Source of the DNA: a virus
Direction: 5' to 3' (one strand)
DNA length: 25,929 bases
Virus record (IMG/VR): IMGVR_UViG_3300040960_000750
Coordinates: 1 to 25,929 of that record
In this document: positions 1 to 25,929 of the stretch, piece by piece
Position numbering within the stretch: position 1 is the stretch's first letter
Layout: each line of letters starts with the position of its first letter
Notes under the pieces: model-generated
What the model was told of the DNA's origin: nothing
The model's input: the letters and a program-made list of their open reading frames with translations, nothing else
The model's database searches: none
Program-made: the position numbers and the translations under genes

Positions 1-1062
1 TACTGTTATGTTTCTTATATAAGGTGAACGTGATGTAACTGTCATTCCGGGTGCAAAGCGGAATGCATGTCCAGTATTTGCTCCTACATTATAATAAAAA
101 TTTGCAACAGTTATGTCTTCTACAGTACATTCACCGTTAAGTAAAAATGCATCTTGATCGTTTGTTCCTACTGTAGGTTGTATAGTAACACTTCTTAAAC
201 TTTTACCAGTAACAGTTACACCTGTTGGTACAGTCATAGGAAATTCTTCAGTATAAACACCAGGATAGATATAAATTGTATCACCTGATACAGCTTGCGA
301 TAATGCATGTTTTACACTCGCAAATGGATCGTTTTGGTGTGTACCGCTATATGTATCATCACCGTTTTCAGCAACGTATATAATATTACCTTGACGTAAA
401 ACAAGATCAATACCATCTGCTTCTATTGCATCAGATTCTATGGCATCGAAATTTGCATTTTTAACCCAAACATCATTCCATCTTGCTCCGCCAGTATCAG
501 GATTACTACCTAAATTATATGTATTATTTTGTGCAGGAACAATATTAGAATTGATTTCTGAATTAAAAACAATCTCATCGGTATTTGCATCACCAATTCT
601 AATTGTTCCGTCTGCTGTAATGTTTCCTGTAGCGTAAATATCTCCTGTAACATTAAGATCAGAATAAACTTCAACGCTACCAGTACCATTAGGTCTTAGT
701 TCGATATTAGCATTAGATTCATTTGATTTAATTGCATTGCCTTCTAGATCTAAACTATCAATAGTAAGTCTATTTTGATAAACAACGTTATCACCAGTAC
801 CTAATGCAAGAACACTTGCACTTGTACTAATAGTGTTATCTGTGATGTTTATCTGACCTATATCAGCAAAATTAGTAATTTCTAAAAGTGTAGATCTAGT
901 TGTTCCGCCTACATCTAAATCAAATTGAGGGCTAGAATTATTAACGCCGATGCGCTGGTTATTAACATCTAGATATAGAAGATCCGTCTCAAAAGCTAGG
1001 TCTACTCCTTGACGAAGTAGGTTTTGCTTTAAGAGCGGACCACTTATACGACCAACAGCCAT
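1..1062 (-). CDS. Modular tail-fibre-like virion protein, N-terminal part (runs off window)
   Basis: The frame is open from an ATG at 1062 to the window edge (354 codons) and continues beyond it. An SD-like GAGGAG lies just upstream of the ATG. The product starts MAVGRISGPLL. It carries a SNANIELRPNGTGSVEV motif near residue 115, a YNLGS motif, and then a segment with VYVAENGDDTYSGTH followed by turns typical of a right-handed beta-helix (pectin-lyase-like) domain. The same blocks occur in the same order in the protein encoded at 1207-4629, so the two are paralogues. By analogy with T4-like marine phages it is probably a fibre or other adhesin-type virion component that meets the host surface. 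The exact virion position is unknown. A late-promoter-like GATAAATA sits about 115 nt upstream. Confidence 0.85.
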   Translation of the reverse strand, partial: MAVGRISGPLLKQNLLRQGVDLAFETDLLYLDVNNQRIGVNNSSPQFDLDVGGTTRSTLLEITNFADIGQINITDNTISTSASVLALGTGDNVVYQNRLTIDSLDLEGNAIKSNESNANIELRPNGTGSVEVYSDLNVTGDIYATGNITADGTIRIGDANTDEIVFNSEINSNIVPAQNNTYNLGSNPDTGGARWNDVWVKNANFDAIESDAIEADGIDLVLRQGNIIYVAENGDDTYSGTHQNDPFASVKHALSQAVSGDTIYIYPGVYTEEFPMTVPTGVTVTGKSLRSVTIQPTVGTNDQDAFLLNGECTVEDITVANFYYNVGANTGHAFRFAPGMTVTSRSPYIRNITV

Positions 1063-1175
1063 CTCTTCTCCTCAATTCGGGGATCCTGTCCCTCTAACCA
1101 AATTTTCATCCCTTGGGCTCTTTGCTGGTTAACCACAGTTTGACCCTGCAAATATTGGTCTTACTTGCATTAATT

Positions 1176-1184
1176 ATATTTATC
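1176..1184 (-). promoter_or_regulatory. Putative gp55-type late promoter for the fibre gene at 1-1062
   Basis: The minus strand reads GATAAATAT, close to the T4 late -10 element TATAAATA. It lies in the 144-nt gap between the two fibre genes, which also lacks other coding potential. The leader would be about 105-110 nt. Assignment rests on motif match and on the presence of a gp55 gene in the window. Confidence 0.5.
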
Positions 1185-1206
1185 CAATTCGCCGTTTTAG
1201 GGGTGT

Positions 1207-4200
1207 TTAGCCTAGGAGAATGCTCCAAAGTGTTATTCTATCTAGCATATATTCTTCAGTAACTGGATCTTCTTCTACACCAGTGCTTTCAATCCAATCA
1301 GTGCCATTATAAACTTCTAATAGGGCTAACCCTACATTGTATCTTATAGCTCCTAATTCAGTATTGTTAGATGTATCAGTTGCATATCTAAATGATAATT
1401 GCGCAACAGCTACTTCGTCAAAGCTTCCTTCGGCACTATCTAGTTGCACTACTCTAAATCTAACTGTAGCTGGATTAAAACTGCTCGGTAATGCTTCTAG
1501 TGTAATATCAAAATCTGTCCAAGTTGGAAAACCTGTAGCTTGAGTGCCGAACATTAAAACTGATATAGTTTCCCAAATAATTCCATCATCGCTCCATTGT
1601 AATTCTAAATCTTTTCCGTTACGTGGAGTTCTAAAAGATGCTTTGCCATTTGTATCATTACCTGAAATAAATTTTCCTGTAATTGCTCCGCCAATGAAAT
1701 CTGTCAAATCGTAAGTTGCACTAACAATACTTCTTGTATTAGCGCCAGTAAATAGATAATGCCTGTAAGTATCAAATCCGCCAGTTCCGGTTCCGGTTCC
1801 TGGATCAGTTACTGTAACACCAGACGTGACGGTCGTTATAATAGATGCACCTGCAAGTGATTGCCCTAGTGCAACATCTGCTGTATCTTCTAAAGTATAA
1901 GTACCATTACTAGGAACAACTGTACCAAATGTTCCGCCTACTTTTACATAACCTTTGTCTGTAGCACTTAATTCAATAGCGCCGACTGTATCAGTATTGG
2001 TCCATATATTATTTCTAAAATATTCTTTACCATCTAGATATACACTACCGGTACCATTTCTTCTAATATCTAAATCTGCATTTGAATCAATAGTAGATAT
2101 TGTTGCGCCATCAAATAGAATACTATCTCCGGCTAACCCATGTATTTCTAAACCTAAACTATTTACTTGTCCTACGCTGTCCCCATTTACTGCAATGTTG
2201 ATAGTATTGTCAGTTGGATGAGCAGTAATCGAAGTTAATCTATCGTCCGAGAATATTCCGCCAATGCCTATATTACTTGTAGAATAACCTTCAAAAATAT
2301 TATCTTCTGTATTAAATCTAAGATCGCCTTCGCCATCTATTCTTTCATCATTATCACCTTTTGGTAATACAAATTTATCTGCATCAATACGTAAATTACT
2401 CGGAGTAGATAATATTAAATCGCTATCTACTAAATCGCTATCTACTGTTGATATGGTATCTGCATTAAAAGTAACATTTTGAAAATTAACTGTTCCTACA
2501 CCGTTTGTTATAAATTCTAAATCGCTATTGCTAGAAGTTGTAGTAATATAATTGTCTTTAAATTTAATATCGTCGATTTGGCTATCGTCTATACGAACTG
2601 ACCATTTCTTGGTAGGAGATCCTAAATTGTAAGAACTGTTTACATCAGGAACTAAGTTTTGTGATATAGGCGTGTTAAATTTTAAAGTATCAGTAGGTTC
2701 ATTACCAAATGTTATTAGTGCGCCCTGGATGTTTACATCGTTTGAAACTGCTAGGTCTTTTAGTATACTAACATTAGTAAGGAAGTTTATATCATTTGTA
2801 GCAGTGTCAATATTTAGATCTCCGTCTAAACTAAAGACTGTGTTACCGTCAAACCTAATATTTCCTGTATCAACATAGTTGACGCCTATTATTGTTTCAT
2901 CGTCTCCGTCGGAAACAGTAATTTGACTTAATCCGTCAAAGTCAACTTGGCTTGCATCAATGCTTGTAAGTCCATTCTCTAAGTTTACAAAAAAAGATTC
3001 TCCAACTTTAAAAGTACCTCTTTCGTCTGTAGATTGATAAAAAACTTTACCATTATTAATTTGGATTGCTTCTTTTGTATGGTCCACTCTTGTTGTATCA
3101 TTATCTACAAATCTTCCTGACCCTATATATGCAAAGTTGTGATTTATCAAGTACATAATGCAATCATCGCCGTCTGCTTCTGCGCCGATATTTCCGTATA
3201 CATTTGCACTACCGATAGAACGTATTTCAGCACCGTACATCATTGTTGAGCCATCTTCGCTTAGATGCCCAGTTGCTCCTCTTACTGCATATAAGCCTCT
3301 ATTAGCAAAATATGTAAAACTATTAAGCCACTCAACTCTTACACCATTGGTCATTGTTATAGCATCAACTCCGGGTGTTATAAATGTTGCGCTATGAAAT
3401 AACATACTTGCATTACGACTTGCAAAATCTACTTCTGCACCATCAATATAAGCGCCTCGACCTGCATCTCCTTGAGAATATCCTCTAGGATCATCGCCTG
3501 TTGTAATACTTCCTTGTGTAATTACAGTGACATTTTGAATATAAGGTGAACGATTTGTTACTACTGCACCTGAAGCAAACCTAAATGCATGTCCTGTATT
3601 ATTTAAACTGTCGTAAAAGAAATCTTTAATTGTTAAATTTTGTACAGTAGTTTCTCCTGTAAGTAGAAAACAATCACTTGCTAGTGTTCCACTTGTAGGT
3701 TTTATAGATACACTTCTTATTCCGTGTCCATTTATAATTGTATTAGAAGGAACAGTTAAAGGAAATTCTTCTTCATATTCTCCTGGAAATATTTCAATTT
3801 CAACTTGCTGTCCTGGACTACTATCTGCAAATTCTAATGCTCTTTTTATAGTTCTAAAAGGTCCTTGTTGATGATCTCCAGCATTAGTATCGTCGCCGTT
3901 TATAGCAACATACACTTTGTTTCCTTGACGTAGTGTTAAACGATCAGGTCCAATTGATAAATCTCGTGTTCTTACTGCTGCTCCATTTAGATATGTTGAC
4001 CATAAGTTTGCCCAATATTTTCTATCAGAACCTAAAGCCCAGGTATCTGTAACATCTAATAATATATCACTGTTTATTTCTTTATCAAATGCTACTAAAT
4101 CAGGTGTTTCAGGACCTTCGCCAAAGATTAAGTCGCCATCTAGAGTAATATCTCCAGTTGTTTCTATATTTCCGTATACTCTTAATTCATTTTGTACTTC

Positions 4201-4629
4201 TACAGTACCCGTGCCATTTGGAATTAAGTCAATATTTGCATTTGATTCGCTAGTAGTAATTCTATCATCATCGATTAGTAGTTGATCTGTTGCAAGTGCG
4301 GAAAGTTTAATCTTATTGGCAGAACTCAAATAGATAGTTTCATTTAATTCATTTCTTATAATGCTATTTTCTAGTGTGTAGTTAGGTAATTCTAAACGAT
4401 CGGTATTACCTCCTATAGATTTAATCTTTGTAGGGACAAGTAAGTCTCTCGTAGGCGCTTCAGTTGTAATACCCACACGATTATTAATAGGATCCAAGTG
4501 TAGAAGTGCAGTATCAGCACTTTCATTTTTGAAGTTTAGGTAATCTTTTCCAGAGTTGTCTTGATAAATTTTAAGATTATCTTGTAAGACACCACCGCCT
4601 ATTCTACCATTTTGAGGTTCTCTTGCCAT
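1207..4629 (-). CDS. Large modular tail-fibre-like protein with beta-helix domain
   Basis: This 1140-residue protein is built of repeated modules. Residues about 126-153 hold an SNANIDLIPNGTGTVEV motif, and degenerate copies recur near 699-718 (NSDLEFITNGVGTVNF) and 848-866 (DSNADLDIRRNGTGSVYL). Residues about 238-510 look like a right-handed parallel beta-helix, opening with VYVAINGDDTNAG and PFRTIKRAL, the pattern of pectin-lyase-fold phage adhesins. YNLGS motifs are present. The C-terminal part contains GAIRYNVGLALLEVYNGTDW (1093-1112), a block also found in the small protein at 4661-5170. The start ATG has GGAG at good spacing and a late-promoter-like GCTAAATAC just upstream. It is likely an adhesin or fibre of the virion, expressed late. 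No catalytic residues could be identified, so enzymatic activity is not claimed. Confidence 0.85.
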   Translation of the reverse strand: MAREPQNGRIGGGVLQDNLKIYQDNSGKDYLNFKNESADTALLHLDPINNRVGITTEAPTRDLLVPTKIKSIGGNTDRLELPNYTLENSIIRNELNETIYLSSANKIKLSALATDQLLIDDDRITTSESNANIDLIPNGTGTVEVQNELRVYGNIETTGDITLDGDLIFGEGPETPDLVAFDKEINSDILLDVTDTWALGSDRKYWANLWSTYLNGAAVRTRDLSIGPDRLTLRQGNKVYVAINGDDTNAGDHQQGPFRTIKRALEFADSSPGQQVEIEIFPGEYEEEFPLTVPSNTIINGHGIRSVSIKPTSGTLASDCFLLTGETTVQNLTIKDFFYDSLNNTGHAFRFASGAVVTNRSPYIQNVTVITQGSITTGDDPRGYSQGDAGRGAYIDGAEVDFASRNASMLFHSATFITPGVDAITMTNGVRVEWLNSFTYFANRGLYAVRGATGHLSEDGSTMMYGAEIRSIGSANVYGNIGAEADGDDCIMYLINHNFAYIGSGRFVDNDTTRVDHTKEAIQINNGKVFYQSTDERGTFKVGESFFVNLENGLTSIDASQVDFDGLSQITVSDGDDETIIGVNYVDTGNIRFDGNTVFSLDGDLNIDTATNDINFLTNVSILKDLAVSNDVNIQGALITFGNEPTDTLKFNTPISQNLVPDVNSSYNLGSPTKKWSVRIDDSQIDDIKFKDNYITTTSSNSDLEFITNGVGTVNFQNVTFNADTISTVDSDLVDSDLILSTPSNLRIDADKFVLPKGDNDERIDGEGDLRFNTEDNIFEGYSTSNIGIGGIFSDDRLTSITAHPTDNTINIAVNGDSVGQVNSLGLEIHGLAGDSILFDGATISTIDSNADLDIRRNGTGSVYLDGKEYFRNNIWTNTDTVGAIELSATDKGYVKVGGTFGTVVPSNGTYTLEDTADVALGQSLAGASIITTVTSGVTVTDPGTGTGTGGFDTYRHYLFTGANTRSIVSATYDLTDFIGGAITGKFISGNDTNGKASFRTPRNGKDLELQWSDDGIIWETISVLMFGTQATGFPTWTDFDITLEALPSSFNPATVRFRVVQLDSAEGSFDEVAVAQLSFRYATDTSNNTELGAIRYNVGLALLEVYNGTDWIESTGVEEDPVTEEYMLDRITLWSILLG

Positions 4630-4647
4630 TGACTACTCCATGCTGTA

Positions 4648-4656
4648 GTATTTAGC
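4648..4656 (-). promoter_or_regulatory. Putative late promoter for the 1140-aa fibre gene
   Basis: The minus strand reads GCTAAATAC, about 18 nt before the ATG at 4629, with GGAG between. It matches the N(A/C/T)TAAATA-C family seen before other structural genes here. Confidence 0.45.
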
Positions 4657-4660
4657 GGAT

Positions 4661-5170
4661 TTACTTATCAAAATTGTGTAGTACAGTCACAGGTTTACCA
4701 AAAGGCACAGGAGTTAAAAATCTAACATACCATCCTGCTGGCTTACCTGTTGGGTTTTGTTTAAGGATATAGTTTGTTGTTGAAATTTGGAAAACGTTTT
4801 CAACAAATACTAAAATATTTTGTGCTGCGTCTGGTACAGGAAAATCAGGATCTTTACTATTCAAAGGACCAAAATCAATTTCACTAGCATCTCCAACACC
4901 TAAATTCTGTTGTACAATACCTGGATCTTGATTAGGTTCTTTAAACCGTATCTCTCTCCAAGCACCATTCTGAAATGCTTCTAGTTGATTGTCTGTAGTA
5001 TTATATCTTATTTGTCCATTTTCTGGATAAAAGGGTCTTTCTTGTATTCTACCCTTAGGAAGCCTTGCACTAGTTCTGCTGTCCATAATAACTTGGTCAT
5101 TAGAGTCATACTTTACGCCACTACCTCTAATGCTTCTTAAATTTGTGCTTTGACTTCTAATTAATCTCAT
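4661..5170 (-). CDS. Small virion structural protein with fibre-type GQIRYN motif
   Basis: This 169-residue protein begins MRLIRSQSTNLRS. It carries GQIRYNTTDNQLEAFQNGAW at residues about 52-71, the same motif type seen at the C terminus of the 1140-aa fibre protein. In marine T4-like phages this block recurs in fibre-associated and other virion proteins. Its ATG directly follows the stop codon of the upstream gene (TAA then ATG), which suggests translational coupling. The C-terminal half (QNILVFVENVFQISTTNYIL) looks beta-rich. I infer a fibre-associated or baseplate-periphery structural role. No enzymatic motif is visible. Confidence 0.75.
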   Translation of the reverse strand: MRLIRSQSTNLRSIRGSGVKYDSNDQVIMDSRTSARLPKGRIQERPFYPENGQIRYNTTDNQLEAFQNGAWREIRFKEPNQDPGIVQQNLGVGDASEIDFGPLNSKDPDFPVPDAAQNILVFVENVFQISTTNYILKQNPTGKPAGWYVRFLTPVPFGKPVTVLHNFDK

Positions 5171-5530
5171 TTATACTTCCAAATAGCTTACCGTTGCACT
5201 TAATACTGTAGGAGATTCTCCTAGTAAAACAATTCTATCACCTTCACTTAGTACAACTTTTTCACTATCAAACGTAAAAGTTTCTCCTGCAGGTAAAGGT
5301 AAGTTGTTGATAACTTTATTTGTATCGCTTTTTGGTTCGCCACTTTTTACAAAGTGCATATCAAATTGTGTTAATCCATCTTCTTCGTGATCAGGATTTG
5401 GAACTACAGTATTACATACCATAATTGTTGTTATAGCCCATCTTTCACCTGCAGGAACTGTATTGTCTACACCATTGCTAGGTAAAAGTTCTGTATCTGT
5501 GCTTCCTATTGCTACGCTGTTTATTGCCAT
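5171..5530 (-). CDS. Small beta-rich virion protein, unassigned
   Basis: This 119-residue acidic protein begins MAINSVAIGSTDTEL. It looks like a single beta-sandwich domain: alternating hydrophobic strands such as RWAITTIMVCNT and DRIVLLGESPTVLSATVSYL, with no signal peptide or membrane segment. An AAGGAT SD-like sequence precedes the ATG. It lies 9 nt after the upstream gene and abuts the downstream one, so it belongs to the late structural operon. I do not recognise a specific T4 equivalent. A fibre accessory or capsid/tail decoration role is inferred only from context. Confidence 0.7.
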   Translation of the reverse strand: MAINSVAIGSTDTELLPSNGVDNTVPAGERWAITTIMVCNTVVPNPDHEEDGLTQFDMHFVKSGEPKSDTNKVINNLPLPAGETFTFDSEKVVLSEGDRIVLLGESPTVLSATVSYLEV

Positions 5531-5539
5531 GTGTAATCC

Positions 5540-6571
5540 TTAAAATAACATACTGTATACCAGTGCTCTATTATTACTTATAATTTCATCTCTAGTTGTG
5601 TCCTCATGACCGAAAAACAAGCCACTACCACCTTCGGCTCTATCACTTACATATAAGCGCATACCGCTTTCGGGTAGTGCAGGCTCTAAAGACGCATCGT
5701 CAATAGTAGGTTGACTGTTTATTTCTAGCACATCATTAATTGTAACTGCGCCTGTGCCTGGAGCAGATAATATCATAGGTTCGTTAGAATCAATAGTTTC
5801 AATTTTTGTACCACTAATTCTTAAATTGTTTAATTCAATCCTGTTATCAAAAAACTGTGCTTTTATTGTACCGTCAACTCCAATATCTACAGAACTTTGG
5901 TTGCCAGTAACTTCTATATCTTTTGTTTCAACAAAAGTTTTAGATAAAGTACCTTCTTCAATTCTATCTTGGAAAACACCTGCAAAATAACTGTTAATAT
6001 AATCAACAATAGATTTAGCATTAGGTATATAATCGTCATCTTGTACACCGTCAGCGTTAGGACCACCAGTAATATCAAGATTGCCTGCAACATAAGTAAA
6101 AACTTGTTCTTCGTAATTGTTGGTTCCAGTTACACTTATGACACCTTGATCTTGATTTATTAAATATAAATCTCCACCACCTGTGCTAATACTGTTTGTT
6201 CTTAAACCTACAAGAGCTGAAGTGTCATCTTTTAGTACCCATACACCGTTTTTAGTTGTGTCAGTTATAGGATCTGTCCAGCTTAAATTTTCATCAAATA
6301 CCACATATGCATCAACTAGAGAACCTCTATCAATTCTAATACCTGATGTGTTTAATGTTATACCTGCGCCTGTTTCGCCACTGTTAAGAAGAATAATATT
6401 ATCTTCGATAGTCATGTTTTCTGTATTAACAGTTGTAGTGTTACCTGCAACAAGTAAGTCACCAGTGATTGTAACAGTTCCTTGATCAAAACCTGTATTT
6501 AAGATAATATTTCCGCCAGGTTGAACTTGTATTGTGTAATCACCGTATGGTACTTGTAAAAACTTTGACAT
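5540..6571 (-). CDS. Fibre-like virion structural protein
   Basis: This 343-residue protein begins MSKFLQVPYGDYTIQV. The N-terminal third has GTVTITGDLLVAGNTTTVNT followed by NIILLNSGETGAGIT and a TSGIRIDRG stretch, a module often seen in marine T4-like fibre or structural proteins. Near residues 262-280 is DSNEPMILSAPGTGAVTIND, a divergent copy of the motif repeated in the two larger fibre proteins. The C terminus contains SGMRLYVSD and GLFFGHEDTTRDEI. The start is supported by AAGGAT upstream. Shared modules and operon position argue for a role in the same host-contact structure, late in infection. Confidence 0.8.
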   Translation of the reverse strand: MSKFLQVPYGDYTIQVQPGGNIILNTGFDQGTVTITGDLLVAGNTTTVNTENMTIEDNIILLNSGETGAGITLNTSGIRIDRGSLVDAYVVFDENLSWTDPITDTTKNGVWVLKDDTSALVGLRTNSISTGGGDLYLINQDQGVISVTGTNNYEEQVFTYVAGNLDITGGPNADGVQDDDYIPNAKSIVDYINSYFAGVFQDRIEEGTLSKTFVETKDIEVTGNQSSVDIGVDGTIKAQFFDNRIELNNLRISGTKIETIDSNEPMILSAPGTGAVTINDVLEINSQPTIDDASLEPALPESGMRLYVSDRAEGGSGLFFGHEDTTRDEIISNNRALVYSMLF

Positions 6572-6585
6572 TATAGATCCTTAAA

Positions 6586-6608
6586 TTATGGGGGAATAAA
6601 TCCCCCAA
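6586..6608 (-). other. Intercistronic GGGGGA/TCCCCC hairpin
   Basis: A GGGGGA arm and a TCCCCC arm separated by about 6 nt form a strong GC stem in the 41-nt gap after the 143-aa gene. On the minus strand it is not followed by a clean U-run. It is therefore more likely an RNA-stability or processing element, or a weak terminator, than a strong intrinsic terminator. Confidence 0.45.
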
Positions 6609-6612
6609 AATA

Positions 6613-7044
6613 TTAACCTTGTGCTGGTAATGCTATTGCTAATGTAGTTGCAGGGTTTGTTCCTGTTTCTTTTACTTCAGGAATGTTACCAATGCCATAT
6701 ACAGCATTAAATTCTGTGCCGCCTGCTTCGCACTGTACAGTTCTGTTACGTAGTTTTGTAACTTGATATGTTGTTGAATCAGTACCGTATGCATCAAGTG
6801 TAAATTCACCTGCTACAAGTGCTTCGCCGCCAGCTGTGCCTGCTTTGTTAGCTAGTTTTAAGATTTCATCTCCAGTATGTGGAGCAGTTGATGAATCTAA
6901 ACGTACAACATACTTACCGTTACCTGCTTGGCGAACGATATGAGCTGCTGTGGTTGCTTCTGCACTGCCTGTAAAAAAGTGGCGTGTAACTGCTATACGG
7001 CCTGCACCTTTGCCGATCTTATCTTTGTTAATTGGACGTCCCAT
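6613..7044 (-). CDS. Small virion-like protein of the fibre operon
   Basis: This 143-residue protein begins MGRPINKDKIGKGAGRIAVT. It has a basic N terminus and a beta-rich body (GKYVVRLDSSTA, EFTLDAYGTDSTTYQVTKL). It resembles the MGRP-start small structural proteins encoded near fibre or head genes of marine T4-like phages, although I cannot assign a T4 number. A strong AAGGAG SD lies before the ATG. The leader contains a small GCGG/CCGC hairpin and a late-promoter-like GATAAATAC about 65 nt upstream, so this looks like the first gene of the fibre-region late operon that runs down to position 1. Confidence 0.7.
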   Translation of the reverse strand: MGRPINKDKIGKGAGRIAVTRHFFTGSAEATTAAHIVRQAGNGKYVVRLDSSTAPHTGDEILKLANKAGTAGGEALVAGEFTLDAYGTDSTTYQVTKLRNRTVQCEAGGTEFNAVYGIGNIPEVKETGTNPATTLAIALPAQG

Positions 7045-7105
7045 TGTTTTCTCCTTAATGACGTTTTAGGTCTACGCGGTGGGTTTCCGCATAAATCTAT
7101 ATAAA

Positions 7106-7114
7106 GTATTTATC
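7106..7114 (-). promoter_or_regulatory. Putative late promoter heading the fibre operon
   Basis: The minus strand reads GATAAATAC. It lies immediately downstream of the intrinsic terminator at 7122-7154 and about 62 nt before the ATG at 7044. This arrangement insulates the fibre operon from upstream transcription and restarts it with a T4-type late element. Confidence 0.6.
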
Positions 7115-7119
7115 AAATA

Positions 7120-7376
7120 AGAAAAAAGGCCTACCACGTAATTGTGATAGACCTTCTATATAATATATGATAGGTTGGATTAAGGATTACCAACAACCGC
7201 CTCAACAGATCCTGTCTATCAATTCAGCGGAGCCTAGCATCGGATAGTTACTTCCAAAATACGCATCTTCATGTCTCCATGCTCATGCGCTGCCACTACA
7301 GCTACTAGCCAAGTTACTGCCTCTGTAAAGCAGCGTTTCCTTGCACTATCTAACTTGGACCGTCGTCTTTGTTATG
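7120..7376 (-). ncRNA. Candidate structured non-coding RNA, about 255 nt
   Basis: The stretch 7045-7439 has no convincing gene. The minus strand carries a sigma70-like promoter (7382-7409), then about 220 nt of relatively GC-rich sequence, then a strong terminator. Visible helices are 7309-7316 with 7351-7358 (CCAAGTTA/TAACTTGG), enclosing 7317-7320 with 7330-7333. GATAGT at 7345-7350 (minus) can pair with ACTATC at 7244-7249, outside that helix, giving a pseudoknot-like arrangement. Further hairpins are ACAG-ATC-CTGT at 7205-7215 inside CCGC (7197-7200)/GCGG (7227-7230), and GTTGG/CCAAC near 7174-7195. I do not recognise it as tRNA, tmRNA, RNase P, 6S or SRP RNA. Function is unknown; a regulatory RNA made from a host-type promoter is the simplest reading. 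Confidence 0.65.
7122..7154 (-). terminator. Intrinsic terminator of the 7120-7376 RNA
   Basis: Arms at 7127-7137 and 7144-7154 pair over 11 positions on the minus-strand RNA. Two positions are G-U there but would be C-A mismatches on the plus strand, which fixes the orientation as minus. A run of six U follows (complement of 7122-7127). The loop is six nt. Confidence 0.85.
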
Positions 7377-7381
7377 TACTT

Positions 7382-7409
7382 AATATAACACATACAAAAT
7401 AAAAGTCAA
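7382..7409 (-). promoter_or_regulatory. Sigma70-like promoter of the 7120-7376 RNA
   Basis: The minus strand has TTGACT at 7409-7404 and TATATT at 7387-7382 with a 16-nt spacer (a one-base shift gives 17). Predicted transcription starts near 7375. No ATG with a ribosome site follows, consistent with a non-coding product. Confidence 0.65.
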
Positions 7410-7439
7410 CCACTTTTTTAAAAAAAAATAAATATTTTT

Positions 7440-7673
7440 ATGAGAAAAGTTAATTTATTTTTTAGTCTTGCTCCGAGTCCTTTGTTCTTTTTAGGATTCC
7501 TTTGGAGTTTATATAATATGAATCACATGCAGTCAACTATGTGCGGCGGCAGTCATTGGGAAATGCCTGTGATGTGGTTAGTAATGAGCGTTGCACATAT
7601 AAGTACATGGCTAATGTGGTATCAACAAAGACGCTATCAAAAGATAAATGTTTTTCCTGACAAACAACAATGA
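7440..7673 (+). CDS. Small putative membrane protein, unknown function
   Basis: This 77-residue ORF lies on the strand opposite to its neighbours. It has two hydrophobic segments, about residues 5-26 (LFFSLAPSPLFFLGFLWSLY) and 43-61 (MPVMWLVMSVAHISTWLMW). Between them is a loop rich in Met, His and Cys (MNHMQSTMCGGSHWEM), and a basic tail follows. The organised segments suggest a real two-span membrane protein, and the loop could bind a metal. The ATG has no clear SD, and the upstream bases are almost pure A/T. Its 3' end overlaps the convergent gene by 37 nt. It could be a single-gene 'moron' cargo. I do not recognise a family. Confidence 0.5.
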   Translation: MRKVNLFFSLAPSPLFFLGFLWSLYNMNHMQSTMCGGSHWEMPVMWLVMSVAHISTWLMWYQQRRYQKINVFPDKQQ

Positions 7674-7885
7674 TAGTGTCCATCACGAACTGCTATCATT
7701 GCCCAATAAAAAAATTCGCATTGATCTAATCTAGGATAAAAGCTTACAATGTCATCTGCATAAACATTTCCTGCAGGACCCTTTATATACAATCTCCATA
7801 AAGGTTTCGTTATGTTTGGAACTGGTTCGTAGTAACTACTTATTTCCTTTGCAAATGTGTATTGATCAATTGTTGTCCATTCCAT
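7637..7885 (-). CDS. Small hypothetical protein downstream of gp23
   Basis: This 82-residue protein begins MEWTTIDQYTFAKEISSYYE. It is aromatic-rich (PLWRLYIKGP, QCEFFYWAMIAV), with no membrane span or known motif. No SD is visible, and a TTAAATATA sequence (late-promoter-like) abuts the ATG, so any transcript from it would be nearly leaderless. It is separated from gp23 by a terminator, and its end overlaps the opposing 77-aa gene. The amino-acid composition looks protein-like, but this is a hypothetical gene. Confidence 0.5.
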   Translation of the reverse strand: MEWTTIDQYTFAKEISSYYEPVPNITKPLWRLYIKGPAGNVYADDIVSFYPRLDQCEFFYWAMIAVRDGHYHCCLSGKTFIF

Positions 7886-7899
7886 AGTATATTTAAGTC

Positions 7900-7930
7900 A
7901 AAAAAATAGGCCCCGTAGGGCCTATTTTAT
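7900..7930 (-). terminator. Bidirectional-looking intrinsic terminator after gp23
   Basis: A perfect 10-bp stem (7904-7913 with 7918-7927, core TAGGCCC/GGGCCTA) has a CGTA loop. It is followed by seven T on the minus strand and bordered by TTTTA on the plus strand. It begins 22 nt after the gp23 stop codon, so it should end the head operon transcript. Confidence 0.9.
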
Positions 7931-7952
7931 ATTTGCATTACTAAAGTAACTA

Positions 7953-9125
7953 TTAGCTGAAGCTTACGTTTCCATCTGTGATGTCAACGTTTGCTAGGTA
8001 GTCAGCTGCATTACCTAGTGACGATGCTGTGTTTGATAGCTCAACATAACCATAACGTGTCATGAATGATACGACTGGTTCGAATGTGCCTGGATCAAGT
8101 ACAACACCTGAGCTCATTAGTGGGATGTATGGGCAGTAGAATGCCGGTGCATCTGATTCACTTGAGCCTTTGTAGCCAACTAGTGCTGCTGTGCCGTCGC
8201 CTGCATATGTGTCAACGTATACACGCATTGCATTGTTTAGAGTACCTACAAACTTAGTGTTTGTTGGTGCTTCAAATGTACCTTCTGTTGTACGTGCAAA
8301 TGCTGATGTTGTTGCAGATTGTAGAATTGTTAGTGCAAATGGACTAACAACTGCATAGTTACCTGCGCCACGACGTGTACGCTGTGCAATCAAGTTTGCA
8401 GCACGGTTGATTTGAACTGCTAGAGCAGCATGTTCGTCACCAACAAATGTAGCTGTACCTGATACCGCAGCTTGGTCATAAGTTTCAACTGCGCCACCTG
8501 CTAGTGTACGTAGTGAACCTAGAACCTCTTGGTCGATTTCAGCAGTAATTTCTTGAGCTAGAGCAGCCATAATTTCTGCTTCTACGTCGATGCCATGTTG
8601 TGCTTGAGCGTCTTGAGCCGCTTCAAATGTCCAACGTGCTGACAACTTACGTGTCTTTGCTTCGACGGTTTGCTTCAAGATCTGAATGCTTAGTCTGTTT
8701 CCTGCACTACCTTCTAGTGATGCAGTCGGTGCTGGAGCGTTTGTTCCGTCACCTGAATAAGCTTCAGCAATTTTGAAAGGGCTTAACGCCTCTTCACCTG
8801 CTACAGCGCCTGAAGCGCCTGAGCCTACTGTGTCGCTATAGCGAACACGTAGAGTGTGGATTTGACCCACTGGACCAGTCATTGGCTGAACGCCAACAAG
8901 TTCGTTTGCGATGACTGTTGGCATCACACGTCTGATAACTGGTAGGATAACACGGTTAAGTGTTGCAACATTACCGGCAGAAGTAGCACCAGCTGTAGCG
9001 GTTTCTGACAAATACTTGCGAGTATTTTCTAGTGTCGAAGCCATTACGCTTTTCTTATTGCCTTGAAGGCCTTCAAGAAGTGCTGTTTTTGTTTCCTGCC
9101 AGCGACTTTCTAGTAGTTCTGACAT
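7953..9125 (-). CDS. gp23: Major capsid protein gp23
   Basis: This is the HK97-fold protein that builds the capsid hexamers. Family-typical sequence includes NVATLNRVILPVIRRVMPTV followed by IANELVGVQPMTGPVGQIH at about residues 53-90, then TRRGAGNYAVVSP and MRVYVDTYAGDG. Residues 38-42 read YLSE-T, fitting the gp21 cleavage rule (L/I)-X-E, so the first 41 residues are probably removed on maturation. At 390 residues it is shorter than T4 gp23 (521) and shorter than I would expect for cyanophages, so the insertion domain may be reduced. A GAGGAG SD precedes the ATG. It is the last gene of the head operon, 14 nt after gp22, and is followed by a strong terminator. Confidence 0.96.
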   Translation of the reverse strand: MSELLESRWQETKTALLEGLQGNKKSVMASTLENTRKYLSETATAGATSAGNVATLNRVILPVIRRVMPTVIANELVGVQPMTGPVGQIHTLRVRYSDTVGSGASGAVAGEEALSPFKIAEAYSGDGTNAPAPTASLEGSAGNRLSIQILKQTVEAKTRKLSARWTFEAAQDAQAQHGIDVEAEIMAALAQEITAEIDQEVLGSLRTLAGGAVETYDQAAVSGTATFVGDEHAALAVQINRAANLIAQRTRRGAGNYAVVSPFALTILQSATTSAFARTTEGTFEAPTNTKFVGTLNNAMRVYVDTYAGDGTAALVGYKGSSESDAPAFYCPYIPLMSSGVVLDPGTFEPVVSFMTRYGYVELSNTASSLGNAADYLANVDITDGNVSFS

Positions 9126-9139
9126 TGTTATCTCCTCAA

Positions 9140-10240
9140 TTAAATTCCAGCTAGACGCTTAATGTCAACGACATTATGATCGGCGTCTGCCTTACTACTA
9201 ACGTTAGTTTGCGATTCTTCGCGATTGCCTGTTACTTCTTTTGCCTCTGATAGTACTGCCTTCTGCTTGGCTGGGCCCTTTCCATCGATAACCGCTGGTA
9301 GGTACTTGTCAAATGCAGAGCGTAGCTTTGCAGTTTGAACTGTTTCCAGTAAGTCTGTCATGATTTCGCGTTGGTCTTTACCTAATGGTGCAACCAATTC
9401 GTTCATAATTTTTTCACGCTTTACAGATTCTTCTAAACGTGTTTTTTCACGTGCAGCTGATTCTGTAAGTTGTTTTGCTTTTGCAGCAAATGCTTTTGCT
9501 TCTTGTAATTGTGCTTCTTTTACATCAAGTACTTTTAGAAGTTTAGCAGTTTCTGATTTCTCATTTAAATAAGAAGTTCCATATTCTGCTGCAAATGCTT
9601 CAAATATTTTACGACCAAAGTCGTTTCTACGTGCTGAGTCAATATCTTCTTTAAGTGAAGTGATTTCACTTTTAAGTTGTTTACCAACCATTTCAGATAC
9701 TGCTGTAGCACTTCTTTCAATAAAGTTAGCTTTAACTTTAGCGAAGTGTTCTTTAGCTTCACGTACTAGACGTACTTTTGTTTCAGCTAAATCTTTTTTA
9801 TCTTCGTTGAATTCTGCAATCTCATTTGATAATGCATCAACTACAAATTCTTCTAGTTTGCCATAGTTTTCCTGCATTGCTGCTTTATCAGCATGTAGTT
9901 CTTTGACTTCTTTTTGTAGTTGTTCAATAACAAAACCTTTTAGAAGATCAGCATTTTCACGCATGGCAATTGCATATTTTGCTTTTGCTTCTGCTAGCTG
10001 CTTACGATCGTCTGCAAATTCGGCTATTTCTTCTGAAAGACGCTCGGATAACATTGCATCAATTGCCTCAACCATTGTTGCTTTGTCGTGCTCATACTTT
10101 TGAGCAAACTCTTCGCGAAGTTCAGCAGCTACTTGCTGCTTGTTTTCTTGAATTTTTGCTTCCCAAGCTTCTTCGATTTCAGAACGCACTTCTTCTGATA
10201 CTACATCATTTTCGAAAAGTGTTTTCAGTGCATCCAACAT
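9140..10240 (-). CDS. gp22: Prohead core scaffolding protein gp22
   Basis: This 366-residue protein is almost wholly alpha-helical and very rich in Glu, Lys and Ala, with long heptad patterns from about residue 15 to 300. A copy-like internal repetition is visible (AEFADDRKQLAEAKAKYAIA versus AEFNEDKKDLAETKVRLVRE). It has the position and character of the T4 gp22 scaffold, which fills the prohead and is then degraded by gp21. The C terminus (VVDIKRLAGI) is a short conserved-looking tail. It has a GAGGAG SD and is tightly spaced between gp21 and gp23 in the head operon. It is longer than T4 gp22 (269 residues). Confidence 0.93.
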   Translation of the reverse strand: MLDALKTLFENDVVSEEVRSEIEEAWEAKIQENKQQVAAELREEFAQKYEHDKATMVEAIDAMLSERLSEEIAEFADDRKQLAEAKAKYAIAMRENADLLKGFVIEQLQKEVKELHADKAAMQENYGKLEEFVVDALSNEIAEFNEDKKDLAETKVRLVREAKEHFAKVKANFIERSATAVSEMVGKQLKSEITSLKEDIDSARRNDFGRKIFEAFAAEYGTSYLNEKSETAKLLKVLDVKEAQLQEAKAFAAKAKQLTESAAREKTRLEESVKREKIMNELVAPLGKDQREIMTDLLETVQTAKLRSAFDKYLPAVIDGKGPAKQKAVLSEAKEVTGNREESQTNVSSKADADHNVVDIKRLAGI

Positions 10241-10253
10241 TTACATTCTCCTC

Positions 10254-10877
10254 TTATTGGAGTCTATTGATTATATTAATCAATGATTCTTTTAGATATT
10301 TTTGTGCCTTATCGTCATGTTTAGTTGCCTGTGCTAATTCGTATGCCTTATATCCGCCGCGAGCGTTCATAAGGTGCTCGTAAATTGGTGTAGGATATGC
10401 ACCGGGGGCGCTAGGCTGTGCCACAACGTCCACGGTGATTATTTCAAAATCAGATACAACGTTTTGTCCGTCTTCTGATACATTACCGCTACCTCTCGAT
10501 GAAACACCTAGTTTTACACCTGCTTCTAGCATTGTGCGTACTAATTGTCCCATAGGAGTTGGTAGGATTTTTAGTTTTCCATAACCGTTTGCGCCATCCA
10601 TCCACATATCTGTAATCATATGGCTTACACGGTCAAGATTAATGTTAAGGCCTTCTGGATGATCAACTTCGCCGAGAACACTAAATCCGTTCTTACATTG
10701 ATCATTGAGAGTTTTGACAGCCCTGCCAATTTCATTTACAGGATACACTCGCTGATTAGCGTTGCGAACGTCACCTTGAATGCAAATACCTTTCATGTAA
10801 AGATCTTTGCCTTCGTTAGCATTCTCAAGCACAATCTGTGCTTGATCAAATGTCAAATGCTCTCGTAAGTTTTTCAT
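10254..10877 (-). CDS. gp21: Prohead maturation protease gp21
   Basis: This 207-residue serine protease of the T4 gp21 family cleaves scaffold and capsid proteins after (L/I)-X-E. Residues 69-76 hold GEVDHPEG with the likely catalytic His73, and 123-131 hold LGVSSRGSG with the catalytic Ser at 126/127. FEIITVDVVAQPSAPGA follows at about 144-160 and is a typical family block. The ATG has GGAAG upstream. It lies between the acidic prohead protein and gp22, the standard T4-like order. Confidence 0.95.
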   Translation of the reverse strand: MKNLREHLTFDQAQIVLENANEGKDLYMKGICIQGDVRNANQRVYPVNEIGRAVKTLNDQCKNGFSVLGEVDHPEGLNINLDRVSHMITDMWMDGANGYGKLKILPTPMGQLVRTMLEAGVKLGVSSRGSGNVSEDGQNVVSDFEIITVDVVAQPSAPGAYPTPIYEHLMNARGGYKAYELAQATKHDDKAQKYLKESLINIINRLQ

Positions 10878-10893
10878 TCAAACTTCCTTACGT

Positions 10894-11847
10894 TTATTTG
10901 CCAACAATTGATTTTTTATTGTCAGCAGTCTCACCTGCGCCTTTTTTCTCAGCGCCGTGGCCTTTTGGCATTGCTTTATTTGCTTTGCCTGCTTTACCGC
11001 CAGGAACATTTACGTTACCTGCCGAATCTTCTTTAGCATTCATATCGCCTAGACCAGCATGATCACCTGCTTCGTTGTCTTTAGCTGATGCTATATTTGC
11101 TGCTGTGCCGCCCATATCGTTTTTACCTGCAACTGGTGATTTTGCATTTGCACCGTTGTCGCCGCCGATTTTTGAACCTAGCTCGCCGCCTTGTACTTTT
11201 TCTACGTACTCACGCATCATGTCAATGTCTGACTTTGGACCTGTTGATTCTTCAACTTCTTCATCTGAAGCTTCTTCAACTTCTTCGTCTGCTGCTTCTT
11301 CAACTTCTTCGTCTTCGAATGCAAATGATTCTTCTTCAGCTTCGTCGTCCATGTCGTCGTCGTCCATGTCGTCATCGCCCATCATTTTTTCAAATTCTGC
11401 TTTTAGATCTTCTAACGCATCTTCTAGGTCTTCAACACGATCTTCCATATCGCCTTCTTCACCTTCGTCTTCGTCATCCATGTCACCTTCTTCGTCATCT
11501 TTTGGTTCCATGTCACCTATCATTGCATCCATTGCATCGCCACCCATTGGGTCTGCTTCTACTTCAAATTCATCTAGATCAAAGCCTTCTTCAACTTCTT
11601 CGTCTTCTTCGACTTCTTCGTCTGTTGCTTCGTCTAGGTCTTCGTCTGACTCATCTACTTCTTCGTCTGCTGCTTCATCTACTTCATCATCTGAATCTTC
11701 TTCGATTTCTGCGTCATCTTCTAGTAGTGACTCATAAATATCTCTTGATTTTTCTACCACAATCTCGTGGAATAATGCTTCTGCACCTTCTTTATCTTCG
11801 TTGATAAGAAGCTCTAGCATTTCTTCGAACTTGTTACGATCTGCCAT
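10894..11847 (-). CDS. Asp/Glu-rich prohead core-like protein
   Basis: This 317-residue protein has a helical N terminus (residues 1-45, FEEMLELLINEDKEGAEALF). A long acidic low-complexity stretch follows (about 45-205), with repeats of the form (A/S)DEEV(E/D)E(A/S), and then a Gly/Ala/Lys/Asn-rich flexible tail. In marine T4-like phages a very acidic protein sits at this place between gp20 and gp21; T4 has the small acidic gp67 and gp68 there. A prohead core component processed by gp21 is the best inference (SLLE near residue 43 fits its cleavage rule). It has an AGGAG SD and a late-promoter-like GTTAAATAC about 50 nt upstream. The exact T4 equivalent is uncertain. Confidence 0.75.
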   Translation of the reverse strand: MADRNKFEEMLELLINEDKEGAEALFHEIVVEKSRDIYESLLEDDAEIEEDSDDEVDEAADEEVDESDEDLDEATDEEVEEDEEVEEGFDLDEFEVEADPMGGDAMDAMIGDMEPKDDEEGDMDDEDEGEEGDMEDRVEDLEDALEDLKAEFEKMMGDDDMDDDDMDDEAEEESFAFEDEEVEEAADEEVEEASDEEVEESTGPKSDIDMMREYVEKVQGGELGSKIGGDNGANAKSPVAGKNDMGGTAANIASAKDNEAGDHAGLGDMNAKEDSAGNVNVPGGKAGKANKAMPKGHGAEKKGAGETADNKKSIVGK

Positions 11848-11897
11848 TAGTTTCTCCTATAAATGTTCACACACCAGAGGTGTGGGGCTGTCATAAT

Positions 11898-11906
11898 GTA
11901 TTTAAC
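11898..11906 (-). promoter_or_regulatory. Putative late promoter for the acidic protein-gp21-gp22-gp23 unit
   Basis: The minus strand reads GTTAAATAC, about 50 nt before the ATG at 11847. It lies in a 104-nt gap that also has a CACACC-AGAG-GTGTG hairpin (11870-11885) in the leader. Confidence 0.45.
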
Positions 11907-11925
11907 AAAAAGAGAGAAATATGCG

Positions 11926-11951
11926 TAGAAATAGGCCAAAAAGAGGCCATT
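11926..11951 (-). terminator. Weak terminator or attenuator hairpin
   Basis: Directly after the stop of the 261-aa gene, minus-strand AATGGCC and GGCCTATTT arms are separated by a short U-rich loop. The stem is imperfect and the following U-run is short, so only partial termination is suggested. Confidence 0.35.
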
Positions 11952-12737
11952 TTAAGGATTTTCTTTAAAATCTTCGATAATTTGTAAAAATTCTTCTACA
12001 GTAATGTGTTTTAAGTTGTCAAATTTCCTTAGATCTTTAGGAATGTAGCCTTTGTTGTCTATCACTCTTATATATCTCTTTTTTGGATTTGTTTGCACTA
12101 CATTTGCTGTTTGACGCATCCAATTTCCAAAAAAAGTTGCACTATCAGTAGATTTTTTATAATTCATTGTATCCGCATAGATATTATTAAATTTCTTACC
12201 ATCATCTACGCCCATATAATCAAAACCTAAAATATAAATGGTTTCATTTTGATGTTGACTAGCTAACCATAATGCTGTCGGACCACTTGACCATCCCTTG
12301 CTTGGTTGAAAATAATTAAAGCCTTTGAATCTTGCATATGCTTTATTAGGATTTGTCCATACTTCATTTTTGTTTTGAAATCCTGATTTGTTTATTTCTA
12401 AAATCATTTTAGTATCAACAGCAACGAGGTAGTCAGGTTTAAATCTTCTATATAGTGCATTGCAGCCGTATACTTTACCTATATTTTGTAAGTCAACTGG
12501 ATTTATAGGTTCTCTGCTTATGCCATTACCTAAAACAAACGCAATCTTACTTTCATTAGTTTCATCCTCTTGAACAGAATCTATTTCTTTTTGAATAACT
12601 TCTTGATGTTTTCTAATAAGTTCTTGCTGTTTTTTGTTTTCTTTTTCTTCACGCTTCTTCTGCTTAAGGTTACGATGGTGTTCCTTAATCAGCTTCCATT
12701 GTTTTTTAGTGTAAAGGCTTTTATCTAACTTTGGCAT
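11952..12737 (-). CDS. Putative Rossmann-fold / glycosyltransferase-like protein in the head module
   Basis: An ATG at 12737 overlaps the upstream stop by one base (TGATG), giving 261 residues; a TTG one codon earlier is less likely. Residues about 1-60 are a lysine-rich helix. A Rossmann-like domain follows: KIAFVLGNGISR (65-76), KVYGCNALYRRFKPDYLVAVD (89-109), SSGPTALWLA (151-160), IYILGFDYMG (168-177). The layout of a glycine-rich first strand, then 'cNAlyr...Dylvavd', then 'LGfDy' recalls bacterial DUF115-like and GT42 sialyltransferase-like proteins. This is a resemblance by eye only. Its place between gp20 and gp21 genes suggests late expression and possible modification of virion or cell-surface molecules. 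Specific substrate unknown. Confidence 0.55.
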   Translation of the reverse strand: MPKLDKSLYTKKQWKLIKEHHRNLKQKKREEKENKKQQELIRKHQEVIQKEIDSVQEDETNESKIAFVLGNGISREPINPVDLQNIGKVYGCNALYRRFKPDYLVAVDTKMILEINKSGFQNKNEVWTNPNKAYARFKGFNYFQPSKGWSSGPTALWLASQHQNETIYILGFDYMGVDDGKKFNNIYADTMNYKKSTDSATFFGNWMRQTANVVQTNPKKRYIRVIDNKGYIPKDLRKFDNLKHITVEEFLQIIEDFKENP

Positions 12738-12985
12738 CAAACACCACCCGCTTCAGCTTGTGCAGCTATTCCATACATCTGTCGGATAAAGACTAGTTCT
12801 TTGTCTTGTTCTTCTTTATGTAGTTCGCTTGCTTTTCTGACGCGGTTGATTTGACGTAATGTTAAACGAGTTTTTCTTGTATCTGATTTTTTCACAGGTG
12901 AATCATCAAGGTCAGCTTCGTAACGCTTATCCTCTGTTGGTTCAACAGTTTCTGGATCGAAATAAAATAATTCTCGTAGTATCAT
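12737..12985 (-). CDS. Conserved small protein after gp20
   Basis: This 82-residue, charged, mainly helical protein begins MILRELFYFDPETVEPTEDK and has a TRKTRLTLRQINRVRKASEL block near residues 37-56. Similar short proteins follow the portal gene in marine T4-like phages, where they remain of unknown function; this comparison is from memory. The ATG is 8 nt after the gp20 stop, no SD is visible, and translational coupling is likely. It overlaps the next gene by one base. A prohead assembly role is inferred from position. Confidence 0.75.
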   Translation of the reverse strand: MILRELFYFDPETVEPTEDKRYEADLDDSPVKKSDTRKTRLTLRQINRVRKASELHKEEQDKELVFIRQMYGIAAQAEAGGV

Positions 12986-12993
12986 GTTAGTAT

Positions 12994-14742
12994 TTATACA
13001 GTTTGGTCCGTTGCCGGAGCAGTTGCTCCGCCTATGTCTTGATTTGTTGCAGTTTCTGGACCTGCGCCATCACCTGCGTCAATTGGTTGTTCACCTATGT
13101 CGGCTTCGTCTTCGATTCCGCCTAGGTCATCATCGATACCTGCTCCACTTATTCCTGCACTTCTCATTTCGCCTGCTGCATCAGTTGGAGGGATATTTAG
13201 TTCTTCTTCATTTTCTTCACGCCACAGACGTTCATTCTCAGCAAGTTCTTCTTCACTAAGTCCTAAGAAACGTTTCATTGCAAAACGATTTGAAATATAA
13301 GGTATAGCAGCCATTTGTGTATATGTTGGTACACGAGCATTGTCGATTTCACTTTGTCGATATGCAGCAAAGTTTTGCGGTGGTTGGAACTTTAAATTAA
13401 ACATTGATGTGTCAATGTTAACACCCTTTTCTAAAATATAACGTTTAAACTCTTGATCAAACTCTTCTGCCACTAGGCCTTGCAAACGTTCACAATAGGT
13501 ATTGAAGCGAAGTTCTTGAATGTAGGCTGTGCCCACACGTCCATCATTATATTGTGCAGCTGAATCATCTGCTCCAGTTGGTAAGTACGAACTTGGGATA
13601 CGTAGGCCGCGTACCAGCTTATTAGTAAAGTATCTAAGGTCATCAATTTCTCCTAGGTTAGTACCACCTGGAAGTGTTTCAACTTTTGATCCACGACCTT
13701 CAGCAGTTTGTGGAAAGAAGTAGTCTTCATTGATTGACAGTGGATTGTATGAAGAGTCTATGACATTCTGTCCTCCACCTGTTGACGATGGGATACGTCT
13801 TTGATGTATTTCCGTTTTCACACGTTCAACAAATTGCATAGCAAGGTGTGATGGCATGTTGCCCACATCAACGTAGAATACTCTTCTCTCCGGTGCTCTT
13901 TGTACACGGTAGATAATAATCGCATCTTCTAATAATTCTTTTTGCTTATAAACTTTGAAAATTGTTTCTAGTAATGAATTACCAAATGGATAGTTATTGT
14001 CTAAGCCTTCGCTTAGACTCAAATGGACTACATGATCTGCATCAATTGCAACTTCACCTTCTTCAAGCGTAAATCTACTTCCGGCCATTTGCTGATTAGG
14101 TGCACCTACCATTCCTCTTACGCCGCCAGTGATATATCCATCACCGCCGCCTGTAATATTTCCATTTGTTTGAAACGGTGTAGTTGCAACCATTTCTCTA
14201 AAATTTAAATTAAAGTTTTTTATAATATATTGTTCAGGCTGCTTACCTTGACTTTCGTTTACAATTATTCTAACTACGTTTGCAGGATCAACATGAAACC
14301 ATTTCTTAGTTTCAGGATCTCTTACAAAGAACTGATCGCCATACTTAAATGAATTTCTTAGTATACGGAATATTCTTGTGTGAAAGTTTTGTATTTTACA
14401 CCACTGTTGAAGATACTTTTGAATAATGGTTGTTTCTGAATTAGTTGCTTTTTGTAAAAAATCAATTAGAAATGGTGTGTTGTTTTGCTTGTTTGATTGT
14501 GTACAAAACTCTGCTAGAATGTCAAGAGCTGCATTAACTTCCGAATCTAAATCCATTGTATTGTACTGACCATAACGTTCAACACGATTAGGCGAGCCAA
14601 CATATACATCCGGAAGGTATGAATTATAATTTGTTCGAGCTGGACCAGGTTGTGCACCGTTGGAACGACCACTTAGAGGACTAAAGCTTCCTCCTGTATT
14701 ATCTCCTGTAGGAACAGGTGTAAAGTATTTTTTCCAACTCAT
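12994..14742 (-). CDS. gp20: Portal vertex protein gp20
   Basis: This 582-residue protein forms the dodecameric portal, initiates prohead assembly and is the channel for DNA packaging. Family-typical blocks include MDLDSEVNAALDILAEFCTQ (residues about 63-82), RNSFKYGDQFFVRDP, DHVVHLSLSEGLDNNYPFGN, YRVQRAPERRVFYVDVGNMP, and GRGSKVETLPGGTNLGEIDD with a following LRYFTNKLVRGLRIPSSYL. The C-terminal 60 residues are acidic, Gly/Ala-rich and probably disordered. Its length is near the family norm (T4 524 residues). AAGGAA precedes the ATG. It lies directly after the tape-measure-like gene and heads the head module. Confidence 0.96.
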   Translation of the reverse strand: MSWKKYFTPVPTGDNTGGSFSPLSGRSNGAQPGPARTNYNSYLPDVYVGSPNRVERYGQYNTMDLDSEVNAALDILAEFCTQSNKQNNTPFLIDFLQKATNSETTIIQKYLQQWCKIQNFHTRIFRILRNSFKYGDQFFVRDPETKKWFHVDPANVVRIIVNESQGKQPEQYIIKNFNLNFREMVATTPFQTNGNITGGGDGYITGGVRGMVGAPNQQMAGSRFTLEEGEVAIDADHVVHLSLSEGLDNNYPFGNSLLETIFKVYKQKELLEDAIIIYRVQRAPERRVFYVDVGNMPSHLAMQFVERVKTEIHQRRIPSSTGGGQNVIDSSYNPLSINEDYFFPQTAEGRGSKVETLPGGTNLGEIDDLRYFTNKLVRGLRIPSSYLPTGADDSAAQYNDGRVGTAYIQELRFNTYCERLQGLVAEEFDQEFKRYILEKGVNIDTSMFNLKFQPPQNFAAYRQSEIDNARVPTYTQMAAIPYISNRFAMKRFLGLSEEELAENERLWREENEEELNIPPTDAAGEMRSAGISGAGIDDDLGGIEDEADIGEQPIDAGDGAGPETATNQDIGGATAPATDQTV

Positions 14743-14756
14743 TATATTTCCTTAGT

Positions 14757-17294
14757 TTATATTCCGCCTTGGATAAGATTTCCGTTTAGACTTTTTGTAG
14801 CTGTAAGTGTTTGTGCTTCAAAGTCTCTTGATTCACGTAATACAGAAAGAACTTGTTCCATTGTACTATTTAACGTCGAAAGCGCCGCAGAACTACCAGC
14901 TGTGGACCCACCTATACGTTCTAATAAATCAGAGGCGTTCATTGCACTTCTTCCACGTCCTCTACCGTTTGTCTCAGACAACACATCATTTAATGCTTCT
15001 AGTGTTTCAACGAGTTCTTTTATAGCATCATTATAACTTGAAATGTTACTTGTGTCAAGATCGTTTATACCAGAAAATCCTTTTAAAGCAGTAGCCATGT
15101 TGACCATTGCCTCTGCATTGCGTTCAACACCTTGTGTGTTTATTCCTGCTTCGCCAAATGCAATTAACTGATCCATAGGACTGTCTGAGCCAAACAGTCC
15201 TGAAATTGCTCCACCGATTGCTCCAATTACACTTCCAGCACCTGCAACTGCTGTGCCAGCACCAAATTTTGCCATTGCACCGCTCATTGCTGATAATGCA
15301 CCAGCAGCTGAACTAAGTGCTTCACTGTCTAATGTTTCAAATTGCTTCATTCCGTCTATAAAAGTCGGAAATGCCAAACCTGTAAGCCAGGCTGCACCTG
15401 CAATACCTGCACCAATAGCTGTTATGACACCTGCTAGAGTTGCTGCGCCAGCAAGTATCATAGGTGATTGTGGACCGCCAAATGCTTGAAGTCCTTTAGC
15501 AGCACCTGCCATTGCGCCGCCACCGAGGTTACCTACAAATGCACCTATTTGTCTACCTTGACCGGCTAATCCGCCGCCGGCACGACCTCTGCGACCGCCA
15601 CCGCCACCACCACCACCGCCAGTCATACTGTCAAACATTTTTCCAAAGCCGTTTGTGATAGCATTTTTAATAACACTTGCACCAAATAATGCAGCTATTG
15701 CTACGCCTGCACCTGTAAGAACTGTTTCGCTTGTAAGTAGACTTTTGAATCCTTCGCCGATTTTTTCGCCAATAGTTGTTTCACCAGTAAGCAATTCTTT
15801 TATTCCATCTGCAAAACCAGTAATTGTATCTTTAAGTTCTGTTTTAAATGGCTCTTGAGTAAACAACGTTGCAATATCTGTAAATGCAGTAGCAACAGTA
15901 TCAAAAACTCCACTTTCTATAAATGCTGTTGCTAGAGTTGCTCTAACTTCTCTTACTTTGTCCTCAAATATAACAAGTTCTGCTGTAATAGCATCTCTTT
16001 TCTTTTGTTCTTCAAGTGCTGCATCGTAATTTTGTGACCCAACTTCTCTAAGTTTGTATGATTCATCTAGAATAGCTGCTAATGCCGGATTAGATTCTCT
16101 AATTGCACTAATAAATGCTGCTGCATCACCGCCTTCTCCTGCAAATCCATCTATTGACTTACCTGCTGCATTTAAAGCATCTTGAAGAACTTTTGGATCA
16201 GAACCAGCGGCTACTGCTTTCATAGCTTCCATTATTTCAGGACCTGCTGCGTTCACAAGTGCTATAGCTTCTTCGGTTTGCGGAACACCATCAGCTAGAT
16301 CTTTTAGTGCAATAGCAGTACTGCCGCCGATACTGTCAATTAAAGCCATGCTATCTGTGAAGTTTCGTAATTGTTCACTGTCAGGACCAAATTGTGATTC
16401 TAGACTTTTAGCAATTGCTCTAAAACTTGCATCAGCAGCGTTTTGTTGTATTGATTGTGCAATTTGATCACGTTGTTGACCAGTGATTTTTGCTAAAGCA
16501 TCGAGTCTTTTTAAGTAGTTTGCACTTCCTGCGGCTAGTTGTGCATTACTTTGTCCTTCTAGCATACCTAACCTACTTTGTAATGCAGTATAATCTGCTA
16601 GACCTTCATTAACTTCTTCGATAGTAAAGCCCATATTCCTTAAGACTTCTAAATCACCTGAAGCTTTAATAGCTTTGTTAATATTAGTAAATCTTTGAAC
16701 GCCTTCTGTAACAGTTCCGCCTAATAAACGTAGTGATTGTGCATTAGCGCCTACAAAAGATTGGAATTCATCTAAGTTTAGTTCAGCATTAGCTGCTGCT
16801 AGGCGCATGTCAGTAATACTGTTATTAAAACTTGCGCCAACAGAACTCATACTCCTAAAGCTTTCAACACTATTATCTAGCATGTTAGCAAAAGGTGATA
16901 TTAAATCTCCAATAATAGGAATATGCTGTGTAAAATCACCTAGTTGATTGCCTCCGAACGCAAATTCTTTAGCAAGATTAAAAGCACTTCCTGCAAGAGT
17001 GCTAATTCCGCTTACTAATAGTCCTGTAAGTCCTCTACCAAAGCTTGTTGTTGCTCTTGTTGCATCTTCAAGTGCATCAGTTTGATTTGCTAAAGCATCT
17101 CTGTTTTCAGTTACAACTTTTATGCCTTTTCTTACTTCAGCATTGTACTTTTCAGCTAGATCTTTTGCTTTTCTTGCATCAGCACCTTGATTTTTTGCCA
17201 ATCTATCAAATGCTTTCAGCAGAGATTGAAGCGTAGCTTCACTAGCAACACCGTTTCCACCTACATTTTCAATTTCTACTCTTTGATCAGCCAA
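14757..17294 (-). CDS. Putative tail tape-measure / large tail structural protein
   Basis: This 845-residue protein has a helical charged N terminus (residues 1-75). Hydrophobic segments follow near 86-106 and 525-545, a run of nine Gly with an RRGRAGGG stretch near 565-585, and further Ala/Gly-rich hydrophobic segments near 610-660 and 685-715. The C-terminal helix ends NGNLIQGGI. This mixture of helical, hydrophobic and Gly-rich parts is typical of tape-measure proteins, the role of gp29 in T4 (590 residues). Its place next to gp26 hub genes supports a tail-hub role. The frame opens after an in-frame TGA at 17298-17300, so the start must be the TTG at 17294 (or an ATA before it). A nearby ATG (17301) is in another frame and stops after four codons. 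Confidence 0.7.
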   Translation of the reverse strand: MADQRVEIENVGGNGVASEATLQSLLKAFDRLAKNQGADARKAKDLAEKYNAEVRKGIKVVTENRDALANQTDALEDATRATTSFGRGLTGLLVSGISTLAGSAFNLAKEFAFGGNQLGDFTQHIPIIGDLISPFANMLDNSVESFRSMSSVGASFNNSITDMRLAAANAELNLDEFQSFVGANAQSLRLLGGTVTEGVQRFTNINKAIKASGDLEVLRNMGFTIEEVNEGLADYTALQSRLGMLEGQSNAQLAAGSANYLKRLDALAKITGQQRDQIAQSIQQNAADASFRAIAKSLESQFGPDSEQLRNFTDSMALIDSIGGSTAIALKDLADGVPQTEEAIALVNAAGPEIMEAMKAVAAGSDPKVLQDALNAAGKSIDGFAGEGGDAAAFISAIRESNPALAAILDESYKLREVGSQNYDAALEEQKKRDAITAELVIFEDKVREVRATLATAFIESGVFDTVATAFTDIATLFTQEPFKTELKDTITGFADGIKELLTGETTIGEKIGEGFKSLLTSETVLTGAGVAIAALFGASVIKNAITNGFGKMFDSMTGGGGGGGGGRRGRAGGGLAGQGRQIGAFVGNLGGGAMAGAAKGLQAFGGPQSPMILAGAATLAGVITAIGAGIAGAAWLTGLAFPTFIDGMKQFETLDSEALSSAAGALSAMSGAMAKFGAGTAVAGAGSVIGAIGGAISGLFGSDSPMDQLIAFGEAGINTQGVERNAEAMVNMATALKGFSGINDLDTSNISSYNDAIKELVETLEALNDVLSETNGRGRGRSAMNASDLLERIGGSTAGSSAALSTLNSTMEQVLSVLRESRDFEAQTLTATKSLNGNLIQGGI

Positions 17295-17320
17295 TATTCA
17301 TTTTCCGAGTTATATGCGCA

Positions 17321-17329
17321 TATAAATAT
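17321..17329 (+). promoter_or_regulatory. Putative late promoter for gp26
   Basis: The plus strand reads TATAAATAT, a full match to the T4 late element, about 42 nt before the gp26 ATG. It is paired back-to-back with a divergent element at 17352-17360. Confidence 0.6.
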
Positions 17330-17351
17330 ATTAGGTATATACCTTTATATT

Positions 17352-17360
17352 GTATTTATA
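17352..17360 (-). promoter_or_regulatory. Putative late promoter for the tape-measure-like gene
   Basis: The minus strand reads TATAAATAC, about 58 nt before the TTG start at 17294. Together with 17321-17329 it makes an overlapping pair of facing late promoters in the 77-nt gap, whose transcripts would overlap by about 20-30 nt. Confidence 0.65.
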
Positions 17361-17371
17361 CGGAGACAACA

Positions 17372-18235
17372 ATGCCAGAAATTAAGCCCGTAGGTGCAAA
17401 TCCACTTCAAAAATATTTTAGACAACCTAAAGTATACTTGGATTTACCTAGCAAAGGAAAATATTATCCAGACGGTGCATTAGATATGCCTGAAACAGGC
17501 GAACTTCCTGTTTTTTCTATGACTGCAAAAGATGAACTAACAATGAAAACACCAGATGCATTGTTAAACGGCGTTGCTACTGTAGAATTAATACGAAGTT
17601 GTGTACCTAATATTACAGATCCATGGCAAATGCCTAGTGTTGACCTTGATGCAGTATTAATTGCTATCAGAATTGCCACATACGGCGAACAATTAGAAAT
17701 TTCAACTAAAGTTCCTAACCTAGGTGAGGAAAAAGATTTTGCAATTGATCTTAGACAATTATTAAACAAGCTTACAAACGTTACATTTGAAGATACAATC
17801 ACTCTAGGTAACATGGTAATCAGTTTAGCGCCACTCAGTTACAAGCAATTTACAGATAGTGCATTAAAAACATTTGAAGAACAGAGATTGTTTAGTCTTG
17901 TAAACAACGAAACAATACCAGAAGAAGAAAAATTAGCAAAATTTAATGAAAGTTTTCTTAAATTAACTAATTTAACTGTTGGTATGATGTCAAAAAGCAT
18001 AAAATCTATTACTGTTGAAGGTGAAGTTGTTGATAATCCTTTGCATATTGACGAATTTGTGCAAAATGCAGACAAAGAATTTTTTAATAACATTATCGAA
18101 CATATTGAAGAACAAAAACAAAAGTTTCAAATCGAACCTCTAACAGTTAAATCAACAGAAGATGAAATAAGTCGTGGTGCACCTGCTGAATGGACTGTAC
18201 CTATTACGTTTGATCAATCAAATTTTTTCGGATGA
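17372..18235 (+). CDS. gp26: Baseplate hub subunit gp26
   Basis: This 287-residue protein belongs to the T4 gp26 baseplate hub family. The family-typical N-terminal block is YFRQPKVYLDLPSKGKYYPD, followed by MKTPDALLNGVATVELIRSC with VPNI, then DLDAVLIAIRIATYG at about residues 88-102. It is longer than T4 gp26 (208). CGGAGA gives an SD before the ATG. The stop TGA overlaps the next ATG (ATGA), and the 3' end contains the in-frame slippery series A-AAT-TTT-TTC. A frameshifted fusion with the next ORF is therefore possible, as in tail-assembly chaperone pairs of other phages. It is transcribed away from the tape-measure gene from a late promoter. Confidence 0.88.
   Translation: MPEIKPVGANPLQKYFRQPKVYLDLPSKGKYYPDGALDMPETGELPVFSMTAKDELTMKTPDALLNGVATVELIRSCVPNITDPWQMPSVDLDAVLIAIRIATYGEQLEISTKVPNLGEEKDFAIDLRQLLNKLTNVTFEDTITLGNMVISLAPLSYKQFTDSALKTFEEQRLFSLVNNETIPEEEKLAKFNESFLKLTNLTVGMMSKSIKSITVEGEVVDNPLHIDEFVQNADKEFFNNIIEHIEEQKQKFQIEPLTVKSTEDEISRGAPAEWTVPITFDQSNFFG
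18220..18229 (+). promoter_or_regulatory. Candidate -1 ribosomal frameshift site at the end of gp26
   Basis: In the gp26 frame the codons read TCA AAT TTT TTC GGA TGA. Two canonical X-XXY-YYZ heptamers overlap: A-AAT-TTT (18220-18226) and T-TTT-TTC (18223-18229). A -1 slip at either leads through TTT-CGG into the ATG of the downstream ORF, giving a gp26/gp51-like fusion of about 363 residues. Confidence 0.45.
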
Positions 18236-18459
18236 GAATATTAGCCTGGCCACTTGATGAAATCTTAAAAGAAGTTAAGAAAATGGAAGGCGAACAGAAA
18301 CAATTAAAAACCGAAATTACAAAATTATGTTGGTACATGCGAGGAGGCGTAACAATAGAAGAAGCTTATGCACTAAGTTACGACGATAGATTAATTATGA
18401 ACGACATAATTAAAGAAAATATCGAAATAACTAAGAAAAGTGGATTGCCGTTCTACTAA
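18232..18459 (+). CDS. gp51: Short gp51-like hub assembly partner of gp26
   Basis: This 75-residue charged helical protein begins MRILAWPLDEILKEVKKMEG and ends with LCWYMRGGVTIEEAYALSYD (residues about 36-55) and TKKSGLPFY. In marine T4-like phages a short gene here is often annotated as gp51, the baseplate hub assembly factor; the identity is inferred from position and is far shorter than T4 gp51. It overlaps gp26 by four bases (ATGA) in the -1 frame and has no SD of its own, so it depends on translational coupling or on -1 frameshifting from gp26. Its stop codon abuts the stop of the opposing gene. Confidence 0.6.
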   Translation: MRILAWPLDEILKEVKKMEGEQKQLKTEITKLCWYMRGGVTIEEAYALSYDDRLIMNDIIKENIEITKKSGLPFY

Positions 18460-18993
18460 TTACTTGCCAACTTTACCAAAGTCACTTAATTTTTGACTTT
18501 TATCAAAGTTTTTATCAACTACAGTTGCTTTTTTCGCAGGCTTTGTACTAATACTTTTTTCAAGTTGCTGTATAAGTCTGCGTTTTTCTTTTGCATTTAG
18601 TTTTAGTGCTGCATCCTTGGTTTGAACATACGCACTAGATGCTTTTGCAGTAGGTTCAGTACTAGCAGCTGGCTTTACTTGTCCTTGCATAGCTTCTTTT
18701 GCCTTTGCCATAAAGATTTGTTGTAATCTTTTTGTGTTAAATGGAACTGTTTTATCAATATTGCTAGAATCAACATTTTTCTTGTTAAAAAAGTCTTCTA
18801 GGTCAGAATAACCTGCTTGTTTTAGGCTAATTCCTTTAGTACCTAGATAAGAAGCAAACTCATTACCAAGATTATCAGCAGTTGCTTTTAAATCTTTCTG
18901 TCCAGCAATGTTTGCTTTACGCAGTTGTCTACTTCTTTTACTAAAAGGATTAAACTCGTTAAGATTTAAACTAGATACTTCATTAATACGCAT
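18460..18993 (-). CDS. Hypothetical protein, Lys/Ala-rich
   Basis: This 177-residue basic protein begins MRINEVSSLNLNEFNPFSKR. It has a helical middle part (LEDFFNKKNV, TKRLQQIFMAKAKEAM), a Pro/Ala/Thr-rich linker (residues about 105-125), and a lysine-rich C terminus with LNAKEKRRLIQQLEKSI. No enzymatic motif or membrane span is seen. An MRINE-type N terminus recurs in small marine T4-like phage proteins of unknown role. It has a late-promoter-like CATAAATAC 20 nt upstream, so it is probably a late, possibly virion-associated protein. Its end abuts the convergent gp51-like gene with no clear terminator. Confidence 0.7.
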   Translation of the reverse strand: MRINEVSSLNLNEFNPFSKRSRQLRKANIAGQKDLKATADNLGNEFASYLGTKGISLKQAGYSDLEDFFNKKNVDSSNIDKTVPFNTKRLQQIFMAKAKEAMQGQVKPAASTEPTAKASSAYVQTKDAALKLNAKEKRRLIQQLEKSISTKPAKKATVVDKNFDKSQKLSDFGKVGK

Positions 18994-19013
18994 ATTGTTT
19001 TTCCATTTACAAG

Positions 19014-19022
19014 TGTATTTAT
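19014..19022 (-). promoter_or_regulatory. Putative late promoter for the 177-aa gene
   Basis: The minus strand reads CATAAATAC, 20 nt before the ATG at 18993. It directly follows a perfect AATATCTAC/GTAGATATT hairpin (19024-19044). Confidence 0.6.
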
Positions 19023-19023
19023 G

Positions 19024-19044
19024 AATATCTACTTCGTAGATATT
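19024..19044. terminator. Perfect 9-bp hairpin with TTC/GAA loop
   Basis: AATATCTAC and GTAGATATT flank a 3-nt loop. The loop is UUC on plus (giving a cUUCGt-like turn) and GAA on minus. Only a short AGTTTT follows on plus, and the late promoter follows on minus, so the orientation and terminator role are uncertain. An insulator between the RNA segment and the 177-aa gene is plausible. Confidence 0.4.
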
Positions 19045-19103
19045 AGTTTTCGCTATCGCTCAAACTAAACACTTCGTTTTTTTTAATAATGTATAAGATA
19101 AAA

Positions 19104-19123
19104 GCGTTTTACGAAGTAAAACG
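19104..19123 (-). terminator. Probable terminator closing the gp47-gp46-GIY-YIG transcript
   Basis: The minus strand has CGTTTTAC-TTC-GTAAAACG, an 8-bp stem, followed by CTTTTATCTT. It lies downstream of the structured 19148-19403 segment and is the first terminator-like element after the nuclease operon. Confidence 0.5.
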
Positions 19124-19143
19124 TATTAATTTCATGTAGATTA

Positions 19144-19405
19144 ATTAGTCAGACGGAACCTACACTGTGGTTCCATCATCTCGAAACTTCATGTGAGTTG
19201 CATAGCCGAGATCGGAAGTAGGTATTTGACTATGCTACTGGGCTCTGACCTTTCCCAACCTACGTCGACATCACGCAATTGCGCTATCCCCCGCTTCGTT
19301 CCTAGTGCTAAGGGGTTTTTGTAGCATACAGCCTATTGGACTACGTCACACCACCGGCCACGAGCATTACCTCGGCTGATTCTTGACGGGCTTTCGCCAA
19401 TAGTG
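19144..19405 (-). ncRNA. Candidate structured RNA / long structured 3' UTR
   Basis: The gene-free stretch 18994-19408 holds about 260 nt of conspicuously GC-richer, self-complementary sequence with no ORF. Helices, in plus coordinates: 19333-19339/19397-19403 (CTATTGG/CCAATAG) enclosing 19344-19348/19384-19388 and a GCC-GAG/CTC-GGC stem at 19357-19376; 19231-19238/19321-19328 (TATGCTAC/GTAGCATA); 19148-19153/19244-19249 (GTCAGA/TCTGAC) enclosing GGAACC/GGTTCC at 19155-19160/19169-19174. GCATAG at 19200-19205 competes for the same 19230-19235 strand. The minus orientation is favoured because it follows the GIY-YIG stop by 3 nt and ends at a hairpin with a U-rich tail. I found no own promoter. 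It does not look like tRNA, tmRNA or a group I intron core. Function unknown. Confidence 0.55.
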
Positions 19406-19408
19406 TCC

Positions 19409-19843
19409 TTATATTGCCTTGTTTCTGTTTTGAAGTGCCTCTATGAGAGTCTTTGATCCGCCTACACGTACATTAATAATACCGTTATAGTATTCTTCTG
19501 TTTCTAAAACACGCCTGTCAAATTGTTCTTTAGCTTCTAAGTAAGACATTTCTGCTCTTGAACTGCAAAAATATAAAATTTCTCGTGTAAATTTATCTGC
19601 GCCTAACTGTTCCACGTCTGCTTGTAATTTGTCTGACGATCCCCAGTAGTCACGCCAGTCTGATTCTTTGTATCCACGTCTTTTATTCTTTTTGCCTTTG
19701 AGTGGTGGTTTGGTTGTTTTAAATTTTGCTAGTTTTTTGCCTATGTACTTGCGATCATTTGTTGTATTGGTTATCAGATAGACAAACCCTTCATATTCAT
19801 CTGGTATAGTGTCTATTTTTTCACCTTGATAAGTCCAATTCAT
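19409..19843 (-). CDS. GIY-YIG family nuclease
   Basis: This 144-residue protein has the GIY-YIG core as FVYLITNTTNDRKYIGKKLA at residues about 20-39 (Y-x-I then Y-I-G). A lysine-rich loop follows, then ESDWRDYWGSSDKLQADVEQ (about 60-79), FTREILYFC, and a Glu in YLEAKEQFDRR that could be the metal-binding residue. Small GIY-YIG proteins of this type accompany recombination genes in marine T4-like phages; some related proteins are homing endonucleases (T4 Seg family). It lacks a recognisable DNA-binding tail, and no intron is evident here. It may be a free-standing homing nuclease or a repair nuclease. It is last in the gp47-gp46 operon. Confidence 0.8.
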   Translation of the reverse strand: MNWTYQGEKIDTIPDEYEGFVYLITNTTNDRKYIGKKLAKFKTTKPPLKGKKNKRRGYKESDWRDYWGSSDKLQADVEQLGADKFTREILYFCSSRAEMSYLEAKEQFDRRVLETEEYYNGIINVRVGGSKTLIEALQNRNKAI

Positions 19844-19866
19844 AATTTACTTACCGCAGGTAAGTT

Positions 19867-20064
19867 CTATTTTGCCTCTTTTTTGGCCTTTTGTATTTCT
19901 CTTATTTCTTTATTTCTTGCATCTGCAATATCTCTTACTTTTCTAATGTTTTGCTGTACTTTAAAGTAGGTTCTTACAGATTTTTTTCGTTCCCAAATTT
20001 CGTTTGCCTTGAAATATTCCAAATATGCCTTAACTAACTGATCATGTATGTCATCTTCTATCAT
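19867..20064 (-). CDS. Small helical protein coupled to gp46
   Basis: This 65-residue, highly charged helical protein has an AYLEYFKANEIWERKKSVRT block at residues 13-32 and a lysine-rich C terminus. Its ATG overlaps the gp46 stop (TAATG), so translation is coupled to gp46. Comparable small proteins next to gp46 occur in marine T4-like phages without known function. A role with the gp46/gp47 complex or in DNA binding is a guess from position and charge. Confidence 0.7.
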   Translation of the reverse strand: MIEDDIHDQLVKAYLEYFKANEIWERKKSVRTYFKVQQNIRKVRDIADARNKEIREIQKAKKEAK

Positions 20065-21836
20065 TATTCTACCACATCTAAATCATTTGCATAGCTTGTA
20101 AAGCCATTTTCTTTAATAACTTTAAGAACATGATTAACACGACCTACTAGTTCGTCTTTGTGTGAGATAAGATAGATGTTTTTATCACGTTCTCTGCCCA
20201 TTTTCTTTAGTACGCTTAGTGAATTTTCAACACCAGCAGTGTCCATACCACTATCAATTAACTCATCAATAAACAATAAGTTGATATTTTGGTATAGGCT
20301 TTCCCAAACATCACGGAATGCAAAACTAAGACCTAAAATAAGTCTGTTACGTTCGCCACGTGATAGGTTATCAAAGTCTAGATCTTGTCCTAGCTGAGTA
20401 ATTTCGACATTTAAGTCGTTTTGGAATTGTACTTGATGTGGTAAACCTAGTTTATCAAGGTAATATGTGAGCCTGTTGTTTAAATATGCAAGATTCTGAT
20501 CAATAATCTTTTTACGGATAAAACTATCTTTGTTAGTAAGTAGTTTTAATAAAAACTCTTGATGTTCTTTATAACTTGTTAAGTCATTGACAGGAGTCCA
20601 ATCAATATCTTGCAATGCTGTATCGGTTAAATCGTCTATTTGTGCCTGATAAGGATCTTCTTCTTGCTCTTTACTTAGTAGTGCTTGCTTTAAGTTATCT
20701 ACGTTGTTTCTATGCTCATATGCTTCTTTTGCAGTTTCATAAAAAGTAGATGGACGACCGTTTATTTCTCCGATTGCTCCTAGTGATTCAGCAACACCTT
20801 TGATCTTTTCAGAAATTTCTACTTGATAAGCTAATGCATCTGTAAGTTCTTTAGCTTTACGTGCTTCAATTTCTGCTTTTTTATCAGCATGTAATTCTTG
20901 ACCACAAGTATAACATACAGCATCTTCTAATTCTGAGATATCTTTTTTGGCCTTTTCAACAGATTTATCAGCACGTTGTTGTGCTGGCTCAAGTGTACTT
21001 AATTCCTTTTTAAGAGCCAAAACAGCATTGTTAAGTTCGTTCCAATTTACTAATTTTTCGTGCGCATCAAGTTCTGCATTGATATCAATTTTTTCTAACT
21101 CTTCAATAGCAGAATCTAATTTTTCAATATCTGTTTTCTTTTTAGCTTGCCAAGCACGTTGTCTTTGTTTTAATTGTTCGATGCTTACTTCAATTTTTTC
21201 ATTACTAGATTGTATAGCATTGATTTTTAATGTTTCTTCTGTAATTGCATCTTTAGTTTGTTTAGTTTGTTCTTTAAGCAAGTCCGCTTTTTCAGTTAAT
21301 ATTGTAATACCTAGTAGCTGTTCAATAATAGCACGTTGATCATTTGCTCTCATGCTCAAAAACGGTTCGGTATAAGTGTTTAGAGCTACAATATGCTTAA
21401 ACATATCATGGCTCATACCTAATAGGTTGTCAATATCTTGCTGTGTTTTGCGACTGTCACCTTGACTTTCGTCAGTAAGTTGTTGTTCTTGATTGTTTAT
21501 AAAAAACTTTAGTACATTAGGCGAGCGTCCTCTTTCGATACGATAATCAAGTCCGTCTTTTTCAAAATGTAGAGTAACTAACATGCCTTTTGAGTTAGTT
21601 TTGTTGATAAGATTGTTACGCTTGATGTTTGTTAATGCTTGTCCATACAAAGCATAGCTTAAAGCGTTAATAATTGTAGTTTTACCTGTGCCGTTGCGTG
21701 ATCCAGAATCGTCACCTCCTTGATCTAAATTTTCTCCTAGCACAAGTGTCAGCTGTTCTCCACTGAAATCAACTGCTTGGGTTTGATTACCCACACTCAT
21801 AAAGTTTTTTACGGTTAAATCTTTAATACGAATCAT
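20064..21836 (-). CDS. gp46: Recombination ATPase gp46 (Rad50/SbcC family)
   Basis: This 590-residue SMC-type ATPase pairs with gp47 to resect DNA ends for recombination-dependent replication. The Walker A motif is GSRNGTGKTT (residues 45-54), preceded by a GEN plus a 10-residue Gly/Asp insertion relative to T4. Coiled-coil arms span about 180-300 and 315-440, with a zinc hook CYTC (Cys308, Cys311) between them. The ABC signature is LSRGERNRL (491-499), Walker B is LLFIDE (520-525), and the H-loop is SHKDE (558-562). The ATG immediately follows the gp47 stop (TAA-ATG), indicating coupling. It is transcribed with gp47 from a sigma70-like promoter. Confidence 0.96.
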   Translation of the reverse strand: MIRIKDLTVKNFMSVGNQTQAVDFSGEQLTLVLGENLDQGGDDSGSRNGTGKTTIINALSYALYGQALTNIKRNNLINKTNSKGMLVTLHFEKDGLDYRIERGRSPNVLKFFINNQEQQLTDESQGDSRKTQQDIDNLLGMSHDMFKHIVALNTYTEPFLSMRANDQRAIIEQLLGITILTEKADLLKEQTKQTKDAITEETLKINAIQSSNEKIEVSIEQLKQRQRAWQAKKKTDIEKLDSAIEELEKIDINAELDAHEKLVNWNELNNAVLALKKELSTLEPAQQRADKSVEKAKKDISELEDAVCYTCGQELHADKKAEIEARKAKELTDALAYQVEISEKIKGVAESLGAIGEINGRPSTFYETAKEAYEHRNNVDNLKQALLSKEQEEDPYQAQIDDLTDTALQDIDWTPVNDLTSYKEHQEFLLKLLTNKDSFIRKKIIDQNLAYLNNRLTYYLDKLGLPHQVQFQNDLNVEITQLGQDLDFDNLSRGERNRLILGLSFAFRDVWESLYQNINLLFIDELIDSGMDTAGVENSLSVLKKMGRERDKNIYLISHKDELVGRVNHVLKVIKENGFTSYANDLDVVE

Positions 21837-22853
21837 TTATTGTTCTAGTCCGTTGTAAATTTGTAGCAGCATCTTTTTGTCAAAACTATCTGTGTCTAGT
21901 TCTGCAATTTCTCCAGCGACAATTTGATCTACGCTTTCAAACTGTGCAATATCGAGGTCAGTTGTAATTTCTTCAATTTGTTTTTTAGGAATTAGTGTTA
22001 TTTCTCGACAACCGTAATTTCCTATAAAAGTTTCTTTGATAAATTGTGCTTCTTCGTAACTGATCGGTAAGTCTAATGTAACACGTAGATACATTTTACT
22101 TTTAACAATAGTATCAGTATTATCTAATAAGTTGCTTAGTGTTACATTTCTGTATTTTGGACAGTTATCCCAATTTAAGTATAACGGTTCTGCATTGTTT
22201 TCTCGATCTAGGATCATCATACCTCTGTCGTCATCTCCTGCATCAGCATAATTGTGCGGAAATGCATTTCCGATATAGTGTATTTTTCCTGATTTTTGTC
22301 TTTTGTGAAAATGTCCTGAGAACACATAGTCAGGTTCAACAAAGTGTTCTGCCTTTAAATCTCCATGATCTGGCATTTGCACCATTGCATTCATATAGAA
22401 ACTCGGAAGTTCAAAATGTCCAAAAACATATTTGCTTTTGATCTTAGACATTTTTTTCCATTCGTCACCTACTAACCACGGGACAAGTGTTACATCGTCG
22501 ATAGTAGTAATTTCATCTATAAATGTAATGCCTGGAATATATCTACTAAATGCTGTTGAGTTGATATCACGCTTGTCTTTGTAGTACAAATCGTGATTGC
22601 CATCAAAAAAGAAAAACTGTTCAAAAGCTTGACCTAGTTTTTCCATACAACGTATCGTAGCATCCATAGTAGTAAGGTTAAGACTATTCCTATTATGGTG
22701 CCAATCTCCGCAGAAGATACCAGTTTCACAACCGTTGGCTTTTGCTGTTTCTATGTACCAATCGATAAATTCTTCACAATCTTCATTATGAACACGACTG
22801 TTGCCTTTTAAACCAAAGTGAATGTCAGTAAAGACAGCTGCTTTTTTAAACAA
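21837..22853 (-). CDS. gp47: Recombination nuclease gp47 (Mre11/SbcD family)
   Basis: This 338-residue calcineurin-like phosphoesterase is the nuclease partner of gp46. Metal-binding motifs are D10-I-H12, G49-D50-W-H52, G85-N86-H87-D88, VFGHFE near 144-149, and FSGHFH about 40 residues later. The start is TTG at 22853, encoding MFKKAAVFTD, chosen because an AGAGGA SD lies about 8 nt before it and no in-frame ATG fits. It lies first in the gp47-gp46-65aa-GIY-YIG operon and has a TTGACA-17-TATAGT promoter overlapping the end of the gp55 gene. Confidence 0.95.
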   Translation of the reverse strand: MFKKAAVFTDIHFGLKGNSRVHNEDCEEFIDWYIETAKANGCETGIFCGDWHHNRNSLNLTTMDATIRCMEKLGQAFEQFFFFDGNHDLYYKDKRDINSTAFSRYIPGITFIDEITTIDDVTLVPWLVGDEWKKMSKIKSKYVFGHFELPSFYMNAMVQMPDHGDLKAEHFVEPDYVFSGHFHKRQKSGKIHYIGNAFPHNYADAGDDDRGMMILDRENNAEPLYLNWDNCPKYRNVTLSNLLDNTDTIVKSKMYLRVTLDLPISYEEAQFIKETFIGNYGCREITLIPKKQIEEITTDLDIAQFESVDQIVAGEIAELDTDSFDKKMLLQIYNGLEQ

Positions 22854-22882
22854 AGAAAAATCCTCTTCAAATCTGTATGTTA

Positions 22883-22911
22883 ACTATACTACAGAATTTT
22901 AACAGTGTCAA
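22883..22911 (-). promoter_or_regulatory. Sigma70-like promoter of the gp47-gp46 operon
   Basis: TTGACA at 22911-22906 and TATAGT at 22888-22883 (minus) are separated by exactly 17 nt. The -35 box overlaps the gp55 stop codon. The leader would be about 23 nt to the gp47 TTG. This points to host-polymerase transcription early or in the middle of infection. Confidence 0.8.
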
Positions 22912-23783
22912 GTAGTTTTTTTGTCTTCAACTTCAGGTAAGCCTTTGTCATTAAAAATTGACATACTAGCTTCTTCATTACGTTTTACAGCAGCTTCCCA
23001 TTCTCCGGCGTGTTGTCTAGTATAACTAGGATTTAAACCATTGCTTTCTAAAATATCATCACGTATATTTTGATTTCGCTTTTCTAAATTAATCACACGC
23101 ACAAAGCTATTAGTCACAGCAGCGGTATAGTAAGCAAAAGGATTATTAGATTTAGATTCGTCAAACTGCAACCCAATTTGCGAAAGTTGTAGGATAGCCT
23201 GCCCCTTCATTTCGTCGTTGTAAGTGTAACCTCGAACATTACCTCTTGTAGCATATCTATCTACTAATTTCATCCACATCATTGCAAGTTTATTTGTTGC
23301 CCTGCCATGGTCTTTTGAAAAATGCCCGTTTTCCATACCGCCAGTCCAGTGACTTTTTCCAACACAGATTAATTCATCTTGATCATTAAATTTATAATGA
23401 TGAAATGGAGGAAAATTTAATTTTGTTTTTGTGTCAGCAACAGTTTTCGGATTCTTTTTACGCCCGGGCTCTTCTGGTATATGATCAAATGTCATAATAC
23501 GAAATACTAAGTCGTATTTGTCTATTGTTCTGTAGTCAACTTCACACTCGGCTTGCTTAACTTTTTCTCCTGCCATTTTGCGTGATTCATAGTCTGCTTG
23601 GCTCATTTTTTTAGCACGATTGCGTTTTGCTTCTGCAACAGTCCTAATATTGACTTTTTCTAAACTTTCTAAGATTATATCATAATTTGCATAATCTGGC
23701 TCTGTATAGCTACAAAATGTATTTTTAGATCTATGTATTTCTTTAAGTATGTCTTTGTTATTGAGATAGTTTGTTTTTCTCAT
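22908..23783 (-). CDS. gp55: Late transcription sigma factor gp55
   Basis: gp55 is the phage sigma subunit that directs host RNA polymerase to TATAAATA-type late promoters. The C-terminal half carries the sigma region 2-like part: LVDRYATRGNVRGYTYNDEM, then QAILQLSQIGLQFDESKSNN and PFAYYTAAVTNSFVRVINLE. The frame opens at an ATG at 23795, but GGGAG lies inside that extension, 5 nt before the ATG at 23783, so 23783 (291 residues) is preferred. The upstream ATG would also leave a leader of only about 3 nt from the predicted transcription start. It is longer than T4 gp55 (185), with an extra N-terminal region (MRKTNYLNNKDILKEI...). It has a consensus sigma70 promoter. Confidence 0.88.
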   Translation of the reverse strand: MRKTNYLNNKDILKEIHRSKNTFCSYTEPDYANYDIILESLEKVNIRTVAEAKRNRAKKMSQADYESRKMAGEKVKQAECEVDYRTIDKYDLVFRIMTFDHIPEEPGRKKNPKTVADTKTKLNFPPFHHYKFNDQDELICVGKSHWTGGMENGHFSKDHGRATNKLAMMWMKLVDRYATRGNVRGYTYNDEMKGQAILQLSQIGLQFDESKSNNPFAYYTAAVTNSFVRVINLEKRNQNIRDDILESNGLNPSYTRQHAGEWEAAVKRNEEASMSIFNDKGLPEVEDKKTT

Positions 23784-23804
23784 AGGAACTCCCATATTTC
23801 ATTT

Positions 23805-23833
23805 ATTATAATATATGCAGTTTATTTTGTCAA
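23805..23833 (-). promoter_or_regulatory. Consensus sigma70 promoter of gp55
   Basis: TTGACA at 23833-23828 and TATAAT at 23810-23805 (minus) have a 17-nt spacer, a perfect match to the bacterial housekeeping consensus. Transcription should begin near 23798, leaving a leader of about 15 nt with GGGAG before the ATG at 23783. Confidence 0.88.
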
Positions 23834-23841
23834 CTAAATAA
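23833..23841 (+). promoter_or_regulatory. Possible late promoter of the baseplate operon
   Basis: The plus strand reads ACTAAATAA, a variant of the late element, 16 nt before the ATG at 23858 with GGAG between. It directly adjoins the -35 box of the divergent gp55 promoter. Confidence 0.4.
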
Positions 23842-23857
23842 TGTATAGGAGACCTTT

Positions 23858-24817
23858 ATGGCTATTTTCAGTGCATTCAATCAAATTCGTAATGCTATCG
23901 GCACAGTAAGTAGTGTAGCTAATAGCGTGTCTAGTATTACTAGATCTTCCTCTGCTGCATTTAATCAACTTGGCGTAAGAAGCAATCAACGCCAAGGTGG
24001 TATTAATAATGTATTTAACACTGTCAACAGAGTTGCATCTGTTGCACAAGATTTTCAATCAATCGGCAATCTTTTTGCTAACGGGTTTGGCACTAGAACA
24101 CGGATGTCATCTAATGCATTACAAGGAGTAGTAAATGGTGCAGAACCATTGAGGCCAACTTCTGCTACAGCAGTAATAGCAGACAATAGTATTACAGCTG
24201 GCGGGATAGATCCAAATTCAAATGACTGGAGAGTTAGTTTATCTGTTCCTGATGTAATTAAGAATAGTCCTATTTTTGAACCTTTCAAAACGACATCAGG
24301 AAAAATGGTATTTCCGTTTAATCCTACAATACTATTTGGTAATAGTGCAAATTATACAGCAATATCTCCTATTCATACAAACTATCCTTATTATGCATAT
24401 GAAAACTCTCAAGTTGATACTATTACTATTGCTGGAGAATATTTTAGTCAAAATGTAGATGATGCTGCATATTGGATTGCAGTTCTACACTATCTAAGAA
24501 CTATGACAAAGATGTTTTATGGCGATAGTGAATTGTCAGGAACCCCGCCGCTTTTAACAAGATTAAACGGATATGGTAAACATGTAATGAATAACATACC
24601 TTGTGTAATACAAACATTTAGTGTAGATTTACCTTCAGATGTTGATTATATACAATGTGTAGTTGACAATACAGTAGATTACGTACCGACTAGAGCACAA
24701 GTAAACGTAACATTGCAACCGCAATACAGCAGATCAAGTCAAAGCAAGTTTGATTTAGTAAAATTTGCAAATGGAAGTTTTGTTAAAAATGATACAGATA
24801 ACACAGGATTTATTTAA
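23858..24817 (+). CDS. gp48: Baseplate tail-tube cap / initiator protein (gp48/gp54-like)
   Basis: This 319-residue protein begins with a Ser/Asn-rich helical region (SAFNQIRNAIGTVSSVANSV). Its C-terminal domain has SPIFEPFKTTSGKMVFPFNP near 146-165, then EYFSQNVDDAAYWIAVLHYL, TMTKMFYGD, a GYGKHVMNNIPCVIQTFSVD block and VDYVPTRAQVNVTLQPQYSR. A hydrophobic-aromatic segment followed by tube-type strands near the C terminus matches the gp48 and gp54 pair, which cap the baseplate and start the tail tube. I favour gp48 because gp53 follows, but gp54 is possible (T4 gp54 is 320 residues). GGAG precedes the ATG, and its stop overlaps the gp53 ATG (TAATG). Confidence 0.7.
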   Translation: MAIFSAFNQIRNAIGTVSSVANSVSSITRSSSAAFNQLGVRSNQRQGGINNVFNTVNRVASVAQDFQSIGNLFANGFGTRTRMSSNALQGVVNGAEPLRPTSATAVIADNSITAGGIDPNSNDWRVSLSVPDVIKNSPIFEPFKTTSGKMVFPFNPTILFGNSANYTAISPIHTNYPYYAYENSQVDTITIAGEYFSQNVDDAAYWIAVLHYLRTMTKMFYGDSELSGTPPLLTRLNGYGKHVMNNIPCVIQTFSVDLPSDVDYIQCVVDNTVDYVPTRAQVNVTLQPQYSRSSQSKFDLVKFANGSFVKNDTDNTGFI

Positions 24818-25116
24818 TGACACCTAATAAGTTTGGACCATATGCAAAAACAAAAATTAACAGAGCAGGGTATTTAGATATTCTAAATATCATTCCAGTA
24901 CCTGCCGAAGATAATGATGTATCATACGAAATAACTGCTGCATATCATCATAGACCAGATTTACTTGCATATGATCTTTATGGTAAAAAAGAATTATGGT
25001 GGGTGTTTGCTCAAAGAAATTTAGATGTTATAAAAGATCCAATATATGATTTTACAGCAGGTACACAAATATATTTGCCTAAGCTGTCAAATCTTACAAA
25101 AACAATAGGAGTGTAA
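24817..25116 (+). CDS. gp53: Baseplate wedge protein gp53
   Basis: This 99-residue protein corresponds to gp53, which joins baseplate wedges around the hub. Recognisable blocks are NKFGPYAKTKINRAGYLDIL (residues 4-23), HRPDLLAYDLYGKKELWWVF (46-65), and AQRNLDVIKDPIYDFTAGTQ with IYLPKL (66-91), a LysM-like ending typical of the family. It is about half the length of T4 gp53 (196), which seems usual for marine relatives. It is coupled to the upstream gene by a one-base overlap. Confidence 0.9.
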   Translation: MTPNKFGPYAKTKINRAGYLDILNIIPVPAEDNDVSYEITAAYHHRPDLLAYDLYGKKELWWVFAQRNLDVIKDPIYDFTAGTQIYLPKLSNLTKTIGV

Positions 25117-25117
25117 A

Positions 25118-25929
25118 GTGCCTTTTGGAAGTTTGTTAGCCTCAGGCATTAACAATATTAATAAGATATCTTCTACTGTCAATCAGTTTAACAGCGGATT
25201 GACACAAGGTCAGCAAGGTCTAACATCTATAACAAACAATCCAAACAGTCCTTTAAACAATTTAAGAGAAATAACAACACCGTTTGGAGAAATAGATCAA
25301 GTTTTTCAAGGTCAAATTGAAAAACTATCTCGATCAAATATCATTCAAGGTGTTCAAGGTGTAAGCAATATATCCAACAATGTAGCAAACAGTCCTACAT
25401 TAAATGGCATATTTAAAAATGATGCAATCAGTTCTACTCTTAATGGAATTAGACAAAATATTTCAGTTGTGTCTCCTGCATTCGGAGTAGCAGTAGATGC
25501 AATCAGTAATGTTTCTAGTGCAGTAAATTTTATATCTGATGCTATAAATTTAGGTTCACAGGCACTATCAGATTTATCTAACTTTCCTTTAGTTGCTGGA
25601 GGTAACAGGCCTGATAGTAAGCAAAGCATTTTTCTTACAAGATCTGACACTGGTGAAGCAGCAGTTTTACCTAATCCTCTAAGAGAATATGCAAGTTACA
25701 ATTATATAATAGAATTAGCAGTTCTTAGTCCGGGTCAACTTAATTCACCAGAAGATTCGTATAGAGTAAATTTAACAAATAGTATACTAAGAAGCGGTGG
25801 CGGCAATCTAAATCGTAGGGTCACAACATTTGATGAAGATACGTTTGGATCTCATGCAGAATATTTTATTGATGATATTGAAATAAATGCACTAATGACG
25901 CCTAATAAACAAACTGGTGTTACTCAGGG
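25118..25929 (+). CDS. Baseplate-region structural protein, GTG start, 3' truncated by window
   Basis: An open frame of 270 codons starts at GTG 25118 and runs past the window end. AGGAG lies six nt before the GTG and overlaps the end of gp53, which supports this start. The first 180 residues are Asn/Ser/Gln/Ile-rich (SGINNINKISSTVNQFNSGL, VSNISNNVANSP, AFGVAVDAISNVSSAVNFIS), like the N terminus of the 319-aa tube-cap protein. A folded domain then begins (RPDSKQSIFLTRSDTGEAAV, YNYIIELAVLSPGQL). It is likely a virion baseplate or tail component read with gp53. No T4 number can be assigned. Confidence 0.8.
   Translation, partial: MPFGSLLASGINNINKISSTVNQFNSGLTQGQQGLTSITNNPNSPLNNLREITTPFGEIDQVFQGQIEKLSRSNIIQGVQGVSNISNNVANSPTLNGIFKNDAISSTLNGIRQNISVVSPAFGVAVDAISNVSSAVNFISDAINLGSQALSDLSNFPLVAGGNRPDSKQSIFLTRSDTGEAAVLPNPLREYASYNYIIELAVLSPGQLNSPEDSYRVNLTNSILRSGGGNLNRRVTTFDEDTFGSHAEYFIDDIEINALMTPNKQTGVTQ

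Follow-up and report, generated by a model that had tools for sequence, protein, structure and literature searches.

On comparative grounds, the minus strand of positions 7120 to 7410 of the window (the whole 25,929-nt stretch of viral DNA analyzed here) is a genuine, conserved RNA gene laid out as a separate transcription unit. We consider it probable that its product is a discrete RNA of ~250 nt that is homologous to manA, has its own promoter and terminator, does not serve as leader to the gene that follows, and most likely acts in trans. The core of the original prediction, a structured phage RNA forming its own unit with a host-type promoter and a terminator, is supported by the conservation of both signals among relatives. 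The case rests on comparison because the promoter count and the fold energy of the single sequence are near chance: 5 kb contains 16 promoter-like sites against 14.5 in shuffles, so that the window promoter alone is not above chance, and the folding energy of the window RNA is unremarkable against shuffles (z = -1.25). These weak single-sequence signals would suit an intergenic spacer in which a promoter, a hairpin, and inverted repeats coincide by accident, but the probability of such a coincidence is negligible, as the fold, promoter, and terminator are kept across many independent contigs and the comparative data already refute it.

Relatives were collected by pattern scans of IMG/VR, which gave non-redundant loci of three kinds: 45 window-like (clade A), 23 of a second type (clade B), and 98 cyanophage-like (clade C). 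The clade A and C sets were gathered with exact motifs located in the RNA's 5' portion, and those positions could not vary; the clade B motif sits mid-RNA. As originally predicted, the segment holds no gene: no ORF of at least 50 aa lies within 7120-7410, and stops are present in each of the three minus-strand frames across it. A coding role was likewise rejected among the relatives, where no open frame runs through the RNA (0/166), and an ARAGORN scan of the window returned no tRNA and no tmRNA. On the opposite strand, a 77-aa ORF at 7440-7673 (+), without a Pfam or PHROG match, abuts the promoter of the RNA, with AATAAATA at 7427. The features of the unit and its surroundings are collected in the table.

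Table. Features of the RNA unit and of the adjacent downstream unit (window coordinates)
Feature	Positions	Strand	Remarks
Terminator-like hairpin	7903..7928	-	directly follows gp23 and precedes the RNA unit
-35 element TTGACT	7404..7409	-	TTGAC kept in relatives
-10 element TATATT, extended TG, 16-nt spacer	7382..7387	-	predicted start near 7375
manA-like RNA, divergent clade of RF01745	7164..7370	-	cmscan model positions 1-192; 47/53 pairs; covariation in relatives
5' hairpin	7355..7370	-	degenerate in the window (3/6 pairs); complete in relatives, e.g., L006, L019, and L022
Closing helix, 5' strand GATAG	7346..7350	-	pairs with 7169-7173
Closing helix, 3' strand CTATC	7169..7173	-	pairs with 7346-7350
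Arm	7310..7343	-	CAAG 7343-7340/CTTG 7313-7310 around hairpin 7333-7328/7322-7317
Central arm	7234..7308	-	helix 7308-7303/7239-7234 with three hairpins
Central-arm hairpins	7302-7292; 7290-7261; 7257-7240	-	GURGUR loop in the first; inner GAGA loop in the second
Variable hairpin	7196..7231	-	
3' terminal hairpin GUUGG...CCAAC	7174..7194	-	
Intrinsic terminator	7124..7157	-	14 pairs plus U-run; specific to the minus RNA
GATAAATA resembling a T4-type late promoter, next unit	7107..7114	-	
Freshwater-2-like leader (RF02980), serving the downstream gene	7042..7113	-	separate element
Downstream gene (143 aa, MGRPINK...)	6613..7044	-	

The predicted TTGACT-16-TATATT promoter is present at 7409-7382 (minus) with 10/12 matches and an extended -10 TG, and a sigma70-like promoter is kept in 161 of the 166 non-redundant relatives across the three clades. 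Sites with at least 10/12 matches precede the RNA in 43/45 clade A, 23/23 clade B, and 95/98 clade C loci, against 3 to 6% of shuffles across the three clades (5 to 6% for clades A and B); the distance from promoter to RNA start is nearly fixed in clades A and B (7 to 10 nt), and in all 14 sequences that were read (the window and 13 others) a promoter-like sequence lies ahead of the RNA. The type of promoter suggests transcription by unmodified host polymerase. At the other end, the terminator and its restriction to the minus RNA were correctly predicted, while its stem has 14 pairs and not the 11 bp first given. Of the clade A loci, 32/45 have a terminator within 75 nt after the RNA, as do 21/23 of clade B (53/68 for these two non-cyanophage clades together), against 1 to 3% of shuffles, and only 12/98 clade C loci; an additional long-loop AGACC...GGTCTT hairpin is found in 17/98 of the latter. 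Three sequence blocks replace the terminator directly 3' of the manA-like RNA (one in L124, L174, and L211, one in L142 and L214, and one in L029 and L162); an Rfam scan of the blocks in L029, L162, L174, and L124 gave no match at the gathering score, and they are possibly further phage RNAs.

The compensatory changes that the original prediction had called for are present, in a fold that differs in part from the one it drew. In the clade A set (45 sequences), 88.8% of cells are paired and 38/60 pairs have changed on both sides, giving a covariation score of 0.418 against 0.183 for column shuffles and at most 0.120 for slid structures. In clade A, the search motif leaves the closing helix (7346-7350/7169-7173) no room to vary. 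In clade B it compensates, with 12 distinct 5-mer pairs (e.g., UGUAG/CUACA, AUUAG/CUAAU, UUUAG/CUAAA, UGAAG/CUUCA, and CUUUG/CAAAG) and 4.42 of 5 positions paired versus 3.40 after permutation, a value reached in 0 of 2,000 permutations; clade C has GGGAG/CUCCC and also GGGUG/CACCC. The CAAG/CTTG helix of the arm varies in clade B as well (CAUC/GAUG and CUAG/CUAG), and the hairpin at 7317-7333 foreseen in the original prediction is real and covaries. Two other predicted elements, the helix 7351-7358/7309-7316 and the crossing GATAGT/ACTATC pair (correctly 7345-7350/7243-7248, one position away from the 7244-7249 first given), are able to form, yet their covariation does not exceed that of shuffles (0.154 versus 0.144); both conflict with the conserved fold, where 7346-7350 belongs to the closing helix. 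The proposed pseudoknot thus finds no support in its original form: GATAG pairs with the CTATC at the 3' end instead of the internal ACTATC, in a nested helix that encloses the remainder of the RNA. Rfam bracket symbols had raised a pseudoknot reading of the closing helix itself, which was discarded since the helix is nested and folding of the window predicts the same helix. A loop-loop contact is a candidate: the GURGUR loop may pair with the one at 7252-7245, the two showing AGU.ACU in clade A and GGU.ACC in clades B and C, with exceptions. A possible loop-loop pseudoknot of manA is marked with a question mark in a 2010 paper (PMC2864571), and we assume that the same pair is meant.

The original prediction recognized no RNA family and proposed a cmscan search against Rfam; that search aligned manA (RF01745) over its full length to 7370-7164 (minus) with 36.6 bits and an E value of 3.1e-6, though below the gathering score of 55.2. 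The consensus structure is retained, with 47 of the 53 family pairs standard in the window. Because the score falls below the cut-off despite the full-length alignment, we file the window RNA as a divergent manA clade and not as a canonical member. A blastn search with it against named phages found nothing. The homologous interval downstream of gp23 that was originally proposed in relatives was found, and comparison places some of its occupants within the family proper: a manA match at an E value of at most 0.001 occurs in 13 of 50 records with a gp23 relative, five of them above the cut-off, and some relatives downstream of gp23 score 55.5 to 79.9 bits, while the clade A loci scored there are all below it. 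Clade-specific sequence profiles detected the RNA in 23/80 loci, with 32/80 having at least 1.5 kb after gp23 without the RNA and 25/80 too short to tell. A cellular origin was also considered and rejected: a scan of genome contigs with the cyanophage-type motif gave four loci, three of which have phage-like proteins, as judged from translations.

The unit that follows the RNA appears to have its own start, in view of GATAAATA at 7107-7114 and the freshwater-2-like leader at 7113-7042. TAAATA is a mark of T4-type late promoters in T4-like phages. It lies within 150 nt downstream in 40/45 clade A and 23/23 clade B loci (63/68 together) and in 32/98 clade C loci; the corresponding shuffles average 5.8, 2.5, and 17.1. 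The leader matches RF02980 with 47.9 bits and an E value of 1.4e-4, short of the gathering score of 49.9; freshwater-2 matches were recovered in 41 of the 51 records searched, above the cut-off in 24 of these 51, which makes this leader more frequent among these phages than the manA-like RNA. The gene itself has no Pfam or PHROG match.

This layout bears on the published view of manA, which was rated cis-regulatory and a probable riboswitch in the 2010 discovery paper (PMC2864571), is listed as cis-regulatory in later cyanophage papers (PMC9964418 and PMC10665884), and has the Rfam entry type Cis-reg. Applied to the window, a cis-acting riboswitch or attenuator would sense a metabolite and use the terminator at 7124-7157 as its expression platform to control whether transcription reads through into the structural gene that follows, and a structured RNA followed by a terminator is indeed the usual arrangement, just as clade C RNAs often have an ORF close behind. 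We nevertheless regard it as unlikely. An attenuator is expected to co-evolve with its terminator, and none of this was seen across the relatives: the terminator arms favor their own RNA no more than swapped RNAs of relatives (complementarity of 13.35 versus 13.72 and of 15.56 versus 15.46, i.e., equal), so that no expression platform exchanging with an aptamer was found, and there are 45 distinct terminator hairpins among 54. Taken alone, the window hinted at antiterminator pairing of the RNA with its terminator (score 19 with the 5' arm), a signal that vanished across relatives. Moreover, the RNA does not occupy a 5'-UTR, since the terminator, the late-promoter motif, and a separate leader stand between it and the gene; the terminator is replaced by tRNAs or other elements in some relatives; and the neighboring genes change, those downstream being mostly MGRP-type proteins but others too. 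In the window-type branch at least, this architecture argues against a riboswitch. In clade C, a leader role is possible, since an ORF lies within 130 nt and no terminator is detected in 70/98 loci.

The genomic setting raises another cis-acting option, a structured housekeeping transcript that insulates or stabilizes the gp23 region at its end, or that helps to process nearby stable RNAs. It would account for the position of gp23 within 3 kb upstream in 59/68 clade A and B loci (six loci have room but no gp23) and for the frequent adjacency of manA to tRNAs noted, after Rfam, in the CMCompare paper (PMC3692125). We give it a low probability, well under that of the riboswitch, as the RNA has its own promoter, gp23 is already followed by a terminator-like hairpin, and the same RNA stands at unrelated places in cyanophages. 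tRNAs lie within 300 nt of the RNA in 3/45 clade A, 1/23 clade B, and 8/98 clade C loci, against 1 to 2% of random positions, and a tRNA-Gly directly follows it in L038, L135, and S-SSM7. One manA-like RNA sits within an array of eight tRNA genes (L228:8953-10777), and a clade A contig with a manA-like RNA also has a permuted, alphaproteobacterial-type tmRNA (L124:12888-13275). The gp23 of the window is closest to those of jumbo T4-like phages (Sinorhizobium Phosso, 72%; Vibrio 2.275.O, 68%), not those of cyanophages. Elsewhere in the window, a SegE-type GIY-YIG endonuclease is encoded at 19409-19843 (-; Pfam PF19835, 5e-34), close to apparent gp46/gp47 recombination genes.

The free RNA is favored in clades A and B because of the lack of terminator co-evolution, the separate downstream promoter motif, and the changing neighbors. 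Host RNA polymerase would initiate at the sigma70-type promoter, which lies a few bases ahead of the conserved 5' hairpin; the transcript would run from about 7375 to 7121 (minus) and stop at the intrinsic terminator. It would then fold into a compact, branched structure whose closing helix zips both ends together, separate from the downstream gene with its late-type promoter motif and own leader. We infer that transcription takes place during infection, with early timing, and that the free structured RNA most likely acts in trans, with a protein or RNA of host or phage as its binding partner. Against this stand the adjacency to tRNAs in only a minority of loci (12/166) and the window's own 5' hairpin, which is half broken. 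For the family as a whole, we put at even chances the wider proposal that manA is an independently transcribed, trans-acting phage RNA of several T4-like lineages, self-contained with promoter and terminator in a non-cyanophage branch, and not a riboswitch. manA is an orphan candidate riboswitch in marine phages that are very common; should the RNA be free, searches for its ligand are misdirected, and one would ask instead for its binding partner among host or phage factors. This question is testable, as the compact promoter-RNA-terminator units are of a size that allows expression, tagging, and deletion.

Among known systems, the closest is Rfam manA, which the window RNA resembles in its full-length alignment, the same order of helices, the GURGUR loop and 3' terminal hairpin, and its occurrence in T4-like phages; it differs in scoring below the cut-off, in lying downstream of gp23 in phages whose gp23 points to jumbo T4-like phages and not to cyanophages, and in being terminated before the next gene rather than leading into it. 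The cyanophage copies (P-SSM2, P-SSM4, P-SSM7, P-HM2, and S-SSM7; 5 of the 11 named cyanophages) share a sigma70-type -10 and mostly a -35 element just before the 5' end, as well as unrelated neighbors (pstS; regA/purL; ferredoxin and carbamoyltransferase; gp32; tRNA-Gly), but score 124 to 184 bits and are usually near a downstream ORF, the S-SSM7 copy being followed by tRNA-Gly. Short hypothetical CDSs annotated over manA in P-SSM4, P-HM2, and S-SSM7 (e.g., PSSM4_169.1, PHM2_011, and SSSM7_180) are probably spurious gene calls, and a search of the main text of a P-HM2 RNA-seq study that counted intergenic reads found no manA result there. Freshwater-2 RNA, finally, lies directly downstream of the manA-like RNA in the window and most relatives and is a distinct element that serves the following gene as its leader.

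Follow-up and report, generated by a model that had tools for sequence, protein, structure and literature searches.

Comparative evidence for a probable programmed -1 frameshift at the end of gp26 that would give short and long tail chaperones in T4-like phages

Frameshifted tail chaperones are textbook knowledge from phage lambda, whose slip heptamer is GGGAAAG. An excerpt of a 2016 review (PMC5009743) describes G-T frameshifting as conserved widely among phages with long tails, "except T4." For T4-like phages, the sections of the PRFect papers that cite Vladimirov 2022 state that some members use a short gene and a fused long gene with no frameshifting, and the corresponding section of the paper on phage Adele (PMC12846349) cites the same work for poly-T slip signals in the TAC-N genes of T4-like phages. 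Tail-chaperone frameshifting is known, then, and certain T4-like phages have apparently been described as using it before (Vladimirov 2022, as cited in those sections); the original prediction for the locus considered here, which was not aware of such a feature as described in T4-type hub genes, was probably too strong on this point. Literature searches on gp26/gp51 and on T4-like, cyanophage, and jumbo-phage chaperones turned up no open paper on frameshifting in the lineage of the present locus, and the word "frameshift" is absent from the accessible portions of the Atu_ph07 and CBB genome papers.

The window, that is, the whole 25,929-base stretch of viral DNA analyzed, contains a gp26-like ORF of 287 amino acids (17372-18235, + strand), equivalent to the short form, TAC-N. 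It matches the Pfam profile PF12322 (T4_baseplate) with an E value of 4.6e-13 and 49.8 bits against a curated cut-off of 24.5, and phrog_150 (baseplate hub) with an E value of 1.3e-13, and its AlphaFold2 model has a pLDDT of 84.5; this is the only PF12322 match in the record, which is possibly a fragment. The 3' end of the gene reads CAA TCA AAT TTT TTC GGA TGA, in which the codons TTT TTC form the slippery heptamer T_TTT_TTC (18223-18229, + strand), overlapped by a second heptamer, A_AAT_TTT (18220-18226, + strand). The gp26 stop codon, TGA at 18233-18235, overlaps the ATG of the next ORF at 18232-18234 in an ATGA (18232-18235, + strand). In the -1 frame the last stop 5' of the slip site is a TGA at 18211-18213 (+ strand), and the frame is open as far as the TAA at 18457-18459. 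The -1 extension (18229-18459, + strand; 76 amino acids plus stop), equivalent to TAC-C or the gp51 C-terminus, is supported by the open frame and alignment A2 and is modeled by AlphaFold2 as helical with a pLDDT of 84.3; the predicted fusion has 286 + 76 = 362 amino acids. In loci L001 and L002, which are identical in gp26, the open stretch of the -1 frame begins at -19, counted from the gp26 stop. No SD-like motif lies within 22 nt 5' of the downstream ATG in the window; gp26, by contrast, is preceded by such a motif, as are many further genes of the window. On direct reading, the coordinates, frames, and stops of the original prediction are right, as are its statements that the downstream ORF has no SD and that the -1 frame runs open from the slip sites into it.

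The interpretation favored here, at a probability of roughly 0.93, is that a programmed -1 frameshift at the end of gp26 makes a short and a long tail chaperone. Most ribosomes would terminate at the TGA to give gp26, the presumed short tail assembly chaperone, and a minority would slip by -1 at T_TTT_TTC, where the tRNA-Phe of both the P and the A site would pair anew with TTT TTT. A slipped ribosome would read CGG next and continue to 18459, giving a long chaperone with the helical extension at its C-terminus. The two forms together would coat the tape measure and recruit the tail tube protein, as do lambda gpG/gpGT, and an RNA stem directly 3' of the heptamer would probably assist in most relatives; in T4, each form would have a gene of its own, the paralogues 26 and 51. 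The slippage itself, its rate, and the role as chaperones are what we infer from the sequence, conservation, reading-frame, and homology observations given below. An excerpted report places H_HH.U_UU.Y among the most efficient heptamer classes in E. coli (PMC4066793), and T_TTT_TTY falls in that class. Judged from one sequence alone, the slip-site pattern is mildly unusual: the window genes, about 7,460 codons, hold 37 in-frame XXXYYYZ heptamers, including 4 of the form TTTTTTN. Comparison with relatives puts it far beyond chance.

A first scan of viral contigs returned 80 relatives with 52-100% identity, and TTT TTC occupies the same position in all 80. Pooling further scans and named phages gave 312 loci, of which 311 matched a gp26 query and 6 ended before the stop; the use of PA5oct as a query for further relatives gave 3 loci. 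Of the 305 loci that extend to the stop, 304 have TTTTTTC (288) or TTTTTTT (16) in frame within 30 nt of the gp26 3' end, and T4 is the exception. Clustering at 90% amino acid identity left 154 representatives, which share descent, so that counts among them are counts of non-independent events: 95 are window-like (marine and other contigs, Phosso, Atu_ph07, PA5oct, and 121Q) and 58 form a cyanophage/T4-core group (P-SSM2, S-PM2, HTVC008M, KVP40, phiW-14, phiM12, and contigs). Alignment of the junction across relatives, the check proposed with the original prediction, finds the slip site in place in 153/154 representatives (T_TTT_TTC in 145, T_TTT_TTT in 8), T4 being without it; the window-like representatives have T_TTT_TTC in 95/95 cases, and the cyanophage/T4-core representatives have T_TTT_TTC in 50/58 and T_TTT_TTT in 8/58. 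CP220 stands outside this count since no query matched its short gene, which is also without the heptamer. The original prediction had named both overlapping heptamers, and only one of them stands: in a smaller representative set T_TTT_TTC is conserved in 45/45, whereas A_AAT_TTT occurs in only 33/45 and is ruled out as the slip site. Because even highly diverged relatives retain this signal, the small "gene" usually annotated next to gp26 is very probably, for the most part, the tail end of a longer protein.

All representatives with the heptamer have a T run, which reaches 7 or 8 T in 8/153, as might be expected if RNA polymerase slipped on it, producing mRNAs with one base more or fewer from which the fusion would arise by ordinary translation. 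Such transcriptional slippage is nevertheless extremely unlikely, given that the run is exactly six T in 145/153, shorter than is usual for that process, and that it occupies one codon phase and is followed by C in 145/153; together with the localized 3' RNA stem described below, this length and phase are the requirements of -1 ribosomal slippage.

The two slip Phe codons of the window lineage are TTT in 95/95 representatives and then TTC in 95/95. Seven other conserved Phe columns of the window-like set contain 531 TTT and 106 TTC (17% TTC), and these codon counts indicate that conservation at the heptamer is at the level of nucleotides and not of protein. Alignment A1 shows no variation in the Phe-Phe ending of gp26, as would be expected if the heptamer merely reflected protein conservation of a C-terminal Phe-Phe and the downstream ORF were an independent gene; the likelihood of this is close to negligible, in that the slip codons never vary synonymously while the other conserved Phe codons do, and many relatives are without a start codon near the junction. 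The -1 frame itself is open over at least 57 codons in all 151 complete representatives, in keeping with that part of the proposed check, compared with 0/151 for the +1 frame and 37/3,020 for shuffled sequence over the same stretch. The first codon of the tail, which precedes any ATG, encodes Arg (CGN) in 94/95 window-like representatives, whereas the overlapping 0-frame residue of gp26 varies among A, G, V, and E, so selection acts on the -1 frame upstream of any ATG.

These observations also bear on termination-reinitiation at the ATGA, the competing explanation offered with the original prediction, in which gp26 would end at the TGA and a restart at the ATG would give a free gp51-like protein of 75 amino acids. 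The ATGA is present in the window and in 16/95 lineage members, and public annotations give a separate gp51 in P-SSM2, S-PM2, and KVP40. The junction ATG is missing, however, from the other 79/95 window-like representatives, which rules out reinitiation as the general mechanism; where the ATG occurs, it is in every case accompanied by a TGA stop and thus seems to be a side effect of which stop codon is used. Reinitiation also leaves unexplained the invariant TTT TTC, the conserved Arg codon ahead of the ATG, and the extension of PA5oct (L083:4840-5058, 73 codons), which has no start codon at all and no annotated gene. In 35 of 89 length-matched window-like members, tail codons 1-15 include no ATG, GTG, or TTG. 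As a mechanism shared by the lineage, reinitiation is very unlikely, although it could add a free extension product in the window phage alone.

Further support for programmed frameshifting comes from RNA folding, with z-scores calculated against shuffles that preserve protein and codon usage. The 55 nt 3' of the heptamer fold more stably than the shuffles, with a mean z of -2.19 for 95 window-like sequences and -2.13 for 56 of cyanophage type, and the sliding profile has its peak directly behind the heptamer, at +0 nt (z -1.76 and -1.68, respectively); displacement of the folded segment by 15 nt reduces this to -0.76 and -1.01, and values elsewhere in the profile are mostly in the range -0.5 to 0.25. 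Pairing most commonly starts 5 nt past the heptamer (46/88). RNAalifold applied to 88 gapless sequences returned no pairs (0.0) and no common consensus fold, by which a single consensus RNA structure is ruled out; the stems are therefore conserved in position and not as one set of pairs. The downstream structure of the window itself is weak, with z +0.54 in the 55-nt test, and its candidate stimulator is a possible weak stem-loop at 18244-18291 (+ strand): the fold of 18233-18292 has a minimum free energy of -10.3 kcal/mol and z -1.47, and other cuts give +0.57 (18230-18290) and -1.00 (18230-18310). A second rise in folding, with mean z about -1, occurs +45 to +60 nt past the slip site in the cyanophage group. 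Taken together, the conserved heptamer, the open -1 frame, the paucity of starts, and the positioned RNA structure support the lambda G/GT-type frameshift put forward in the original prediction.

Five codons ahead of the slip site, cyanophage-type loci (L153, L154, and others) encode Glu by GAG in 38/45 cases, compared with 344/1,213 (28%) elsewhere (Fisher p 2.7e-14). GAG at this position creates an SD-like GAGG, and an SD-like motif is found upstream in 45/58 cyanophage-type representatives and in 0/95 of the window lineage, which suggests that the lineages differ in their stimulators, GAGG being present in the cyanophage type and absent from the window lineage.

The relation to T4 was traced through homology. 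T4 gp26 and T4 gp51 both match the PF12322 profile end to end and share 20% identity (E about 3e-6). T4 gp51 alone spans the 282 positions of phrog_150, for which P-SSM2, S-PM2, HTVC008M, and phiM12 need gp26 together with the -1 ORF; phrog_634, "hub assembly catalyst," is the -1 extension. The cyanophage extensions align to residues 206-246 of T4 gp51, its C-terminus (E 3.6e-5, probability 71%), and the KVP40 record itself remarks on the gp51 likeness of its small ORF. From these homologies it follows that the long form exists in T4 as a complete gene, in place of the slip site of other members. The "gp51" genes of P-SSM2 (L175:1718-1891), S-PM2 (L177:1691-1864), and KVP40 (L176:1613-1780) look like frameshift extensions and not like genes in their own right. 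For the window lineage, the extensions gave no match to the T4 gp51 C-terminus, the best being at residues 38-65 with a probability of 5%, so that direct homology was not found; a weak collinear match connects window-like with cyanophage extensions (hhalign E 0.002, probability 14%), and any link to T4 gp51 would run through the latter, its first step being weak. Family membership of the window gp26 is based on Pfam and PHROGs, pairwise comparisons with T4 being weak: blastp against T4 gp26/gp51 gave chance-level matches only, and hhalign of A1 with the single T4 gp26 gave E 0.052.

A search of BFVD with the gp26 model (17372-18235) returned matches that include the T4-like gp26 of Aeromonas phage 25; in the PDB, nothing was found at E <= 0.001, and no solved chaperone structure was matched. 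The model also resembles uncharacterized proteins of about 500 amino acids and longer from jumbo phages, among them RSF1, RP12, and phiEaH2 (E values from about 2e-6 to 6e-4), and on the basis of the modeled fold these are possible chaperones. The divergent neighbor of gp26 is an 845-amino acid ORF (14757-17294, - strand) with a TTG start and no confident family assignment, its one match being a weak one to phrog_14121, "virion structural protein" (E 0.081); it is a putative tape-measure or other virion protein, and PHROGs searches of neighbor genes left the tape-measure identity unsupported. Neighbors occupy the equivalent place in Phosso, PA5oct, and 121Q, those of PA5oct and 121Q being labeled structural proteins, and in P-SSM2 and in KVP40 the next genes encode long hypothetical proteins.

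A broader reading, which we consider rather probable, is that the -1 frameshift is the ancestral two-chaperone route of a T4-like superfamily comprising marine uncultured phages, jumbo phages, cyanophages, the pelagiphage HTVC008M, KVP40, phiW-14, and phiM12, that T4 (and apparently CP220) exchanged it for duplication and pre-fusion, and that the helpers differ between two lineages, the cyanophage group having a stem together with an internal SD-like GAGG and the window lineage a stem with no SD. If so, "gp51, baseplate hub assembly catalyst" would be no separate gene in most T4-like phages outside the kin of T4, which suggests that many annotations may list a separate gene that is none, and T4 would probably be a derived exception within a group that otherwise keeps the slip site. 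The proteins gp26 and gp51, which have gone by the names of hub protein and catalyst for a long time, would gain a concrete role as short and long chaperones, and a known mechanism would possibly acquire a new evolutionary frame.

Comparison with described systems places the locus as follows. Like lambda gpG/gpGT, it has a short ORF with a heptamer near the 3' end and a -1 extension that is mostly without a start, and two forms are expected, which for this type would be made in a fixed ratio and be absent from the virion; unlike them, gp26 belongs to another family (PF12322), adjoins a divergent gene where the lambda type has the tape measure gene directly downstream, and has T_TTT_TTC as its slip site. 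The chaperones of Vandenendeviridae and Andersonviridae are similar, according to sections of the phage Adele paper, in their conserved -1 frame and poly-T slip motif and in the kind of evidence that supports them, but belong to other families and use the motif GTTTTT (PMC12846349). T4 gp26 and gp51 share PF12322 with the window gp26, and gp51 corresponds to the long form, its C-terminus aligning with the cyanophage -1 extension; T4, however, has two separate genes and a gp26 without a slip site, whereas the window has one gene and a predicted frameshift. The gp26/gp51 pairs of the Kyanoviridae P-SSM2 and S-PM2 and the KVP40 gp26/KVP40.0327 pair have T_TTT_TTC and an extension in the -1 frame but are annotated as separate genes with extensions of 57-60 amino acids, and whose group differs from the window lineage in its upstream SD-like motif.

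Follow-up and report, generated by a model that had tools for sequence, protein, structure and literature searches.

Gene content of the locus

The window analyzed in this study is the whole 25,929-base stretch of DNA of an IMG/VR virus record, and it carries T4-like genes that include those for a baseplate hub, gp46/gp47-like (SbcC/SbcD-like) proteins and a late sigma factor. PA5oct and Phosso are among the large T4-like phages whose portal proteins are ~50% identical to that of the window, and the tblastn matches of the portal and GIY-YIG proteins place the window, as judged from sequence, among the T4-like phages. On the minus strand, a gp47-like gene is followed by a gp46-like gene, a 65-aa ORF, a SegE-type GIY-YIG endonuclease gene (19,409-19,843; PF19835, E 5.2e-34), the interval described herein, and an ORF at 18,460-18,993 for which family searches gave no match. 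The interval lies between two ORFs and interrupts no gene, and no tRNA gene was found in the window. The closest named relative of the GIY-YIG protein is encoded by phage Melnitz (70%). The label ‘NAD synthetase’, which this protein carries in PHROG family 447 and in numerous phage records, is probably a spreading misannotation; Pfam assigns the protein to the SegE GIY-YIG family.

An initial annotation of this DNA had drawn attention to a GC-rich interval lacking an ORF, located just after the GIY-YIG stop codon, and had proposed that it forms a structured RNA. The composition is as described, with 44-53% G+C in 200-nt windows of the interval versus 29-39% in the flanking windows, and no ORF of at least 60 aa is listed inside 19,100-19,408. 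Relatives likewise give no sign of coding capacity, as evident by the fact that the 150 nucleotides that begin at GTCGA are open in any one frame in at most 14 of 97 cores. The predicted folding energy does not differ from that of shuffled copies on either strand (z of 0.02 for the minus and -0.04 for the plus strand). Judged alone, the one sequence therefore stays at chance level, whereas the comparison with relatives described below exceeds it.

Relatives of the RNA are numerous in viral contigs

Our first set of blastn comparisons comprised 125 loci, nearly all of which were fetched via the GIY-YIG protein or the downstream protein, and many of these carry, behind the GIY-YIG gene, a segment homologous to the interval. 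A DNA pattern derived from the most conserved stretch matched at least 120 stretches in viral contigs. In total, at least 190 fetched loci carry the core motif, in one copy each. The RNA is located on the minus strand of the window, and its conserved part starts directly after the GIY-YIG stop (19,409). The core, in which ~60 columns are invariant across 97 sequences, is under strong conservation rather than in decay.

Two of the loci that match the DNA pattern (L246 and L247) reside on 335 kb and 153 kb contigs of a Neomarinimicrobiota metagenome-assembled genome, where the RNA lies 201 nt after a GIY-YIG gene. These are probably phage contigs that were binned with this genome.

A pseudoknotted core supported by covariation

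For the core alignment, 16 of the 190 loci were left out because they are cut off or lack a motif, and the remaining 174 were reduced to 97 by similarity. All 97 aligned rows were retained when counting pairs in seven helices (P1, P2, P4, P4b, P5, P6 and P7). Over these helices, 93.4% of cells are paired, compared to 86.8% when shuffled and 30.5-42.1% when the partners are slid by one to three columns. Double changes are observed at 19 of 42 pairs, and the covariation score is 0.224 versus 0.047-0.068 with slid partners. Thus, long-range helices covary in relatives, and the interval is best described as a structured noncoding RNA positioned right after the GIY-YIG gene, in line with the initial annotation.

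The whole RNA of the window (type I, with a class A 5′ domain) is placed at approximately 19,105-19,408, between the base that follows the GIY-YIG stop and a terminator-like hairpin, the foot of which is included. Its 5′ domain (19,330-19,408) includes GGAC/GUCC and CUAUU/AAUAG pairings as well as hairpins, which were recognized by eye in an alignment of 22 distinct class A relatives. Other relatives carry a class B or class C domain at the corresponding place. The 5′ strand of P1 is at 19,321-19,329, and its 3′ strand is at 19,230-19,238. This is the 8-bp helix (19,321-19,328 with 19,230-19,238) that had been noted from the window alone, and it exhibits double changes at all seven pairs counted in the 97 sequences. 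For its five core pairs, 444 of 459 cells are paired and 118 double changes are seen. Further elements are the P2 hairpin (19,289-19,315), with double changes at six of seven pairs and a loop that presents the conserved segment GGAACGA, and the P3v stem-loop (19,270-19,287), which is defined from the core alignment and varies in length between phages from absent to ~90 nt.

P4 is formed by GTAGGT (19,258-19,263) and ACCTAC (19,218-19,223), with 582 of 582 cells paired and three double changes. Because P1 crosses P4, the predicted fold contains a pseudoknot. P4b (19,240-19,256), a GGG/CCC helix closed by the loop AAAGGTCAGAG, is almost invariant, and so is P4; both are nonetheless always paired. 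A proposed second pseudoknot, P7, would join GGTCAGA (19,244-19,250) to TCTGACT (19,147-19,153) and would also cross P4. Its cells are 99.8% paired with no double change, and covariation can hardly test a helix this close to invariant. The 3′ portion comprises the P5 stem-loop (19,178-19,212; 80.2% of cells paired, double changes at three of six pairs), the P6 hairpin GATGGAACC/GGTTCCGTC (19,152-19,177; 99.1% of cells paired) and the terminator-like hairpin with its T-rich tail (19,105-19,123). A hairpin at this last position is common, although not universal, among relatives.

Class B representatives were examined separately by using 74 distinct sequences of the 96 that fit the start motif. 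A mutual-information scan that assumes no structure recovers P1, P2 and P3v from these 74 relatives, with P3v covariation appearing between 192-198 and 202-208, and additionally reveals a helix between the 5′ end and the loop at positions 126-129.

We conclude from these comparative data that the interval most probably corresponds to a real, previously undescribed noncoding RNA of marine phages that adopts a pseudoknotted fold. With its multi-helix fold, its compensatory changes and no ORF, it conforms to what is expected of a large structured phage noncoding RNA. Of the forms originally considered for it, a stable RNA or a long structured 3′ UTR fits the predicted architecture, which ends at the terminator-like hairpin.

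The alternative pairings proposed for a switch are not conserved

The initial annotation had suggested that mutually exclusive helices could permit switching. One strand of P1 was to pair alternatively with 19,200-19,205 (GCATAG/CTATGC). This complementarity does exist in the window, whereas among relatives only 45.5% of cells are paired and the helix is complete in three of 97 sequences. Similarly, ACCTAC (19,218-19,223) was to choose between two GTAGGT copies, which start at 19,263 and 19,163 on the minus strand. Both copies are present, but the second is not kept, as evident by the fact that its pairing involves 75.3% of cells and is complete in only 18 of 97 sequences. Since neither alternative is conserved in the 97 relatives, the argument for a switch that was built on them falls, and both pairings look to be accidental to the sequence of the window.

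A different competing pairing, absent from the initial annotation, joins GTAGGT to an ATCTAC segment that starts the second repeat described below. It can form in 93 of the 97 sequences and has no double change. It is broken in three sequences that carry P4 as GCAGGT, where P4 itself is kept.

A short word is present twice and changes in concert

The 3′ module of the RNA carries the word ACATGAA twice. The first copy, R1 (19,187-19,194; ACATGAAG), is displayed in the P5 loop and is preceded by CTC, whereas the second copy, R2 (19,131-19,137), precedes the terminator-like hairpin and is itself preceded by TCT. The word varies between phages, and both copies alter alike. To count substitutions, a tree was built without the repeats, and it is approximate because such phages recombine. 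Over the seven word columns, R1 has undergone 30 substitutions and R2 29, of which 24 are to the same letter on the same branch in both copies, whereas the adjacent column has undergone 5 (R1) and 24 (R2) changes with none in common. In two loci (L104 and L152), the ~70 nt from R1 to R2 are alike except for a G/A change that is found identically in both copies.

Of 113 distinct type I tails, 112 contain two copies of a word of at least 7 nt (6 in a few cases), and the lone exception (L219) is cut off. About 30 different words occur in 291 loci, with positions 3, 4 and 6 hardly varying, and the pyrimidine triplets that precede the copies (CTC for R1 and TCT for R2) are constant in all three of the core types described below. 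When words were compared with the identity of the adjacent GIY-YIG proteins, 293 close pairs were found to share a word and two to differ; these numbers carry little weight because the pairs derive mostly from near-identical phages. Short-tract gene conversion may also have made the two repeats change together, although the flanks of the two copies stay different (CTC versus TCT). We know of no other example of direct repeats in an RNA that change in concert.

Distinct core types share the twin-word module

Among 80 loci fetched by using the GIY-YIG protein, 30 do not match a profile made from the RNA of the window. In 14 of them, the sequence that follows the GIY-YIG gene is shorter than 210 nt. 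Of the 16 with more sequence, 14 carry another structured-looking RNA at this place, as judged by eye, and two (L059 and L079) do not. Patterns made from the non-matching loci identified 138 type II and 91 type III loci, with a GIY-YIG gene no more than 1.5 kb upstream in 120 and 82 of them, respectively. Twin words are present in the 3′ module of 71 of 88 distinct type II tails and of all 51 distinct type III tails. The remaining 17 type II tails are those in which our script did not find the word, although inspection by eye reveals it in one of them (L352) at least.

The coupling between R1 and R2 is as strong as that between paired nucleotides in both of these types. When all column pairs were ranked by mutual information, the identical-letter R1/R2 pairs were placed 2nd, 5th and 12th for type II and 5th, 7th and 12th for type III. 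Base pairs account for 26 (type II) and 22 (type III) of the top 40 column pairs, and the R1/R2 coupling is level with them.

By eye, 5′ domains are common to types I and II, which makes this RNA a mosaic, and the type I core is not recognizably homologous by sequence to the type III core. A single locus behind a nuclease gene carries a mosaic superfamily with at least three core types. In three additional loci (L056, L069 and L070), the sequence that directly follows the GIY-YIG gene looks structured and its twin words are less clear, and these look like at least one further core type.

Comparison with type III relatives also connects this superfamily with a known motif. The Polynucleobacter-1 RNA (RF01718) corresponds to ~145 nt in the 5′ half of type III RNAs that follow a GIY-YIG gene, with matches in L055 (1465-1611, 107.8 bits), L062 (4460-4602, 99.7 bits) and L058 (4504-4647, 63.4 bits). 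The original report lists this orphan as a probable RNA (Weinberg et al., 2010; PMC2864571). An orphan motif of Rfam is therefore part of longer phage RNAs.

Relationship to other structured RNAs

No family of Rfam 15, introns and tmRNA included, matches the window at the gathering score, and searches at E values up to 10 returned only chance-level matches (window, L040, L250 and L033). Comparison by blastn with 50,697 named phage records likewise yielded no match for three type I queries, and single queries for type II, type III and L056 produced only a 26-nt piece for L056. We found no description of the window's RNA in the literature, where subscription journals and preprints were poorly covered.

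Several known RNAs were considered individually. The RNA of the window is not itself a member of the Polynucleobacter-1 family, since it gives no match that reaches 37 bits and only the type III relatives L055, L058 and L062 pass. The two follow the same kind of GIY-YIG gene, and the type III RNAs that contain Polynucleobacter-1 carry the R1-hairpin-R2 module, whereas the motif as published (PMC2864571) is without this 3′ module. GOLLD and ROOL RNAs, for which Rfam models exist according to a recent account (PMC12286853), give no Rfam match in the window. As portrayed there, they resemble the window's RNA in being large, pseudoknotted, phage-borne and of unknown function. The RNA described herein is shorter (~300-500 nt) and has no tRNA gene in the window. 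Moreover, the known long-range contacts of GOLLD and ROOL are complementary kissing loops, as opposed to the identical repeats found here (PMC12286853). We classify the RNA as a new family among the large phage RNAs, and GOLLD and ROOL are the nearest kind.

The marine T4-like phage Melnitz also carries a structured RNA, which its report describes as a two-piece tmRNA with a glutamine riboswitch (PMC9004378). Unlike Melnitz, the window reveals no tmRNA or glnA riboswitch by ARAGORN or Rfam, and neither program finds a tRNA-like domain or tag frame. The Melnitz locus beside its GIY-YIG gene has no nhmmer match to the window's RNA. The plus-strand segment CCGAGATCGGAAGTAGG is reminiscent of a glutamine riboswitch, but Rfam returns no match for it, and it is the opposite strand that holds the conserved structure.

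The RNA can occur without the nuclease gene

A GIY-YIG gene is present upstream on the same strand in 176 of the 190 fetched loci, 132-611 nt before the motif, and it should be noted that many of these loci were fetched through the GIY-YIG protein itself. Among the 120 pattern-only matches listed, 109 have the gene, and in nine of the 11 exceptions the upstream sequence is shorter than 400 nt. Similarly, 12 of the 14 loci without the gene in the fetched set hold fewer than 400 nt upstream. The remaining two, L158 and L165, hold more than 6.6 kb and are still without it, and tblastn also found no such gene in them.

These two loci, together with three found by a class C pattern (L248-L250), represent the class C RNAs. 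Reading through the ORF lists of L249 and L250 revealed no GIY-YIG gene, and the surroundings differ, with structural-looking ORFs of 1,524 aa (L249) and 879 aa (L250). An unrelated lineage thus carries the RNA without the nuclease, and so the RNA does not depend on this gene and is not simply a homing relic. In both L158 and L165, the next long ORF downstream weakly matches a small terminase (phrog_309, E 2e-4 and 1e-3).

Searches for a partner of the twin word

Within the RNA itself, no complement of the word is conspicuous, as the Watson-Crick run lengths upstream reveal no excess of a locus's own word over swapped words for type I (4.51 versus 4.54), type II (4.51 versus 4.75) or type III (4.74 versus 4.60). 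Complementary words in the flanking DNA of 108 loci are at background level. In the 150 nt 3′ of R2, matches of type I words are slightly longer than those of swapped words (5.87 versus 5.56, sd 0.06, with G-U pairs allowed), and this excess has no fixed place when the 3′ flank is read by eye. Extended complementarity in large contigs was limited to single, non-orthologous coding matches in gp46 (L287) and portal (L316) genes, and all orthologous complementary sites in the fetched parts of 14 large phage records fall on the RNA gene itself, in antisense. Because no complementary strand was found, we infer that the partner acts in trans, which leaves a molecule of the host or a protein.

Possible functions of the RNA

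That the two copies change together suggests that one partner in trans reads both R1 and R2. The RNA would be transcribed from the minus strand, either through a promoter of its own or by processing of a gp47-gp46-GIY-YIG transcript, of which it would be the 3′ end. The pseudoknotted core, together with a 5′ domain that can be exchanged, could serve as a scaffold, while the 3′ module, with R1 in a stem-loop, an intervening hairpin and R2 in the tail, would present one 7-8-nt word twice. A single trans partner would read both copies; this could be an RNA or a protein that binds RNA, and it would differ from one phage or host to another. The phage RNA might thereby act as a two-site sponge, an adaptor or an antisense RNA. 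We assign a probability of roughly 60% to this reading of a large phage RNA that presents one word twice to one trans partner. The presence of ~30 words in 291 loci favors an easily changing partner such as RNA. The stable word positions 3, 4 and 6 are the main point in favor of a protein reader, and suit base pairing equally well.

A more specific protein hypothesis holds that one RNA-binding protein, or one site-specific endoribonuclease that processes or excises the RNA between R1 and R2, recognizes both copies with a specificity that drifts. The semi-fixed positions and the constant CTC and TCT triplets in all three core types are in keeping with such a reader. However, the number of words is large for a protein and no candidate reader gene was found, such that we view this possibility as rather doubtful. 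The GIY-YIG protein in particular is weakly disfavored as the reader, because two locus pairs whose GIY-YIG proteins are at least 95% identical have different words. Regulation in cis seems unlikely as well. A structured 3′ UTR or leader might stabilize or terminate the gp46/GIY-YIG message or regulate the next gene, perhaps with control by a ligand or by a choice of GTAGGT between the ACCTAC of P4 and the ATCTAC of R2, and the location of the RNA directly after the operon in all loci that have the GIY-YIG gene, the terminator-like hairpin and the nearly universal potential for GTAGGT/ATCTAC pairing would all agree with this. Against it, the gene located 3′ of the RNA is not constant (the downstream protein of the window is found at 44 loci only, in many cases by a C-terminal fragment), class C sits among unrelated genes, and the concerted words are left unexplained.

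The initial annotation had also raised the idea that the RNA is a relic of a mobile ribozyme, and we give very little credence to a relic or an active self-splicing or homing element that moved with the GIY-YIG nuclease. Rfam intron models have no match at E values up to 10 in the window, L040 or L250, no gene is interrupted, and the order of P1, P4 and P4b does not fit the helix order of group I introns. The same-strand adjacency to the nuclease gene and the modular exchange of 5′ domains and cores are what such an element could produce, but they have to be set against ~60 invariant columns in 97 sequences and against class C, which has no GIY-YIG gene nearby. An element that functions as DNA, such as an origin, a recombination site or a packaging site with the repeats as iterons, is similarly improbable. 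The direct orientation of the repeats and the proximity of class C to the weakly matched small-terminase gene would suit this proposal, but compensatory changes along seven helices with pseudoknots, G-U pairs included, are a sign of RNA. We also consider it improbable that the RNA is a two-address guide whose fast-changing word base-pairs with host nucleic acid, where the adjacent GIY-YIG nuclease might be the effector in T4-like phages; class C lacks the nuclease. If true, this would represent a new kind of RNA-directed system.

Orphan phage RNAs mostly give no clue to their partners. For the RNA that we propose to present its word twice to a trans partner, evolution appears to have marked the contact, in the form of two predicted single-stranded words that are forced to equal each other and are otherwise free to change. 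What large phage RNAs bind is a long-open kind of question, and here it becomes testable through a 7-nt handle.

Sequences located 3′ of the RNA in the window (19,015-19,067, minus strand) include the hairpin TAGTTTGAGCGATAGCGAAAACTA, the hairpin ATATCTACGAAGTAGATAT and a late-promoter-like segment, CATAAATAC. The GAGCG...CGAAAA hairpin, for which our pattern gives a single occurrence in the window, recurs 3′ of the RNA in most relatives belonging to several types.
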